The position numbers were made by a program, and so were the translations under genes. From Christiangramia echinicola DSM 19838 (GTDB lineage Bacteria; Bacteroidota; Bacteroidia; Flavobacteriales; Flavobacteriaceae), in assembly GCF_000423065.1 (NCBI RefSeq), contig NZ_AUHG01000010.1, forward strand, positions 372,001 through 436,000: a stretch of 64,000 nucleotides of DNA, in the 5' to 3' direction. Positions 1-64,000 of the stretch are shown here, one piece after another. The first letter of the stretch is position 1, and every line of letters begins with the position of its first letter. Under the pieces are notes generated by a model, which made no database searches, was not told the DNA's origin, and worked only from the letters and a program-made list of their open reading frames with translations.

Positions 1-979
1 CTTTCTTATTTGGTGCATCCAGGTTGGTGACAATAAATAATTTGCCCCCCTCATTTTTAATCATATAAGTGTCTGAGTCCTCATGGTCCAGGATAGTTAC
101 GAGCTCAGGATTTTTCTTTGAAAGATCCATCAGGAATAATTTTCCACCCGAAGTTGAATTTCTGGCGGAAATAGTTAAAAAACGATCGTCTTCTGAAACT
201 CCTCCACCAACATATCTATGCTTCTGGTCCTCACTATCTCCAAAGATCACTTTATCTTCAGATTGTGCTGTTCCTAATTTATGGTAGTATAATTTATGCT
301 GATCTGTTTTTGCAGAAAGTTCACTTCCGTCAGGCTTATCATAGCTGGAATAATAAAAACCGTCATTTCCTTTCCAGGACATTCCGCTGAACTTGACGTC
401 TTTAATAGTGTCACCTATCATCTCATTGGTTTCAGCATTCATGACAATGATCTTTCTCCAGTCACTTCCTCCTTCAGAGATTGCATAAGCGAATTTTTTC
501 CCGTCTTTGGAGAAACTTAATCCGCCAAGTGAAGTGGTGCCATCTTCGCTAAATTTATTAGGATCAAGGAAAATTTCAGCCTCTCCATCTTCCCCTTTTT
601 TACGGTACATCACACTTTGATTCTGTAAACCGTCATTTTTAAAGAAATAGATATAATCTCCTTCTGTAAACGGTGCGCTTAGTTTCTCATAATCCCAAAG
701 CTGGGTGAGTCTTTCCTTTAATTTACTCCGGTAAGGAATGTTTTCCAGGTAGTTGAAGGTTACTTTATTTTCTGCGGCAACCCAATTCTCGGTTTCCTCA
801 CTACGGTCATCTTCAAGCCAACGGTAAGGGTCTTTAACCTTTGTACCAAAATAGTCTGTTACGGTATCTACTTTTTTTGTTTCAGGATAATTCAAGGCGG
901 TATCTTCAGTTTTTTTAGTGTCATCGTTGCAGGCTGTGAATAAACCTGCTGCAAGAACGATAGTAAGTATTTTTTTCAT
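1..979 (-). CDS. Prolyl oligopeptidase family serine peptidase, lipoprotein (C-terminus cut by window edge)
   Basis: About 326 residues are visible; the reading frame stays open to base 1, so the catalytic alpha/beta-hydrolase half lies outside the window. The N-terminus is a lipoprotein signal (MKKILTIVLAAG, then LFTAC with the Cys at about residue 17). It is followed by a segment typical of the S9A family N-terminus (DPYRWLEDDRSEET) and then propeller-like repeats such as FSKDGKKFAYAISEGGSDW. Family members cleave proline-containing peptides; here probably membrane-anchored and facing the periplasm (inference). Start ATG at 979. The catalytic Ser/Asp/His cannot be checked here. Confidence 0.85.
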   Translation of the reverse strand, partial: MKKILTIVLAAGLFTACNDDTKKTEDTALNYPETKKVDTVTDYFGTKVKDPYRWLEDDRSEETENWVAAENKVTFNYLENIPYRSKLKERLTQLWDYEKLSAPFTEGDYIYFFKNDGLQNQSVMYRKKGEDGEAEIFLDPNKFSEDGTTSLGGLSFSKDGKKFAYAISEGGSDWRKIIVMNAETNEMIGDTIKDVKFSGMSWKGNDGFYYSSYDKPDGSELSAKTDQHKLYYHKLGTAQSEDKVIFGDSEDQKHRYVGGGVSEDDRFLTISARNSTSGGKLFLMDLSKKNPELVTILDHEDSDTYMIKNEGGKLFIVTNLDAPNKK

Positions 980-1015
980 AAAAATAGTTTCGATTTAGTA
1001 TAAAATAAGTATAAA

Positions 1016-1050
1016 AAATGCCTGAAAGTTACATCCCTTCAGGCATTTAA
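1016..1050 (-). terminator. Rho-independent terminator of asd
   Basis: Inverted repeat AATGCCTGAA / TTCAGGCATT with an 11-base loop. On the minus strand the stem is followed by a T-rich run. It sits between the asd stop (1074) and the start of the prolyl oligopeptidase gene, so it should end asd transcription. Confidence 0.7.
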
Positions 1051-1073
1051 ATCTATGGTCTTATTTGAAAATT

Positions 1074-2063
1074 CTATGCAAGCTTATTTTCAATAAGATA
1101 TTCGGCAATTTGTATAGCGTTTGTTGCGGCGCCTTTTCTAAGGTTATCTGCCACGATCCACATATTCAAAGTATTTGGCTGAGAATGATCTCTTCTAATT
1201 CTACCAACGAACACATCATCTTTCCCTTCAGCATAAATAGGCATTGGATAGGTGTTTACAGCTGGATTATCCTGAACAGTAATTCCAGGGAAATCACTTA
1301 ACAGCTTTCTCACATCGCCTTCTTCAAATTCTTTATTGAACTCGATATTTACAGATTCTGAATGTCCTCCCACAACAGGAATTCTAATTGCTGTTGCTGT
1401 TACATTTACTGAATCATCCCCAAGGATCTTTTTAGTCTCATTGGTAAGCTTCATCTCCTCTTTAGTATAACCATTCTCCTGAAATACATCACAATGTGGT
1501 AAGGCATTCTTATGGATAGGATATGGATAAGCCATTTCTCCTTTATCGCCGGAATATTCATTTTCCAGCTGTCTTACCGCCTTAACTCCTGTTCCAGTGA
1601 TAGACTGGTATGTTGAGACTACCACTCTTTTAATACTGAAAGCATCGTGAAGCGGCTTTAAGGCCATTAAAAGCTGAATAGTAGAACAATTAGGATTGGC
1701 GATGATCCTGTCTTCAGAAGTTAGAAGATTGGCATTGATCTCGGGGATCACCAGTTTATGTTTGGGATTCATTCTCCATGCTGAAGAATTATCTATAACC
1801 GTAGTTCCGGCTGCTGCAAATTTCGGTGCCCACTCTAACGAAGTATCTCCTCCCGCTGAAAATAATGCGATCTCCGGTTTCATGGAAACAGCAGTTTCAA
1901 GATTCACAACAGCATATTCTTTTTCTCCAAATTTGATCTTTTTTCCCACAGACTTTTCTGATGCTACCGGAATCAATTCACTTAATGGAAAATTCCTTTC
2001 TTCCAGTACTTTCAACATTACACTTCCTACCATTCCTGTGGCTCCAACTACTGCTATTCTCAT
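1074..2063 (-). CDS. asd: Aspartate-semialdehyde dehydrogenase
   Basis: 329 aa, normal family length. Reduces aspartyl phosphate to aspartate semialdehyde with NADPH, the branch point to lysine/diaminopimelate, threonine and methionine; cytosolic. Visible: Rossmann motif VGATGMVG at residues 6-13, catalytic Cys126 in NPNCSTIQ, and the substrate motif GGHSESVNIEF with the active-site His. The minus-strand box TACCTTTG (2093-2100) about 30 bp upstream of the start is a perfect Bacteroidota -7 element; its -33 is weak (CTTT at 19 bp). A terminator follows at 1016-1050, so it is probably a single-gene unit. Confidence 0.97.
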   Translation of the reverse strand: MRIAVVGATGMVGSVMLKVLEERNFPLSELIPVASEKSVGKKIKFGEKEYAVVNLETAVSMKPEIALFSAGGDTSLEWAPKFAAAGTTVIDNSSAWRMNPKHKLVIPEINANLLTSEDRIIANPNCSTIQLLMALKPLHDAFSIKRVVVSTYQSITGTGVKAVRQLENEYSGDKGEMAYPYPIHKNALPHCDVFQENGYTKEEMKLTNETKKILGDDSVNVTATAIRIPVVGGHSESVNIEFNKEFEEGDVRKLLSDFPGITVQDNPAVNTYPMPIYAEGKDDVFVGRIRRDHSQPNTLNMWIVADNLRKGAATNAIQIAEYLIENKLA

Positions 2064-2183
2064 ATTATACAGTGATTTTAAAAATTTGATTGCAAAGGTA
2101 TTAGTTGTGTCTAAACCTTAAAGAGTACAACCTTAAAAAATAAAGGTATTATTTAATTTTATACGCATTTGTACTTTTTGTTA

Positions 2184-2210
2184 AAAAAAGACCCCGACTT
2201 GCATCGGGGT
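2184..2210 (-). terminator. Terminator of mscL
   Basis: Stem ACCCCGA / TCGGGGT with loop CTTGCA. On the minus strand it is followed by seven T. It lies about 40 bp after the mscL stop. Confidence 0.75.
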
Positions 2211-2251
2211 TTGATTATTAAAATAAGTAGTGTAGCGGTAAGCGTACGTTG

Positions 2252-2680
2252 TTATGGATTTTGTTTTCTCAATTCGTCTCTTATCTCTAAAAGAATTTCT
2301 TCTTGTGTAGGTCCTTTTGGAGCTGGAGCTTCTTCTACGTTCTCCTTTTTCTTAGTTTTCTCATAAGATCTTAAAACCAGAAATATAAAAAAGCCAATGA
2401 TTATAAAATAGATAATTGCCTGAATAAGATTACCGTATGTAATAACAGCAGCTTCGGCTTCTTTGGCCGCATCCAGAGATTCATATGCTCTTCCATCAAG
2501 GGAAATGAATTTTTGGGTAAAATCTATGCCACCAGTAAAAACACCAATAAGCGGCATAATTACGTCATTCACTACAGAAGTTACGATCTTGTTGAATGCA
2601 GCACCAATTACCACCGCCGTGGCCAGCATTACAATATCCTTTTGGAATAGAAAAGTCTTAAAATCTTTTAAAAAGCCCAT
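2252..2680 (-). CDS. mscL: Large-conductance mechanosensitive channel MscL
   Basis: 142 aa. Inner-membrane homopentamer that opens under high membrane tension to release solutes after osmotic downshock. The N-terminal amphipathic helix [17 protein letters not shown] and pore helix TM1 ([19 protein letters not shown]) are clear, followed by the periplasmic loop, TM2 (about 85-106, [19 protein letters not shown]) and a charged cytoplasmic helix ending [13 protein letters not shown]. All expected parts are present. Own terminator at 2184-2210. Confidence 0.96.
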
Positions 2681-2745
2681 ATTATAGTATTAGAAGTTAG
2701 TTGAGCTCTAATTTATATAAAAAAAACAAATAGTGCTTAATCGTT

Positions 2746-3858
2746 TTATTCTGGGATCACTTTCCTTGTAACTCTACGCTGTACACCGGTTATGAGCTCA
2801 TATGAGATCGTGCCTCCTGCCTTTGCAAAATCTACCGGATGTTGTTGAGGTCCGCCAAAAACAACTACTTCATCACCTTCTTCACAATCAATATCGGTTA
2901 CATCGATCATAATAATGTCCATACATACATTCCCCACAATTGGAGCGTATTTGCCATTTACAAAGACTCCGGCTTTTTGCTTTCCGTATATTCGGTTGAT
3001 CCCATCGGCGTGGCCCAGGGGAAGCGTGGCGACCTTTGTAGGTTTTTCCACTTTAAAAACCCTGTTGTAGCCAACAGTAGCTCCTTTATTGAGTTTTCTA
3101 ATCTGTGAGATGATCGTTTTTAAGGTACCTACGGGTTTCAATTCAGGATCAATATTCCTGTCATTTCCATATCCATAAAGCCCGATCCCGGTTCTAACCA
3201 TACTGAATGCGGCTTTTGGGTAGTTTAAAACCCCTGAGGTATTACAAATATGGAGCAAAGGTTCATACTCAAGGTCTTCTATTAGTTCCCAGGTCATTTT
3301 CCTGAAAAGGTCTATTTGCCCAACCGTAAAATCTCTTTCCTGCCAGTCTTCACTTGCGGCAAGATGAGAGAATATAGAAGCGACTTTTACAGTTGGAGTA
3401 TTTTTTATGAGCTCTTTTACTGTTTTAATTTCAGGCTGATCAAAACCAAGTCGATTAAGGCCTGTATTAAGTTTAATATGAACAGGATAATTCTTTTGCT
3501 TTAGTTTTTCAGCGGTAGCGATAAATGAACAAAGAATCTTTTCACTGTATAGATTAGGTTCCAGGCAGTGTTCAATGATCTCTTCAAAATGAGTGAATTG
3601 AGGATGAAGTACAAGAATAGGTTTTGTGATACCATTTTCGCGTAATCTAATGCCTTCTTCAACATAGGCAACCGCAAAGTAATCGGTTCCTAATTCTTCC
3701 AGTTTTCTGGCGATCACTACAGAATCACTTCCATAAGCGTGAGCCTTAACCACTGAAAGAAATTTTACATCCTTATCTATTTTAGATCGTAAAAAACGAT
3801 AGTTATGCGCCAGATTCCCAAGATTTATTTCCAGGACGGTTTCTTTGGCTTCAGGCAT
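2746..3858 (-). CDS. alr: Alanine racemase
   Basis: 370 aa. PLP enzyme interconverting L- and D-alanine for peptidoglycan. PLP lysine is in [10 protein letters not shown] (about residue 38) and the second catalytic tyrosine is in the C-terminal domain; [10 protein letters not shown] and [11 protein letters not shown] are family signatures. Its ATG at 3858 lies inside the end of tdk (8-bp overlap), so the two are translationally coupled and driven by the tdk promoter. Confidence 0.96.
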
Positions 3859-4498
3859 TTTCTTCTTTCGGTTTAGATTTTAATTCTTCAGGTTCCCTTA
3901 CATCGAGTTTTTTAACTCTTTCTCTTAGCATGGCCTTGTAATAAGCGGCACGGCTCAAAGGTTCGTATTCTTCATTTTCACCAAGGAATACCAGGTCATC
4001 GTTGATAGCCTTTCTATAACTAAATTGAGCCAGGTTGCCGGTTCTTGTACAAACAGCATGTACTTTCGTAACATATTCTGCTGTTGCCATTAAATTAGGC
4101 ATCGGGCCAAAGGGATTTCCTTTAAAATCCATATCCAGTCCTGCTACGATCACACGAACACCACGATTGGCAAGATCATTACAAACTGTCACGATCTCAT
4201 CATCAAAGAATTGAGCTTCGTCTATTCCTACCACGTCGCAGCCATCTGCAAGAATTCTAATATTAGATGCTGAAGGAACGGGGGTAGAGCGAATTTCATT
4301 AGAATCGTGAGACACGACCATCTCTTCGTCGTATCTTGTATCTATAGCCGGTTTGAAGATCTCTACGTTCTGTTTGGCAAATTTTGCACGTTTCAGTCTA
4401 CGGATAAGCTCTTCGGTTTTACCGGAAAACATAGAGCCGCAAATAACTTCTATCCAGCCAAATTGCTCTTCGTGATTTACTGTATTTTCGAGAAACAT
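3851..4498 (-). CDS. tdk: Thymidine kinase (type II, TK1-like)
   Basis: 215 aa. Phosphorylates thymidine with ATP (salvage). Walker A GSMFSGKT, catalytic/Walker B region [12 protein letters not shown] and lasso-domain residues are present. The zinc-binding lasso appears degraded: the usual CxxC reads CTRT and the later CxxC reads SRAA, so only one of four family zinc cysteines remains. Located upstream of alr with an 8-bp overlap; promoter at 4552-4581. Function is likely retained since nucleotide-binding motifs are intact (inference). Confidence 0.94.
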
Positions 4499-4551
4499 TT
4501 TGTATTTTTCAGATCGAAATGGGGAATTACCTCATTCGCATAAAGGTGGAA

Positions 4552-4581
4552 CAAATTTATTAAAAATACAACCCGGGTAAA
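4552..4581 (-). promoter_or_regulatory. Promoter of tdk-alr
   Basis: On the minus strand TTTA-N18-TAAATTTG; the -7 box (4552-4559) matches TAnnTTTG fully, the -33 matches 3 of 4. It lies 54 bp before the tdk ATG. Confidence 0.5.
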
Positions 4582-4688
4582 GGGGTAATCCTTAAAGTTA
4601 TGAAATGTATACTGCTTATTTTTTCACAATATTAGAAAACATAAGTGGTTATAACTTCAGTCTCTATAGGATAAAAAATTAATAACAG

Positions 4689-5447
4689 ATGAAAAAGAAA
4701 ATCGAAGCAGATTTGACTCGTATTGCCGAAAAGATCCTCAAAGAGAAGGGGAATATGGATGCCAGTCAGCTTAAGAAAATGGCGAAAGATCTTTATGAAA
4801 AGTTGACCATACTCGCTTTTACTGAAAAACATCTGGAAGAAGAACCACAGGTCAAGGAGCCACAGGTTAAGCAAAAGGCTGAGTCTGCTCCCAAACCTGA
4901 ACCATCAAAACAGAATAATTTATATGATGAATTCTATCCAGACGGAACAGAGTTTAATGAAGATTCTGATGCTATCACCGAGCCAAATACTGAAAAGATC
5001 AAGGATATAGTGGCACAAATGCCTCCGGAAACCGAGAAGGTAGACTATATAATGAATAGTATTAATGCTGCTCCAGAAACTCCGAAAAAATCAGAACCAG
5101 GCCAGGAGAAAAAAGATTTTAGAAATATTGGGGTAGATTATGATAATCTTCCTGATTTTGAACCTGTAAATCACGTAGAGAAGAACAAGCCCAGATCTCT
5201 TAATGATCGTTTAAAGAAAGGGATCAATATTGGGTTAAATGAGCGCCTGGCTTATATCAAGCACCTTTTCGACGGTAATACAGCAGATTATAATAGAGTG
5301 CTTTCTCAGCTTAATACTTTTACAAGTCTTGAAGAAGCTCGAAAATTCATTGAACTGGTAGTAAAACCAGATTACAAACACTGGGAAGGAAAAGAGGAAT
5401 ACGAGGAGCGCTTTATGGCACATATCGAAAACAAATTCGACAATTAG
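4689..5447 (+). CDS. Conserved hypothetical protein, acidic linker plus C-terminal helical domain
   Basis: 252 aa, no family I can name. No signal peptide or membrane segment. Residues 1-45 are helical and charged; about 50-155 is a low-complexity Glu/Pro/Lys-rich linker (EEEPQVKEPQVKQK); about 160-252 is a compact domain with NDRLKKGINIGLNERLAYI and a C-terminal helical segment SLEEARKFIELVVKP. Such C-terminal domains are, from memory, common in flavobacterial hypotheticals upstream of rsmI. rsmI starts 13 bp downstream, so the two probably share a transcript. Cytosolic protein of unknown role. Confidence 0.85.
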   Translation: MKKKIEADLTRIAEKILKEKGNMDASQLKKMAKDLYEKLTILAFTEKHLEEEPQVKEPQVKQKAESAPKPEPSKQNNLYDEFYPDGTEFNEDSDAITEPNTEKIKDIVAQMPPETEKVDYIMNSINAAPETPKKSEPGQEKKDFRNIGVDYDNLPDFEPVNHVEKNKPRSLNDRLKKGINIGLNERLAYIKHLFDGNTADYNRVLSQLNTFTSLEEARKFIELVVKPDYKHWEGKEEYEERFMAHIENKFDN

Positions 5448-5460
5448 CAGATTTTAATTC

Positions 5461-6132
5461 ATGGGAAAATTATTTCTGGTTCCAACTCCAATTGGAAACC
5501 TGGAAGATATCACTTTTAGGGCTATCAGGGTTCTAAAGGAGGCCGATCTTATCCTGGCCGAGGATACCCGTAATAGCGGGAAATTACTGAAGCATTTTGA
5601 AATTGATACCCAGATGCATAGCCATCATATGCACAATGAACATAAAACGGTAGATCAAATTGTTTCCAGGATTCAGGCAGGTGAAACTATTGCCTTAATA
5701 AGCGATGCCGGTACTCCGGCAATTTCAGATCCCGGATTTTTACTGACCCGGGCTTGTGTAGAGGCAGGGATAGAAGTAGACTGCTTGCCTGGGGCTACGG
5801 CATTCGTTCCGGCCCTTGTAAATAGTGGGTTACCAAATGATAAATTTGTTTTTGAAGGATTTCTACCGGTTAAGAAAGGTCGCCAAACAAGGCTGAAAAT
5901 TCTTGCTGAAGAAACGAGAACGATGATATTCTATGAATCTCCGCATAAACTAATAAAAACTCTAGGTCACTTCGTTGAATATTTTGGAGAAGATCGTAGG
6001 GTTTCAGTTTCCAGAGAGATCACTAAAATGCATGAAGAAACTATTCGCGGGACTGCAACTGAAGTTCTACAACATTATACAGATCGTCCGCCAAAAGGGG
6101 AGATCGTGGTAATTGTAGAAGGAAAATCCTGA
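5461..6132 (+). CDS. rsmI: 16S rRNA (cytidine(1402)-2'-O)-methyltransferase RsmI
   Basis: 223 aa. SAM-dependent 2'-O-methylation of C1402 in the ribosomal P site. Tetrapyrrole-methylase fold: N-terminal LVPTPIGNLEDITFRA, LAEDTRNSGKLL, SDAGTPAISDPG (SAM site) and LPGATAFVPALVNSGLP. Slightly short compared with E. coli RsmI because it lacks the C-terminal extension. Four bases separate it from the next gene. Confidence 0.96.
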   Translation: MGKLFLVPTPIGNLEDITFRAIRVLKEADLILAEDTRNSGKLLKHFEIDTQMHSHHMHNEHKTVDQIVSRIQAGETIALISDAGTPAISDPGFLLTRACVEAGIEVDCLPGATAFVPALVNSGLPNDKFVFEGFLPVKKGRQTRLKILAEETRTMIFYESPHKLIKTLGHFVEYFGEDRRVSVSREITKMHEETIRGTATEVLQHYTDRPPKGEIVVIVEGKS

Positions 6133-6136
6133 TATT

Positions 6137-6703
6137 TTGAAAGATCTTTTATGTGAAATAAGAGATTGCAAAGTTTGTGCAGATCACTTGCCTCTTGGTG
6201 CGAGACCAATTATAGAGGCCAATGTAAATTCCAAAATTGTACTAATTAGTCAGGCGCCGGGAAGAGTAGTTCACGAATCTGGCATTGCCTGGAACGATCA
6301 GAGTGGCAAGAAACTAAGAGAATGGCTGGGAGTAGACGATGCAACTTTCTATAATGAAGATAATTTCGCCATTCTGCCCATGGGATTTTGCTATCCTGGA
6401 AAGGCGAAAACCGGTGATCTTCCTCCAAGAAAGGAATGTGCACCACTATGGCATGATAAGGTTTGGGAAGAAATGGGAAGTGTGAAATTAAAGATCATCA
6501 TTGGTTCGTATGCCGCTAACTATTACCTGGGGAAACAAACTAATTTAACTGAAAAGGTTCATAATTATTCTGAATATCTCCCTGAATTCTGGCCAGTACC
6601 ACATCCTTCACCAGTAAATAGATTCTGGCGAATGAAGAACCCCTGGTTCGAAGAAAAAACCGTCCCGAAACTACAGGATAAAATTGCAGAAATTTTAAGT
6701 TGA
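6137..6703 (+). CDS. Uracil-DNA glycosylase superfamily protein, iron-sulfur type
   Basis: 188 aa from a TTG start 4 bp after rsmI; the first in-frame alternative would lose the N-terminal cysteines. Motif A-like SQAPGRVVHESGIAW and C-terminal motif PHPSPVNRFW are those of the UDG superfamily. Cys11, Cys14, Cys85 and Cys101 match the CxxC...Cx15C spacing that holds a [4Fe-4S] cluster in family 4/5 glycosylases. Probable role: excision of uracil or a related damaged base. Substrate unproven; some relatives in this group are only annotated as family members. Confidence 0.85.
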   Translation: MKDLLCEIRDCKVCADHLPLGARPIIEANVNSKIVLISQAPGRVVHESGIAWNDQSGKKLREWLGVDDATFYNEDNFAILPMGFCYPGKAKTGDLPPRKECAPLWHDKVWEEMGSVKLKIIIGSYAANYYLGKQTNLTEKVHNYSEYLPEFWPVPHPSPVNRFWRMKNPWFEEKTVPKLQDKIAEILS

Positions 6704-6763
6704 AGAATTAAATTGCTGTAACTTGTTTTTGCTAATTTCGGCAACCAATCAATTTAAAATTTT

Positions 6764-8458
6764 ATGCGCTGGACCTTAAAACCCAAACCTGACCCTATTA
6801 CTGTAGATTCACTGGCAGACAAATTAGGCATTGGAGTTCCGGTGGCAAAATTACTTGTTCAAAGAGGCATCACTTCTTTTGAGGATGCTAAAAAATTCTT
6901 TCGTCCAGATCTTAAATTACTCCACGATCCTTTCCTTATGAAAGATATGGGGAAGGCCGTAGAGCGAATTGAGCTGGCTATGGAAAATGAGGAAAATATC
7001 ATGGTCTATGGAGACTATGATGTAGATGGTACTACAAGTGTAGCCCTGATGTCTTCATTTTTAAATTTCAGATATCCTAATGTCACTACTTATATCCCAG
7101 ACAGGTATGAAGAAGGTTATGGGGTTTCTTATAAAGGAATAGACTACGCGGTAGACAATGATATCAGTCTGATCATAGCACTGGATTGTGGTATTAAGGC
7201 TATAGAGAAAGTAGCTTATGCTAAAGAAAAAGGGGTGGATTTTATTATTTGTGATCATCACCGTCCTGGTAGCGAAATCCCTGATGCTGTTGCGGTATTA
7301 GACCCTAAAAGAGAAGATTGTACGTACCCATATGACGAACTATGTGGTTGCGGAGTAGGTTTCAAGTTGATACAGGCGATCACCCAAAAGAATAATGAAC
7401 CCGAAGAAACCCTGCTGCCATATCTAGACCTTGTAGCAACGGCCATTGGAGCAGATATAGTGCCAATAACCGGTGAGAACAGGATACTTGCCTATCATGG
7501 ATTGCATGTGATAAATGTGGCGCCACGAAGAGGAATTAAGAGTTTGCTTGGAGACCGCCAGCATGTTAGTATAACAGATGTTGTTTTTATCGTTGCTCCG
7601 CGAATAAATGCGGCCGGAAGAATGAAACATGGTTTGCATGCGGTAAATCTTTTAACCGAAGAGGATGAAGAGATCTCTAAAAAGTATGCTGAAGAAATTG
7701 AGGCTTATAATTCAGATAGAAGGACTGCCGATAAATCTATAACCGAGGAAGCAAAGCTACAGATCATAGAACAAAAAGAGGAGCAGCGACTAACCACCGT
7801 GGTATATGATGAGAACTGGCATAAAGGAGTGATTGGGATTGTTGCTTCAAGACTCACCGAAACCTGGTATCGTCCAACCCTTGTTTTCACTAAAAGTGGA
7901 GAGAGACTTGCTGCTTCAGCACGTTCTGTAAAAGGGTTTGATGTCTATGAAGCCCTGGAAGGTTGTAAAGAACATATCGAGCAATTTGGAGGTCATAAAT
8001 ATGCGGCTGGTTTAACCTTACTGGAATCTGAATATCTGAATTTCAAAAGGAAATTTGAAGAAGTGGTTTCTGAAACTATAGATCGTAACCTGCTTACTCC
8101 CGAGATCAGCATAGATGAAGAGATCTATTTAAAAGATATAACCCCTAAATTCTACCGCATTCTAAAGCAATTCGCGCCTTTTGGCCCGGGGAATATGTCT
8201 CCGGTATTTATGAGCCGTGGTTTAACCGATACTGGATTTGGCAAATGTGTTGGTGAAGACAAGACCCATTTAAAGTGCCAGGTAAAGCAGGACGGTTCTA
8301 ATATGACCTTTGATGTGATTGGGTTTAATTTAGGTGATAAACTTGATCTTATAAAGCAGGGAAAAAAGTTCGATGCCGTTTACAGTCTTGATGAAAATAC
8401 GTGGAACGGTAACACTAAAATTCAGCTGAAATTAAAGGATATCAGGGAAAGCGTTTAA
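6764..8458 (+). CDS. recJ: Single-stranded-DNA-specific exonuclease RecJ
   Basis: 564 aa, normal length. 5'-3' ssDNA exonuclease of recombination and mismatch repair. DHH phosphoesterase motifs: VYGDYDVDGTTS (about 83-94), ALDCGIK, ICDHHRPG, then DHHA1 region with GRMKHGLHA and SARSVKGFDVYEAL, GGHKYAAGLTL; OB-fold at the C-terminus. A -7-like box TAATTTCG at 6733-6740 could give it its own promoter. Confidence 0.96.
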   Translation: MRWTLKPKPDPITVDSLADKLGIGVPVAKLLVQRGITSFEDAKKFFRPDLKLLHDPFLMKDMGKAVERIELAMENEENIMVYGDYDVDGTTSVALMSSFLNFRYPNVTTYIPDRYEEGYGVSYKGIDYAVDNDISLIIALDCGIKAIEKVAYAKEKGVDFIICDHHRPGSEIPDAVAVLDPKREDCTYPYDELCGCGVGFKLIQAITQKNNEPEETLLPYLDLVATAIGADIVPITGENRILAYHGLHVINVAPRRGIKSLLGDRQHVSITDVVFIVAPRINAAGRMKHGLHAVNLLTEEDEEISKKYAEEIEAYNSDRRTADKSITEEAKLQIIEQKEEQRLTTVVYDENWHKGVIGIVASRLTETWYRPTLVFTKSGERLAASARSVKGFDVYEALEGCKEHIEQFGGHKYAAGLTLLESEYLNFKRKFEEVVSETIDRNLLTPEISIDEEIYLKDITPKFYRILKQFAPFGPGNMSPVFMSRGLTDTGFGKCVGEDKTHLKCQVKQDGSNMTFDVIGFNLGDKLDLIKQGKKFDAVYSLDENTWNGNTKIQLKLKDIRESV

Positions 8459-9213
8459 GATTCGAGCTTTTTCAGGCTCAATTTTTCACCATCAAATTCT
8501 GCATAGGTGTAATGACTAATCCAATCCCCGGTATTTATATAGGTAGACTTGTCGTTGAGCTCTATTTCTAAAGGCAAATGACGATGCCCAAAAAGGAAAT
8601 AATCATAATGTTTGGTTTCCAGTTTTCTTTTGCAATACTGAATTAGCCATTCCTTATCTTCTCCCAGAAACTTCTGATCTTCATCTCCCGAGATCATTTT
8701 ATTTTTTACTGAAAAATACTGTGCTAAAGGCACTCCTAAATCTGGGTGTAGCCATCTATAAAGCCATTTTGAAAGCGGATTGGTAAAAACCTTTTTCATT
8801 CGCTTATAGCCTTCGTCACCGGGCCCAAGACCATCCCCGTGACCAATAAAAAAGGTTTTATTATTGAACTGGAATTCTTCTGGTTGATGAAAAACAGGAA
8901 TATTAAGTTCTGTTTCAAAATAATCGTTCATCCACAGGTCATGATTCCCAACAAAGAAATAAACCGGGATTCCGCTATCCTTAATTTCAGCTAGTTTCCC
9001 TAAAGTTCTTACAAAGCCTTTTGGTACCACATGTTTATACTCGAACCAGAAATCAAATAGATCACCTAATAGAAATATCGCAGCAGCATCTTCTTTAATC
9101 TCATTCAGCCATTTTACGAATACAGCTTCTCTTTTGCGGCTTTCTTCCATGGTAGGAGCGCCGAGATGATTATCGCTGGAAAAGTAGATCTTTTTACCTT
9201 TTGGGATGTCCAT
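8455..9213 (-). CDS. lpxH: UDP-2,3-diacylglucosamine diphosphatase LpxH-like metallophosphoesterase
   Basis: 252 aa from ATG 9213. Hydrolyses UDP-2,3-diacylglucosamine to lipid X in lipid A synthesis; peripheral at the inner membrane. Calcineurin-like motifs: SSDNHLGAP, LLGDLFDFWFEY, VGNHDLWM, IGHGDGLGPGD, FGHRHLP. The frame stays open to 9321, but the extra 36 residues look like translated repeat DNA and a -7-like box (TATCTTTA, 9231-9238) lies just upstream of 9213, which decides the start. Overlaps the recJ end by 4 bp, tail to tail. Confidence 0.9.
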   Translation of the reverse strand: MDIPKGKKIYFSSDNHLGAPTMEESRKREAVFVKWLNEIKEDAAAIFLLGDLFDFWFEYKHVVPKGFVRTLGKLAEIKDSGIPVYFFVGNHDLWMNDYFETELNIPVFHQPEEFQFNNKTFFIGHGDGLGPGDEGYKRMKKVFTNPLSKWLYRWLHPDLGVPLAQYFSVKNKMISGDEDQKFLGEDKEWLIQYCKRKLETKHYDYFLFGHRHLPLEIELNDKSTYINTGDWISHYTYAEFDGEKLSLKKLES

Positions 9214-9369
9214 AAATGATTTGTTCGGGGTAAAGATATGAGATTTCTCGCGTTGACCGAAATGACAATTTTCTTTAGATATTTTTCTTTTCGAAATTTT
9301 GTCATTCTGAACTTGTTTCATGGTTCTTGTGAACGTCGAGGTAATTCAAGGAATATAACTCTATTAATA

Positions 9370-9454
9370 TGTCATCTCGACCAGACGGAGAGATCTCCTT
9401 GTAATTTGAATCATTCCAGAGATTTCTCCTTCGCTAAGATTCGTCGAAATGACA
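9370..9454. repeat. Flavobacterial intergenic inverted repeat (TGTCATnTCGAC type)
   Basis: 85 bp whose ends are imperfect inverted copies: left end TGTCATCTCGACCAGACGGA, right end on the other strand TGTCATTTCGACGAATCTTA, both followed by a GAGAnATCTC-like block. REP-like or MITE-like palindromes with this sequence are, from memory, frequent in Flavobacteriia. No transposase nearby. Confidence 0.7.
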
Positions 9455-9483
9455 GTTTTACTTCAATTCAATATTTAGAAACA

Positions 9484-9504
9484 GCACTTCGACAGGCTCA
9501 GTGC
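9484..9504. repeat. Short palindrome GCACT-N11-AGTGC
   Basis: Inverted repeat GCACT / AGTGC around TCGACAGGCTC. The same short repeat is, as I recall, widespread between genes in flavobacteria. No poly-T follows, so it is not a classical terminator. Confidence 0.5.
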
Positions 9505-9565
9505 TATATGATTTTAATTGAAGGTTTAAAATTGCTTACTGAATCAGAAAACTGTGCACTGAATT

Positions 9566-9654
9566 TTGCGCAAGGGATAGCAGCGGTTAGCTCCCGATAG
9601 CTGACAAGCTAGTGGGACTATGAGCGTATAGCCCGACCCGTGAGGGTTGCGCCC
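9566..9654. repeat. Structured intergenic element, copy A
   Basis: 89 bp starting TTGCGC and ending GCGCCC, with internal hairpins TAGCT-GACA-AGCTA and CCC-GTGA-GGG and the motif GAGCGTATAGCCCG. A second element with the same ends and near-identical length lies at 45958-46048. The right end touches the queD stop codon. Confidence 0.55.
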
Positions 9655-10106
9655 TAAGCATTATCACTCGCATACCACTCGGCAAACGAAGTCTCTGTCT
9701 CCTGAAGTTTTAACGAATGCAAATTGATATGAGAAGGCAGGTGTTTCTTGATCTTTTCAGCGAAATCTATGACCATATTCTCACTGGTAGGCTGATACTC
9801 TACGAGAATCACATGATGACCGCGATCCTTGAGCTCCTTAGCCAGTTCTATATGCGGAGTGTTCTTGTTGAAGACCGTGGCGTGATCAAATACATCTACG
9901 ATCTCAGATTTCACGATCTTTTTAAGGTCTCCAAAGTCTATTACCATCCCAAACTTCACATTATCATTATCTGTAATAGGCTGGCCAATCACGGTTACGC
10001 TCAATTTATAGCTGTGACCATGTACATTCCGGCATTTCCCGTCGTAACCATAAAGGGCGTGACCGGTTTCAAATGAAAATTGTTTGGTGATTCTAATATT
10101 GCTCAT
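9654..10106 (-). CDS. queD: 6-carboxy-5,6,7,8-tetrahydropterin synthase / 6-pyruvoyl-tetrahydropterin synthase family
   Basis: 150 aa. Converts dihydroneopterin triphosphate towards 6-carboxytetrahydropterin, the second step of queuosine (7-deazaguanine) synthesis. Zinc histidines in FETGHALYG and NVHGHSY, catalytic Cys in GKCRNVHGH, and the TSENMVIDFAE signature with the family Glu. The length is normal. No other que genes in view. The minus-strand box TATCTTTG (10124-10131) is a perfect -7 element just upstream. Confidence 0.9.
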   Translation of the reverse strand: MSNIRITKQFSFETGHALYGYDGKCRNVHGHSYKLSVTVIGQPITDNDNVKFGMVIDFGDLKKIVKSEIVDVFDHATVFNKNTPHIELAKELKDRGHHVILVEYQPTSENMVIDFAEKIKKHLPSHINLHSLKLQETETSFAEWYASDNA

Positions 10107-10159
10107 TTCAGCAGATTTTGCTGCAAAGATAAATGAATTTTTGAGGTTGAATTTTTAAC

Positions 10160-10189
10160 ATTGCCGAATTGAATTATAATTTACATTTG
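10160..10189 (+). promoter_or_regulatory. Promoter of the 2OG-Fe(II) oxygenase gene
   Basis: ATTG-N18-TACATTTG, -7 box perfect (10182-10189), 18 bp before the ATG at 10207, so the leader is very short. It shares the intergenic region with the divergent queD -7 box. Confidence 0.55.
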
Positions 10190-10206
10190 CGAAATTTTTA
10201 TAGCAA

Positions 10207-10860
10207 ATGATCGCGAACGCCCCGGAGCTGTTTGAACAGTTAGAATTCATTGAAAATCCTCTTTACGAGCGAATTATATCTGATCTTTTAGAAAAGAAAT
10301 ACAGTGTGATCGACGATTTTTTTAATCACGAAGAGGTTGATCTTTTGCGATCTACTCTGCTGGAGAAATATGAGGAAGATAATTTTAAAAAAGCTGCAAT
10401 TGGTAATCGTACCAATGAGGTGATCGCCAAATCTGTACGTGGGGATTTTATTCTCTGGATCAATGAAGCTGATGCGGGGCCGGCAGAGAATGTATATTTT
10501 CAAAAAATAAATTCCCTGGTAGATTATTTAAACCGTACCTGTTTTATGGGAATTTTGCATAAAGAATTTCATTATGCTCTATATCCTGAAGGTACTTTCT
10601 ATAAGAGACATCTGGATACCTTTCAAAACGATGGCCGAAGGAAATTATCTATGGTCTGTTATTTGAATAATGAAGACTGGAAGCCTGAGAATGGTGGAGA
10701 ACTGGTAATTTATACCAATGTTAATGGTTTGGAAGAACAGGTCAATATTTACCCATTGCCGGGAAGAGTTGTGATTTTTGAAAGTCAGGAACTGGAACAT
10801 GAGGTGAAACCGGTAAAAGTCCCCAGGTTAAGTATTACGGGCTGGTTAAAAACCAGGTAA
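10207..10860 (+). CDS. 2OG-Fe(II) oxygenase (prolyl 4-hydroxylase-like)
   Basis: 217 aa, cytosolic. Double-stranded beta-helix dioxygenase: iron ligands HxD in YKRHLDTFQ and the distal His in LEHEVKPV, 2-oxoglutarate-binding Arg in RLSITGWL; LSMVCYLN and GGELVIY are typical P4Hc strands. The substrate is unknown; relatives hydroxylate protein prolines or act in stress responses. Monocistronic from its own promoter. Confidence 0.88.
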   Translation: MIANAPELFEQLEFIENPLYERIISDLLEKKYSVIDDFFNHEEVDLLRSTLLEKYEEDNFKKAAIGNRTNEVIAKSVRGDFILWINEADAGPAENVYFQKINSLVDYLNRTCFMGILHKEFHYALYPEGTFYKRHLDTFQNDGRRKLSMVCYLNNEDWKPENGGELVIYTNVNGLEEQVNIYPLPGRVVIFESQELEHEVKPVKVPRLSITGWLKTR

Positions 10861-10861
10861 T

Positions 10862-10972
10862 TTACTTTCTGAATTTCTTGTAAACAAAGACTCCAATAAG
10901 GATCAGGGCTAAAATTAGCCAGAATCCCATTCCGCTTAAAAAACTAAAAAACTCCCAGGTATCCTGATCCAT
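10862..10972 (-). CDS. 36-aa single-pass membrane protein (third of a triad)
   Basis: Starts MDQDTWEFFSF, then a membrane helix GFWLILALILIGVFVY and a basic tail KKFRK. Start and stop interlock with the upstream 60-aa gene as TAATG. Charge distribution predicts N-terminus outside, C-terminus in the cytosol. No known family recognised. Confidence 0.6.
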   Translation of the reverse strand: MDQDTWEFFSFLSGMGFWLILALILIGVFVYKKFRK

Positions 10973-11154
10973 TAATTCTTGTGTTTTCGTGAATTTCTAA
11001 CATTCCAGCGATATCTGGCGAAATAGAATAGTCCTAAAAGCGCTAATATCGCCAATAGATACCAAAAGTTTTCCGTTAGGAAATCCTGAATTGTCCAACC
11101 CCATTCCTGTGCTTCGTTAGGGTCTTTATCCTTTGGTAGATGTTCCTGCATCAT
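10972..11154 (-). CDS. 60-aa single-pass membrane protein (second of a triad)
   Basis: Acidic N-terminal part with PKDKDPNEAQEWGWTIQDF, a membrane helix about 30-46 (FWYLLAILALLGLFYFA) and a strongly basic tail RYRWNVRNSRKHKN. Its ATG overlaps the stop of the 54-aa gene (ATGA) and its stop overlaps the 36-aa start (TAATG). Tight coupling argues that it is translated. Function unknown. Confidence 0.7.
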   Translation of the reverse strand: MMQEHLPKDKDPNEAQEWGWTIQDFLTENFWYLLAILALLGLFYFARYRWNVRNSRKHKN

Positions 11155-11315
11155 GGTTTTACTTTTAAATTTTTCCGCATTAAAATAGCAAAAATGATCC
11201 CAACCAAAAGGCCAGCAATAAGAAAGATATTATCCCCGATAAAAGCTCCAATATCATAACCTAGTTTTTGAATTTCACCTCCGGTGGAATCGATAATCAG
11301 GCTTTTTAAGTACAT
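11151..11315 (-). CDS. 54-aa single-pass membrane protein (first of a triad)
   Basis: Starts MYLKSLIIDSTGGEIQKLG, membrane helix about 30-46 (IFLIAGLLVGIIFAIL) and basic tail MRKNLKVKP. It begins 3 bp after the enoyl-CoA hydratase stop and overlaps the 60-aa gene by ATGA, so all four genes look like one transcript. Function unknown. Confidence 0.62.
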   Translation of the reverse strand: MYLKSLIIDSTGGEIQKLGYDIGAFIGDNIFLIAGLLVGIIFAILMRKNLKVKP

Positions 11316-11318
11316 ATT

Positions 11319-12086
11319 TTACTTTTTGAATTTCGCCAAAGCATTCTTAGTGAAGTCTGAAAGTACTAATTCTCCAGATACTGACGCATTTTCATATAAA
11401 GAATGAGCCCAGTGATCGGTATTTTTCCATAGAGTTTTTTTCATCTGGGTTAATGCATCCGGATTATATGAAGCAAGTTTTTCTGTAAAAAGCTCTATTT
11501 CCTTATCCAGGTCTTCTATAGAATCAAAAACCTTAGCATACAAACCTTTTTCCTTGGCCCAATATGCATTTTTCCATTCATGAGCTGCCAGACTAAGTTC
11601 TGCAAGTGCGCCGACTCCCATTTTTCTCTCTACCGCAGGGGCGATCACAAAAGGACCAATCCCAATACTAAGTTCAGAAAGTTTTATCGCGGCGGCATCT
11701 GTAGCCATTGCATAATCACAGGCAGAGACCAGACCTACGCCTCCGCCAACGGTTTTACCCTGAACTCGGCCTACGATAAGTTTATTACAACTTCGCATGG
11801 CATTGATCACATTGGCAAAACCCGAGAAGAATTTCTTCCCAGACTCAAGATCATCTATTTCAATAAGTTCATTGAAAGAAGCTCCGGCACAAAAGGCTTT
11901 TTCACCTTCAGATTTTAATAGTATAACATTTACTTCCTTATTTTCTGAAAATTTATTGATCTCAGCTTCCAGGCGATCTAAAAGTACCGATGGGAAAGAA
12001 TTACTGGCCGGGTGACCAAATTCAACAGTTGCGATCTTATTTTCAATATTGGTATATAAACTTCCGTTTTCGCGGCTGGTAGTCAT
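11319..12086 (-). CDS. Enoyl-CoA hydratase/isomerase family protein
   Basis: 255 aa, crotonase fold. Oxyanion-hole segments FCAGASFNEL (about 66-75) and GGGVGLVSACDYAMA (about 113-127) are clear; one of the usual catalytic glutamates appears as Ser/Leu near KLSELSIGIGP, so the exact reaction (hydratase, isomerase or methylglutaconyl-CoA type) cannot be fixed. First gene of a likely operon with three tiny membrane proteins. Own promoter at 12104-12133. Confidence 0.9.
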   Translation of the reverse strand: MTTSRENGSLYTNIENKIATVEFGHPASNSFPSVLLDRLEAEINKFSENKEVNVILLKSEGEKAFCAGASFNELIEIDDLESGKKFFSGFANVINAMRSCNKLIVGRVQGKTVGGGVGLVSACDYAMATDAAAIKLSELSIGIGPFVIAPAVERKMGVGALAELSLAAHEWKNAYWAKEKGLYAKVFDSIEDLDKEIELFTEKLASYNPDALTQMKKTLWKNTDHWAHSLYENASVSGELVLSDFTKNALAKFKK

Positions 12087-12103
12087 AAATTTCAGGTTTT
12101 TAT

Positions 12104-12133
12104 CAAAGTTAATGATAATGCTTAAAACCGAAA
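12104..12133 (-). promoter_or_regulatory. Promoter of the enoyl-CoA hydratase operon
   Basis: Minus strand TTTC-N18-TAACTTTG, with a perfect -7 box (12104-12111) 18 bp before the ATG. Confidence 0.5.
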
Positions 12134-12149
12134 CTTTACTTAACAGAAT

Positions 12150-13478
12150 CTAAACTTCCTTCTGGAGATATTTTCTTCGGAAATAAATGACCAGGGTGCT
12201 ACTTCTAATTAGCATCCAAACAAAAAAGGCGATCCATATACCGTAAAGTTCAAGCCCGAAATAGTCTGAAATTAGCAGGGCAGGAGTGAAGCCAAGAAAA
12301 GTTGCTGCCAGGAGCACATTTCTTAAATACTTTGCTTCTCCAAGTCCTTTGAATATTCCGTCGAACATAAATGCAATAGCATTTACCGGTTGCATTAAAA
12401 GAACTATCCAGAATACTGATGAAAACAGGGCTAATACACTCGCTTCTTTATTAAATAGTAGCCCTATCTGGGTATAGAAAATGGTACAAATTCCCATAAG
12501 GATCAAGGCAATGAATACAGCATATTTACTGATCTTCTTACTCAGTTCCCAAAGATTTTTATAATCCATTGCACCCAGTAGTTTTCCGCCAATAGCGTTA
12601 CCAGCATTGGCATAGCCATCTATAAAAAAGCTAAAGAATAGCCAGATATTCATAAGGATACTTTGCGCGGCAATATAATTTTTCCCATAACCAGTAGCGT
12701 AAGCATTGGCGAGATAGATAGCGAAATTTAAGGCAGCGGTTCGTATAAATAGATTGGCTGCCATGATAAGAAGGCCTCTCATTCTGGGATTAATATTAAG
12801 GCTCAATTTTAAATGAAATGGAGTTTTCTTAAAAAAGAACCACATTGCCATGATCAACATAGTTCCCTGAGCAGCAAGGCTGGCGTATGCGGCGCCTTTT
12901 AAATGCATAGGTGGGATTAACTCATCTACACCATAAACCAGTAGGTAATCCAGCACAATATTCACAGCAGCTCCAGTTAAACTACATTTCATGGCCCAGA
13001 GTGTATTCTGTAACCCACGAAAAACCCCAAATATTGCAAAGGTGACCAAAGTAAGTGGATAACCTAAGGCTCTAATCTGGTAATAATCCTCAGAATACTG
13101 TAAAATGAGACCTTCAGCATTATAAGCACTAAAGATGGCTTTTGCGAAATATGCGGTGGTAGCATATATCACCAGGCTAAAAAGGAAGTTGAAAAATATG
13201 GCCTGTGGGATCAGGGTTTTGACCGCATGTAATCTGTTAGCTCCCAGATGCTGGGAAACTATCGCCGAAATAGCTGTTTTTGTCTGAGCTACGATCCAGA
13301 TGATCGCAGATAAAAATGAACCTACGATTCCGGCGGCAGCTAAGGCTTCAATAGAATTATTATCTACATTTCCAATTACTGCAATGTCTGTAAGGGATAT
13401 AAGAGGTTCTGCTATTCCCGCAATAATTGCAGGGATAGCGATCTTATTTATATTTCTAAAACTTACTGAATTATCCAA
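12150..13478 (-). CDS. MATE family efflux transporter
   Basis: 442 aa with about 12 predicted membrane helices in two homologous bundles. N-terminal PAIIAGIAEPLISLTDIAVIG and VSQHLGANRLHAVK are MATE/DinF-type signatures. Expected Na+- or H+-driven export of drugs or metabolites across the inner membrane; substrate unknown. A perfect minus-strand -7 box (TATATTTG, 13498-13505) lies about 20 bp upstream. No regulator adjacent. Confidence 0.92.
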   Translation of the reverse strand: MDNSVSFRNINKIAIPAIIAGIAEPLISLTDIAVIGNVDNNSIEALAAAGIVGSFLSAIIWIVAQTKTAISAIVSQHLGANRLHAVKTLIPQAIFFNFLFSLVIYATTAYFAKAIFSAYNAEGLILQYSEDYYQIRALGYPLTLVTFAIFGVFRGLQNTLWAMKCSLTGAAVNIVLDYLLVYGVDELIPPMHLKGAAYASLAAQGTMLIMAMWFFFKKTPFHLKLSLNINPRMRGLLIMAANLFIRTAALNFAIYLANAYATGYGKNYIAAQSILMNIWLFFSFFIDGYANAGNAIGGKLLGAMDYKNLWELSKKISKYAVFIALILMGICTIFYTQIGLLFNKEASVLALFSSVFWIVLLMQPVNAIAFMFDGIFKGLGEAKYLRNVLLAATFLGFTPALLISDYFGLELYGIWIAFFVWMLIRSSTLVIYFRRKYLQKEV

Positions 13479-13517
13479 GGGTGACTTTGCTGAAGGACAA
13501 ATATAGAATGCGCAGGT

Positions 13518-14018
13518 TTAAAAAAGCAATTCGTAGCAATAAAATGGATGTTCACTTTGTTTCGGGAAATAGATGTCACCAAGTCTTCGATAACCTCTTT
13601 TTTCATAAAACTGCTGGTTTCGGGAATTCTGACTAAAGGTGTCCAGCCTTACCGATTCATAATTATTTTCTCGGGCTACCTCTTCGGCGAAATCCATCAA
13701 TTTCTGGGCGTATCCTTTCCCCCAATACTCGGGATGAGTGGCAAGCCTATGTATATAAAGGTTGTTCTCTGTTTTGCTTAGCCAATCTATAGGGATATAT
13801 TCTTCATCTTTTGTAGGAGTGATGACAATAATCCCCAGGATCTTATCCTCTTTTGCTAATACATATAATTCTTGCAGTTGAATATCCCTTTCCAGCTTTT
13901 GCAAAGAAGGATAATGTTCATTCCATTGATATATTCCTTTCTGGATCATTGCCCGGGCGCTAGCTTCGGTAAGCAATTTTATTTCCTGAAGGTCTTTAAA
14001 TTCAGCCTTTCTTATCAT
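13518..14018 (-). CDS. GNAT family N-acetyltransferase
   Basis: 166 aa. Acetyl-CoA-binding motif A reads HRLATHPEYWGKGYAQKLMDFA with the Q/RxxGxG/A loop as YWGKGYA, followed by motif B SQNSRNQQFYEKRGYRRLG. Acceptor substrate unknown. It is separated from the tRNA gene upstream by about 60 bp and transcribed away from it. Confidence 0.9.
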   Translation of the reverse strand: MIRKAEFKDLQEIKLLTEASARAMIQKGIYQWNEHYPSLQKLERDIQLQELYVLAKEDKILGIIVITPTKDEEYIPIDWLSKTENNLYIHRLATHPEYWGKGYAQKLMDFAEEVARENNYESVRLDTFSQNSRNQQFYEKRGYRRLGDIYFPKQSEHPFYCYELLF

Positions 14019-14039
14019 TTTAAAGTAGAAAAATAAACA

Positions 14040-14070
14040 TTTCGATATTTCGGAAAAATTACTACATTTG
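14040..14070 (+). promoter_or_regulatory. Promoter of tRNA-Ala
   Basis: TTTC-N19-TACATTTG; the -7 box is perfect and the spacing ideal. The tRNA begins 10 bp after the -7 box. Confidence 0.65.
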
Positions 14071-14079
14071 CTCCCAGTC

Positions 14080-14153
14080 GGGGGATTAGCTCAGCTGGCT
14101 AGAGCGTTTGGCTGGCAGCCAAAAGGTCATCGGTTCGACTCCGATATTCTCCA
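14080..14153 (+). tRNA. tRNA-Ala (anticodon GGC)
   Basis: 74 nt cloverleaf: acceptor GGGGGAT / ATTCTCC with the G3-U70 alanine identity pair, D arm GCTC...GAGC, anticodon stem TTTGG / CCAAA around loop CTGGCAG (anticodon GGC, T33 present), T arm ATCGG-TTCGACT-CCGAT, discriminator A. The 3' CCA is not encoded, as usual in this phylum. Confidence 0.96.
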
Positions 14154-14157
14154 CAAA

Positions 14158-14187
14158 AAAACCACTGAATTTCAGTGGTTTTTTTAT
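14158..14187. terminator. Bidirectional terminator between tRNA-Ala and the hydrolase gene
   Basis: Perfect stem ACCACTGAA / TTCAGTGGT flanked by A7 on the left and T7 on the right, so it serves the tRNA (+) and the hydrolase (-) that converge here. Confidence 0.85.
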
Positions 14188-14189
14188 TT

Positions 14190-15086
14190 CTAATCGTCAT
14201 TAGAATCTCCATATTCGTCCCATAATTCTTTGGAATCGGCTTTAAGGAAATCTATACTTTTAGTAATTACATGGTTGAACTCTTTGGGAAGTTCCTCTCC
14301 ATTCCAGGGATGACTTATTCCAAACACATGATCTGCATTTTCTACAAGAAGCAATTTAGGTGCAGGACTCCATTCGAATAAATTTCCTGCTTCCCCAATA
14401 GAAACACTGGTATCGCTACTTCCGTGAGCAATTAAATGTGGAATTTGGAGTTTCTTAGCCGCTCTTTTAATATTCAGCCTTTCCTTGTTTTCCCTAAAGT
14501 TTTTATAGAATTGGTAATGATGAGGTAACTGTCTTCCTGTTCTTGTATTAACTATATACTGTACACCTTTTTTCTCCCAGGTTTCGAGTTTCTTGCCTTC
14601 CGGAAAACGCGAACCATAATCGGAAACTGAAGCTAAGGTAATTAGTTTGGTAATTCTTTTATCTTCAGCTGCCTTTATAGTAACTATTCCTCCACCTCTG
14701 GAATGGCCAATTAGATTGATGTCATCTGGTTTAATCTGGGTGGCGAATTTGAAATCTGGCAGTAAGATCCAGTCAAGTACAGATTGTAGATCATCAAGTT
14801 CTTTCACATAATTATTATCACCAAAAGCCTCGATATTCAGGAATTCTGTAAGGTTTTCGGGGTCTGTGCCATTGTGACTAAAGTTGAATTTTAAGAAAAA
14901 GAAACCTTGCTCAGCAATTCTTTCGCCCATCTTATCCCATGCACCCCAGTCTTTAAACCCTTTATAGCCATGGCAAAAAATTACAATTGGCTTAGGTTTT
15001 CCATCATCTTTGAAGATAAGATCTGCCACTATAGGCTTATCGTGCTTCCCTTCTAAGACAATATTCAATTCTTTAGAAACTTCCAT
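14190..15086 (-). CDS. Alpha/beta hydrolase (dienelactone hydrolase/BAAT-like)
   Basis: 298 aa, no signal peptide. Oxyanion region VIFCHGYKGFKDWGAWD, nucleophile elbow GHSRGGG with Ser, acid in HGSSDTSV and catalytic His in NADHVFG. Esterase or peptidase activity possible; substrate unknown. Its start overlaps the end of the AddB-like gene by 14 bp, so it is probably translated from the same transcript. Confidence 0.9.
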   Translation of the reverse strand: MEVSKELNIVLEGKHDKPIVADLIFKDDGKPKPIVIFCHGYKGFKDWGAWDKMGERIAEQGFFFLKFNFSHNGTDPENLTEFLNIEAFGDNNYVKELDDLQSVLDWILLPDFKFATQIKPDDINLIGHSRGGGIVTIKAAEDKRITKLITLASVSDYGSRFPEGKKLETWEKKGVQYIVNTRTGRQLPHHYQFYKNFRENKERLNIKRAAKKLQIPHLIAHGSSDTSVSIGEAGNLFEWSPAPKLLLVENADHVFGISHPWNGEELPKEFNHVITKSIDFLKADSKELWDEYGDSNDD

Positions 15087-17829
15087 AACTTTTCTTAATT
15101 TCTTTCTCTATAAATGGGATCTCCGGGTTACAGATCTCCACTATTAATTTTTTTAATTCTATTTGAAACAGGTCTAAAGTTTCTTCAGTGATCATAGAAT
15201 CCTTATTTCTTGTACCAGATTCTTTTTTCTCAAATTTCAAAAATCCTGATTTTAGATTTTTAAAAGAAACTATTCCTGCTTCGGCGGGAAATTTAAGGTC
15301 TTTCTCTAGTGCAATCAAGCTCGCATAAGTTAAAACCTGAAAACTTTTGGAGTAATTATCATAATCTTTTGTTATTTCAGTCCAGTCTTCTACAGTTAGA
15401 TTTCTAGACTCTACTTTTCCGGTCTTATAATCTATAATTCGAGGAATTCCGTTTGATTTTTCAAATCGATCTACCTTGCCGCGAAGATAAACTGAAAAAG
15501 GCAAATTTTCTATAGGAAGCGCAACTTTCAGATCTTTTTCTATCTGTACGATCTCGATTTCTTCACCGGTTTTTAATCTGTTGATTTCGAATCTCAGGAA
15601 ATTATGAAGATACCTTTTAGCAACTTCGAATATTAACAGGTTCTTACCCTTCTCCAGGGGAAGCTTGCTGTATGTTTCAGAGAACTCTTTAGCGATCTGT
15701 TTATCTGCCTGTTTTATGAAATTTTCGATGATTTCTTTTGTTATTAGCTGTCCTTCATAATTCTTATAAAGATTTTCCAGGGCGTTATGCACTACAGTAC
15801 CCAGAGTATTAAAGGCAACAGTTTCTTCCACTTCATCCTGATCCCTAACTCCCAGTACATACTGATGATAAAAATCCAGAGGATTTCTAATGTAGGTAGT
15901 AAGGGCTGAAGGGGAAAATCCAGAAGAGGCCAGAGATTTTATTCTTTCCAGCATTTCCGGAGTTTTCTTTACCACTTTAAGTTCATTCTTTACCTGGGGA
16001 ACTTTTGGGCTGATTAGAATTTTCTTTTGATGATGTGCAGCCTGCTTTTCGATCTGTAACTGAGTTAAGAATCTGCTTTTTTCGCCTGAGTTAAGTCCTT
16101 CAGCTTCTGTATTATAAAGCAAATAGACATTCTTAGCTCTTTGCAACAACCTGTAAAAGTGATAGGTATATACCGCATCCTTTTCCCGGTAGGTGGGTAA
16201 TTTATATTCCTGTTTTAGATCGTAAGGGATAAAGGAATTATCTGACTTTCCAGCCGGTAAAACTCCTTCATTTAATGAGGTTATAATTACTGTTTCAAAA
16301 TCCAGTGCTCTGGATTCCAGCATTCCCATTAACTGAAGCCCCTTAAAAGGTTTACCCTGGAAATCTAATGTTTCGGTGGTTAAGATCTCCTTGTAGAAAT
16401 TGTACAGAGATTTGATGGTTTTTAAATGCGGATATTTTTCATTCAGAGTTTCCAGTTTGTTGAAAAGTACATGAAAGTGATATAAAAATTCTAATTCTAT
16501 TTTATCCTCCTCTTTCTTTAAGTGGTTCTTCAATAACTGGATAAGTTGATGAAAATCCTTAATTAAAGTGGAAACATTATTCTTTTTTGGTTCCAGGCAG
16601 GCTTTTATGATTGCTCTCTGTGCTTCCGGAAATTCTGAAAGGATCGTTTCATATTTAAGATACACAAGATTTTCAGTATTTATCCTGGTAACGAGAGCTT
16701 CAGAATATGGATCAAGTAAAGGATTTAAAGTTGGATGATTAAGAATGGAGGTCACATCCTTGTAATAATAGTCGCCCGTATTATTAATATGTATTTGAAA
16801 GAGACTTTCAAATAGGGAACTAATAGGGGCATTCTTAATGGGAAATCCCATTGTTATATTTAATTCTTCTATCTCTGGAGGTAATGAATTAAGTACGGGT
16901 AATAACAGCTCTTCTTCTCCCAGAACTATAGCTGTATTTTCAAGTTGATCTTTTCCAAGATCGGTTAAAATTTCTCCCACGTATTTCGCCTGTCCAATAT
17001 TCTTAGGCACTCCAATAAATTCTATATTCTTTTCCTTAGCGTAATAATGGGAAAATTGTTCATATCTATTATCCTGATAGTATTCCCAATCTTTTAGATA
17101 GTCGCGTAAAAAAAGCGAGGCTGCATGAGAAGGATCTTTATAAAATACCTCATCCATGTCCCAGTATACCTCTGCATGTTGCACTTTGAGAAGCTCCTGT
17201 ATAATGTGTTGCTCAGATGAATTAAGGGCATTAAAACCTATAAAAACATGTTTACTATCATTTTGTGCTATATAGGAGTGTATGTTTTCTGAAGCTTTTC
17301 TATAAACCAGGCCCTGATATCCCTGACCTTTAGCTATTAAAACTTTTGAAAGTTCTTCATAATACCCAGGGAGGTTTTTCCAGAATTTAAGATACCTCTT
17401 TATGAGATCTGTTTTTTCATCCTGTAGGTACCAATGTTTGAGATCCTGGATCCCGGATAAATAATCGAAAAACGGTTTGTGATCTATTAAATACCTGTCT
17501 ATTTCATTGAAATCCTGAATGAGGCTTTGAGCCCAGGTAATAAAGGTTTCGAAGTCTTCTGTATCTTCCGGTGGGGTTAAGTTCTTATAGACATCGTAAA
17601 ATTCAAAAAGACTGATGGTGTTGTCTATTGGTTCTAAGCCAGATATCACCTCAGTGAATTCTTCAACGCTGTAAATGGTTGGGGTGAAAAATGTATTATC
17701 TGAAATTGCAGCAAGTTCCTTTATTAAGTAAGAACCGGCTCTTTTACTGGGAAGGATAAAGGTGATTTCAGAAAGGGGAGTATCAGAAGTTTTTAGTTTC
17801 TGTAATACTTCGCGTATAAATGATTCCAT
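15073..17829 (-). CDS. AddB-like PD-(D/E)XK nuclease-helicase subunit
   Basis: 918 aa. Partner subunit of an AddAB (RecBCD-type) double-strand-break resection enzyme. The N-terminus has the inactive-helicase-like segment ITFILPSKRAGSYLIKEL; the middle has VIITSLNEGVLP (UvrD-like motif); the C-terminal nuclease has LRGKVDRFE...IIDYKTGKVESR (Asp and DxK of PD-(D/E)XK). Only two cysteines are obvious (KACLEP, EICNPE), so the four-Cys iron-sulfur staple of firmicute AddB is absent. The AddA-like partner lies 3 kb upstream at 20819-23926. Confidence 0.88.
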   Translation of the reverse strand: MESFIREVLQKLKTSDTPLSEITFILPSKRAGSYLIKELAAISDNTFFTPTIYSVEEFTEVISGLEPIDNTISLFEFYDVYKNLTPPEDTEDFETFITWAQSLIQDFNEIDRYLIDHKPFFDYLSGIQDLKHWYLQDEKTDLIKRYLKFWKNLPGYYEELSKVLIAKGQGYQGLVYRKASENIHSYIAQNDSKHVFIGFNALNSSEQHIIQELLKVQHAEVYWDMDEVFYKDPSHAASLFLRDYLKDWEYYQDNRYEQFSHYYAKEKNIEFIGVPKNIGQAKYVGEILTDLGKDQLENTAIVLGEEELLLPVLNSLPPEIEELNITMGFPIKNAPISSLFESLFQIHINNTGDYYYKDVTSILNHPTLNPLLDPYSEALVTRINTENLVYLKYETILSEFPEAQRAIIKACLEPKKNNVSTLIKDFHQLIQLLKNHLKKEEDKIELEFLYHFHVLFNKLETLNEKYPHLKTIKSLYNFYKEILTTETLDFQGKPFKGLQLMGMLESRALDFETVIITSLNEGVLPAGKSDNSFIPYDLKQEYKLPTYREKDAVYTYHFYRLLQRAKNVYLLYNTEAEGLNSGEKSRFLTQLQIEKQAAHHQKKILISPKVPQVKNELKVVKKTPEMLERIKSLASSGFSPSALTTYIRNPLDFYHQYVLGVRDQDEVEETVAFNTLGTVVHNALENLYKNYEGQLITKEIIENFIKQADKQIAKEFSETYSKLPLEKGKNLLIFEVAKRYLHNFLRFEINRLKTGEEIEIVQIEKDLKVALPIENLPFSVYLRGKVDRFEKSNGIPRIIDYKTGKVESRNLTVEDWTEITKDYDNYSKSFQVLTYASLIALEKDLKFPAEAGIVSFKNLKSGFLKFEKKESGTRNKDSMITEETLDLFQIELKKLIVEICNPEIPFIEKEIKKSYGSF

Positions 17830-17840
17830 ACGCCTAAAAT

Positions 17841-17874
17841 AAAAAAACGCCCTGCAATGCAGAGCGTTTTTTTT
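17841..17874 (-). terminator. Terminator of ompA-like gene
   Basis: Stem AACGC..CTGC-AAT-GCAG..GCGTT with T-runs on both strands. It lies 20 bp after the OmpA stop and just before the AddB start. Confidence 0.8.
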
Positions 17875-17892
17875 ATGATTTATAAGGAAATA

Positions 17893-19317
17893 TTACTTGT
17901 TATCCTCTTCTTCAGAATTGTCTTTCATCTCTCTGTCTTTATCAAGAGAAATTTCAACACGTCTGTTATCCTGTCTTCCTTTTGCAGTACTGTTAGTTGC
18001 AATTGGTTGAGTTTCACCGTAACCTTCAGAAGTTAATCTTTTAGAAGGTACACCGTTTTCTTCTAACCAGGTAGCTACAGAAGCAGCACGCTCTTTAGAA
18101 AGCTTCATGTTGTAAGCATCGCTACCAGAACTATCTGTATGTCCTTCAACGTGGAAGATAGTAGTAGAGTACTCATTCATGATGTCAACGATAGACTGAA
18201 GAGCTTCTTCAGATTCTGTTCTGATAGTCGCTTTGTTAAGATCGAATAATACAGTTTTAGAGTATTCGTTCAATTCAGAAATTACCTCAGCAGTAGGTTC
18301 TGGACATCCGTTAGATGCAGCAGGACCAGCTTCTTCTGGACAGTCATCATCCTTATCAAGGATTCCGTCACCGTCAGTATCAGCCCATGGGCATCCATCG
18401 TTTTCAGCAGGACCAGCTTCTTCTGGACAGTTATCTTCATCATCTCTTACACCGTCACCATCAGCATCTGGACAACCATTCATTTCAGCTAAACCAGCAA
18501 CTTCAGGACAGTCATCATCAGGATCAGCAACACCGTCACCATCAGTATCAGGACATCCGTCAAATTCAGCAAGACCAGCTTCTTCTGGACATGCATCCTG
18601 ACGATCTTCGATTCCGTCACCGTCAGTATCAGGACAACCGTTAAATTCTTCTAGACCTGGAGTCTCTGGACACTCGTCGTTTTTATCATAAACTCCATCC
18701 CCGTCAGTATCTTTACCTCCGAAGATAAATTTAATTCCAGCAGCATGTTGGAAATGCTTAGCGCTTTCAGGTTCGAAAGCATGCTTGTACTTAGACTCTA
18801 ATGAAAGAGCGATATTGTCTGAGAACCAGAAGTTCAATCCAACCTTACCATTTAAGGTAGCAGCATCGGCATTGTTGATATCCTGACCATCCTGATCACC
18901 TATCCATGTGTAACCACCACCAATACCAACAACTGGATCCAACCATCCATCGTTAAGTAAAGCTCTTAGACTATAGTCTGCACTAAGGTCTACAGCATAA
19001 TATGCAAGGTCACCTACGCTTCTGTCTCCGTAGTTTTCAATCTGGTTGATAGAACCACTTAGTTCACCAACAAATCCTGCTCCGATATAACGAGATACAG
19101 AAAGTTTTGATACTGCAGGAAGTACATTCCAGTGATCGCCAGTATTGAAATATTCGTCGAACATACCACCTAGAGGAGCATCCTCACCTACAGGGTAGAA
19201 ATCAACTGCATTGGTACCAATACCAATTGCCCATGGGTTGTCAGCATCCTGTGCCTTAACCGAAGTAAAGCCAAATATCAGTAATGAGGCCAGTACAATT
19301 TTGCTAAGATGTTTCAT
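17893..19317 (-). CDS. OmpA family outer-membrane protein with TSP3 calcium-binding repeats
   Basis: 474 aa. Signal peptide (about 1-22, ending SVKAQ), an N-terminal beta-barrel of about 170 residues, then about five thrombospondin type-3 repeats (DTDGDGVxDxxDxCPE) between residues 205 and 325, and a C-terminal OmpA peptidoglycan-binding domain (VEGHTDSSGSDAYN, RRVEISL). It should link the outer membrane to the wall and bind Ca2+. The acidic tail is DREMKDNSEEEDNK. Its promoter is a perfect match to the phylum consensus, consistent with high expression. Confidence 0.95.
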   Translation of the reverse strand: MKHLSKIVLASLLIFGFTSVKAQDADNPWAIGIGTNAVDFYPVGEDAPLGGMFDEYFNTGDHWNVLPAVSKLSVSRYIGAGFVGELSGSINQIENYGDRSVGDLAYYAVDLSADYSLRALLNDGWLDPVVGIGGGYTWIGDQDGQDINNADAATLNGKVGLNFWFSDNIALSLESKYKHAFEPESAKHFQHAAGIKFIFGGKDTDGDGVYDKNDECPETPGLEEFNGCPDTDGDGIEDRQDACPEEAGLAEFDGCPDTDGDGVADPDDDCPEVAGLAEMNGCPDADGDGVRDDEDNCPEEAGPAENDGCPWADTDGDGILDKDDDCPEEAGPAASNGCPEPTAEVISELNEYSKTVLFDLNKATIRTESEEALQSIVDIMNEYSTTIFHVEGHTDSSGSDAYNMKLSKERAASVATWLEENGVPSKRLTSEGYGETQPIATNSTAKGRQDNRRVEISLDKDREMKDNSEEEDNK

Positions 19318-19351
19318 ATTTAATTGTTTAGTTTTAAGTGTTAATTGTGAA

Positions 19352-19382
19352 CAAAAGTATATTCTTAATGTATATTAACAAA
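19352..19382 (-). promoter_or_regulatory. Consensus promoter of the OmpA gene
   Basis: Minus strand TTTG (19379-19382), N19, TACTTTTG (19352-19359): full match to TTTG-N19-TAnnTTTG. The start codon is about 35 bp downstream. Confidence 0.75.
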
Positions 19383-19503
19383 GGTAAAAATAATAAAGTT
19401 TTCTTAATTGCAGAGCGTTTCCAAGCGTTTTCTAGATATTTTAATATCTGATTATCAATTATTTTGACAATAAATTAACGGCTTTTAAAGGCTGATTTAT
19501 GTA

Positions 19504-20697
19504 TTAAATTACTTTTAGTTCTTTTCCCACCTTTTTAAACGCATTAATTGCTTTATCTAAATGCTCTTTATCGTGAGCCGCAGAGAGTTGCACGCGGATT
19601 CTTGCTTTTCCTTTTGGCACTACCGGGTAAAAGAATCCTATAACATAAATTCCCTCTTCCAGTAATTTATCGGCCATATCCTGTGAAAGTTTAGCATCGT
19701 GTAGCATTACAGGAACAATGGCTGCTTCACCATCTATTATTTCAAAACCTGCATCCTTAATTCCCTTTTTGAAATATGCAGTATTTTCCTTTAATTTCTT
19801 TCTAAGGCTGTCATCTGTCTTTAGCATTTCAAAAACCTTGATAGAAGCTCCAACGATAGCCGGGGCAAGAGAATTTGAGAATAAATATGGTCTGGATCTT
19901 TGTCTTAAAATCTCGATTACCTCCTTTTTAGCAGTTGTATATCCACCCATGGCACCACCTAATGCTTTACCTAGAGTACCGGTAATAATATCAACTCTAT
20001 CCATTACGCCTTTTTCTTCTAGAGTTCCTATTCCCTTTTCCCCAATAAAACCTGTAGCGTGACATTCATCTATCATCACCATGGCATCATACTTATCTGC
20101 CAGGTCACATATTTCATCTAATGGAGCAACTAATCCATCCATTGAAAATACACCATCTGTTACGATAAGCTTATAGCGTGCACCGTTATCATTTGATTCT
20201 TTTAGTTTGCTTTCAAGCTCAGCCATATCGCCATTCTGGTAGCGATATCTTGCAGCCTTACAAAGTCTAACCCCATCAATGATAGAAGCATGATTAAGTG
20301 AATCTGAAATGATCGCATCTTCTTTGGTTAATAACGGCTCAAAAATTCCACCGTTCGCATCAAAACAGGCAGCATATAATATGGTGTCTTCAGTTCCGTA
20401 AAAGTCAGAGATCTTTTGTTCTAGCTCTTTATGAATATCCTGTGTACCACAAATAAACCGAACACTAGACATTCCAAATCCATGTGAATCCATTGTGTCT
20501 TTAGCAGCCTGGATAACTTCTGGATGGGAAGAAAGTCCCAGATAATTGTTTGCACAAAAATTAATTACTTCTTCGCCTGAGGCAATTTTGATCACTGCAT
20601 CCTGCGGACTTGTAATGATCCTTTCTCTTTTGTAGAGTCCTGCTTCCTTTATTCCTTCAATTTCCTTTTCTAAATGCTCTTTAATCGATCCGTACAT
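19504..20697 (-). CDS. kbl: Glycine C-acetyltransferase (2-amino-3-ketobutyrate CoA ligase)
   Basis: 397 aa, alpha-oxoamine synthase family, PLP. Works with threonine dehydrogenase to turn 2-amino-3-oxobutyrate and CoA into glycine and acetyl-CoA. Visible: [34 protein letters not shown] and PLP Lys244 in GTLGKALGG. Threonine dehydrogenase is not nearby. Related serine palmitoyltransferases are a possible confusion, but the length and the FCANNYLGL segment favour Kbl. Confidence 0.93.
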
Positions 20698-20818
20698 AGT
20701 TGAATTATTTTTCTACTGTTTATACTATATGTCTTTAAATTCTTCGAATTATATTATTTAAAAACGAAGCTTAGCTTATAAACTTCAATTTTATCTGAAC
20801 AACAAATTTAAACTTCTT

Positions 20819-23800
20819 TTATACATTCTTAATGATAATTGGGTTATTCGTGTAGATCAATAAACATTTGTCAATAACATATCCCATATCCTGCAGCGCA
20901 TTAGCATATTCTGAAACCTGCATTTTATGGGTGTCTACAAATCCCCCAGTTTTATAATCTATAATACTTACTTTATTTTCCTCAAAATTTAATCTATCCG
21001 GTCTAAGTCTTTTACCAGATTCAGTTATAAGTTCTTTTTCATTGAGATTTTTAACTTTAGAGGAATAGAATTGGTTTAATTCAGGATGGTTTATTATTGA
21101 ATTGATCAATGCTGAAATCTCTTCTTTTGAACTTTCCGTTATCAAGCCGTTATTTACCGCCCAGTCCATAGCTCTATCTGCCTCTTCCGAATGATCGATC
21201 CTGGCTAGAATCTCATGTACTATTTCTCCCTTTTCTATCGCTTCCTGCTGCTGTGAATCCCATAAGGATCCAGATCTCGTTACAATATTTACCGCCTGAT
21301 TCTGAGTAGCAGAAGAATAATACCTTTTAGGTTCAATGCTTGATTTATCTGAAGTTTTAGATTCAATAGCTTTAGCCGGATCACCAAACTCAAAGCTGAG
21401 TGTATCATCCCATTTCCCAGCTGCTTTAATATAATCTATTAGTAAGTCTGATACATTCGTTGACTTTTTAGGTTTCTCATTATAATTAGAAAGAATGTAA
21501 AGCTGTTGAGCTGCCCTGGTACAGGCCACATATAGAACATTTAAAGTGTCTAATTCATTTTTAAATAATAGGTCTCTGAATTTATCTGCGGCATTTTCAT
21601 TCCAGTTCAACATTTTTTGGGAAGCACTTACATAAGCTATAGGGATATTTTCATCATTAATATCCAGCCATAAATTATCGTTACGGGTATCCTGCAGATC
21701 TGAATTTGCAAAAGGATAGATCACCACCGGGAATTCCAGTCCTTTAGATTTATGAATGGTCATTATCTGCACCGCATTATCTGCTTCTGGAACTACAATA
21801 CTTAATTTATCTTTTTTCTGCTCCCATTTTTCAATAAAATCATTCAGCCCATTAGAGGTTTTTTGAGCCGTCTCAAAAACAAAATCCAAGAAGAACTGAA
21901 TGTAAGCATTAGAGTCCTTCACCAGGTTAAAAGACCTGATTATGTATTCTACAGATTCATATAGGGACATCCTTTTAATCTCATTCATGTCGAACTCCAG
22001 TTCATATTCCTGAATCCAATCAAAAAATGCTTTACCGTTTTTCTCTAAATTCTCTACTAAAACTCTGTGAGCGTGATCTTCTGGCAAAAACCTGGTTGCC
22101 AGGTAATCGAAGAGTCTAAGCTTTAACTGGTCATCCTGTGGATTTACAGAGAAATAGAGCAGATCTACAATAAATCTTACTTCGGGTGACTGAGATAACA
22201 GGAGAGTTTCTGAAGAAACGACTGAAACCGAATGCTCACTTAAGAACTCTGCAACTGCTACTCCTTCACTGCGTCTTCTGGTAAGGATGCATATATCTTT
22301 TCTATTGAAACCTTTCAGATCAAGATTTTTAATTATATCCAGGATCTTTTGAGGATAGATCTCAAATTCTTCCTCGCGCTTATCAGCTTCAACAAATTCT
22401 ATATTCACGTATCCAAAATCTCCTTTTTTGGGGTTTTGAGCAGAGTTATTGAATAAATCGGAATATTCCGGGTAATTGAGTGAGGCAGCAGCATATTTAA
22501 AAAAACTATTATTGAAATTCACAACCTCAGAACCACTTCTAAAATTATCTGGAAGATTCACTACCTTTTGTTCCGTCTGGAAAGGTCGTATTTTCAGATT
22601 GCTAAGGTCGATCAATTGCTCGGCTCTTCCGCCACGCCACCTGTAAATACTTTGTTTGGCGTCACCAACAATAGTAAGTCCGCCAGCTTCTGCAGAATCC
22701 AGCCTGTTACCTACCAAGGGGATCAAATTTTCCCATTGCATAGTAGAAGTGTCCTGGAATTCATCAATAAAATAATGCTGATACCTTTCTCCCAGTCTCT
22801 CATAAATAAAAGGTACTGGTTGATCTTTTACCTGTTCACTTATTTTTGGGTTGAATTCGGAAATCAAAACGAGGTTTCTATCCTTTTTTATCGCTTCAAC
22901 TTCTCTATTTATCTCATTTAATAAGGAAAGCTGAACCAGATTTTTCTTTACCTCATTAAAGAATTCGATGTTAAAGTAAGCTCGTTTTGTGGTTAGGAAA
23001 AGTTCTGCAATTTCAAGCTGAAGCCCATCCATGATACTTTTATATGCAGCATCTAAAGATTTATTATATAATGGTGCATCTCCAATATTTTCAGCCCAGT
23101 TGGTATTATAATTAATATTCTGATCTCCCTTCTTTATCTTTTTGAAATATCCTGGAACAGAGCCACGGCTAAACCATTTTTCTTCAATTCCGTTGTTCTG
23201 GATTAGTTCAAAGAAGTAATCTGAAGAAGCTTTCAGGGTTTCTTCTGAAACCTTTATATCTGAACGCAGTTTCCTGCTAAATTTTTCAAAATCTTCAAGG
23301 TCTTTGGTTCTAAGAGCCTGTATAGCCTTTTGGTGGTTCTCATTTATTAGGAGCCTTGAAATATTAAATAGATCACGACTTATATCCCAGCTTTTATCAT
23401 CATCGGTTTTAGATAAGGTGTAATCTATCAATACTTTTGTAAGCTTTTTATCTGTCCCGGCCCTGCTTATTAAACTTTCAACAGCCTCCATAAGAACTTC
23501 CTCTGCGCCTAATTCCACTTCGAAATTCATAGGGATTCCCAGATCTCTGGCAAACGTCCTTAAGACTCTATGCGTAAAACCATCGATGGTCGAAATTTCG
23601 AACGCAGCGTAATTGTGGATGATACTTTTTAATATTTCTGAAGAGCGATTTTTAATTTCGGTGGAAGAGAGTCCGGTTTCTTCAGAAATTATATTTAATA
23701 AAGCATTATTTTTTGTGCCAGGATCAAGATTTGAAAATTCAGAAAGACTATCTATGATCCTTTTCTTCATTTCTCCAACGGCTTTATTAGTAAAAGTGAT

Positions 23801-23926
23801 AGCAAGGATATTTTTATAACGATCCTTTTTATTTGAGGTAAATAGGAGGGTAAGGTATTCTTTTACAAGAGTGAAGGTTTTACCTGAGCCTGCAGAGGCG
23901 TTATAAATATTAAAGGAGTTTTCCAA
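20819..23926 (-). CDS. AddA-like UvrD-family helicase with C-terminal nuclease
   Basis: 1035 aa. SF1A helicase of the RecB/AddA group: Walker A NASAGSGKT (9-17), motif II FIDEFQDTS, motif III GDAKQSIYRWRGG, motif V IHKSKGLEFPVV, motif VI YVACTRAAQQLYIL, and a C-terminal PD-(D/E)XK nuclease with RPDRLNF and IIDYKTGG. With the AddB-like protein at 15073-17829 it should resect DNA ends for RecA. The AddA and AddB genes are split by ompA and kbl. Start ATG 23926 directly precedes IYNASAGSGKT, so it is well placed. Confidence 0.92.
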   Translation of the reverse strand: MENSFNIYNASAGSGKTFTLVKEYLTLLFTSNKKDRYKNILAITFTNKAVGEMKKRIIDSLSEFSNLDPGTKNNALLNIISEETGLSSTEIKNRSSEILKSIIHNYAAFEISTIDGFTHRVLRTFARDLGIPMNFEVELGAEEVLMEAVESLISRAGTDKKLTKVLIDYTLSKTDDDKSWDISRDLFNISRLLINENHQKAIQALRTKDLEDFEKFSRKLRSDIKVSEETLKASSDYFFELIQNNGIEEKWFSRGSVPGYFKKIKKGDQNINYNTNWAENIGDAPLYNKSLDAAYKSIMDGLQLEIAELFLTTKRAYFNIEFFNEVKKNLVQLSLLNEINREVEAIKKDRNLVLISEFNPKISEQVKDQPVPFIYERLGERYQHYFIDEFQDTSTMQWENLIPLVGNRLDSAEAGGLTIVGDAKQSIYRWRGGRAEQLIDLSNLKIRPFQTEQKVVNLPDNFRSGSEVVNFNNSFFKYAAASLNYPEYSDLFNNSAQNPKKGDFGYVNIEFVEADKREEEFEIYPQKILDIIKNLDLKGFNRKDICILTRRRSEGVAVAEFLSEHSVSVVSSETLLLSQSPEVRFIVDLLYFSVNPQDDQLKLRLFDYLATRFLPEDHAHRVLVENLEKNGKAFFDWIQEYELEFDMNEIKRMSLYESVEYIIRSFNLVKDSNAYIQFFLDFVFETAQKTSNGLNDFIEKWEQKKDKLSIVVPEADNAVQIMTIHKSKGLEFPVVIYPFANSDLQDTRNDNLWLDINDENIPIAYVSASQKMLNWNENAADKFRDLLFKNELDTLNVLYVACTRAAQQLYILSNYNEKPKKSTNVSDLLIDYIKAAGKWDDTLSFEFGDPAKAIESKTSDKSSIEPKRYYSSATQNQAVNIVTRSGSLWDSQQQEAIEKGEIVHEILARIDHSEEADRAMDWAVNNGLITESSKEEISALINSIINHPELNQFYSSKVKNLNEKELITESGKRLRPDRLNFEENKVSIIDYKTGGFVDTHKMQVSEYANALQDMGYVIDKCLLIYTNNPIIIKNV

Positions 23927-24032
23927 AAAAGGCGGTATTATTAGGATTAGCGATTATTAAGAAACTTTAAAGTTAAAATAAAAATGAGTTTCAGATCAGC
24001 ATTGCTTTTAAGTATTTTATAACACGAAAAAA

Positions 24033-24063
24033 TTTCCATTAAATACCTTAATAGCTAAATTTG
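24033..24063 (+). promoter_or_regulatory. Promoter of the superoxide dismutase gene
   Basis: TTTC-N19-TAAATTTG; perfect -7 (24056-24063), ideal spacing, 39 bp before the ATG. Confidence 0.65.
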
Positions 24064-24102
24064 AATCAGTTTAAGTACTAATCACTAAAAAATCAGATAA
24101 TT

Positions 24103-24711
24103 ATGTCTTTTGAATTACCGAAATTAAAATATGCATTTGATGCACTGGAACCACATATTGACGCAAAAACTATGGAAATTCACCATGGTAAGCATCACGC
24201 TGGTTACACCAAAAAATTAAACGACGCCATTGAAGGAACAGATATGGAAGGAAAGAATATCGAGAATATTCTAAAAAACCTGGACATGTCTAATAAAGCT
24301 GTTCGTAATAATGGTGGAGGTTTTTACAACCATAGTCTTTTCTGGGAGATAATGTCTCCAGAAGGTGGCGGAAAACCAGAAGGTGAATTAGCAGAAGCTA
24401 TTGATAGTGCTTATGGTTCTTTTGATGCCTTCAAAGATGAGTTCTCAAAAGCGGCAGCAGGTCAGTTTGGATCTGGATGGGCATGGCTATGTGTCCATGG
24501 TGGCGGTAAAGTAGAAGTTTGTTCTACTCCAAACCAGGATAATCCAATTATGCCAGAAGTAGGTTGTGGAGGAACTCCAATTTTAGGAATTGACGTTTGG
24601 GAGCATGCTTATTATTTGAATTATCAAAATAAGCGTCCGGAATATATTGATGCATTTTTTAATGTAATAGACTGGAAAGAAGTTTCTAGCAGATATGCAA
24701 AAGCGAAGTAA
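24103..24711 (+). CDS. sodA: Superoxide dismutase, Mn/Fe family
   Basis: 202 aa. Converts superoxide to O2 and H2O2; cytosolic (no signal peptide). Metal ligands: His in [12 protein letters not shown], His in YNHSLFW, Asp and His in [21 protein letters not shown] and the second-sphere Gln in [12 protein letters not shown] are Mn-type signatures, but cambialistic enzymes in this phylum look alike, so the metal is not certain. Single gene with its own promoter and terminator. Confidence 0.95.
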
Positions 24712-24737
24712 TAAAACGTTTCGCTTAAATTATTAAG

Positions 24738-24764
24738 AAGACCGCTATATGCGGTCTTTTTTTA
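24738..24764 (+). terminator. Terminator of the superoxide dismutase gene
   Basis: Stem AAGACCGC / GCGGTCTT with loop TATAT and T7, 27 bp after the stop. Confidence 0.85.
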
Positions 24765-24784
24765 TGGGATATCTAAATTAACTC

Positions 24785-24859
24785 CATAAAAAAAGGCGGA
24801 ATGAATTCCACCTTTTTTTGCCCCAAATCTACCATGAACTTAACCTACTTATGCTATGG
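24785..24859 (-). ncRNA. Putative small RNA, array copy 1
   Basis: On the minus strand the 75-bp core begins CCATAGCATAAGTAGGTTAA, has a G-rich stretch TAGATTTGGGGC, then A7 and the hairpin GGTGGAA-TTCA-TTCCGCC followed by T7 (intrinsic terminator, usable on both strands). Upstream -7-like box TATATTCA. Core conserved in all four copies. Confidence 0.5.
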
Positions 24860-24983
24860 TATAGTGAATATAAGACGAATTAACCATACCGATTTTATTT
24901 TTAGACGAACTACCTGAATATTAGTTAAAAAGCTGAAAAACAGTTTTTTGAGGCTAATTTGAAGCATTCTGTTGAGTTAACTC

Positions 24984-25058
24984 CATAAAAAAAGGCGGAA
25001 TGAATTCCACCTTTTTTTGCCCCAAATCTACCATGAACTTAACCTACTTATGCTATGG
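24984..25058 (-). ncRNA. Putative small RNA, array copy 2
   Basis: Core identical to copy 1 by eye, terminator loop TTCA. The following spacer is also almost identical to that of copy 1, so units 1 and 2 arose by recent tandem duplication. Confidence 0.5.
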
Positions 25059-25182
25059 TATAGTGAATATAAGACGAATTAACCATACCGATTTTATTTT
25101 TAGACGAACTACCTGAATATTAGTTAAAAAGCTGAAAAACAGTTTTTTGAGGCTAATTTGAAACATTCTGTTGAGTTAACTC

Positions 25183-25257
25183 CATAAAAAAAGGCGGAAT
25201 GACTTCCACCTTTTTTTGCCCCAAATCTACCATGAACTTAACCTACTTATGCTATGG
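25183..25257 (-). ncRNA. Putative small RNA, array copy 3
   Basis: Core differs from copy 1 by one base seen by eye, located in the terminator loop (GTCA instead of TTCA). The upstream sequence on the minus strand is different from copies 1-2 but supplies a -7-like box TATATTTA at the same position. Confidence 0.5.
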
Positions 25258-25382
25258 TCTAATAAATATAAAAAGATTAATTGAAGGCTCTATAAAATTT
25301 AGACGAAGAGCAAGAAAATCAGTTAATGTGTTGTTAAACAGTGTATTAACTTGCAAGTCAACATATTTTGAAAACATAAGGA

Positions 25383-25457
25383 CATAAAAAAAGGCGGAAA
25401 GAGTTCCACCTTTTTTTGCCCCAAATCTACCATGAACTTAACCTACTTATGTTATGG
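25383..25457 (-). ncRNA. Putative small RNA, array copy 4
   Basis: Core keeps the 34-base middle exactly; changes are in the terminator loop (CTCT) and one base near the 5' end (CCATAAC). It has the best promoter of the array at 25463-25493, predicting a transcript of roughly 75-85 nt. Confidence 0.52.
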
Positions 25458-25462
25458 CTATA

Positions 25463-25493
25463 CTAAAATAGATAGAATAGTATAATGCACAAA
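25463..25493 (-). promoter_or_regulatory. Promoter of small-RNA copy 4
   Basis: Minus strand TTTG (25490-25493), N19, TATTTTAG (25463-25470): -33 perfect, -7 matches 5 of 6 fixed positions, with ideal spacing. Initiation is expected near 25456, at the edge of the conserved core. Confidence 0.55.
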
Positions 25494-25536
25494 GAATAAT
25501 AGATTAAGTGCATTTTTAATAGTTAAATGGTAAATT

Positions 25537-27435
25537 TCAATATGCTCTGCCAGCTTTTCCTTCGAAGAAATTCATAAAAGCACGATTTACAACCCTGTTT
25601 CCTCCAGCTGTTGGATAGTCACCAGTAAAATACCAGTCCCCAAGATTTTTCGGACATGCTTTATGCAGGTTTTCTACCGTTTGATAAATTACCTTTACCT
25701 CTGCATTAACATCTTCATCACAAAGTAATTCTGAAATCTTGTCTGAGATCTGTACATCGGTAAAAGGATCGTAGATCTCTTTTACGAAGTTTTGAACTTC
25801 ACGATCATCAAGGTCTACCTGTTCTTTACATTTATTATATACCTCTTCTACAATTTCGTATTTACCCTGATCTTTTAATAATTCCAGTGCAGCTCTGAAT
25901 GCTACAAGATCTTCCAGGCGTGCCATATCTATACCGTAGCAATCTGGATACCTAATTTGAGGGGCAGAAGAAACCACCACGATCTTTTTTGGTTTCAGCC
26001 TGTCCATCATTTTTATGATACTTTTTTTAAGCGTGGTACCTCGTACAATACTGTCATCAATAATAACCAGATTGTCATCTGCTTTTACAACGCCATAGGT
26101 AACATCATATACATGGGCCACAAGGTCATCACGACTGCTATCCTCAGTAATGAATGTTCTAAGTTTCACATCTTTTATCGCTATCTTCTCGGTTCTTAAT
26201 CTATGTGATAATATTTCCTGAAGCCTGGCATCGGTAAGAGTTTCCTTTTCCTCGAGGATAGCTTCGTTCTTTTGCTTGTTCAGTTCATCCTGAGCCGCTT
26301 CTACCATTCCATAGAATGAAGTTTCAGCGGTATTGGGTATAAAAGAAAAGACGGTTTTTAAAGTATCGTGATTTATTGACTTCAAAACTTCCGGCATTAA
26401 TAACCTACCTAACATTTTTCGCTCTTCATAGATCTCTGCATCACTTCCTCTTGAAAAATAAATGCGCTCAAAAGAACATGCTTTTCTTTCCAGTGGTTCA
26501 ATGATTTCGGTAATCGAAACATCGCCATTCTTCTTGGTGATAATTGCATTACCTGGAGGAAGTTCATGAACGTCATTAAAATCTACATTAAAAACGGTTT
26601 GAATAACCGGTCTTTCTGATGCTACAACAACTACCTCGTCATCCTTATAATAATATGCAGGTCTAATTCCTGCTGGATCACGAAGTACAAAAGAATCTCC
26701 ATGACCAATTAAACCGGCCATGGCATAACCACCATCCCAGTTTTTAGAGGATTTTCTTAAAATCTTAGCTACATTAAGTTGTTCTGCAATTACAGGTGAG
26801 GCCTCAACTTTAGAATATCCTTCTTTTTTTAGCTTTTTATATAATTTTCTAACTTCTGAATCCAGGAAATGGCCAATTTTTTCCATTACCGTAACTGTAT
26901 CGGCTCTTTCTTTTGGATGCTGCCCAAGTTCAACAAGATTGTTGAAAAGCTTGTTTACATTGGTCATATTAAAGTTACCGGCAACAATAAGATTACGGTG
27001 CATCCAGTTATTCTGCCTTAGAAAGGGATGTACGCTTTCAATACTATTCTTCCCAAAAGTTCCATATCTCACGTGTCCTAGAAAAACCTCTCCTAAATAT
27101 GGGATATATCTTTTTTGAAGATCTGTATCATCTGCATATTCGGGGTTAGCTTGTATCTCATCATTGATCCTTTGGTTGATCTGTTCAAAAATATCCTGAA
27201 TTGGCTGTGCTGCATTAGATCTAACCCGGCTGATGTATCTTTCTCCCGGAATCGTATTGAGTTTGATGCTCGCAAAACCAGCGCCATCCTGGCCACGATT
27301 ATGCTGTTTTTCCATCATGAGGTACATTTTATTTACCCCGTAAAATGCAGTGCCATATTTTTCTTTATAATAATCAAGAGGTTTTAATAATCTTATATGT
27401 GCAATTCCGCATTCGTGTTTTAAAGCATCACTCAT
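25537..27435 (-). CDS. purF: Amidophosphoribosyltransferase
   Basis: 632 aa, the long form typical of Bacteroidota (about 130 residues more than E. coli PurF). First committed step of purine synthesis: PRPP plus glutamine to phosphoribosylamine. N-terminal Ntn glutaminase begins at Cys9 (ECGIAHIRL) after a short propeptide; MEKQHNRGQDGAG and GHVRYGTFGKNS are glutaminase motifs; PRPP site VIIDDSIVRGTTLKK; ISSAPQIRYPDCYG-like segment VSSAPQIRYPDCYG follows. purN lies 1.5 kb upstream on the same strand. Confidence 0.95.
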   Translation of the reverse strand: MSDALKHECGIAHIRLLKPLDYYKEKYGTAFYGVNKMYLMMEKQHNRGQDGAGFASIKLNTIPGERYISRVRSNAAQPIQDIFEQINQRINDEIQANPEYADDTDLQKRYIPYLGEVFLGHVRYGTFGKNSIESVHPFLRQNNWMHRNLIVAGNFNMTNVNKLFNNLVELGQHPKERADTVTVMEKIGHFLDSEVRKLYKKLKKEGYSKVEASPVIAEQLNVAKILRKSSKNWDGGYAMAGLIGHGDSFVLRDPAGIRPAYYYKDDEVVVVASERPVIQTVFNVDFNDVHELPPGNAIITKKNGDVSITEIIEPLERKACSFERIYFSRGSDAEIYEERKMLGRLLMPEVLKSINHDTLKTVFSFIPNTAETSFYGMVEAAQDELNKQKNEAILEEKETLTDARLQEILSHRLRTEKIAIKDVKLRTFITEDSSRDDLVAHVYDVTYGVVKADDNLVIIDDSIVRGTTLKKSIIKMMDRLKPKKIVVVSSAPQIRYPDCYGIDMARLEDLVAFRAALELLKDQGKYEIVEEVYNKCKEQVDLDDREVQNFVKEIYDPFTDVQISDKISELLCDEDVNAEVKVIYQTVENLHKACPKNLGDWYFTGDYPTAGGNRVVNRAFMNFFEGKAGRAY

Positions 27436-27472
27436 ATCTTTTTTTCCTTTAGGAATTTGTTGTGTTTGTCAC

Positions 27473-27498
27473 AAAAAAAGCCCTGAAATTACAGGGCG
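27473..27498 (-). terminator. Terminator of the PfkB kinase gene
   Basis: Stem GCCCTG / CAGGGC with loop AAATTA; on the minus strand followed by T7. Lies between the kinase stop and the purF start. Confidence 0.75.
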
Positions 27499-27503
27499 TT
27501 ATA

Positions 27504-28427
27504 TTAATCTAGTTGTGTTTCGAATTGTGTAAGTTTCTTGAACTCATCAAGTCTCTTGTTCACCTGGTCACCTGTAAGCGTCTGCATCCTTTCAGTTCCA
27601 AATTTTTCAACGCAAAAGGAAGCCAGGTTAGAACCATAAATAATGGCACTCTTCATATTCTCGAAAGAAACATCTCCCGTTCTGGCAAGATATCCGATAA
27701 ATCCTCCAGCAAATGTATCTCCTGCTCCAGTTGGGTCAAATACTTCTTCTAAAGGAAGTGCCGGTGCAAAGAATACCTGGTCTTTATGGAATAATAAAGC
27801 TCCATGTTCTCCTTTTTTAATAACCACATATTTTGGTCCCATCTCCTCGATCTTTCTTGCTGCCTTTACAAGTGAATACTCTCCAGATAGTTGTCTTGCC
27901 TCTTCGTCATTAATTGTGATCACATCTACTCTGGCAATTACTTTCATTAGATCTTCCAGGGTATTATCCATCCAGAAGTTCATGGTGTCTAATACAACTA
28001 GTTTTGGATCTTGCACCTGGTCTAAAACGCTTAACTGCACCAAAGGGTGTAAATTACCAAGCATTATAAATTCAGAATCTTTATGAGATTCTGGAACCAC
28101 AGGTTTAAAATCTGCAAGTACATTCAGTTGAGTGTCTAATGTATCTCTGGAATTAAGGTCGTTATGGTATTTTCCACTCCAGAAGAATGTTTTTCCACCT
28201 TTCACCACTTCCAGGCCTTCAATATTTATATTACTCTTGGTTAATAGATCTAGGTATTCTTCAGGGAAATCTTCACCAACAACAGAAACTACAGCACTTT
28301 CAACATCAAAATTTGAAGCAGAAAGCCCGATATAGGTAGCAGCACCACCTAGAATTTTGTCAGTTTTTCCAAAGGGAGTTTCAATAGCATCGAACGCAAC
28401 GGTTCCAACAATAAGTAATTTGCTCAT
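27504..28427 (-). CDS. PfkB family carbohydrate kinase
   Basis: 307 aa from ATG 28427. Ribokinase fold; N-terminal LLIVGTVAFDAIETPFG, glycine-rich GGAATYIGLSAS, and the C-terminal anion hole/catalytic base DPTGAGDTFAGGFIG. Substrate may be a sugar or nucleoside; not decidable here. The frame is open to 28472, but the promoter -7 box at 28450-28457 lies inside that extension, which fixes the start at MSKLLIVG. Confidence 0.92.
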   Translation of the reverse strand: MSKLLIVGTVAFDAIETPFGKTDKILGGAATYIGLSASNFDVESAVVSVVGEDFPEEYLDLLTKSNINIEGLEVVKGGKTFFWSGKYHNDLNSRDTLDTQLNVLADFKPVVPESHKDSEFIMLGNLHPLVQLSVLDQVQDPKLVVLDTMNFWMDNTLEDLMKVIARVDVITINDEEARQLSGEYSLVKAARKIEEMGPKYVVIKKGEHGALLFHKDQVFFAPALPLEEVFDPTGAGDTFAGGFIGYLARTGDVSFENMKSAIIYGSNLASFCVEKFGTERMQTLTGDQVNKRLDEFKKLTQFETQLD

Positions 28428-28449
28428 AATAGGTTTTAAAATGACGCTG

Positions 28450-28480
28450 CAAATATACAGTTTGTTTTTCAAGGTATAAA
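28450..28480 (-). promoter_or_regulatory. Promoter of the PfkB kinase gene
   Basis: Minus strand TTTA-N19-TATATTTG, perfect -7 box, 22 bp upstream of ATG 28427. Confidence 0.6.
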
Positions 28481-28501
28481 CCTGAATGTGCCTCCTAAAT
28501 G

Positions 28502-28966
28502 TTAAGCTTTATATCCTACATCTTCCGGAAGATCTTTTCCTTTAGACGCCATAACTGCTAAAGCATCACATCGCTCATTCTGTGGGTGGTCGTTATGGCC
28601 TTTTATCCATTGAAATTGAACCTGATGTTTTCTAATCTCCTTAAGAAATTCTTTCCAGAGGTCACTGTTCTTCCTGTTCACGAAGTTTTTTTTCTCCCAC
28701 CCAAATATCCATTTCTTGTTGACGGCATCAGAAACATATTTAGAGTCTGTGAAGACTTTTACAGGTGTACCGGGACTTTTTAATTGTTTTAAAGCTATTA
28801 TCACGGCAAGTAATTCCATTCTATTGTTGGTGGTAAACTTAAAGCCACAAGAGAATTCCTTTTTGTATGGTTTGCCTACCCATTCCATCACAATACCATA
28901 GCCACCTGGACCTGGGTTTCCTCTTGCCGCACCATCGGTGTAAATATGAACTTTTGGTGTATGCAC
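28502..28966 (-). CDS. rnhA: Ribonuclease HI
   Basis: 154 aa from a GTG start. Cleaves RNA in RNA-DNA hybrids. Catalytic residues visible in IYTDGAARGNPGPGG (Asp), NNRMELLAVI (Glu) and FTDSKYV (Asp); WIKGHNDHPQNERCDALA carries the basic/His loop and final Asp. Its GTG overlaps the purN stop (TAGTG), so it is coupled to purN. Confidence 0.95.
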   Translation of the reverse strand: MHTPKVHIYTDGAARGNPGPGGYGIVMEWVGKPYKKEFSCGFKFTTNNRMELLAVIIALKQLKSPGTPVKVFTDSKYVSDAVNKKWIFGWEKKNFVNRKNSDLWKEFLKEIRKHQVQFQWIKGHNDHPQNERCDALAVMASKGKDLPEDVGYKA

Positions 28967-29562
28967 TAATTATTTTTTTCTAATAATTTCTGAATCACTT
29001 CCGGGAAGTGTTTGTATTCTAATTCATGAATTTTACCGGCGAGGCTATCTGGAGTTTCGTTTTCCTCAATAGGCGTAGTAGCCTGAAAAATGGTTTGTCC
29101 TTCATCATATTTTTCATTTACATAATGAATTGTGATGCCACTTTCCTTTTCCTTTTCAGCAATAACCGTTTCATGGACTTTAGAGCCATACATTCCTTTA
29201 CCGCCATATTTAGGTAATAAAGCAGGGTGTATATTAATGATTCTATCAGGAAATTCTCTGATGATGTTTGAAGGGAAAAGCCAAAGGAATCCAGCTAGCA
29301 CAATAAGATCTGGCTCTATATCCTTTAAAATATTAAGAACATCACGGCTATTGTAAAAGGCTTCTCTATCAAATAATAGGGCTTTTACGTTAAGATCATG
29401 CGCTCTTTTAAGAGCACCCGCCGACCTTTTGTTAGAAAGTACTGCAGAGATCTCTACATTCTTGGAATTTTGGAAGAATTTTATGATATTTTCGGCATTA
29501 GTGCCAGAACCTGAAGCAAAAATTATAATCTTACTCTTTTTCGCATTCTCTTTCTCACTCAA
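28966..29562 (-). CDS. purN: Phosphoribosylglycinamide formyltransferase (folate-dependent)
   Basis: 198 aa. Transfers formyl from 10-formyl-THF to GAR in purine synthesis. IFASGSGTNAENI binds the phosphate, catalytic Asn/His/Asp in INIHPALLPKYGGKG and HYVNEKYDEGQTIFQ. Length normal. First gene of a purN-rnhA pair; the divergent acpP operon starts 150 bp away. Confidence 0.96.
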   Translation of the reverse strand: MSEKENAKKSKIIIFASGSGTNAENIIKFFQNSKNVEISAVLSNKRSAGALKRAHDLNVKALLFDREAFYNSRDVLNILKDIEPDLIVLAGFLWLFPSNIIREFPDRIINIHPALLPKYGGKGMYGSKVHETVIAEKEKESGITIHYVNEKYDEGQTIFQATTPIEENETPDSLAGKIHELEYKHFPEVIQKLLEKNN

Positions 29563-29672
29563 AATAAGGTTGTTAACATTTATTAGGATGTAAAATTAAA
29601 GGCTTTAAACGAATTTTATGTAAATTACCACCACATTTTTAGAGTAAAAATCGGTTTTAAAATAAAGTTTTT

Positions 29673-29680
29673 TATTTTTG
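29673..29680 (+). promoter_or_regulatory. -7 box of the acpP-fabF-rnc operon
   Basis: TATTTTTG matches TAnnTTTG fully, 30 bp before the acpP ATG. No good -33 box at 19 bp (ATCG). Confidence 0.4.
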
Positions 29681-29709
29681 CCACCTAATCAAAATTAAAA
29701 TAAAAAATT

Positions 29710-29946
29710 ATGTCAGACATTGCATCAAGAGTAAAAGCTATTATCGTTGACAAATTGGGAGTTGACGAGAATGAAGTTGTAAACGAAGCCAGCTTCACCA
29801 ACGACTTGGGTGCTGATTCACTAGACACAGTAGAATTAATCATGGAATTCGAAAAGGAATTTGACATTCAGATCCCAGACGATCAAGCTGAGAATATTGC
29901 TACTGTAGGTCAGGCAATTTCATATATCGAAGACGCTAAGAAATAA
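29710..29946 (+). CDS. acpP: Acyl carrier protein
   Basis: 78 aa, acidic. Carries fatty-acyl chains on a phosphopantetheine arm at Ser37 in [16 protein letters not shown]. Standard size and four-helix pattern. 14 bp upstream of fabF; classic acpP-fabF-rnc order. Confidence 0.98.
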
Positions 29947-29960
29947 AACGAACACACCAT

Positions 29961-31214
29961 ATGGAGTTAAAGCGAGTAGTAGTTACAGGCCTTGGTGCCT
30001 TAACCCCAATTGGTAACAATTTAGAGGAATATTGGGATGGACTAAAGAACGGTAGAAGTGGTAGCGCGCCTATCACTTATTTTGATACCGAAAAGTTCAA
30101 AACTAAATTCGCTTGTGAACTCAAAAACTTTGATCCTCTCGAGCATTTTGATCGTAAGGAAGCCAGAAAACTTGATAGGTTCGCGCAGTATGCAATGGTA
30201 TCTGCAGACGAAGCAATTCAGGATTCAGGTATAGACCTGGATACTGTAGATAAATACCGTGTAGGTGTTATCTGGGGTGCAGGGATAGGAGGTCTGGAAA
30301 CATTCCAGAACGAAATGATCAATTATGCAGAAGGAGATGGATCTCCAAGATTCAATCCTTTCTTTATTCCGAAAATGATCGCTGATATTGCCCCGGGTAA
30401 TATTTCTATCAAACACGGATTTATGGGAGCCAATTATACCACTGTATCGGCTTGTGCATCATCGGCTAACGCTATGATAGATGCTTTAAACAATATTCGT
30501 TTAGGCCACAGTGATGTAATTGTTTCTGGAGGATCTGAAGCAGCAGTGACTATCGCTGGAATGGGTGGTTTTAACGCAATGCATGCCCTTTCAACCAGAA
30601 ATGAAAGTCCTCAAACTGCTTCGAGACCATTTGACTCAACCAGAGATGGATTTGTGCTTGGTGAAGGTGGTGGAGCGCTTATACTTGAAGAGTATGAGCA
30701 TGCTAAAGCCAGAGGAGCTAAGATCTATGCCGAAGTATTAGGCGGTGGGTTATCTTCAGATGCTTATCACATGACAGCTCCTCATCCTGAAGGGGACGGG
30801 GTCGTAGCGGTTATGAAAAACTGTCTTAGGAATGCAGGTCTAAAACCAGAGGATGTTGATGCTATCAATACTCATGGGACCTCAACACCTCTAGGAGATG
30901 TTGCAGAGTTAAAGGCTATTTCTAAGGTTTTTGGTGAACATGCGAAGAATATTAATATTAACTCGACAAAATCGATGACAGGTCACTTACTTGGTGCTGC
31001 CGGAGCGATAGAAGCAATTGCTGCTATCTTATCTATGAAGCATGGTTTAGTGCCACCAACGATTAATCATGAGAATATTGATGAAAACATCGATCCGGAA
31101 CTTAATCTAACATTGAACAAAGCTCAAAAGAGAGATGTTAATGTGGTGATGAGCAATACATTCGGTTTTGGAGGACACAATGCTTGCGTGGTGTTTAAAA
31201 AACTTGACGAATAA
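29961..31214 (+). CDS. fabF: 3-oxoacyl-[acyl-carrier-protein] synthase II
   Basis: 417 aa. Condenses malonyl-ACP with acyl-ACP in fatty-acid elongation. Catalytic Cys165 (VSACASS), His305 (NTHGTSTPLGD) and His342 (MTGHLLGAAG), glycine-rich GFGGHNACVVF near the end. Sits between acpP and rnc with 3-14 bp gaps. Confidence 0.98.
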   Translation: MELKRVVVTGLGALTPIGNNLEEYWDGLKNGRSGSAPITYFDTEKFKTKFACELKNFDPLEHFDRKEARKLDRFAQYAMVSADEAIQDSGIDLDTVDKYRVGVIWGAGIGGLETFQNEMINYAEGDGSPRFNPFFIPKMIADIAPGNISIKHGFMGANYTTVSACASSANAMIDALNNIRLGHSDVIVSGGSEAAVTIAGMGGFNAMHALSTRNESPQTASRPFDSTRDGFVLGEGGGALILEEYEHAKARGAKIYAEVLGGGLSSDAYHMTAPHPEGDGVVAVMKNCLRNAGLKPEDVDAINTHGTSTPLGDVAELKAISKVFGEHAKNININSTKSMTGHLLGAAGAIEAIAAILSMKHGLVPPTINHENIDENIDPELNLTLNKAQKRDVNVVMSNTFGFGGHNACVVFKKLDE

Positions 31215-31217
31215 CTA

Positions 31218-31949
31218 ATGAGCGTTATTCGTAACATATTAAATTCCCGTTCTTCACAAGGCGGGAATTTTTTTAATATACTTACCCAAATACTCGGATT
31301 TAAACCAAAATCCATTACTCACTATAAAAAAGCTTTTACCCACAGATCTTTGAACCGAAAGGATGAAGAGGGGAATGCCATAAACTTTGAGCGTATGGAG
31401 TTTCTGGGGGATGCTATGCTGAGTGCTGTAGTTGCTTCGCATCTATTTAAAGCTGTTCCTGGAGGGAATGAAGGCTATTTAACTAAGATGAGGTCTAAAG
31501 TGGTAAGTAGAAAGCACTTGAATGAGCTTGGTAAAGACCTTGGTCTCATCAAACATGTGCAAACCAATATCCCGAAAGATCAATTTGGGGTGAATATTCA
31601 TGGAAATTTATTCGAAGCCCTGGTAGGTGCGATTTATCTTGATAGAGGTTATAAATATTGCAAGCGCTTCATCTATGAGAGGGTAATAGATCCATACGTG
31701 GATATTGAGCAGCTGGAAGGAAAAGTGATAAGCTACAAGAGTTTGTTGATAGAATGGTGCCAGAAAGAAAAAAAGGAATTCGATTTCGAGGTATATGAAG
31801 ATACTGGTAACGACGAGCTAAAACATTTCGCTGTAAAGTTGAGGATTAATCAACGGGTTGTGGCTAAAGCCAGAGCCACTTCAAAAAAGAAAGCTGAAGA
31901 AAAAGCTTCTAAGAGAGCCTACTATGCCCTTCAAAATAAAATCGAGTAA
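31218..31949 (+). CDS. rnc: Ribonuclease III
   Basis: 243 aa. Cleaves double-stranded RNA (rRNA and mRNA processing). RNase III signature NFERMEFLGDAMLSAV with catalytic Glu/Asp, second acidic set in HGNLFEALVGAIYLD, and a C-terminal dsRNA-binding domain (about 175-240, ending KKAEEKASKRAYYAL). An N-terminal extension of about 25 residues is normal in the phylum. Starts 3 bp after fabF. Confidence 0.96.
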   Translation: MSVIRNILNSRSSQGGNFFNILTQILGFKPKSITHYKKAFTHRSLNRKDEEGNAINFERMEFLGDAMLSAVVASHLFKAVPGGNEGYLTKMRSKVVSRKHLNELGKDLGLIKHVQTNIPKDQFGVNIHGNLFEALVGAIYLDRGYKYCKRFIYERVIDPYVDIEQLEGKVISYKSLLIEWCQKEKKEFDFEVYEDTGNDELKHFAVKLRINQRVVAKARATSKKKAEEKASKRAYYALQNKIE

Positions 31950-32057
31950 TTTTTAACGAATTACTGTAAACTATAACGTTTTCGTAAAAAATTATGAATT
32001 TTAAGGCCTTATAATCTTCATTTTATTAATCAAATAGTATCTTTAACCTTAAAGTAA

Positions 32058-32549
32058 ATGTTTATGCAATCGCATAAAATGCTTCTGGAAGTTGAAGATG
32101 AATATTTTTATTTGATCGCCATTTATTCTTCATTAGAGGGATATAAGATGGCGTATTTTATAAATAAGCATCTTAAAATTAAACTTGAAAGAGAGCGAAG
32201 AGATATAGACTTTAATCATGCAGAGTATGCCGCTCTTTATGAATTATATTCTCAAAAAGACCCGAATTCTTCCTATAGTATAGACCTTGTTTCTAATAAA
32301 TTCAAGGGTAAACCCAAGAAGATCCTAAGTTCAGGATCCCTTTTTGAGGAGGAAGAATTAAGTCCGCAGGAAGTAAATCTTATTCCTGAATATAATAAAG
32401 TGGACTATTTTCTTAGAATGAGCGAAGAGATTCATCCTAAGGAATTTACGAGAATGCTTAGTAAGATCGGGCAAATTCCAGGTGTACAGGCAGCTTATGC
32501 AATTGATGTAGATAATTTAAAATCCAAACAAAATCTAATTTTCGAATAA
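32058..32549 (+). CDS. IPExxxVDY family protein
   Basis: 163 aa. Named after its signature, here IPEYNKVDYFLRM (about 111-123). Lineage-specific to Bacteroidota, function unknown, no signal or membrane segment. Its stop overlaps the pyk start as TAATG, so it is translationally coupled to pyruvate kinase; this linkage may point to a role tied to glycolysis (inference). A -7-like box TATCTTTA lies at 32038-32045. Confidence 0.9.
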   Translation: MFMQSHKMLLEVEDEYFYLIAIYSSLEGYKMAYFINKHLKIKLERERRDIDFNHAEYAALYELYSQKDPNSSYSIDLVSNKFKGKPKKILSSGSLFEEEELSPQEVNLIPEYNKVDYFLRMSEEIHPKEFTRMLSKIGQIPGVQAAYAIDVDNLKSKQNLIFE

Positions 32550-33976
32550 TGCCTACCAACAAGAAAACAAAAATAGTCGCTACACTGGGCCCTGCAACCA
32601 GTAGTAAAGATGTATTAAGAAAAATGCTGCAGGAAGGTGTAAATGTTTTTCGTATTAATTTTTCCCATGCAGATTATGAAGATGTAAAGGTAAGGATTAA
32701 GATGATCCGTGAATTAAACGAAGAGGAAGGTTTTAATGCGGCGATTCTTGGTGACCTTCAGGGCCCTAAGCTTAGGGTAGGTGTGATGAAGGAAGAAGTA
32801 GTTGTAAATGAAGGAGACCAGATCGTTTTTGCAACGGGAGAAGAATTTAAAGGAACTGCAGAAAGAGTTTACATGAATTATGATTCTTTTCCAAGAGACG
32901 TAAAGGCAGGGGAAAGAATTCTATTAGATGATGGTAAGCTTATCTTTGAAGTGGTTAGCACAAATAAGAAGAATGAAGTAAAAACCAAAGTTATCCAGGG
33001 CGGTCCTCTTAAATCTAAGAAGGGGGTAAATCTGCCAAATACAAATATCTCTTTGCCAGCCCTTACAGAAAAAGATGTTAAGGATGCCATTTTTGCCTGT
33101 GAAATAGGAGTTGACTGGATGGCGCTTTCTTTCGTGAGACATGCTGAAGATCTTATCGAACTTCAGAATCTTATAAAAGAACATACAGAATATAAGATCC
33201 CGATCATCGCGAAAATTGAGAAGCCTGAAGGAGTTGCTAATATTGATAAGATCGTAGCATATTGTGACGGGCTTATGGTTGCTCGTGGAGATCTTGGAGT
33301 TGAAATTCCAGCTCAGGAAGTTCCGTTGATCCAGAAAAAACTGGTGTTAACTGCTAAAAAAGCAAGGATTCCCGTGATCATCGCTACTCAAATGATGGAA
33401 ACCATGATCACGAGCCTTACTCCAACAAGAGCTGAGGTGAACGATGTGGCAAACTCTGTTATGGATGGCGCAGATGCGGTGATGTTAAGTGGAGAAACTT
33501 CAGTTGGGCAGTATCCGGTGCAGGTTATTCAGAAAATGGCTCAGATACTTCACAGCGTGGAAAACTCGCCATTGATTAAGGTGCCACATGAGCCGCCTCA
33601 TGTAAGAACAAAAAGATATATCACAAAAGCGGTTTGTTATCATGCTGCGCATATGGCCAATGAGATAAAGGCGAAAGCTATTTGTACATTGACCAATAGT
33701 GGATATACGGCATTTCAGATCTCTGCATGGAGACCGGAAGCGCATATCCTCGTATTTACATCTAATCGAAGAATACTGAACCAATTGAGTTTGCTTTGGG
33801 GAGTAAAAGCATTTTACTATGATAAATTTGTAAGTACAGATGAGACCATAGATGATATAAATGATATAGCCAAAAAATACAAATTCGTTGAAGTAGGTGA
33901 TTTTACAATCAACCTTGCGGCGATGCCAATCACCGAAAAAGGTATGGTGAATACATTAAGAGTTTCAGAAATATAA
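32549..33976 (+). CDS. pyk: Pyruvate kinase
   Basis: 475 aa. Last step of glycolysis: PEP plus ADP to pyruvate and ATP. N-terminal KIVATLGPATSS, substrate/K+ region FRINFSHADYED, metal and catalytic segment IIAKIEKPEGV, MVARGDLGVEIP and ATQMMETMI, ADAVMLSGETSVGQYP. C-terminal regulatory domain present. Terminator at 34001-34039. Confidence 0.97.
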   Translation: MPTNKKTKIVATLGPATSSKDVLRKMLQEGVNVFRINFSHADYEDVKVRIKMIRELNEEEGFNAAILGDLQGPKLRVGVMKEEVVVNEGDQIVFATGEEFKGTAERVYMNYDSFPRDVKAGERILLDDGKLIFEVVSTNKKNEVKTKVIQGGPLKSKKGVNLPNTNISLPALTEKDVKDAIFACEIGVDWMALSFVRHAEDLIELQNLIKEHTEYKIPIIAKIEKPEGVANIDKIVAYCDGLMVARGDLGVEIPAQEVPLIQKKLVLTAKKARIPVIIATQMMETMITSLTPTRAEVNDVANSVMDGADAVMLSGETSVGQYPVQVIQKMAQILHSVENSPLIKVPHEPPHVRTKRYITKAVCYHAAHMANEIKAKAICTLTNSGYTAFQISAWRPEAHILVFTSNRRILNQLSLLWGVKAFYYDKFVSTDETIDDINDIAKKYKFVEVGDFTINLAAMPITEKGMVNTLRVSEI

Positions 33977-34000
33977 TAGAACTTACTTATTATAACTTAG

Positions 34001-34039
34001 AACCGGAAATTTATTGAAAGATAGGTTTCCGGTTTTTTT
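34001..34039 (+). terminator. Terminator of the IPExxxVDY-pyk operon
   Basis: Stem AACCGGAAA / TTTCCGGTT with a 16-base loop and T7; 25 bp after the pyk stop. Confidence 0.75.
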
Positions 34040-34089
34040 AATAATGATAATAACTGAAGTATTTACGTGATCTTCCCGAACCAGGATAT

Positions 34090-35181
34090 TTAAAACCTGA
34101 ATTTTAACTGTACAGAGATCTCTTTATCTATTTCTTTAGCATCTCCCTTATCTGTATTTAAATTTGATAAACTAATCCCAAGTAATCTTACTGAATCTTT
34201 CATTTTCTCCTGGTATAATAGATCTTTAGCGATCTCCAGGATCAATTCTTTATTCGATATATAGTAGTTGATCGTTTTACTTCGGGTTTGAAGGGTAAAA
34301 TCACTGTATTTTATCTTTAGCGTGATCGTTTTCCCGGCTACTTTACTTTTTTCCAGGCGTCGCTCTATTTCTTCAGCAATGTTTTCCAGGCGCTCCAGCA
34401 TAAAAATTTCAGATGAAATATTTTCATTGAAAGTCCTTTCGGCACCAAGAGATTTTCTAATTCGGTGAGGCTTTACTTCACTGTTATGGATTCCGCGAAC
34501 TACATTATAGAAATGGGAACCACTTTTTCCGAAGTGCTCTGAGAGATATTCTTCGGTCTTTGCTTTAAGATCTTTTCCATTGAAAATACCTAAACGGTAC
34601 ATCTTTTCAGCGGTAACTTTGCCCACTCCGTAAAACTTTCTAATATCCAGTTCCTCCAGAAATTCGAGGACTTCTTCGGGTGGTACAGTTTTTTGCCCAT
34701 TTGGTTTATTTACATCACTGGCTACCTTTGCGATGAACTTATTTATAGAAATTCCTGCGGAAGCGTTTAAACCAGTCTTTTCTTTTATCCTGTTTCTAAT
34801 TCGTTTAGCAATGAGAGTGGCACTGGGTAGTCCCTTTTTATTTTCGGTAACATCTAAATAAGCTTCATCGAGTGAAAGGGGTTCAACGAGGTCTGTGTAT
34901 TCAAAAAAAACTTCTCTAATTTGCTGAGATATCTCTTTATACCTTTCAAAACGTGGCTTTACAAATATAAGATCGGGACAATTACGTTTCGCAATCACAC
35001 TGCTCATAGCGCTGCGAATTCCATATTTTCTGGCCTCATAACTGGCGGTACTCACAACTCCTCGTTGAGAACTACCACCAACGGCTACCGGCTTTCCTCT
35101 TAGGTCTGGATTATCCAGCTGTTCTACCGAAGCATAAAAGGCATCCATGTCTATATGGATAATTTTGCGAAGTCTTTCCAC
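34090..35181 (-). CDS. dinB: DNA polymerase IV (Y-family, translesion)
   Basis: 363 aa. Error-prone synthesis past lesions. Catalytic carboxylates Asp11 (IHIDMDAFYASVE), Asp105 and Glu106 (SLDEAYLDV); thumb helix-hairpin-helix FYGVGKVTAEKMYRLGI; little-finger domain follows. The C-terminus ends QLKFRF, which fits a sliding-clamp-binding peptide. No LexA-like box recognised upstream. Confidence 0.95.
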   Translation of the reverse strand: MERLRKIIHIDMDAFYASVEQLDNPDLRGKPVAVGGSSQRGVVSTASYEARKYGIRSAMSSVIAKRNCPDLIFVKPRFERYKEISQQIREVFFEYTDLVEPLSLDEAYLDVTENKKGLPSATLIAKRIRNRIKEKTGLNASAGISINKFIAKVASDVNKPNGQKTVPPEEVLEFLEELDIRKFYGVGKVTAEKMYRLGIFNGKDLKAKTEEYLSEHFGKSGSHFYNVVRGIHNSEVKPHRIRKSLGAERTFNENISSEIFMLERLENIAEEIERRLEKSKVAGKTITLKIKYSDFTLQTRSKTINYYISNKELILEIAKDLLYQEKMKDSVRLLGISLSNLNTDKGDAKEIDKEISVQLKFRF

Positions 35182-35307
35182 GTGGTAAATTTAATGAAAC
35201 TTCCATTGGTCTCTTAGAGTTGCGGGAAATAGTCAGTTTTAGATTTTATTGGTAGATCATAGAATAAGAACTCAATTCATATAGAATCAATTTAGAAACA
35301 TAACACT

Positions 35308-35315
35308 TACCTTTG
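35308..35315 (+). promoter_or_regulatory. -7 box for the oxidoreductase-CYTH-lipoprotein run
   Basis: TACCTTTG, full match, 20 bp before the ATG at 35335; the -33 is not clear. Confidence 0.4.
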
Positions 35316-35334
35316 AAGGAGTACTTAACAAAAT

Positions 35335-36015
35335 ATGGAGCAAAAATCAGCAATAATACTGGGAGCCACAGGATTAACAGGAAGTATTCTACTAAACCGG
35401 CTTGTGGATGACGATCGATATCGTAAGGTCAAGGTCTTTTCCAGGAATCATGTTAGACGGAAACATGAGAAAATTGAAGAATACCTGATAGATCTATTTG
35501 AGCTTGAACAATTTGGTGAATTATTTAAGGCAGATGAAGTTTTTTGTTGTATTGGCAGTACCCAGAAGAAAACTCCTGATAATGATACGTACAGGATGGT
35601 AGATTTCGGGATTCCGGCGACGGCAGCAAAACTTTCAAAGCATAATAAAATTGAAACTTTCCAGGTGATCTCTGCCATGGGAGCCGATGAAGATAGCCGT
35701 ATTTTTTATAACAGGATCAAGGGAGAAATGGAAGGTGCGGTAATGGATCAAAAAATTAAGAACACATATATTCTAAGACCTTCCTTAATTGGTGGGAATA
35801 GAGATGAAAACCGACCATTCGAATTTATCTGGAAAAAGATCATGAATTTTGGAGATCATTTGTTGGTTGGAAAGCTAAAAAAATACCGATCTATACATCC
35901 CGAAACGATCGTAGATGCCATGGTATTTCTGGCTAATAATGAATATAAAAGCGGAAAGATCCAGAACGATGAGATCAAAACCATAGCGACTAAAGAAACA
36001 GGGAATTATGACTGA
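35335..36015 (+). CDS. NAD(P)-binding oxidoreductase (atypical short-chain dehydrogenase, SDR_a5/HTATIP2-like)
   Basis: 226 aa. Rossmann motif ILGATGLTGSILL (residues 8-20), then FCCIGSTQKKTPDNDTYRMVDFG and ISAMGADEDSRIFYNRIKGEME, typical of this NAD(P)H-binding group. Reaction unknown. Overlaps the CYTH gene by 8 bp. Confidence 0.85.
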   Translation: MEQKSAIILGATGLTGSILLNRLVDDDRYRKVKVFSRNHVRRKHEKIEEYLIDLFELEQFGELFKADEVFCCIGSTQKKTPDNDTYRMVDFGIPATAAKLSKHNKIETFQVISAMGADEDSRIFYNRIKGEMEGAVMDQKIKNTYILRPSLIGGNRDENRPFEFIWKKIMNFGDHLLVGKLKKYRSIHPETIVDAMVFLANNEYKSGKIQNDEIKTIATKETGNYD

Positions 36016-36478
36016 AATTGAAAGAAAGTTTTTGGTAAACTCCAATGATTTTAAGGAAGAAGCGTCAAAAAAAACATTGTTTATACAGGCATATTTAAAT
36101 ACTCATCCTGAAAGAACCATCAGGATACGAATATCAGACGATAGGGGCTATATGACCATTAAAGGGAAGTCTTCTAAAAATGGATTGAGTAGATATGAAT
36201 GGGAAAAAGAAATTCCGTTGGATGAAGCCCAGGAACTCTTAGAGCTATGTGAGCCAGGGAAGATCGAAAAATACCGGTATCATGTGAATGTTGGAGATCA
36301 TATGTACGAAGTTGATGAATTTCTCGGAGATAATCAGGGTTTGGTGCTGGCTGAGGTTGAACTGCAGGATGAAGAAGAAGAATTTAAAAGACCAGATTGG
36401 CTGGGTAAGGAAGTCACCGGGATTTTAGATTACTATAATTCAAAATTAATTACGAAACCATATAAAAACTGGAATTAA
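36008..36478 (+). CDS. CYTH domain protein (inorganic triphosphatase/adenylate cyclase-like fold)
   Basis: 156 aa. N-terminal EIERKFLV is the ExExK signature, followed by alternating Arg/Lys and Glu strands (RTIRIRIS, YMTIKGKSS, RYEWEKEIP, YEVDEF, VLAEVEL) lining the triphosphate tunnel. Most bacterial stand-alone forms hydrolyse tripolyphosphate or similar; the substrate here is not known. Coupled to both neighbours (8-bp overlap before, TAATG after). Confidence 0.9.
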   Translation: MTEIERKFLVNSNDFKEEASKKTLFIQAYLNTHPERTIRIRISDDRGYMTIKGKSSKNGLSRYEWEKEIPLDEAQELLELCEPGKIEKYRYHVNVGDHMYEVDEFLGDNQGLVLAEVELQDEEEEFKRPDWLGKEVTGILDYYNSKLITKPYKNWN

Positions 36479-36981
36479 TGAAACGAGTATTATTTATTCT
36501 TGCTTGCGGCTTGATGATAAGCTGTGGCGATTCTGATAAAAAGAAATCAGCAGAAACTTCAGATGTATCTGAAATTAAGAAAGATTCTGTGGAGTCTCCA
36601 GATGTTGCTACTATAGAAGAAGATCTAAAAAAGAAAGGCTATCAAACTTTTAGTTATAAAGCTGGGGATACCACCTATTTAATGCAACAATATTATATGG
36701 TATTTTTAAAATCTGGAGCTACACGAAGTCAGGATTCAACTGAAGTTGCTGAATTGCAAAAGAAACATATGGAGCATCTCACCTGGCTATATGAGGAAGG
36801 GTATACCAGCCTAACCGGGCCAATGGGAGATGATGGGGACCTGCGTGGAATTGTAGTTTTTAATACTGCAACCCAGAAGGAGGCAGATAGTCTTGCTAAT
36901 TTAGACCCAATGGTGAAGGCCGGCAGATTAAAGGTTGAAGTTCACCCATGGTGGGTTGCCAAAGGAGGAAAACTAAAATAG
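36478..36981 (+). CDS. YciI-like domain lipoprotein
   Basis: 167 aa. Lipoprotein signal ILACGLMISCG with Cys at residue 16, a short Ser/Lys/Glu linker, then a YciI-like ferredoxin-fold domain (YYMVFLKSGATRSQDS, HLTWLYEEGYTSLTGPMGDDGDLRGIVVFN, ADSLANLDPMVKAGRL). Periplasmic-facing inner or outer membrane lipoprotein; function unknown. Secreted YciI domains are less usual than cytosolic ones. Confidence 0.85.
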   Translation: MKRVLFILACGLMISCGDSDKKKSAETSDVSEIKKDSVESPDVATIEEDLKKKGYQTFSYKAGDTTYLMQQYYMVFLKSGATRSQDSTEVAELQKKHMEHLTWLYEEGYTSLTGPMGDDGDLRGIVVFNTATQKEADSLANLDPMVKAGRLKVEVHPWWVAKGGKLK

Positions 36982-36987
36982 AACAAT

Positions 36988-37917
36988 ATGATATCGGCCA
37001 ATGTTTTACCAGATTTGAAGTATGTGGGCAATGAAAAGAAAAAGCTCACTTTGCACCTTTACTTTCAGATCATGGGGAAGATCAGGATGTGCTTTGTTCC
37101 AAGAAAAAATCATTGGTGGTATATAACTCTTTATGTAAATGAAAAAGGTTTTACTACGGGACCAATCCCGATAGATAATGATTATGAATCCTTTTCACTT
37201 ACCTTGAATATACTCGAAAACAAACTCGATATCTTCAAAAGCACCGGGGAAATTCGGTCGTTCCGTCTGGAGAAAAATTTAAGTGTTGGAGATTTCTATA
37301 ATTATCTAATTAGTATTTTAAAGGAACTGGATATCGATGTGAAGATCAACGGAAAACCCTATGATCTTAATATTGACAAAAGGTTTTCAGAAATTGAGGA
37401 GATACATCATTATAGTAAAAAATACGCAACTACTTACTGGAAGACTTTTTTATGGGTGGATTCAGTATTTAAAGAATTCAGCGGTAGATTTTATGGTAAA
37501 ACCTGTCCGGTGCATTTATACTGGCATTCCATGGATCTTGCTGTCACGCGTTTTTCAGGAAAACAAGCACCGCCAATGTCTAAGGATGCAAGAATTTCAG
37601 ACAAGGATGCTTATAGCCATGAATGTATAAGTTTTGGATTCTGGGCTGGTGATGATAAGGTTCAGGAACCCGCATTTTATTCATATACCTATCCTTCCCC
37701 TGAGGATCTTGAAGAACAATCCCTGGAACCTCAGGATGCGAATTGGGTAATGAACAATGGTGTTCCAATGGCTATCCTAACTTACTCTGATTTAAAGGAA
37801 TTTGATAATCCAAAAAAAGTTTTGCTGGAATTCCTGGAAAGTGCCTATGTGGCTGGGGCAGACTTAGCTGGATGGAATATGGAAGAATTCAAAGTTCCGC
37901 CTTTAAAAGATCTTTGA
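36988..37917 (+). CDS. DUF5996 family protein
   Basis: 309 aa, no signal. Recognised by FQIMGKIRMCFVPRKNHWWYITLYV near the N-terminus and YWHSMDLAVTRFSGKQAP in the middle, plus AFYSYTYPSPE and LLEFLESAYVAGADLAGW at the end, typical of this uncharacterised family. The HS/D/R/K-rich middle may be a small-molecule site (speculative). Starts 6 bp after the lipoprotein gene; converges with thioredoxin. Confidence 0.82.
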   Translation: MISANVLPDLKYVGNEKKKLTLHLYFQIMGKIRMCFVPRKNHWWYITLYVNEKGFTTGPIPIDNDYESFSLTLNILENKLDIFKSTGEIRSFRLEKNLSVGDFYNYLISILKELDIDVKINGKPYDLNIDKRFSEIEEIHHYSKKYATTYWKTFLWVDSVFKEFSGRFYGKTCPVHLYWHSMDLAVTRFSGKQAPPMSKDARISDKDAYSHECISFGFWAGDDKVQEPAFYSYTYPSPEDLEEQSLEPQDANWVMNNGVPMAILTYSDLKEFDNPKKVLLEFLESAYVAGADLAGWNMEEFKVPPLKDL

Positions 37918-38214
37918 TCAGGCTGAGGTGATCTTTTGCTTGATCTCTTCTTTAGATAAGACTCCAGATTGTCGCCATAGTTGCTCACCGTTCTTAAACA
38001 ATATCATTGTAGGAACTCCTCTCACCTGATATTTCGTTGCTAAGGGCTGATTTTTATCCACGTCTATTTTTACGATTTTCACCTTATCGCCAAGTTCTTC
38101 TTTCACCTCCTTAAGAATTGGCCCCAACATTTTACATGGCCCACACCAATCTGCATGAAAGTCTATCAAGACAGGGGTTTCACTCTTAATAATATCACTA
38201 AAACTACTTTTCAT
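37918..38214 (-). CDS. trxA: Thioredoxin
   Basis: 98 aa from ATG 38214 (MKSSFSDII); an upstream in-frame ATG at 38244 would add ten hydrophobic residues with no counterpart in the family. Active site DWCGPCKM (Cys24, Cys27), cis-Pro in [10 protein letters not shown]. Cytosolic disulfide reductant. Its symbol is by family; other thioredoxins may exist elsewhere. Confidence 0.92.
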
Positions 38215-38346
38215 AAGTTCAATATTTAGAAATAAAGATAACAATTAGGTGCAAGGTTTATATTTAAGGAGGGGTTAAAAAAATGATCTCTAACCCAAAA
38301 GTCAGAGGTCACATTCAACCAACAACTAACAATATAAAATCTTGAA

Positions 38347-39753
38347 TTATTTCCAACCGCCGCCCAGGGCTTCATAAAGATCAACCACTGCTTTTAATTG
38401 ATTAAATCTGGCATTAGATAGGTCTAAACTGGAATTCAAAGCATTCTCCCTAGCCGTTAATACTTCCAGGTAATTAGCTAGCCCGTTAAGCAATAATTCT
38501 TCTGAATAGTTGGTAGCAAGATTATAAGCTTCAAATTCTTTCTGTTTCACTTCTATTTTCTGGGTAGCAGCATCATATGAATATAGTGCATCTGAAACTT
38601 CCTTACTTGCGGTCAGGATCGTTCTTCTAAACTCCAGTCTTGCCTGTTCCTGCTGTGCTTCAGAAACTTCAAATTCGGTTCTTATTCTACGTCCGTTCAG
38701 AATTGGTTGAGCCAGTCCACCAATTACTGTAGCAAACAAAGAATTTACGCTAAATAGATCTTCCGCTTCCAGCGCCTGAAGTCCACCAGTGGCCGAAAGA
38801 GTAAGCGATGGATAAAAGTTACCTCTGGCAACATTGGTAAGTTCAAAGGCATTCATCAGTTCATATTCCGCAGCAATAACGTCCGGCCTGTTTCGCAATA
38901 GCTGAACAGGAACTCCTGTATTTAATTCTGTGGTGATCTCCTGCTCGTCAAGATTTGTACGTTCAATTTGCATTGGCGCCTGGCCCATTAGAATAGATAA
39001 AGTATTCTCCAGTAGCCTTTCTTCGTTCTTAAGATCTATCAGAATTCCTTTAGCTGTATAATATTGCGCCTCGGTCTGCTTTACCCCAACTTCCGTAAGA
39101 TTACCTGCTTCTTTCAATGCTTTAGTTGCATCAAGGCTTTTCTCCCGGGTGTTCACTGTTTCTTCAGTAATTCTTATCTGTTCATCTAAAGCAAGCAATT
39201 GATAATAAGTAGATGCTATGGAAGCAATAAGCCTGGTCTTAACGGCCTGGTGAGCGGCAATAGTTTGTAAATAACTGGCGTCGAAAGCTCGTTTCTGACT
39301 TCTGATCTTTCCCCAGATATCGGCTTCCCAGGAAAGATCTGCACTTAACTGGTACTGATTTACTGAACTGAACAAGGAACCAAACTGACTGTTTTCAGAT
39401 AATTCCTGATGTGTAAAAGTGGCATCGCCATTCAGCGTAGGCAGGTATCCTGCTTTACCCTGTTTTACGTAAGCATCTGCAGCAATGATCTGTTGCAGGG
39501 CGATCCTTATATCAATATTATTCTCCAGGCCGGACTCTATATATTCCTGTAAAACCGGATCGGTAAACATTTCTCTCCAGGAAACATTTGCCATATTCAA
39601 AGTATCCTGTTCAATATTATCTGTCCTGTAATTCTCTTCTTTTACAACCTTAGGCTGCTCATAGTCTTTGGCAACAAAGCAGGATTGAAGGCTGATAATC
39701 GCGAAACCCGCAACCAATATTTTCAGATTTGATAATAACTTCATTTTCTTCAA
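38347..39753 (-). CDS. Outer-membrane efflux lipoprotein, TolC/NodT (OprM) family
   Basis: 468 aa. Lipoprotein signal with IISLQSCFVAKDYEQP; two repeated outer-membrane-factor domains with long helices (IRIALQQIIAADAYVKQGKAG; NRPDVIAAEYEL is the family signature RPDVxxAE). Forms the outer-membrane channel of the RND pump encoded just upstream, from which it is separated by 13 bp. Confidence 0.94.
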   Translation of the reverse strand: MKKMKLLSNLKILVAGFAIISLQSCFVAKDYEQPKVVKEENYRTDNIEQDTLNMANVSWREMFTDPVLQEYIESGLENNIDIRIALQQIIAADAYVKQGKAGYLPTLNGDATFTHQELSENSQFGSLFSSVNQYQLSADLSWEADIWGKIRSQKRAFDASYLQTIAAHQAVKTRLIASIASTYYQLLALDEQIRITEETVNTREKSLDATKALKEAGNLTEVGVKQTEAQYYTAKGILIDLKNEERLLENTLSILMGQAPMQIERTNLDEQEITTELNTGVPVQLLRNRPDVIAAEYELMNAFELTNVARGNFYPSLTLSATGGLQALEAEDLFSVNSLFATVIGGLAQPILNGRRIRTEFEVSEAQQEQARLEFRRTILTASKEVSDALYSYDAATQKIEVKQKEFEAYNLATNYSEELLLNGLANYLEVLTARENALNSSLDLSNARFNQLKAVVDLYEALGGGWK

Positions 39754-39766
39754 TTTCCTGAATTAA

Positions 39767-42700
39767 TTAATCGTTTTGAACGGCTTCCGGTTTTTTTTCA
39801 ATTTTTTCCTGTAACCACTGAAAGATTATGAATAGCACCGGAATCACAAATACCCCGAAAACAGTTCCAATCAATAATCCTCCGGCAGCTCCTGTACCTA
39901 TAGACCTATTACCTTCTGCACCAACTCCGCTGGCAAGGACAAGTGGCATTAGTCCCAGGATAAAGGCAAAAGAGGTCATTAAAATCGGTCTTAGCCTGAC
40001 TTTGGCTCCATCAATGGCGGCTTCGGTAATTGATAAGCCTTCGTATCGTCTTTGCCGGGCGAATTCAACTATCAAGATGGCATTTTTTGCCAGTAATCCT
40101 ATTAGCATGATCAGGGCGATCTGGAAATAGATGTTATTCTGATTATCGGTTAGCCAGGTTGCCAGGTAAGCACCCGCAACTCCTATTGGCAGCGATAATA
40201 TTACCGAAAATGGTAATAAATAGCTTTCATATTGTGCAGCCAGAAGAAAATACACGAAAACAATGCTCAGCATAAAAATAATTCCGGCCTGTCCCGCGGA
40301 AGCAATTTCCTCACGGGTTAATCCGGAAAAAGCTACATCATATCCATTTGGAAGTACATCTTCAGCGGTCCTATTGATAGCGTCGATGGTTCCTCCCGAG
40401 CTGTAACCTTTAGTCGCAGTACCATTAATAGCCACGGCATTAAAAAGGTTAAACCTACTAATTGTTTGTGGCCCATAAATCCTGTTAAGGCTTACATATT
40501 GCGATACCGGCGACATTTCACCATTGGATGTTCTAACGTACATACTGTTCAGACTTTCCTTTGAAATTCTATCGTCTGGTAAGGATTGTACGAATACTCG
40601 GTATTGTTTTCCGAAGCGACTAAAGTTAGCCGTGTAGATTCCTCCAACATATCCCTGTAAAACAGATAGAATATCATTCACTCCAACCCCGGCCTGTTTA
40701 GCCTTAGCCGTATTAATGTCTATACGTAATTGTGGATAATTTGTGCTGAATGGATTAGAGGCATAGGCCACTTCCGGTTGCTGAATGAGATTGTTCACGA
40801 AATTGTTCGCTGTCTCATCAAGATCTTCTAAACTACCTGCTTCCCGATCCAGAAGCTGCATTTCAAACCCATCTGCACTACCAAATCCAGGAACTGAAGG
40901 TGGTGTAAAGTAAATGATCTTTGCATCACTGATGCTGCCTGACTTTTTATTAAGTTCCGCAATGATATTATCAATATTGGTCTCCTCGGTTTCTCTGTTT
41001 TCCCAGTCTTCCAGGATAATAAAGCCCATAAAGTTTGAACTACCTGCTCCCGAGAAAAAGTTCCTACCTGCGATCACTGTGGCGGTCCTGATCCCTTCTA
41101 CGGAAGTCATTTGCTCATAAAGATCCTGTGTGGTTTCAAAAGATCTGTCTAAGGATGATCCCGGAGGTAGTTCACCGTTTACAAAGATCACCCCACGATC
41201 TTCTGTAGGTACGAATCCTGATGGAATGGTTTTATTAATAAGGAAAATAGCTGCTACTGCAATGGCCAGAATCCCGAAACTTATCCATTTATATTTGGTT
41301 AGAAAACCAAGTGACCTAACGTATTTAGCTTTAGTTGCTTCGAAAGCTGCATCAAAAGCCGAATAAAACTTTTGTAATAGATTTTTCTTCTTCTCCTCCT
41401 TTTCCTTCTTCGGTTTTAAGAAAATGGCGCATAATGCCGGGCTCAGTGTTAAGGCATTTACGGCTGAAATAAGTATAGCAATTATCAGCGTAACCCCGAA
41501 TTGTTCATAGAATACACCTGAGGGACCCTGAATAAAGGTAATTGGGATAAATACAGCAGCCATAACCAGTGTGATGGAAACGATTGCTCCTGCAATTTCA
41601 TTCATGGCTGATACTGATGCCTTTTTTGGATTCTTTTCTCCGCCTTCGAGTTTTGCATGAACGGCTTCTACAACCACAATTGCATCATCCACCACGATAC
41701 CAATCGCCAGAACCAGGGCAAAAAGTGTAAGCAGGTTGATTGAGTATCCCAAAAGGTTCAGGAAAAAGAAGGTACCAATGATCGAAACCGGAACAGCAAT
41801 CGCCGGGATCAAAGTAGATTTAAGATCCTGTAGGAATATAAATACTACCAGGAAAACAAGTAGAAAGGCTTCAATAAGGGTGGTCTGTACTTTTGAGATC
41901 GATGCGGTAAGGAATTTATTGGTATCGTAGTTAACAATGTAATCCACGCCTTCCGGAAATTCCGTTTTCATTTCATCCAGTTTATCGTAGATTTCTTCAA
42001 TAATCTCCTGGGCATTAGAACCCGGTGTTTGAAAAATTCCGAAACTCAGGGCTGGATATCCCTTAGATTTTGATAAGGAAGAATAAGATTGTGCTCCAAG
42101 TTCAACCGTTCCTACGTCTTTTAATCTTAATAGGTCTCCATTTTCCTGGGCTTTGATTATAACATCGGCGTATTCTTCAACCGTTTTATATCTACCTCCA
42201 TAGGTAAGTACATATTCAAAAGATTCACCGGCATTCTGTCCTAACGAACCGGAAGCCGCTTCAAGACTCTGTTCACCTATAGCAGCAGTCACATCTGCGG
42301 GTACAAGTCCGTAATTTGCCATTTTAGCCGGGTCAAGCCAGATCCTCATGGCATAATCCTTTCCTCCAAAAACGGTGACATCACCAACCCCGTTAATCCT
42401 TTGTAATTCCGGTTTTACATTGATATTAAGGTAATTCTGAAGAAAGGTATCGTCAAAATCTGGATTGGTAGAATAGATCCCGGCATATAATAAGGCCGAA
42501 TTCTGTGCCTTGGTCGTGATAACCCCAGAGCGGATAACTTCAGAAGGCAGAACCGCATTCGCCCTGGCCACCCTGTTCTGTACGTTCACTGCGGCAATAT
42601 CGGGGTCGTAACCCTGTTCAAAGAATACCTGAATGTTTGCGGTTCCATTATTACTAGCTGTAGAGGTGATATATTTCATTCCCTCTACACCGTTTATTTG

Positions 42701-42901
42701 TTCTTCGATAGGAATGATCACACTCTCTACGATGGTTTCCGCATTCGCCCCGGGATATGATGCATTAACCTGAACCGTTGGAGGAGCAATATCTGGATAT
42801 TGTGTCACCGGAAGTTGAGATAATCCTAAAATTCCCAGGATCACGATAATAATCGAAATTACAGTAGAAAGTACCGGCCGGTCTATAAATGTCTTTAGCA
42901 T
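39767..42901 (-). CDS. RND multidrug efflux transporter, HAE1 (AcrB-like)
   Basis: 1044 aa, full length. Proton-driven inner-membrane trimer. N-terminal FIDRPVLSTVISIIIVILG and QLPVTQYPDIAPPTVQV are AcrB-like; TM4 has the proton-relay pair in LALVLAIGIVVDDAIVVVEAV; the second half has LIGLLAKNAILIVEFA. Substrates unknown but AcrB-type sequence suggests hydrophobic drugs, bile salts or dyes. Operon order: regulator, adaptor, pump, channel. Confidence 0.96.
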   Translation of the reverse strand: MLKTFIDRPVLSTVISIIIVILGILGLSQLPVTQYPDIAPPTVQVNASYPGANAETIVESVIIPIEEQINGVEGMKYITSTASNNGTANIQVFFEQGYDPDIAAVNVQNRVARANAVLPSEVIRSGVITTKAQNSALLYAGIYSTNPDFDDTFLQNYLNINVKPELQRINGVGDVTVFGGKDYAMRIWLDPAKMANYGLVPADVTAAIGEQSLEAASGSLGQNAGESFEYVLTYGGRYKTVEEYADVIIKAQENGDLLRLKDVGTVELGAQSYSSLSKSKGYPALSFGIFQTPGSNAQEIIEEIYDKLDEMKTEFPEGVDYIVNYDTNKFLTASISKVQTTLIEAFLLVFLVVFIFLQDLKSTLIPAIAVPVSIIGTFFFLNLLGYSINLLTLFALVLAIGIVVDDAIVVVEAVHAKLEGGEKNPKKASVSAMNEIAGAIVSITLVMAAVFIPITFIQGPSGVFYEQFGVTLIIAILISAVNALTLSPALCAIFLKPKKEKEEKKKNLLQKFYSAFDAAFEATKAKYVRSLGFLTKYKWISFGILAIAVAAIFLINKTIPSGFVPTEDRGVIFVNGELPPGSSLDRSFETTQDLYEQMTSVEGIRTATVIAGRNFFSGAGSSNFMGFIILEDWENRETEETNIDNIIAELNKKSGSISDAKIIYFTPPSVPGFGSADGFEMQLLDREAGSLEDLDETANNFVNNLIQQPEVAYASNPFSTNYPQLRIDINTAKAKQAGVGVNDILSVLQGYVGGIYTANFSRFGKQYRVFVQSLPDDRISKESLNSMYVRTSNGEMSPVSQYVSLNRIYGPQTISRFNLFNAVAINGTATKGYSSGGTIDAINRTAEDVLPNGYDVAFSGLTREEIASAGQAGIIFMLSIVFVYFLLAAQYESYLLPFSVILSLPIGVAGAYLATWLTDNQNNIYFQIALIMLIGLLAKNAILIVEFARQRRYEGLSITEAAIDGAKVRLRPILMTSFAFILGLMPLVLASGVGAEGNRSIGTGAAGGLLIGTVFGVFVIPVLFIIFQWLQEKIEKKPEAVQND

Positions 42902-42907
42902 AATCTC

Positions 42908-44044
42908 TTATTTGAAAACCTGGTCAAAAGAATCTAGGATACTATCCATGCTTACTTTATTCGGACTTATTTTCATTCCAGGCCTAACCTTTCCTGTTCC
43001 TTTAGCCAGTATCAATTCACCAGCTTCAACTCCATCTTCCTCTTTTACTACATAGAGATTCTTTATTTCACTTAGAATATCGATGGAACTGGAAGTAAGC
43101 GTGTCGGCTTTAATTTTGTATACAAAGGTTTGTCCTTGTCTTTCGTAAGTGGAAAGGCTGGGCACTACAATCGCATTTTCATAAGTTTTTGGAATTTTAA
43201 CGGTTCCGCTACTACCATTTCTAAGCAATCCGTTATTCTTGAATTTTGCCCTGAATGAAACCGTTCCTGTCTGTTCATCAATATTTCCCGAAATCGTTTC
43301 TATCTTACCCTTGTTTTCATATTCTCTAGAATTGGCCATAATAAGCTGGATCCCCGGAGTATTTCCGATCTTTTCTGAAGTGGTTTTTCCTTCAGCATCG
43401 CTCATAAAATCCAGAAAATCCTTCTCGTTCATGGAAAAGATAGCATACACATTTTCTATCGAAGAAACATTTGTGATAGGCATTTGATCCTGCGGACTCA
43501 CTAAAGATCCGTTTCTAAAATTGATCTTTCCAACCACACCGTCTACAGGACTTTTTATATTGGCATAGCCAATATTCGCAGCAATACTGTTATATGTACT
43601 TTTAGCCTGTTCCAGCTTAGCCTTTGCTGTTTCAATTTGAACCTGGCTAATAATTTCTTTCTCAACCAGTGGTTTTAGTTTGTCTACCTCAACCTGGGCG
43701 GCATTTACATTTGCCTTTGCGGCCTGGGCATCCTGGTTAAGAGATTTGGTTTCTAGTTTGAACAATAATTGTCCTTTCTTCACATTTTCTCCTTCTTCTA
43801 CTAAAACATCTGTAATATAGCCTGAAACCTTAGCGCGAACTGCACTATTTACAGAACCCTCTATGGTCGCGGGATAAGAATTGAAGGCAGTTACAGTTTT
43901 CCTTGATACTTCAATAACCGGATAAGAAGGGGGTGGGGCCAAACTTCCAGCTGCTTCCGCTTTTGAATCAGTATTACCGCAGGACGAAAGCGCCGCAAAG
44001 CCTACAATAGCAATTCCAATTAAAAAGATTTTTTTCTTCTTCAT
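42908..44044 (-). CDS. RND efflux periplasmic adaptor (membrane fusion protein)
   Basis: 378 aa. Lipoprotein signal ending ALSSCGN, then lipoyl half-motifs (VRAKVSGYITDVLVEEGENVKKGQLLF and INFRNGSL), a helical hairpin (about 100-160) and beta-barrel domains. Bridges pump and channel in the periplasm. 6 bp upstream of the pump gene and 9 bp downstream of the regulator. Confidence 0.95.
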   Translation of the reverse strand: MKKKKIFLIGIAIVGFAALSSCGNTDSKAEAAGSLAPPPSYPVIEVSRKTVTAFNSYPATIEGSVNSAVRAKVSGYITDVLVEEGENVKKGQLLFKLETKSLNQDAQAAKANVNAAQVEVDKLKPLVEKEIISQVQIETAKAKLEQAKSTYNSIAANIGYANIKSPVDGVVGKINFRNGSLVSPQDQMPITNVSSIENVYAIFSMNEKDFLDFMSDAEGKTTSEKIGNTPGIQLIMANSREYENKGKIETISGNIDEQTGTVSFRAKFKNNGLLRNGSSGTVKIPKTYENAIVVPSLSTYERQGQTFVYKIKADTLTSSSIDILSEIKNLYVVKEEDGVEAGELILAKGTGKVRPGMKISPNKVSMDSILDSFDQVFK

Positions 44045-44053
44045 AGCAATCTT

Positions 44054-44542
44054 TTAAGGTTGTGTATTTTCATGTTCAGATACTTTCTGAATTGAATTTT
44101 CCAGATTTTCCTTTTGAGCAAACAGATAATTTCTAAACATCTTCGGGATATGCCCGTCTTTCTCAAATTTTTCTGAATTATAGGTAGAGTTGAATTTGAT
44201 GATCTTATCTACCATTTTGATCTCTTCAGAAATATTTTCCAGATATTCTTTAAGGGTATTCTTTAAATAGGTTTTGCTCGCCCTGAAATATCTCTTACGA
44301 TCACCTGTTTTAGTAAAATAGTCCACTTTTTTGGTCTGCATAAGCAGATTTAGCTGGGTAGAAACCGAACTTTTACTGGCATCTGTGATCTGCTTTATCT
44401 CATCGAAGGTGTGTCCTTCATTCGGTGAAAGAATCATGATCGCGTAAATACGGGCAGCCAGAGGCGCCAAATTCTGATTCTTTTCAAAATGAAGCCCTAA
44501 TTCCTCAATTAATTTTTGTTTCTCTGGTGAGCAACAGTCCAT
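44054..44542 (-). CDS. MarR/GbsR-type transcriptional regulator
   Basis: 162 aa. Winged helix at about 30-90 with recognition helix ITDASKSSVSTQLNLL and wing TKTGDRKRYFRAS, flanked by long helices for dimerisation. The N-terminus has a Cys pair (MDCCSPEK) that might sense redox or metals (speculative). First gene of the efflux operon; probably represses its own promoter through the palindrome at 44583-44600. Confidence 0.9.
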   Translation of the reverse strand: MDCCSPEKQKLIEELGLHFEKNQNLAPLAARIYAIMILSPNEGHTFDEIKQITDASKSSVSTQLNLLMQTKKVDYFTKTGDRKRYFRASKTYLKNTLKEYLENISEEIKMVDKIIKFNSTYNSEKFEKDGHIPKMFRNYLFAQKENLENSIQKVSEHENTQP

Positions 44543-44568
44543 TTAATTCATTTTTTAGAATGAGGCTA

Positions 44569-44599
44569 CAAAAATAAGGTTGGTTCGGAATTAACCGAA
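44569..44599 (-). promoter_or_regulatory. Promoter of the RND efflux operon
   Basis: Minus strand TTCG (44596-44599), N19, TATTTTTG (44569-44576): -7 perfect, -33 weak. 26 bp upstream of the regulator ATG. Confidence 0.55.
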
Positions 44600-44600
44600 C
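44583..44600. promoter_or_regulatory. Palindromic operator candidate
   Basis: GTTCGG-AATTAA-CCGAAC, perfect 6-bp arms. It lies in the spacer between the -7 and -33 boxes, so a bound dimer would block polymerase. Best candidate ligand protein: the MarR/GbsR-type regulator encoded directly downstream. Confidence 0.6.
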
Positions 44601-44819
44601 TAAAAAAACCTTAAATTATAGTTAAACTTGCTTTAGATCGATTTGAGGATAGAAATGGTTTATTCCTATTTATTCTAATGGATATTCAGGTTAGATTTAA
44701 TTAATAACATTGTTGAGCCTCACCATACTCGTTTACTGGGGATAGTCTTTCAGGCCTTTTTTAATAGTTATTTCTGTTCTAAAGCGGTTTGACCAAATGG
44801 ATTTTAGAAAGTAGATGTT

Positions 44820-45881
44820 CTATTCATTTTCTTCATAAAGCCCGATGGTAAGCTCTGAATTTTTGTTCATGGCTGCTCTGTACATTCCTGCAGTATTAAA
44901 CTCCATCGCAAAATTGCCTTCATTGTCTATAGCGATGATTCCACCATTGCCACCCAGTGCAGGGAGCTTATTTTGAATAACTTCAGAAGCTGCCTCCTTT
45001 AAGCTCATATTTTTATATTCCATCATTGCAGAAATATCATAAGCAACAACCCCTCTTATAAAGAATTCACCCCAACCGGTACTGGAAATTGCACTGGTTT
45101 TATTATTCGCGTAGGTACCTGCACCAATAATTGGGGAATCTCCAATTCGATTATATTTTTTGTTAGACATACCACCGGTTGAAGTTCCTGCGGCGAGATT
45201 GCCATTTTTATCCAGAGCTACACATCCAACAGTGCCGAATTTTTCGTCTTTTATCAAAGGATCGAAAAATGCAGTTTTCTTGGAATTATTTTCTCTTTGC
45301 CGAGCTTTTTCCATTGCTCTGAATCGCTTTTCAGTATAAAAATATTCAGGATCTACGACCTCAAGTCCTTGTTCTTTTGCAAACTGCTCAGCACCTTTTC
45401 CTGAAAGTAGCACATGTTCTGAATTCACCATCACCTCATAAGCCAGGTTAATAGGGTTTTTAATATTGGTCACTCCAGCAACTGCTCCCGCATTCAGAGT
45501 TTTTCCATCCATAATTGAAGCATCAAGTTCATTCCTGCCTTCATTAGTAAAAACAGCTCCTTTTGCCGAATTAAAAAGAGGACTGTTCTCCATTACATTA
45601 ATTGTTCTTTGCACCGCTTCCAGTGCTGTTCCACCATTGGCAAGTATTTCATGACCAGTTCGTATAGCTTCCTCCAGTTTCAATTTATAGGCCTGCTCCA
45701 GTGAGTCGCTCATGTTTTCCTTTAAGATAGTTCCCGCACCACCATGGATCACAATTCCAAAATTCGGGGTCGAATCCTTTTGTTTAGTAGTTTGAGACGT
45801 TTTTTCTGCTGAATTCTGGGTTTTATTCTCATTACAACTTATAAATAGCAGTAGACCAAATAGGACAAGTAGATTTTTCAT
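44820..45881 (-). CDS. Isoaspartyl peptidase/L-asparaginase (Ntn-hydrolase), lipoprotein
   Basis: 353 aa. Lipoprotein signal LFGLLLFISCNENK (Cys16), then a plant-type asparaginase domain: VIHGGAGTI, alpha/beta cleavage site with nucleophile Thr217 in KFGTVGCVAL, and SSTGWGEFFIRG, GGNGGIIAID. Expected to mature by autocleavage before Thr217 and hydrolyse isoaspartyl dipeptides or asparagine. Membrane-anchored outside the cytosol, unlike the cytosolic E. coli enzyme. Monocistronic. Confidence 0.92.
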   Translation of the reverse strand: MKNLLVLFGLLLFISCNENKTQNSAEKTSQTTKQKDSTPNFGIVIHGGAGTILKENMSDSLEQAYKLKLEEAIRTGHEILANGGTALEAVQRTINVMENSPLFNSAKGAVFTNEGRNELDASIMDGKTLNAGAVAGVTNIKNPINLAYEVMVNSEHVLLSGKGAEQFAKEQGLEVVDPEYFYTEKRFRAMEKARQRENNSKKTAFFDPLIKDEKFGTVGCVALDKNGNLAAGTSTGGMSNKKYNRIGDSPIIGAGTYANNKTSAISSTGWGEFFIRGVVAYDISAMMEYKNMSLKEAASEVIQNKLPALGGNGGIIAIDNEGNFAMEFNTAGMYRAAMNKNSELTIGLYEENE

Positions 45882-45957
45882 ATTTCAGGAATGAATTGGA
45901 TTGAAATTACTAAAAAATTGAGGCATATACCTTATAAACCGACAATTTTCGTTGGAT

Positions 45958-46048
45958 TTGCGCCAGCGATAGGAGCATAAAGCCCGGAGGCACCCTGAAA
46001 GGCGTGACGAGGACTTGGAGCGGATAGCGCGGTGTAGGGCAGGCGCCC
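45958..46048. repeat. Structured intergenic element, copy B
   Basis: 91 bp beginning TTGCGC and ending GCGCCC, with GATAG near the left end and GAGCGGATAGCGCGG in the right third. It shares these landmarks, in the same order, with copy A at 9566-9654, while the middle differs. GC-rich against an AT-rich background. Confidence 0.55.
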
Positions 46049-46112
46049 AAATTAACTGTATTATAAACATTTTCTGAACTGGAATGTTTAATTTTAGTAA
46101 AAATTAGAACAT

Positions 46113-46655
46113 ATGCCAGTAGACGGACCTTTTAATTTAAATAAATGGATAGAGCAGAATCGTGAAAGCCTGAAGCCGCCGGTAGGAAACCGAAATCTAT
46201 ACAAAGAATCTGGGGATTATATTGTGATGGTCGTTGCTGGTCCAAATGCCCGTAAAGATTATCATTATAATGAGACCGAAGAACTTTTTTATCAGCTGGA
46301 AGGTAATATCCAGGTTCATATACAGGATAACGGGGAGAAAACAACTATGAAATTGGGACCCGGAGATATGTATCTGCATCCGGCTAAAGTTCCACATTCA
46401 CCAGAAAGGAGCGAGGGTTCTATTGGACTGGTTATAGAACGTAAAAGGATAGGTGAAGATGGTAAGGATGGCTTGATGTGGTTTTGTGATAATTGCAACC
46501 ATAAGTTATATGAAGTGTATTTCCCGCTTCAGGACATCGAAACCGATTTTCTGCAGCATTTCAGGCATTTCTATAACAGCAAGGAATTGAGAACATGCGA
46601 TAATTGCGGGGAAGTAATGGAGGCCGATTCTAGATTCACATCTGACGTGGAATAG
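46113..46655 (+). CDS. nbaC: 3-hydroxyanthranilate 3,4-dioxygenase
   Basis: 180 aa. Opens the ring of 3-hydroxyanthranilate in tryptophan/kynurenine breakdown. Cupin with Fe(II) ligands His51, Glu57 and His95 and substrate Arg47 and Arg99; a C-terminal rubredoxin-like site has Cys125/Cys128 and Cys162/Cys165. All key residues present. Followed after 60 bp by an aldehyde dehydrogenase. Other kynurenine genes are not in the window. Confidence 0.95.
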   Translation: MPVDGPFNLNKWIEQNRESLKPPVGNRNLYKESGDYIVMVVAGPNARKDYHYNETEELFYQLEGNIQVHIQDNGEKTTMKLGPGDMYLHPAKVPHSPERSEGSIGLVIERKRIGEDGKDGLMWFCDNCNHKLYEVYFPLQDIETDFLQHFRHFYNSKELRTCDNCGEVMEADSRFTSDVE

Positions 46656-46715
46656 CGGTTTATTTTTCCTATTTTCGCAACAACTACACAAATTAATCGA
46701 TAAAAACGCAAATTA

Positions 46716-48269
46716 ATGAGCAAAATTGCTGAAGAATTCGGGATTAAACAAGCCCTGGAAGATTTAGGATTAAACGACATCAATAACGGAACATCGACCG
46801 GTACCGACTGGTTTAGTAACGGAGATATTATTGAATCATATTCACCTGTAGATGGCGCTTTGATCGGGAAGGTTAAGGCGACTACAAAAGAAGATTATGA
46901 AAAGGTGATCACAACTGCCGATGCCGGCTTTAAGGAATGGAGAACATGGACTGCTCCACAGAGAGGAGAAGTTGTGCGCCAGTTTAACGATGAACTTAGA
47001 AGACTGAAAGAACCACTAGGAAAGCTGGTTTCTTATGAAATGGGAAAATCATACCAGGAAGGTCTTGGTGAGGTTCAGGAAATGATAGATATCTGTGATT
47101 TCGCAGTTGGATTATCCAGACAGCTTTATGGACTAACCATGCATAGTGAGCGTCCTGGACATAGAATGTACGAACAATATCACCCACTGGGAGTTGTTGG
47201 GATCATTTCAGCATTTAACTTCCCAGTAGCCGTTTGGTCATGGAATACTGCCCTGGCCTGGGTTTGTGGAGATGCATGTATCTGGAAAGGTTCAGAAAAG
47301 ACCCCTTTAACTTCAGTAGCCTGCCAGAATATCGCGGCCAGGGTGTTTAAAGAAAATAACGTGCCTGCAGGTATTTCCTGTTTAATTACCGGAGACTATA
47401 AAGTAGGTGAAATGATGACCAAGGATGACCGAGTACCTTTGATATCGGCTACTGGTTCAATTAAAATGGGTAAGATCGTAGCTCAGGCAGTTGCTGCTCG
47501 TTTAGGAAAATCATTGCTGGAATTAGGAGGAAACAATGCCATTATAGTGACTCCAGATGCTAATATCAAAAACACGGTGATTGGAGCTGTATTTGGAGCC
47601 GTTGGTACTTGCGGTCAGCGTTGTACTTCAACCAGAAGACTTATAGTTCACGAAGATGTTTATGATAAAGTAAAGGAAGCCGTGGTAAGCGCATACAAGC
47701 AAATTAGAATAGGGAATCCTCTGGATGAGAATAATCATGTAGGTCCTCTTATTGATAAAGATGCGGTTAAGAACTACCAGGCTGCTTTAGATAAAGTAGT
47801 TGAAGAAGGCGGAAAGATACTAGTTGAAGGTGGAGTACTTGAAGGTGAAGGTTATGAAAGCGGGTGCTATGTAAAACCTGCTATTGCCGAAGCTGAAAAC
47901 CACTTTGCGATCGTTCAGCATGAGACGTTTGCACCGGTTTTATATCTTATGAAGTATTCAGGAGATGTAAGTGATGCCTTAAAACTTCAGAATGGAGTAA
48001 AACAAGGTCTTTCTTCGGCAATTATGACCAATAATCTTAGAGAGGCTGAAAGATTCCTTTCTGCGGAAGGTTCAGATTGTGGAATCGCCAATGTAAATAT
48101 TGGTACTTCTGGAGCCGAGATTGGTGGTGCTTTTGGAGGTGAAAAGGAAACAGGCGGAGGCCGTGAAAGTGGTTCTGATGCCTGGAAAGTTTATATGAGA
48201 AGACAAACAAATACGATTAACTATACAACCGAATTACCCCTAGCACAGGGAATAAAGTTTGATCTATAG
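46716..48269 (+). CDS. Aldehyde dehydrogenase, ALDH7 (antiquitin/AmaB-like) family
   Basis: 517 aa. NAD-dependent oxidation of an aldehyde, in this family usually alpha-aminoadipate semialdehyde (lysine breakdown). Catalytic Cys303 (GTCGQRCTSTRR), Glu269 (LLELGGNNA), Asn169 (SAFNFPVAVWSWN); the end GGRESGSDAWKVYMRRQTN is ALDH7-like. The neighbouring dioxygenase would suggest aminomuconate semialdehyde as substrate, but that enzyme belongs to ALDH8, so the substrate is open. Possible own -7 box TATTTTCG at 46670-46677. Confidence 0.93.
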   Translation: MSKIAEEFGIKQALEDLGLNDINNGTSTGTDWFSNGDIIESYSPVDGALIGKVKATTKEDYEKVITTADAGFKEWRTWTAPQRGEVVRQFNDELRRLKEPLGKLVSYEMGKSYQEGLGEVQEMIDICDFAVGLSRQLYGLTMHSERPGHRMYEQYHPLGVVGIISAFNFPVAVWSWNTALAWVCGDACIWKGSEKTPLTSVACQNIAARVFKENNVPAGISCLITGDYKVGEMMTKDDRVPLISATGSIKMGKIVAQAVAARLGKSLLELGGNNAIIVTPDANIKNTVIGAVFGAVGTCGQRCTSTRRLIVHEDVYDKVKEAVVSAYKQIRIGNPLDENNHVGPLIDKDAVKNYQAALDKVVEEGGKILVEGGVLEGEGYESGCYVKPAIAEAENHFAIVQHETFAPVLYLMKYSGDVSDALKLQNGVKQGLSSAIMTNNLREAERFLSAEGSDCGIANVNIGTSGAEIGGAFGGEKETGGGRESGSDAWKVYMRRQTNTINYTTELPLAQGIKFDL

Positions 48270-48291
48270 TTTAGTTCAATTGAGTGTTATT

Positions 48292-48323
48292 AAGAGCCCC
48301 GATAATTTCGGGGCTCTTTTAAT
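48292..48323 (+). terminator. Terminator of the aldehyde dehydrogenase gene
   Basis: Stem AAGAGCCCC / GGGGCTCTT with T-run, 22 bp after the stop. Confidence 0.85.
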
Positions 48324-48377
48324 TTCTGATTTTCATACGTGTACAAAGTTAAATCGAACTTAAATAGTTGGGTGAGA

Positions 48378-48409
48378 TTTGTCTTCAGAACATACATTCT
48401 TTATTTTCG
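48378..48409 (+). promoter_or_regulatory. Promoter of the YkvA-like gene
   Basis: TTTG-N20-TATTTTCG: -33 perfect, -7 one mismatch, 24 bp before the ATG. Confidence 0.5.
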
Positions 48410-48432
48410 GCAAAGAATAAATTACAATTACA

Positions 48433-48828
48433 ATGAGCGAAATTTCCAGAGAACAGGCAGGTGAAGAACTTTCTAAAAGAACAGAAAAGTTCGAAAAAGA
48501 TGATGTTGAAAAAGTGATCAATAAAGAGGAAAAGATCCTGGATAAATTTGAAAGCAAAGGTAAATTGAAACGTTATTTAGATGACGCGATGCTTCTGTTT
48601 TCCCTTGTCAAGGATTATGCTAGCGGGGAATACAGGGAAATTCCATTTAATATCGTTGCGGCGGCTGGAGCAGCATTACTTTATGTTCTGTCTCCAATTG
48701 ACCTGATCCCGGATTTTATTCCGGTATTGGGATATTTAGATGACGCTGCAGTTGTAGGGTTCTGTTTAAATCTCATGGAAAAGGATCTTGCAACTTACCA
48801 GGTGTGGAAAGATGCTAAATCTGCATAA
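48433..48828 (+). CDS. YkvA family membrane protein (DUF1232)
   Basis: 131 aa. N-terminal charged helices (about 1-55), then the DUF1232 hallmark hydrophobic hairpin with IPFNIVAAAGAALLYVLSPIDLIPDFIPVLGYLDD (about 75-110). Small inner-membrane protein of unknown function. Own promoter and terminator. Confidence 0.92.
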   Translation: MSEISREQAGEELSKRTEKFEKDDVEKVINKEEKILDKFESKGKLKRYLDDAMLLFSLVKDYASGEYREIPFNIVAAAGAALLYVLSPIDLIPDFIPVLGYLDDAAVVGFCLNLMEKDLATYQVWKDAKSA

Positions 48829-48844
48829 GTCTTAAAAAATAGAA

Positions 48845-48880
48845 TAAAAAAAACCGCTCAGATTCTGAGCGGTTTTTTTA
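48845..48880. terminator. Bidirectional terminator between YkvA-like and outer-membrane protein genes
   Basis: Perfect stem ACCGCTCAGA / TCTGAGCGGT with A8 before and T7 after; serves both converging genes. Confidence 0.88.
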
Positions 48881-48898
48881 TGTGATAACTTGTATGTA

Positions 48899-49456
48899 TT
48901 AAAACCTGTAGCCAATATTAAAACCTGCATTGAATTCTATCGCTGAAAATCGATCTTTCACTTCATCACTAAAGTTCCTGCCAATGTTTAAAAATGGACC
49001 TAATACAAAAGTGTCATTAAAATTCCATTTATAGCCCGCTCCAAGACCAATAATAAAAGAATTCATGTCTGTAACTGTACTTCCCACAAATGCAGGTTCA
49101 TCTACGTCATCACCATCCTTTGTAAACTCACCGGTGCGATATTTTAGAAATGGGTTTATAAAAAGACCGGAGGCTGCATATTCTTCCCCGAAATAATAGT
49201 TGTATCCCAATTTGAAACTATTGGTATCAAATTTTCTTGAACCATTTTCAGAATGATAATTCATGCGGTCATTAATAAGAATTACTCCTTCTAAAGACTG
49301 ATGGTTATCAATAAACCTTTCATAGCCAAATTCTACAGATGCTATGGCGATGGTATTGGCAATATTTAATTTGATTTCGTTGTTTTTTACTCCACTTTGA
49401 GAATATCCCATATTAAATGTGGTTATAAAGATCAGGGCAACTATTATTTTTTTCAT
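48899..49456 (-). CDS. Outer-membrane beta-barrel protein, hypothetical
   Basis: 185 aa. Signal peptide (about 1-19, ending MGYSQS), then amphipathic strands rich in Gly/Tyr/Phe (GYNYYFGEEYAASGLFINPFLKYRTGEF, IIGLGAGYKWNF) and a terminal aromatic strand ending NIGYRF, the usual barrel insertion signal. Family resembles DUF3575/OmpW-like small barrels; exact family not certain. Its role is unknown. Confidence 0.8.
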   Translation of the reverse strand: MKKIIVALIFITTFNMGYSQSGVKNNEIKLNIANTIAIASVEFGYERFIDNHQSLEGVILINDRMNYHSENGSRKFDTNSFKLGYNYYFGEEYAASGLFINPFLKYRTGEFTKDGDDVDEPAFVGSTVTDMNSFIIGLGAGYKWNFNDTFVLGPFLNIGRNFSDEVKDRFSAIEFNAGFNIGYRF

Positions 49457-49480
49457 CAGTGATTTTAAGTTTTTCGATTA

Positions 49481-49511
49481 AAAAAACCCTGTTAAAAGTA
49501 AACAGGGTTTT
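49481..49511 (-). terminator. Terminator of the acyl-ACP desaturase gene
   Basis: Stem AACCCTGTT / AACAGGGTT, loop AAAAGTA; minus strand T7 follows. Confidence 0.78.
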
Positions 49512-49541
49512 GTATTTATTTTTCGAATATAGAATATTTTA

Positions 49542-50546
49542 TTAAACCATTCCGTTGGCTTCTACCCATTTAAATTTATGCTGATCCTGAGGAACCGCAA
49601 TTCTATCGGCAATTCTATGCATTCTATCAGGAAGTGCCATTAGGTAATCACGTGCTTTTTCAGCATCATCTGTAAGAGATCGCATTTTATCAATCTCCCA
49701 GTAATCGTTAAGTTTCCTAAGAATGTCGATATAATCGTAGGTAGTATATACACCTAATCTTTGGGCAGCATTAGAGAAATTCTCAAAAGCTTCTGCTATT
49801 CCCTGGCCAGATTCTCTAATAAACTGGGCAGGCATTACGATCTTTTTCTTCATCATATCCTGGAAGGCAAGCATCATTTCACTCGGGTCATGTTCAAAGA
49901 TCGTCTTCACAAACTCTCTATATGCCATGTAGTGTCTCATTTCATCTCCTGCGATGATATTACACATTTTACCAAGCATCTTGTTTCCCTTCTTCTTAGC
50001 TAACTGTCCCACACGTTTGTGAGAAATATTAGTTGCTAATTCCTGGAAGCTAGTGTAAACGAAATTTCTGTAGGGATCTCTTCCGGTTCCAATATCAAAC
50101 CCATCATTAATAAGATGTTGAGTAGTTTTTTCAACCTCTTTCATATCTACCCTACCAGAAAGGTATAAGTACTTATTTAATGTATCTCCGTGACGATTTT
50201 CTTCACCAGTCCAGTGGCGTACCCATTTTGCCCAGGCATTATGTTCGCCTTTTGATTTACCGTGTTGCTCTACACCTTCCATGTCCATAAGCCACGATTC
50301 GTAGGTTGGCAGGGCTTCTTCTGTTACCATATCTGCAACTAAAACCACCCAAAAATCATAACCAAGTTCTTTGGCTTCTTCTCTTATCTGGTGTACTTCA
50401 TCAAATCCAGATTCATTCTGAAGATTCGGTAGGAGGTCTGTAGGTTGCCATATTTCTTCAACCGGGATAAGATATTTTTCTATAAATCCCTGAACAGATT
50501 TCTCCACCGTGTTCATTACTTCTAATCGTATATTGTCTAAGGCCAT
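49542..50546 (-). CDS. Acyl-[acyl-carrier-protein] desaturase
   Basis: 334 aa, soluble di-iron ferritin-like enzyme that inserts a double bond into acyl-ACP with O2 and ferredoxin. Di-iron ligands are in EENRHGDTLNKYL and GDEMRHYMAYREF (ExxH twice), with further helix ligands around. Indicates aerobic unsaturated fatty-acid synthesis. Single gene with its own terminator. Confidence 0.93.
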   Translation of the reverse strand: MALDNIRLEVMNTVEKSVQGFIEKYLIPVEEIWQPTDLLPNLQNESGFDEVHQIREEAKELGYDFWVVLVADMVTEEALPTYESWLMDMEGVEQHGKSKGEHNAWAKWVRHWTGEENRHGDTLNKYLYLSGRVDMKEVEKTTQHLINDGFDIGTGRDPYRNFVYTSFQELATNISHKRVGQLAKKKGNKMLGKMCNIIAGDEMRHYMAYREFVKTIFEHDPSEMMLAFQDMMKKKIVMPAQFIRESGQGIAEAFENFSNAAQRLGVYTTYDYIDILRKLNDYWEIDKMRSLTDDAEKARDYLMALPDRMHRIADRIAVPQDQHKFKWVEANGMV

Positions 50547-50724
50547 TTTTTATCTCTTAAATCTAACAATCTATAGGGCATCATTCTTTTAAAGCCTATA
50601 TTTTACAAATCCCGCAATAAACATGCAGTAAATCCTGAGTCTAAAAAACTGTTATTTAACAGTAATAGATAAGATTAATCTTCAAATATAGGAATAGTCT
50701 TTTAGAGGACGTAATAAAAAAAGC

Positions 50725-51453
50725 CTAATTTCTGCCCTGTTCATTAGGGTAAAATGAGTGCACGGGATCACTTTGGTATATCTCTTTTGAATCTATATCT
50801 ATTGCAGAAACTGGTCCTTTAAAGGCTGCCCCGGTGTCAACATTCCAGATATTTGCTTTTTTAACGGGTGTGGTTTCACCGATTCGTGTTACTGGAGTGT
50901 GTCCTATATATATTTCCTTAAAATGTTTTAACCGCTTAGGATATCGAAAGTCATCCAGTTTAATTTCCTCGTTTATAGCCAGAGCCATTTCCCATAAAGT
51001 ACGATCCCAGTAAAAGGCGGTTTCGTGATACTCGAATTCTGGTCCATGTAGATTTGTGAATCCTGCATGCACAAAAAGTCTGTCATCCTGATCCTGGTAG
51101 TAATTAACCATTTCACTGAAGAATTTTTTGTGTTTTTTCTTATCCTCCTCTGTAAAATTTCGATATGCATTTAAACTTGACTGGCCACCATGCTCCAGCC
51201 ATTTTTCATTCATTTCTCCTGTTTTAAGCCACTTATGAGCCAGATCATCATGATTTCCTCTAATAAAGATGCATGAATTCTGTTTGGCAAGTTCTATTAA
51301 ATAAGAAACCGTATTTGCAGAATCACTCCAACCATCTACATAATCTCCCAGGAAGATCAATTCGTCTGAGGTTGACAGATCTATTTTTTCTAAAAGCTGA
51401 ATAAGTGCTTTTAAACCGCCGTGTAAATCCCCCAGTACCAGTGTTCTTGACAT
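50725..51453 (-). CDS. Metallophosphoesterase, PPP/calcineurin-like (Ser/Thr phosphatase or ApaH-like)
   Basis: 242 aa. Two-metal signature GDLHG (9-13), GDYVDGW, RGNHDD and distal His in YIGHTPVTR and VDTGAAF. Could dephosphorylate proteins or bis-nucleoside polyphosphates. Its start lies 1 bp after the stop of the AlbA_2 gene, so the two should be co-expressed. Confidence 0.9.
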   Translation of the reverse strand: MSRTLVLGDLHGGLKALIQLLEKIDLSTSDELIFLGDYVDGWSDSANTVSYLIELAKQNSCIFIRGNHDDLAHKWLKTGEMNEKWLEHGGQSSLNAYRNFTEEDKKKHKKFFSEMVNYYQDQDDRLFVHAGFTNLHGPEFEYHETAFYWDRTLWEMALAINEEIKLDDFRYPKRLKHFKEIYIGHTPVTRIGETTPVKKANIWNVDTGAAFKGPVSAIDIDSKEIYQSDPVHSFYPNEQGRN

Positions 51454-51454
51454 A

Positions 51455-52591
51455 TTAATTATATTTTACCTTTCTTAATATTCGCATACTTTCCTTGTAT
51501 GAATGGTATACTTCCTTGCTGTAGGCCTTAAGATAAGGTTTGGCTTCCTCCAGTTTCGTTAAAGCTTCGGTAAAATTATTCAAATAGCATAATAAATATG
51601 TAGATGGTAGATTTTTAATGTCTTTCTTTTCTACTGAATTGAGCTCAATTCCTTTTTTTAATTTTTTGATCAGAGCCTGGTTAGTATTGTAGATATGATA
51701 AAGGGTTTTTTTATCGAATTTCGGCGGAACAAATAGTAATTCCCCGTTGATGTCATAACTGCCGTTATCCCTGAACCTTATAACGACTTCTTCCAGGGGA
51801 TAATATTGAAACTGATCATGCAGTCCCAAATGCACATATTCAATGATCTTAAATTGATTATTATCCTGAACAATACTTACCTCATCAAGATCTGAATAGA
51901 ATAATTTCACCTGCTCATTGATCAATTCTATATCTACCCGGGAAAAGTAAGTCTCATTTTTTATTTTTTTCTCCTTGCCAGCCCAGCAAACCACGAAATA
52001 TTCTTTAAAAACCTTGTATGATGGATTATAATCCTTTCTCTTTTTCATAAAATCGAAAACTCCGTCCAGGGTATATTCAATATTATTATGAGAATGGTTT
52101 TCTATAGAAGAAACGATTGTAGAATTAGCGTCTTTAATTTCAATATCAAAAACTTTTGGCATACTTATACTGCCATCCCGAAGAAAAACAGATCCGCCAT
52201 AGTATTTCCAGATATTCTTCCTGAAAGAGCATATTTTACCATGATTAGGCCTAATGGTTACCAGGCCTACGACTAGATTATCTGGTAAATGAGGAAAAGG
52301 AATATTCTCGTATGAAATGATCGGTGGATTGCTTAGGTAAGCATTAATAAGATTCTGGATCTTACTATCGTCATAAAAGTCTATACCTACAATTTTACTG
52401 TCTTCATCTTCAACTCCAATAACTATATAAGAATTGTTTTCGGGGTTTGAATTTGAGAGCGCACAAATATGTTTCAGGAATTTTGCCTTGCCTTCCTTTT
52501 CACCAATGTTTAGCTGACGCTTTTTATCATAAAAGCTGTTCTCATCATTGTGAGCAAGCAGGTTTTTGATAAGCAGGCGTTTATTGATCAT
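51455..52591 (-). CDS. AlbA_2 (divergent AAA-4) domain putative DNA-binding protein
   Basis: 378 aa, no signal. N-terminal AlbA_2 domain about 1-150: FYDKKRQLNIGEKEGKAKFLKHICALSN, YIVIGVEDEDSKIVGIDFYDD, with GGSVFLRDGSISMP at its end. The remaining 220 residues are a charged helical region with no recognised family. AlbA_2 domains occur in transcription regulators and in Schlafen-like proteins. One base before the phosphoesterase gene. Confidence 0.82.
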   Translation of the reverse strand: MINKRLLIKNLLAHNDENSFYDKKRQLNIGEKEGKAKFLKHICALSNSNPENNSYIVIGVEDEDSKIVGIDFYDDSKIQNLINAYLSNPPIISYENIPFPHLPDNLVVGLVTIRPNHGKICSFRKNIWKYYGGSVFLRDGSISMPKVFDIEIKDANSTIVSSIENHSHNNIEYTLDGVFDFMKKRKDYNPSYKVFKEYFVVCWAGKEKKIKNETYFSRVDIELINEQVKLFYSDLDEVSIVQDNNQFKIIEYVHLGLHDQFQYYPLEEVVIRFRDNGSYDINGELLFVPPKFDKKTLYHIYNTNQALIKKLKKGIELNSVEKKDIKNLPSTYLLCYLNNFTEALTKLEEAKPYLKAYSKEVYHSYKESMRILRKVKYN

Positions 52592-52727
52592 GATTCAGGT
52601 TATCAGGACATTTAAATCTAAAGTTATTCTGAAAGCACCAGAGTAGGTTTCAACCTAATTTAAGTAATAATCGTTTGATCTTACGATCTAAATATAAAAT
52701 TTACCGCGGAAATAATTTCGATTTTAC

Positions 52728-52759
52728 TTTGCAAGCTGATTTTATGTTCATTATGCTTG
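52728..52759 (+). promoter_or_regulatory. Promoter-like site before a possible 33-aa gene
   Basis: TTTG-N20-TATGCTTG: -33 perfect, -7 one mismatch. The next in-frame ATG is at 52786. Confidence 0.4.
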
Positions 52760-52785
52760 GTTTTGTTTTGAATGAATTACATAAA

Positions 52786-52887
52786 ATGACCATAAAACAA
52801 AAAGTACAGGAAATGTATGCTGCCGGGTTTAAATTAAATATTGATAATCTCCCCTGGCAGCACTGTATGATTTTTGTTAAAAAATAA
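52786..52887 (+). CDS. Possible 33-aa protein
   Basis: MTIKQKVQEMYAAGFKLNID followed by NLPWQHCMIFVKK. The same frame is open back to an ATG at 52675, but the promoter-like site at 52728-52759 sits inside that longer version. The peptide is helical then amphipathic, with no signal. No family recognised; may be chance. Confidence 0.35.
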   Translation: MTIKQKVQEMYAAGFKLNIDNLPWQHCMIFVKK

Positions 52888-52893
52888 AGATCT

Positions 52894-53643
52894 CTATTTC
52901 CTGTCGACCATGGTACTGGACGCCTGGGCCGTTGGCATTACTGTTAAATCTGCAATATTTACATGATAAGGTCTGGTTACTACAAAATGAATAATATCTG
53001 CAATATCTTCTGGTTGTAATGCTTTAAATCCCTGATAAACCTTTTCGGCTTTATCTGAATCTCCTTTAAAACGTACGTCGCTGAATTCTGTTTGAGTAAG
53101 ACCTGGATTTACGGCTCCAACACGAATTCCGTTACCATTAAGGTCAATTCTCATTCCCTGGTTAATAGCGTCCACGGCATGTTTGCTGGCACAGTAAACA
53201 TTCCCATTGGGATATACTTCTTTTCCCGCCGTAGAACCAATATTGATAATATGGCCAGATTGTCTTTCTATCATTCCGGGAATGATAGCTTTACTTACGT
53301 ACAGCAAACCTTTTACATTAATATCCAGCATCGCATCCCAGTCGTCCATGCTTCCGGTTTGTATAGGATCCAGACCATGCGCATTTCCGGCGTTGTTTAC
53401 CAGGATATCTATATTTCTGAATTCTTCCGGAAGAGATTCAATAGTTTTAAATACTTCTTCCCTGTTCCTCACATCAAAACTGAGGATGTGTACCGAACTT
53501 TCTACAGATAGCTCATTTTTTAATTGTTCCAGACGGTCGGTTCTTCTCCCGCATAGAATCAGTCTTATCCCTTCCAGGGCAAATCTTATTGCAGTAGACT
53601 TACCAATACCACTGGTAGCACCGGTTATTAAGGCAGTTTTCAT
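52894..53643 (-). CDS. SDR family oxidoreductase
   Basis: 249 aa. Classical short-chain dehydrogenase: cofactor motif TGATSGIGKS, NNAGNAHG, catalytic Ser in INIGSTAGKE and YCASKHA (YxxxK). RRTDR after the second strand suggests NADP preference. Resembles YdfG/serine 3-dehydrogenase-like enzymes (3-hydroxy acid dehydrogenase). Substrate not proven. Confidence 0.92.
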   Translation of the reverse strand: MKTALITGATSGIGKSTAIRFALEGIRLILCGRRTDRLEQLKNELSVESSVHILSFDVRNREEVFKTIESLPEEFRNIDILVNNAGNAHGLDPIQTGSMDDWDAMLDINVKGLLYVSKAIIPGMIERQSGHIINIGSTAGKEVYPNGNVYCASKHAVDAINQGMRIDLNGNGIRVGAVNPGLTQTEFSDVRFKGDSDKAEKVYQGFKALQPEDIADIIHFVVTRPYHVNIADLTVMPTAQASSTMVDRK

Positions 53644-53805
53644 TTTCTAATTTTTAATTTCTAATGTAAGGAAGTAATAGTTGTAATATATCAATGGTCT
53701 ATTAAAGCATGGTTAAGGTCCGTTAAATTTAGTTAAATGTAAAAGCTTGCGAGAAATATTGCACAAAGCTTGCCCTTAGGCTATCAAACCTAATAAAATC
53801 TACAT

Positions 53806-54654
53806 ATGAGATATTTAAAAAATGTAACCTTAAAGAGTTTGATGATCGCAACTTTCATTTCCCTGGGATTAACAAGTTGTAGCGAAGATGATGATTCTAA
53901 TCCTTCTGGAGAAGGAAGTGCAAATCTTACAGTTAGAATGACCGATGCACCTGGTGACTATGAGGCTGTTTTTGTCGATGTTCAGGATATTGAGATCCAT
54001 GTGGAATCTGATAATGAAGCTGAAGCAGAGGCAGATGTTGACGGAGATGGATGGGTAAGTGTTGGTGATGTACAAACTGGTGTTTATGATCTTCTAGAAT
54101 TAACCGGAGGAGTTTCTCAGTTACTGGCAGATACAGAAGTTCCTGCTGGATATGTTAGCCAGATGCGTTTGATCCTTGGTTCAGAGAATTCTGTGATCGT
54201 TGATGGAGTTGAGAAACCATTAAATACTCCGAGTGCTCAACAATCTGGTCTTAAGTTACAACTGAATCAGAATTTCGAAGCTGGTGAGAACTATGCTTTT
54301 CTTTTAGATTTTGATGTAGATAAATCTGTTGTTGAAACAGGAAACGGTGGCTATAACCTAAAACCAGTTATTAGACTTTCTGCTGAAGCTGATGCCGGAA
54401 TGGTAGTAGGTAAAGTAGTTGTACCCGCAGATATAGACATGTCTGTTCAAACTCTTGTAGTATTAACTGGAGAATCTACAACCATCTCTGCGTATACAGA
54501 TGCTGAAGGTAATTTTGCATTAAACGGTGTTCCAGCCGGAGTATATAGTTTAGAAGCAATTCCAGAAGCAGATGCTAACTTAAGCACTTTCGCAATTGGA
54601 ACTGTTGAGGTAAAACCAAATGAAACTACAGATCTTGGAGAGTTAACTCTCTAG
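53806..54654 (+). CDS. DUF4382 domain lipoprotein with C-terminal carboxypeptidase-regulatory-like domain
   Basis: 282 aa. Lipoprotein signal ending LGLTSCSEDDD (Cys about 25). DUF4382 about 37-192 (RMTDAPGDYEAVFVDVQDIEIHV is its hallmark, also YDLLELTGG and MRLILGSEN). About 200-282 is a beta-sandwich (VGKVVVPA... YTDAEGNFALNGVPAGVYSLEA). Cell-surface protein of unknown function; acidic. Confidence 0.9.
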   Translation: MRYLKNVTLKSLMIATFISLGLTSCSEDDDSNPSGEGSANLTVRMTDAPGDYEAVFVDVQDIEIHVESDNEAEAEADVDGDGWVSVGDVQTGVYDLLELTGGVSQLLADTEVPAGYVSQMRLILGSENSVIVDGVEKPLNTPSAQQSGLKLQLNQNFEAGENYAFLLDFDVDKSVVETGNGGYNLKPVIRLSAEADAGMVVGKVVVPADIDMSVQTLVVLTGESTTISAYTDAEGNFALNGVPAGVYSLEAIPEADANLSTFAIGTVEVKPNETTDLGELTL

Positions 54655-54679
54655 TATGAATTTGATCTATATATCTTTT

Positions 54680-54716
54680 AAAGGGCAGCACTCAAAAATG
54701 CTGCCCTTTTATTTTT
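54680..54716 (+). terminator. Terminator of the DUF4382 gene
   Basis: Stem AAAGGGCAGCA / TGCTGCCCTTT with T-rich tail, 25 bp after the stop. Confidence 0.85.
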
Positions 54717-54755
54717 AACCTTTTTTTAACGACTCTAAATCCAATAAATTTTCAA

Positions 54756-54787
54756 TTTGCGACGCTTACAACAAGTACGTATATTCA
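54756..54787 (+). promoter_or_regulatory. Promoter of the moxR-bat operon
   Basis: TTTG-N20-TATATTCA: -33 perfect, -7 two mismatches; 21 bp before the moxR ATG. No terminator is seen in the following 9 kb, so this may drive the whole operon. Confidence 0.45.
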
Positions 54788-54808
54788 CGACATCAAAATC
54801 TGAAAATC

Positions 54809-55813
54809 ATGATGGAAAACGATTCATCTGTTGATATCGCCAGTATTAACGAGAAAATTGAAAAGGAAAGTGCTTTTGTAGACCTGCTCACCAGGGAAAT
54901 TAATAAGGTGATCGTAGGGCAGAAACACATGGTAGAGCGCTTACTAATTGGTTTGCTGGGTCAGGGTCACATTCTGCTTGAAGGTGTTCCCGGGTTGGCA
55001 AAAACATTAGCGATTAATACACTTTCCCAGGCAGTACATGGGAGTTTTAGCCGAATTCAGTTTACACCAGACCTTTTGCCGGCAGACGTTGTTGGTACCA
55101 TGATCTATAATATGAAGGTTAATGATTTCAGTATCAAAAAGGGACCTATTTTCGCCAATTTTGTACTTGCAGATGAGATAAACCGTGCTCCGGCTAAAGT
55201 GCAATCTGCACTACTTGAGGCTATGCAGGAAAAGCAGGTGACCATTGGTGATGAAACTTTTATCTTGGATAAACCTTTCCTGGTAATGGCCACACAAAAC
55301 CCGGTAGAGCAGGAAGGAACATATCCTTTGCCAGAGGCTCAAGTGGATAGATTCATGCTTAAAACGGTGATCAACTATCCTCAAATGGCAGAAGAGCAGC
55401 TAATTATCAGAGCTAATCTTAAGGGAGGATTTGAAAAGGTAAATCAGGTTGTAGACATTGAGCAGATTCTTAGAGCTCAAAGTGCGGTAAGGGATGTATA
55501 TATGGACGAGAAGATCGAGAAATATATACTGGATATCGTATTTGCTACCCGTACGCCAGAAAAATATAATCTTGAGGATATTAAACCATTAATTAGTTTT
55601 GGAGCTTCCCCTCGTGGAAGTATAAACCTGGCTATCGCTTCAAAATGTTACGCATTTATTAAGCGAAGAGGTTACGTGGTGCCAGAAGATGTTCGTGCAG
55701 TTGTACATGATGTACTTCGTCATAGAATAGGTATTACTTATGAAGCCGAAGCTGAAAATATAACTTCAGAAGATCTTATTAATAAGATCGTTAACGAAAT
55801 AGAAGTACCATAG
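54809..55813 (+). CDS. MoxR family AAA+ ATPase
   Basis: 334 aa. Walker A EGVPGLAKT, Walker B LADEINRAPAKVQSALLEAM, sensor-1 MATQNPVEQEGTYPLPEAQ, sensor-2 region SFGASPRGS. Chaperone-like ATPase that works with von Willebrand factor A (VWA) proteins; the DUF58 and BatA/B proteins encoded downstream are the likely partners. Start ATG 54809 or the following ATG at 54812. Confidence 0.95.
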   Translation: MMENDSSVDIASINEKIEKESAFVDLLTREINKVIVGQKHMVERLLIGLLGQGHILLEGVPGLAKTLAINTLSQAVHGSFSRIQFTPDLLPADVVGTMIYNMKVNDFSIKKGPIFANFVLADEINRAPAKVQSALLEAMQEKQVTIGDETFILDKPFLVMATQNPVEQEGTYPLPEAQVDRFMLKTVINYPQMAEEQLIIRANLKGGFEKVNQVVDIEQILRAQSAVRDVYMDEKIEKYILDIVFATRTPEKYNLEDIKPLISFGASPRGSINLAIASKCYAFIKRRGYVVPEDVRAVVHDVLRHRIGITYEAEAENITSEDLINKIVNEIEVP

Positions 55814-55884
55814 CAATTCACAATTATCAACTAAATCGACCTGCCATTATCTAATTGGTTATCGAAAATTGTTTATTGAAAGAA

Positions 55885-56751
55885 ATGGATACAAAGGAAC
55901 TTCTTAAAAAAGTTAGAAAGATTGAAATTAAGACCCGCAGACTGAGCGATCATGTCTTTGGGGGTGAATATCATTCTACTTTTAAAGGTCGAGGGATGAC
56001 CTTTAGTGAAGTGAGGCAGTATCAATTCGGGGATGATGTACGAAGTATAGACTGGAATGTAACCGCGCGATACAACGAACCCTTTGTTAAGGTTTTTGAG
56101 GAGGAACGGGAATTAACCATGATGTTGATGGTAGATGTTTCTGGCTCTGAAATGTTTGGTACCCAGGAACAGTTTAAGAAAGAGGTCATTACAGAGATCG
56201 CCGCCACCCTGGCATTTTCAGCTACAAAGAATAATGATAAGATAGGTCTGATGTTATTTACAGATCGCATAGAATTATACATACCTCCTAAAAAAGGGAG
56301 ATCACATGTACTTCGAATAATCCGTGAACTCCTTGAGTTTAAACCTGAAGGTACAAAGACAGATATCGTTGGAGCCTTGAAATATCTTTCTAATGTGATG
56401 AAAAAGAAAGCGATCGTCTTTTTGCTTTCAGATTTCATGGCAGATGATTATCAACATACCCTGAAAATTGTTGCGGGGAAGCATGATTTGACCGGGATCA
56501 GGGTTTTCGATAAAATGGAAGAGACTATTCCAAATCTGGGGATAGTACAAATGCAGGATGAAGAAACCGGTGAATATATTACGGTTGATACAGGATCAAA
56601 AGCGGTTCGCAGGTCTTATTCAAAATATTACCAGGATCGCCTTAATTACTTTCATCAAAGTTTCTCTATTAGTGGAGCTGGAACCATCAATAACCGGACT
56701 GATGAAAGCTATGTAAAAAAATTATTAGGCTATTTTAAAAGGAGGGCTTAA
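55885..56751 (+). CDS. DUF58 domain protein
   Basis: 288 aa from ATG 55885 (MDTKELLKKVRKIEIKTRR); upstream codons in the same frame lack a good start. Hallmark FSEVRQYQFGDDVRSIDWNVTAR, then a VWA-like domain with the metal site VDVSGSEMF. Cytosolic. It bridges MoxR and the Bat proteins; function in detail unknown. Confidence 0.92.
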   Translation: MDTKELLKKVRKIEIKTRRLSDHVFGGEYHSTFKGRGMTFSEVRQYQFGDDVRSIDWNVTARYNEPFVKVFEEERELTMMLMVDVSGSEMFGTQEQFKKEVITEIAATLAFSATKNNDKIGLMLFTDRIELYIPPKKGRSHVLRIIRELLEFKPEGTKTDIVGALKYLSNVMKKKAIVFLLSDFMADDYQHTLKIVAGKHDLTGIRVFDKMEETIPNLGIVQMQDEETGEYITVDTGSKAVRRSYSKYYQDRLNYFHQSFSISGAGTINNRTDESYVKKLLGYFKRRA

Positions 56752-56758
56752 AAGAAAA

Positions 56759-58405
56759 ATGTTCAGAAATATTAAACACACATATTCAAATTTAAATATC
56801 TCAGGTGGGCTGGGATTTCTGTTTTTAATATGCTCATTTCTATTAGTAGACTCCGTTTCGGCTCAACAAGTTTCGGCCAGAATTGATTCTACGACCATAA
56901 AAATCGGGGAGCAGATAAAATATCAAATAGAGGTACAGTCCAATCCCGAAGATCTGGTTGTCTTTCCAGAGGGAAATACATTTTCTCCACTGGAAATAGT
57001 GGAATCTTTGGAGGTAGACACCCTTAGAGAAAAGGGTAATTATAAATTACTTAAAGAATATTTCCTTACGCAGTTCGATTCCGGGAAATATGTAATTCCC
57101 CGCCAGGAGGTTCTTATTGAAAGCAGTTCTTTCTACACAGATTCAATACCTGTAGAGGTGAATGATGTGGTGGTAGATACCACCAAACAAAAACTTTACC
57201 CTATAAAACCTTCGGTAGAAGTACCGCCTGGATTTAGTATTCCAGAATGGTTGTGGTGGTTGATAGGCATATTATTAATTGCTGGCCTGGTAGCTTTTTT
57301 AATTATAAGGAAGAAAAAGAAAGATGCTGAAGAATTTGAATTGCCTCCCTATGAAGAGGCAATGGCTGAACTTCAAAAACTGGATAACGCACATTACCTT
57401 GAAAAAAGAGAGATCAAGGAATATTATTCTCAGTTAAGTTTTGCGGTACGTAAATATCTTGATCGTAAGATCTATGATCACGGACTGGAAAGAACTACTG
57501 GAGAGCTTATACTATACCTGGAGGAACAAAAGAGTCAGGGCAAATTAAATCTAACTAATGAGACGATCAGGGATTTTGAAAAGATTCTTAAGCGTGCTGA
57601 TTTGGCTAAGTTTGCGAGGTCTAAACCAGATGTGATAACAGCCAAAGAAGACCGCTCAAAAACTCAGCATATTATTGATGATCTAAGAGCTTCTGTTCCT
57701 GAGCCTACCGAAGAAGAGTTGCTTCAGGATGAAGCTTTTCGCCAGGAGCAGGCCAGGAAAAGAAAGAAACGCCGTATTATTATTGGTATCGCAGCGGGAG
57801 TGCTTATAATTATCATGGGAGTAACTGCATTGATCGCTACAAAAGGATATACCTATGTTGTAGATACTTATTTAGGCCACCCTACCAAAGAATTGTTGGA
57901 AGGTGAATGGATAAGTAGTGAATATGGAAATCCTTCGGTAGCGGTCACAACGCCTGAAGTACTTGTACGCGGAGAGATAGAAATGCCTCAGGATGTAGAA
58001 CAAATGATGGTGGGCTCCGAAACTTTTATGTATGGAAGTCTGCTAAGTAATTTCTACGTTACACTTAGTACGATCAAATTCCAGGGAGAAGTAAAGTTCG
58101 ATGCGCAAAAGGCTATTGATGGTATTTACACGAATCTAGAAGCTCAGGGAGCTCGAAATATTATCATGAAACAGGAAGATTTCACTACGGTTAACGGAAC
58201 TGAAGGAACTAAGATATTTGGAACTTTAGAAGCAGAAAACCCAGTTACTGGTGAGTCTATTCCTAACGAATATGAGATCCTGAATTTTGCTGAAAAGGGC
58301 GGTTTTGAGCAAATAATGGTTATTTATAACGAAAATGATCAGTATGCTAAAGAGATCACTCAGCGTATAATTAACTCGGTAGAAATAAATAATCTGAACG
58401 AATAA
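56759..58405 (+). CDS. BatD-like membrane protein with extra C-terminal domain
   Basis: 548 aa. Signal/membrane segment about 16-36 (ending VSAQQ), Ig-like BatD-type extracytoplasmic part (about 36-160; VSARIDSTTIKIGEQIKYQIEV), TM about 164-183, cytoplasmic DUF4381-like region (190-335), second TM about 340-361, and an extracytoplasmic domain 365-548 of no recognised family. The end overlaps the batA ATG by TAATG. The gene has no letter in the Bat naming. Confidence 0.85.
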   Translation: MFRNIKHTYSNLNISGGLGFLFLICSFLLVDSVSAQQVSARIDSTTIKIGEQIKYQIEVQSNPEDLVVFPEGNTFSPLEIVESLEVDTLREKGNYKLLKEYFLTQFDSGKYVIPRQEVLIESSSFYTDSIPVEVNDVVVDTTKQKLYPIKPSVEVPPGFSIPEWLWWLIGILLIAGLVAFLIIRKKKKDAEEFELPPYEEAMAELQKLDNAHYLEKREIKEYYSQLSFAVRKYLDRKIYDHGLERTTGELILYLEEQKSQGKLNLTNETIRDFEKILKRADLAKFARSKPDVITAKEDRSKTQHIIDDLRASVPEPTEEELLQDEAFRQEQARKRKKRRIIIGIAAGVLIIIMGVTALIATKGYTYVVDTYLGHPTKELLEGEWISSEYGNPSVAVTTPEVLVRGEIEMPQDVEQMMVGSETFMYGSLLSNFYVTLSTIKFQGEVKFDAQKAIDGIYTNLEAQGARNIIMKQEDFTTVNGTEGTKIFGTLEAENPVTGESIPNEYEILNFAEKGGFEQIMVIYNENDQYAKEITQRIINSVEINNLNE

Positions 58406-59412
58406 TGTTTGCAAATTTCACATTTGAGAACCCGGAATTTTTCTGGTTATTCTTATTGCTTCCGCTGGCAATAGCCTGGTATTTCTGGAAGAGGAATAAG
58501 CAAACTGCAGAATTAAAAATATCTACCACCAGGGGCTTTAAAGTGAAATCTGGATTTTTGCCAAAACTAAGACCTGTCCTTTTTCTCCTACGTCTTTTAG
58601 CACTATCCTTTATTATTGTTGCGATGGCTAGACCTCGTACAGTTGATATTTCTACTGAAACCAGTAGTTCACAGGGGATAGATATAGTGATGGCCATAGA
58701 TGTTTCAGCAAGTATGCTTGCGAGAGATCTGCAACCAAATAGACTGGATGCCTTGAAATCTGTAGCTGAAGAATTCGTGAAAGATAGGCCTGGAGATAGA
58801 ATAGGACTTGTCGCTTATGCCGGAGAAAGCTTTACAAAAACTCCAATTACCAGTGATAAGGCGATCGTTTTAAAGGCACTGGAAGATATTGAGTATAATG
58901 ATGTATTAGAAAACGGAACCGCTATAGGTTCTGGTCTGGCTACGGCTGTTAATAGGCTTAAAGACAGCAAAGCAGAAAGTAAGGTGATCATTTTACTTAC
59001 TGATGGAGTAAATAATTCCGGATTTATAGACCCTAAAACCGCAAGTGAACTTGCTGTTGAATTCGGGATCAAGGTTTATACCATCGGGGTGGGAAGCAAT
59101 GGAATGGCTCTTTCTCCAGTAAGCGTTGATCAAAGAACCGGTAGGATTATATTCGGAAGGGTGCAGGTAGATATCGATGAAGATCTGTTGAAAGATATTG
59201 CTGCTTCAACTGATGGTAAATACTTCCGGGCTACAGATAATGAGAAGCTGGAAGAGATCTATGAGGAGATAGATTCTTTGGAGAAAACAGAAATAGAAGA
59301 GTTCCGCTATTATAATTATGATGAAAAGTTCAGGCCATTGGTGCTATTAGCCGCCGGACTTTTACTATTTGAAATATTACTGAGACTCACAGTATTTAGA
59401 AGTTTTATATAA
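58405..59412 (+). CDS. batA: VWA domain protein BatA
   Basis: 335 aa. N-terminal membrane helices (about 10-30, 55-75), VWA domain with metal site IDVSASML, TDGVNNSGFID, and a C-terminal membrane helix (LVLLAAGLLLFEILL). Inner-membrane Bat complex member. Starts at the stop of the previous gene (TAATG) and is followed by batB after 1 bp. Confidence 0.93.
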   Translation: MFANFTFENPEFFWLFLLLPLAIAWYFWKRNKQTAELKISTTRGFKVKSGFLPKLRPVLFLLRLLALSFIIVAMARPRTVDISTETSSSQGIDIVMAIDVSASMLARDLQPNRLDALKSVAEEFVKDRPGDRIGLVAYAGESFTKTPITSDKAIVLKALEDIEYNDVLENGTAIGSGLATAVNRLKDSKAESKVIILLTDGVNNSGFIDPKTASELAVEFGIKVYTIGVGSNGMALSPVSVDQRTGRIIFGRVQVDIDEDLLKDIAASTDGKYFRATDNEKLEEIYEEIDSLEKTEIEEFRYYNYDEKFRPLVLLAAGLLLFEILLRLTVFRSFI

Positions 59413-59413
59413 G

Positions 59414-60478
59414 ATGTTCGTATTCGAGGAAGAAATATGGTTTTGGTTATTGCTGGTGATCCCGGTGATCATCCTGATGTTCCTGATATTTATTTTCTGG
59501 CAGAATAGAACTAGAAAAAAATTCGCCAGTAATTCACTTTTATCACATCTGGCACCTAATCGCTCGCGCTCTAAACCAGTAATAAAACTGGTGATTTTTC
59601 TTCTTGCCCTGGCAAGTTTAGTGGTAGCCCTGGTAAACCCTAAAATGGGTACAAAGCTTAAGACGGTTAAAAGAGAAGGTGTAGATATCGTTTTTGCTAT
59701 AGATGTATCTAAAAGTATGGATGCCGAAGATATTGCTCCAAGCAGGATTGAAAAGTCCAAGCAACTCGTTAGCCAGATCCTGAACAATCTGGGAAGCGAT
59801 CGCGTAGGGCTTATAGCTTATGCAGGTGGAGCCTATCCTCAGTTACCCATAACTACAGATTATTCTGCGGCAAAAATGTTCCTTCAGGCCTTAAATACAG
59901 ATATGATCTCCTCTCAGGGTACAGCAATTAGTGACGCTATCGAGCTTGCTACCACCTATTACGATGATGAGCAACAGACCAATAGGGTGCTTTTTATCAT
60001 TAGTGACGGGGAAGATCATGAAGGGAATGTCGAAGAAATTACTGAGCAGGCTTCAGAACAGGGAATTCGCATTTATACTATAGGAGTTGGGACCGAAAAA
60101 GGTGGGCCTATCCCAATTAAAAGAAATGGAGTAGTTCAGAATTATAAAAAGGATAATCAGGGAGAAACGGTCATTACAAAGTTAAATCCTGAAACCCTGA
60201 AGGCTATCGCAAATTCAGCCGAAGGCAGCTATATAGAAGGAAATGTGACCAGCAATGTTACAGATCGTGTGACCGAAGAATTACAGAATATCGAAAAGAC
60301 CGAATTTGAGGCAAAACAGTTTGCCGACTTTAAATCTCATTTTCAGTTATTTCTGGGTATAGCTTTGGCACTATTATTTCTTGATATCTTTGTACTTGAG
60401 CGAAGCACTGCATGGATACGCAAACTGAACCTTTTCAATGAACGTAAGAAGAAAGAAGGAAAAGATGGATCAGAATAA
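59414..60478 (+). CDS. batB: VWA domain protein BatB
   Basis: 354 aa. Same plan as BatA: two N-terminal membrane helices, VWA domain with IDVSKSMDAEDIAPSRIEKSK and ISDGEDHEGNV, and a C-terminal helix (LFLGIALALLFLDIFVLE). The end overlaps the batC start by 14 bp. Confidence 0.93.
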   Translation: MFVFEEEIWFWLLLVIPVIILMFLIFIFWQNRTRKKFASNSLLSHLAPNRSRSKPVIKLVIFLLALASLVVALVNPKMGTKLKTVKREGVDIVFAIDVSKSMDAEDIAPSRIEKSKQLVSQILNNLGSDRVGLIAYAGGAYPQLPITTDYSAAKMFLQALNTDMISSQGTAISDAIELATTYYDDEQQTNRVLFIISDGEDHEGNVEEITEQASEQGIRIYTIGVGTEKGGPIPIKRNGVVQNYKKDNQGETVITKLNPETLKAIANSAEGSYIEGNVTSNVTDRVTEELQNIEKTEFEAKQFADFKSHFQLFLGIALALLFLDIFVLERSTAWIRKLNLFNERKKKEGKDGSE

Positions 60479-61337
60479 AAATTATAATTTAATTACACTT
60501 GGCATACTTGCACTTTTTAGCGTGCTAGGAATCAATGCCCAGGAAAAACCTGAAAAGCTCACCAGGGAATCTAATAAGTATATCGCTGAGGCACAGGAAT
60601 CTTTATCTGAAAATGATTTTGTCAGCGCAGAAGCTTCTTACCGTAAGGCCATTGCAAAAGATCCCTCAAATACTACCGCGAAATATAATATGGGAAACCT
60701 GTATTATACGAAGGAGAAAACCCTGAATGCGGAAGAAAGGCTTAAAGCAGCATTAGAAATTGCTGTAACAAAAGAGGAAAAACATCGTATTTATCATAAC
60801 CTGGGGAATGCGAATATGCAAAAGAAGAATTATCAGGGCGCTGTAGATGCATTCAAGAATGCATTACGTAATGATCCAACAGATGAAGAAACCAGGTATA
60901 ATCTTGCGTTAGCGAAGAAAATGCTTGAAAAAGAGCAGCAAAACCAGGACGGGAATAAAGATCAGAACAAACAGGACGAGGATAACAAAGACGAGAATCA
61001 GGATAAGGAGAATAAAGACCAGAACCAGGATGGTGAAGGTGGGGAGGATGAGAAGGAAGATCAAAAACCTCAAGACGAAGGAGAGAACGAGAAAGATAAG
61101 CAGGAGGGAGACCAGAACGAGGATAAGCAGAAGGACAAGGGAGACGAGCAGAAGAAAGACCCGAAGGAAGGTGATAAGGAAAAGCAACAGCAACAAAGGC
61201 CTACACAGGGACAATTATCACCACAACAGATACAGAGTTTGCTAGAGGCAATGAATAATGAAGAAAAGAAAGTTCAGGATAAAATAAATGCTGAAAAAGC
61301 GAAAGGTGTCAAAGTGAAATCTGACAAAGATTGGTAA
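60465..61337 (+). CDS. batC: Tetratricopeptide repeat protein BatC with acidic tail
   Basis: 290 aa from ATG 60465 (MDQNKNYNLITLGILAL), whose signal peptide ends INAQ; the frame extends to 60438 but those codons lie in the charged end of batB. TPR units about 30-150 (SAEASYRKAIAKDPSNTTAKYNMGNLYY; AVDAFKNALRNDPTDEETRYNLA). About 165-245 is an almost pure Asp/Glu/Lys/Gln/Asn run, then a helical end. Periplasmic scaffold of the Bat complex. Confidence 0.9.
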   Translation: MDQNKNYNLITLGILALFSVLGINAQEKPEKLTRESNKYIAEAQESLSENDFVSAEASYRKAIAKDPSNTTAKYNMGNLYYTKEKTLNAEERLKAALEIAVTKEEKHRIYHNLGNANMQKKNYQGAVDAFKNALRNDPTDEETRYNLALAKKMLEKEQQNQDGNKDQNKQDEDNKDENQDKENKDQNQDGEGGEDEKEDQKPQDEGENEKDKQEGDQNEDKQKDKGDEQKKDPKEGDKEKQQQQRPTQGQLSPQQIQSLLEAMNNEEKKVQDKINAEKAKGVKVKSDKDW

Positions 61338-61386
61338 CATTTTTGATGAAAATTAGACAAAGAATTGTGCTTATAGTGAGAAAAGG

Positions 61387-63144
61387 ATGAAATTGAAGTA
61401 TTTAATTTTAAGTTTTTTATTGTGTGCTACCGGCATCATTCAGGCCCAGGTGAGGTTTGAAGCGAAGGTTAGCAGAGAAAAGCTGGGAATTAATGAGCGG
61501 CTTAGAGTAGATTTTGAAATGAATGAAGATGGCGATAACTTTAATCCACCTTCATTTGATGGTTTTACCGTTGTGGGAGGGCCTAATCAAAAGATTAGTA
61601 CGAGTATTCTAAATGGGAAAATGGAATATTCTAAAACCTATAGTTTTTATCTACAGCCTAAGAAAATTGGTAGGCTAACTATAGGTCAGGCAGAGATCAT
61701 TATTGATGATAAGACTTATAAAACTTCTCCCCTAAAAGTTGAAATTACTTCAGCAGTAGATAAGCCTACAGATGGAGATAATTCTGAAATGATCGCGGAA
61801 GATAACTTGCATCTGGTAGCAGAGGTTTCCAAAGCGAACCCCTATCTAAATGAAGCACTAACCGTAGTTTACAAACTTTACGTGAGTCCACGGGTTAGCG
61901 TAAGTAACTGGCGTGAACTTGACAGTCCTAAATACAATGATTTCTGGAGCCAGAGTATAGATATTCAGCAATTAAGGGTGGAGAATGGAGAATACGATGG
62001 GGAGCCTTATCGCTATGTCATACTAAGAAAGACGATCCTTTATCCGCAGAAGACTGGAGAATTAAATATAGAGCCGCTAACGCTTTCTATAGCTGTTGAT
62101 GTGCCTAGTGAAAGAAGAGACATCTTTGGTAGCAGGATCTACAAAACGGTTAATAAAACCGTTGCTGCAAATAATAAGAAGGTCAATGTTAAGCCATTGC
62201 CTGCTGGGAAACCGGTCGATTTTACCGGAGCCGTCGGGAAATTCAATTTCAATGTAACTACCAGTAAGAATGAGTTGAATGCAGGTGAAAGTTTACAGGC
62301 TAAAGTTGAGGTTCGTGGAAATGGAAATTTAAAATTATTTGATCTTCCAGAGCTTACAGCGCCTGCTTCTCTAGAGATGTATGATCCAGAAAGAGTTGAG
62401 AATGTAAATACAAACCTTCAGGGAATGCAGGGGAGTATTACTCAAACCTATACTGTAGTTCCAACACGTAAAGGTAAATACCCAATACCGGCATTAACTT
62501 TTTCGTATTTCGATCCCACAAGCGAAACTTATAAAACCCAGACTTCAGAAGAAATTCTTATTAATGTAAATAACGGTCCGTTAGCAGGCAATGAACCTTC
62601 AAGTATGTCTGGTGTGAATAAACAAACCCTGGCAGTAGATGGTAGGCAGTTTAGATTTATCAAACTAAATACAAAGCTGAAGTCTTTAAATAGGGACGAT
62701 TTTCTTGGGTCAGCGGCATTTTGGGGAGCCCTTATACTTCCATTAGCTGCAATTCCATTATTTATCTTATTCGGAAAGAAAAGAGAACAAAGAGCCAATG
62801 ATGTTAGAGGGAACAGAATTAGAAAAGCAGATAAACTGGCCAGAAAATATCTTTCTGAAGCTAAAAGAAATCTTGGAGATCAGAAGGAATTCTATTTATC
62901 GCTGGAGCGGTCTATGCATAATTATCTAAAGGCAAAGCTCAATATACAAACCAGTGAAATGAGTAAAGAAAGAATTGATGCTTTGCTGAGAGAAAAGGGT
63001 GTGGACGACCAAACCAATTCAGACTTTATCTCATTGCTGGAAAGCTGTGAATTCGCAAGATATACTCCTGCATCTTCAGATGCCATGCAACATGATTATG
63101 AAAAGGCCGCAAGTGTAATTTCAACTCTTGACAAACAATTATAA
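61387..63144 (+). CDS. batD: BatD family protein
   Basis: 585 aa. Signal peptide ending IIQAQ (about residue 21), several Ig-like beta domains (VRFEAKVSREKLGINERLRVDFEM; FTGAVGKFNFNVTTSKNELNAGES), TM about 438-460 (FWGALILPLAAIPLFILFG) and a cytoplasmic helical tail. Bat complex subunit with the periplasmic part large. 2 bp before batE. Confidence 0.93.
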   Translation: MKLKYLILSFLLCATGIIQAQVRFEAKVSREKLGINERLRVDFEMNEDGDNFNPPSFDGFTVVGGPNQKISTSILNGKMEYSKTYSFYLQPKKIGRLTIGQAEIIIDDKTYKTSPLKVEITSAVDKPTDGDNSEMIAEDNLHLVAEVSKANPYLNEALTVVYKLYVSPRVSVSNWRELDSPKYNDFWSQSIDIQQLRVENGEYDGEPYRYVILRKTILYPQKTGELNIEPLTLSIAVDVPSERRDIFGSRIYKTVNKTVAANNKKVNVKPLPAGKPVDFTGAVGKFNFNVTTSKNELNAGESLQAKVEVRGNGNLKLFDLPELTAPASLEMYDPERVENVNTNLQGMQGSITQTYTVVPTRKGKYPIPALTFSYFDPTSETYKTQTSEEILINVNNGPLAGNEPSSMSGVNKQTLAVDGRQFRFIKLNTKLKSLNRDDFLGSAAFWGALILPLAAIPLFILFGKKREQRANDVRGNRIRKADKLARKYLSEAKRNLGDQKEFYLSLERSMHNYLKAKLNIQTSEMSKERIDALLREKGVDDQTNSDFISLLESCEFARYTPASSDAMQHDYEKAASVISTLDKQL

Positions 63145-63146
63145 GG

Positions 63147-63896
63147 ATGAGAAAGTTGATATACCTTTGTTTTCTACTCTTTAGTTTTGCTGGGTTTTCC
63201 CAGAACGAAGACCTGTTTGAGGAGGCGAATTCTGCATATCAGAGTGGAGATTATCAGAATGCCGTTAATTTCTATGAAGAGATACTGGATAATGGAGAAA
63301 CTTCCGCAGAGTTATATTATAATCTGGGGAATGCACATTATAAAATGAATAATGTAGCCCCCAGCATATATTATTATGAAAAGGCTTTACAGCTGGCTCC
63401 AACAGATGAGGATATAAAAAATAATATAGAATTTGCTCGCAATATGGCGATAGACGATATAGAGGAAGTTGAGCAAACCGGAATAAACCAGTGGTTTAAC
63501 GGGCTAATTTCTACTTATAGTTATTCTACATGGGCTGTTATTGCTATCATCTTTTCCATTCTTTTCGTGGCTCTGTTTCTTTTGTATTATTTTACTTATA
63601 CCTCTTTATATAAGAGAGTTCTATTTACAGGCGCAATGCTTGCAGTTCTACTTTGTGGTCTGTCAGTAATCTTCGCTTTTCAGCAACAATCCTATATTCA
63701 GGAAAATCAATACGCTATTATTTTTGGTGAGGAGGTAGAAGTTCGGGATGAACCAAATCTTCGCGGTGATGCAAGTTTCGAACTGCATGAGGGGACTAAG
63801 GCTAAGGTTTTAGAGGACTACCAGGAATGGGCTAGAATAGAGCTTGCCAACGGAGCTCAAGGATGGGTGAAAAACTCGGCTATCAAGAAGCTATAA
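63147..63896 (+). CDS. batE: TPR and SH3-like domain protein BatE
   Basis: 249 aa. Signal peptide ending FAGFSQN, TPR repeats (AYQSGDYQNAVNFYEEIL; AELYYNLGNAHYKMNNVAPSIYYYEKALQLAP), two membrane helices (about 130-152 and 157-176), then a bacterial SH3 domain (about 185-249: VEVRDEPNLRGDASFELHEGTKAKVLEDYQEWARIEL). Last gene of the Bat operon. Confidence 0.93.
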   Translation: MRKLIYLCFLLFSFAGFSQNEDLFEEANSAYQSGDYQNAVNFYEEILDNGETSAELYYNLGNAHYKMNNVAPSIYYYEKALQLAPTDEDIKNNIEFARNMAIDDIEEVEQTGINQWFNGLISTYSYSTWAVIAIIFSILFVALFLLYYFTYTSLYKRVLFTGAMLAVLLCGLSVIFAFQQQSYIQENQYAIIFGEEVEVRDEPNLRGDASFELHEGTKAKVLEDYQEWARIELANGAQGWVKNSAIKKL

Positions 63897-63937
63897 GGAA
63901 ATTTGATAATAGTTTAACTATTTGGTATCATAAGTCT

Positions 63938-63968
63938 ATTGAGATTTCCCTCTTTTATCTTATTTTTG
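63938..63968 (+). promoter_or_regulatory. Promoter near the window end
   Basis: ATTG-N19-TATTTTTG: -7 perfect (63961-63968), -33 three of four, ideal spacing. Confidence 0.5.
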
Positions 63969-63973
63969 CCGCC

Positions 63974-64000
63974 GTGAAGAATTTTGCATATATACTTTCT
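63974..64000 (+). CDS. Possible start of a gene cut by the window edge
   Basis: A GTG at 63974, 5 bp after the -7 box, opens a frame reading (V/M)KNFAYILS to the last base. Only nine codons are visible, so neither product nor start can be judged. A start this close to the -7 box would make the mRNA nearly leaderless. Confidence 0.25.

Follow-up and report, generated by a model that had tools for sequence, protein, structure and literature searches.

The closest described counterparts of the locus considered here are small RNAs (sRNAs) kept in several copies. FopS of Bacteroides is multicopy, with RNAs of about 65 and 70 nt, and, in the portion of the report available, it represses SusC-type transporters through pairing at the start codon (PMC11697453). 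LhrC1-5 of Listeria, as the accessible part of their description has it, resemble our locus in forming near-identical copies with their own promoters and, upstream, a site for a two-component regulator, and in the succession of stem-loop, single-stranded stretch and terminator (PMC4132741). Among Flavobacteriaceae, Rfp18 is the one functionally tested sRNA in the sources on which we rely (PMC9723704).

The locus lies in the window, by which we mean the whole 64-kb stretch of DNA analysed, and consists of four near-identical minus-strand cores (24785-24859, 24984-25058, 25183-25257 and 25383-25458) with start-to-start distances of 199, 199 and 200 nt. Its usual upstream neighbour is purF (25537..27435, minus strand; assigned by open reading frame and synteny, with the gene name taken over from the original prediction), and its usual convergent neighbour is an open reading frame on the plus strand (24103..24711) that, from its sequence and synteny, we take to be a sodA-like superoxide dismutase gene. 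The original prediction of a tandem array downstream of purF is borne out in these periods, and also in its finer details: the arms GGTGGAA/TTCCGCC are the same in all four copies, the loops read TTCA, TTCA, GTCA and CTCT, A7 and T7 flank each hairpin, and units 1 and 2 are near-identical including their spacers (99% over 199 nt, compared with 73% between units 3 and 1). The core is not a product of chance, because it was matched in other genomes of the genus with E-values down to 2e-31 and exactly four times here; in the source genome a DNA search, and later a covariance model, found four copies, all of them in the array. As judged from sequence, the array almost certainly represents sRNA genes. 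Their predicted extents on the minus strand are 24788..24860 (copy 1), 24987..25059 (copy 2), 25186..25258 (copy 3) and 25386..25458 (copy 4), the last giving a predicted RNA of ~73 nt with its start set by promoter geometry and its end by the T7 tract.

A -7 box of consensus TAnnTTTG, recognised with a family profile, precedes every copy on the minus strand: TATTTTAG in copy 4 (25463..25470), TATATTTA in copy 3 (25263..25270), and TATATTCA in both copy 2 (25064..25071) and copy 1 (24865..24872). The profile, drawn from 272 non-redundant promoters out of 398, shows the pattern TAnnTTnG at a fixed distance (T 0.86, A 0.90, T 0.99, T 0.93, G 0.65) and a start purine directly before CCAT (A 0.73, G 0.27). 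The positions that Guerin et al. give for TAnnTTTG in Flavobacterium psychrophilum are -12 to -5, in the part of their account used here (PMC9723704), which puts +1 exactly on the purine before CCAT and yields predicted starts at 24860, 25059, 25258 and 25458. Separate small transcripts had been proposed; the promoter-terminator units and their family-wide conservation argue for these, and the same geometry sets their length at ~73 nt, not at the 75-85 nt first suggested. Copy 4 has in addition a TTTG box at -33 (25490..25493, minus strand), 19 bp from the -7 box, in the arrangement TTTG-N19-TATTTTAG already recognised in the original prediction; copies 1-3 have the -7-like box at the same spacing and no TTTG at the -33 place. 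Family-wide, the -33 region of the promoter profile is T-rich, without a TTTG consensus.

Upstream of the -33 region, two blocks of ~15 bp, roughly GCnnTTnRnCnAAAA, are repeated directly at 20 bp. On the minus strand they occupy 25497..25531 in copy 4 (profile score 15.5), 25297..25331 in copy 3 (13.7), 25098..25132 in copy 2 (25.0) and 24899..24933 in copy 1 (25.0), scores from a profile that may include the window copies. Those of copies 3 and 4 are modest, the best unrelated match in the window reaching 14.8, above copy 3. The half-sites agree at 0.49 when compared at offset 20, whereas every other offset between 8 and 35 gives 0.24-0.33; above column composition, agreement is 1.76 at offset 20, with values from -0.49 to 0.25 for offsets 17-19 and 21-23. 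Such co-variation across species is what would be expected for one dimeric regulator, and common ancestry as well as small register shifts may contribute to it. With a -7 box and a 20-bp direct repeat, each copy would appear to have both its own promoter and a shared regulator site, and the number of genes, four near-identical ones here and one to six per locus elsewhere, is likewise that of a multicopy sRNA.

What kind of regulator could recognise these sites? A LytTR-type site is one candidate for the direct repeat. Half-sites of 14-16 bp fit AraC or hybrid two-component proteins better: the layout here has a period of 20 and half-sites of ~14-16 bp, to be compared with a period of ~20-21 bp and half-sites of 12-16 bp for that group. 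The sites predicted for hybrid two-component systems in Bacteroides take the form of direct repeats with 14+6, 16+5 and 12+9 bp, in the portion of that work consulted (PMC3878776). Going by this site layout, the putative activator of the sRNA copies could be AraC-type, an assignment that hangs nearly in the balance and that we make tentatively.

The four genes were originally thought to have built up dosage by duplication. The multiple copies and the 99% identity of units 1 and 2 agree with this, but more than plain dosage is involved, because in the source genus the purF-proximal copy forms a distinct promoter class. Among 24 genomes of the genus, the copy next to purF carries A at the variable hairpin base in all 24 and TTTG at -33 in 22, whereas the other copies have G at that base in 53 of 54 and TTTG in six of 54; each of the 78 promoters is on average nearer to members of its own class from other genomes, the comparison leaving aside copies that lie on further contigs in two split genomes. 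Copy 4 falls into the proximal class by the A at its seventh RNA base and its TTTG box, and copies 1 to 3 into the distal one. This pattern suggests that the two classes probably predate the species split and that later duplication took place among distal copies, of which units 1 and 2 here are probably an example. Across the family, TTTG occurs in seven of 74 first, five of 77 middle, 16 of 85 last and one of 37 single copies, and is therefore not commoner next to purF; the class split thus belongs to the source genus only. As a separate observation, the last copy before sodA in four loci (L042, L057, L062 and L063) represents a paralogue class with TTTATGGTAAGATTTGGGACGAAAAGGG that recurs in several genera.

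The core is widely shared within the family. With copy 4 as the query, a DNA search matched 62 of 119 genomes: all 24 of the source genus, the source genome included, 36 of 48 other Flavobacteriaceae genera represented by one genome each (one of them, G038, weakly at E 3e-4), and two of 47 genomes outside the family, both weakly (E 3e-4 and 8e-4). This search of other Flavobacteriaceae had been proposed with the original prediction, and it placed the core mostly in synteny downstream of purF. The covariance model R1 matched 66 of 395 genomes in a sample of the order, namely 65 of the 76 listed under the family (G290 at E 5e-4 only) and one outside it, in a 74%-complete assembly at E 6e-15; the 11 family genomes without a match to the model include all five listed members of the genus g79. 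In a sample of the phylum, which has many genomes in common with that of the order, 36 of 395 matched, comprising 34 of the 41 listed under the family and two weak matches elsewhere (30.8 and 27.9 bits). A pattern scan of named genomes returned at least 118 stretches, with Zobellia, Maribacter, Aquimarina, Winogradskyella, Salegentibacter and Flavobacterium among the matches listed.

Across 183 loci (the window, L005-L033 and L042-L194, with some genomes present twice and some loci cut), both PurF and SodA are encoded beside the copies in 132, PurF alone in 29, SodA alone in 16 and neither in six, two of which have the copy near the edge of the fetched stretch. Copies number one to six per locus, with a median core-to-core spacing of 211 nt. 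A core that is near-identical letter for letter, usually in the same place and in most sampled genera, is very probably a shared RNA regulator. The opposite case, a mobile repeat scattered over unrelated sites without promoter boxes, is contradicted by the four adjacent copies that are the only ones of the genome, by the mostly shared synteny elsewhere, and by searches of viral sequences (IMG/VR, exact pattern) and of the PLSDB plasmid and phage collections (blastn, E up to 1e-5), which returned no match. Extra copies away from purF and sodA were seen at a second shared location (L074:2984-3053 and L079:4543-4612), in both cases upstream of the same pair of genes, one for a QKPEHAGKKEK-containing protein and one for a lipoprotein.

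The first core follows the end of purF at a median of 109 nt (161 loci), and the RNA might on this account be a processed purF 3' end, or the array a row of terminators that shields purF from the convergent sodA, since the A7-stem-T7 hairpins could terminate both strands. We consider either version very improbable: the copies retain their own -7 box, start purine and half-sites, the strongest conservation lies upstream of the terminator, and neither purF nor sodA adjoins the copy in the six loci already mentioned. The arrangement is better accounted for by independent sRNA genes.

The predicted RNA of ~73 nt begins with a 5' hairpin, CCAUA[A/G]C...GUUYAUGG, with the apical loop GUAGG. It is followed by an almost invariant linker, GAUUUGGG, which in its RNA form, UA(A)GAUUUGGGG, is single-stranded in the proposed fold. 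Some 33 nt show next to no variation, in paired as in unpaired positions, and make up the most conserved part upstream of the terminator. The fold, 5' hairpin and terminator together, has z-scores of -4.3, -4.3 and -3.6 for copies 1, 3 and 4. The terminator hairpin of copy 4, an inverted repeat with A7 and T7 and a conserved stem, occupies 25386..25417 on the minus strand, and its equivalents lie at 25186-25217, 24987-25018 and 24788-24819. Family-wide, the terminator stem runs without interruption in 407 of 409 copies and is built from 105 distinct 5' arms (A-tract removed), and several of its positions show four to six kinds of base pair, so that the stem is kept while its letters drift. Stems of at least 11 pairs occur in 406 of 407 copies against three of 407 dinucleotide shuffles. 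This per-copy search with its shuffle control was used in place of covariation in the alignment A3 (24 sequences), where terminator covariation is poor because the A-tracts are of unequal length, with 69% of cells pairing. Sliding the structure by one column in A3 raised the covariation score to 0.202 from 0.155 for the proposed structure, which we attribute to shifted terminator stems. In the same alignment 98% of the cells of the 5' hairpin pair with no double change; the hairpin hardly varies, and covariation support there is consequently thin. Outside A3, the genomes of L058 (also that of L135) and L109 have GGC/GTC and GAC/GTC in place of AAC/GTT; A-U gives way to G-C on both sides, and the pairs are kept.

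Conservation of this degree could also reflect a small peptide encoded from the conserved ATGG, an ATG being present in the window cores and reading on for some codons. The linker, however, tolerates a one-base insertion (TAGATTT/TAAGATTT): it starts with TAGATTTGGGGCAAAA in 199, TAAGATTTGGGGCAAAA in 68, TAAGATTTGGGGAAAAA in 48 and TAAGATTTGGGACGAAA in 39 of 407 copies. The extra A would shift any frame and so speaks against a conserved one. Nearly half of the copies have it just after ATGGTA (199 with TAGATTTGGGGC as against 68, 48 and 39 in the three commonest forms of TAAGATTTGGG, of 407), and the terminator arm drifts freely, which leaves a peptide scarcely credible beside a regulatory RNA.

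How might such an RNA act? The sRNAs probably work by base pairing, an assignment made by analogy. The RNA would pair in trans through the invariant stretch, most likely at translation start regions, because UUCAUGGU(A)AGAUUU can form a duplex with AAAUCU(U)ACCAUGAA around a start codon; in the manner of FopS, the core could pair with AAAUCUACCAUGAA. A search of the core complement near start codons, one of the checks originally suggested, gave no convincing conserved target. The start regions of 30 SusC/TonB-type genes, collected by a TIGR04056 search, scored -19.9 +/- 3.6 against -19.3 +/- 4.2 for 54 window genes, hence no excess pairing, on a crude duplex score that allows long bulges and makes for a weak test; the 15 of them above the TIGR04056 cut-off averaged -19.7. 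The start-codon complement AAATCTACCATGAA, sought with one mismatch in six genomes of the genus, coincided with real start codons at a small lipoprotein gene (source genome and G013), whose product is at a guess lipocalin-like, and at that of another lipoprotein (G013 and G020). The small lipoprotein is not convincing as a target, since 13 of the 14 letters are kept in only seven of 24 genus genomes and indels break the site in others. A small lipoprotein gene (G000:C3:105873, L345; L362-L385) has in most genus members a conserved leader resembling CATTGGATTTTTA...AAATCAAATCTACAATGAA.

The linker complement CCCCAAATCT occurs in the source genome at one site outside the array, inside a coding region. 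Among six genus genomes, three (G006, G020 and G022) carry it, apart from the sRNA genes, at ~250 nt before a cluster of lipoprotein genes, and most of the 20 leading orthologues have C-tract sites related to it. We set this site aside as an sRNA target and read it as a DNA element, because it is paired with a second C-tract ~33 bp off, upstream of an apparent promoter, as seen by eye. The cluster itself (gene at G000:C2:749340 in the source genome) was recovered from 23 of the 24 genus genomes, and a search of 15 others gave none. Its leader, read by eye ~300 nt upstream of the matched gene start in L285-L304, is long and conserved, with two C-tract boxes (CCCCCCAAATC) and a changing TTCC/GGAA inverted repeat; many members also appear by eye to have a tiny frame of 2-3 codons (e.g. 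ATGAAAACTTAA) behind a duplicate of the start-region TTATTAACCATTCTAAAT.

These target tests found no conserved mRNA partner, which, with the ~33 nt that are near-invariant whether paired or not and the one to six copies per locus, would suit a protein decoy of the CsrB/RsmY-like or 6S-like kind, whose dose the copies would raise. Two features make us regard a decoy as unlikely. The RNA has a single hairpin loop and a single linker, with no motif repeated within it, and the multicopy sRNAs of similar layout, LhrC, csRNAs and FopS, pair with their targets, as far as the available descriptions go (PMC4132741, PMC11697453). We retain base pairing as the preferred mode of action; as no convincing target emerged, that mode is inferred from the layout of LhrC and FopS.

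An Rfam search of the window gave only a tRNA above gathering scores and no family for the core, and low-scoring matches to STnc40, HrrF, FopS and others are apparently due to the A-tract and terminator. A literature search, whose coverage largely excluded subscription journals and supplements such as the Rfp list of F. psychrophilum, found neither the core sequence nor an sRNA between purF and sodA reported. We regard the sRNA as a new family within a kind of RNA already known. Could it instead be a true, diverged member of the Bacteroides FopS/GibS family? Within the seed consensus of FopS, UUCAUgGUAUUAGAUUU, both UUCAUGGU and AGAUUU are present in our core with a spacer 3 nt shorter, the terminator comes next in the RNA, and FopS, in the part of its report used here, is likewise multicopy with RNAs of about 65 and 70 nt (PMC11697453). 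The FopS model, however, scores the four copies at 22.0, 20.9, 20.9 and 18.9 bits, where its gathering score is 56, and assigns higher scores, 39.7 and 28.5 bits, to two unrelated hairpins of the same genome. The Rfam structure of FopS is without a 5' hairpin, and an RRM_1 protein of the RbpB type had no match in the source genome at E <= 0.001, while the control genome of Bacteroides ihuae responded. Membership is accordingly quite improbable in our estimation, and a separate family is the preferred reading. A search for Hfq in the source genome gave no match either, with control genomes responding.

Taken as a whole, the locus is best explained, we think with reasonable though limited confidence, as four genes for one ~73-nt regulatory RNA, controlled by an activator and pairing in trans. 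Each copy would be transcribed from its own TAnnTTTG promoter, starting at the purine before CCAU and stopping at the intrinsic terminator, and in the source genus the purF-proximal copy with its TTTG box at -33 may provide basal expression. Flavobacteriaceae are major degraders of algal polysaccharides. More speculatively, and in our view rather doubtfully, the RNA may be a hub throughout this family, in which a basal copy and inducible copies, the latter governed by a hybrid two-component or AraC-type sensor, would bring a CAU-containing seed over the start codons of surface proteins and lipoproteins, without a known chaperone of the Hfq or RbpB type, as a counterpart of FopS that arose independently or from a very old ancestor. 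The ~33 near-invariant letters and the half-sites that change together offer a strong handle on post-transcriptional control in Flavobacteriaceae. Single-copy loci exist, and in such species one deletion may therefore remove the sRNA; copy number and promoter class differ between species and thus form a natural series on the question why a bacterium retains one sRNA in several copies.

The streptococcal csRNAs and the Qrr RNAs of Vibrio are alike in that several copies answer to one response regulator (CiaR for the csRNAs); they are unrelated in sequence and differ from the sRNA here in their regulator sites, and Qrr in its sigma factor as well. Both are named beside LhrC in the LhrC source (PMC4132741). 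LhrC itself, as described in the accessible part of that source, differs in its unrelated sequence, its length of 111-114 nt, its CU-rich pairing sites and its Gram-positive host (PMC4132741). Rfp18 of F. psychrophilum comes from the same family of bacteria and is likewise conserved beyond its species, but its pairing site lies in a third stem-loop, whereas the sRNA here has two, a comparison made by the description available in the source (PMC9723704). FopS differs, in the portion of the report considered, by its many loci, whereas the sRNA described here is arranged in tandem, mostly at one syntenic place, and has a 5' hairpin (PMC11697453). The two are nevertheless alike in belonging to multicopy RNAs of ~65-75 nt in Bacteroidota that end in an intrinsic terminator, and they share UUCAUGGU...AGAUUU in the same order, in the very part that bears the FopS seed against start codons, as given in that portion of the report (PMC11697453).
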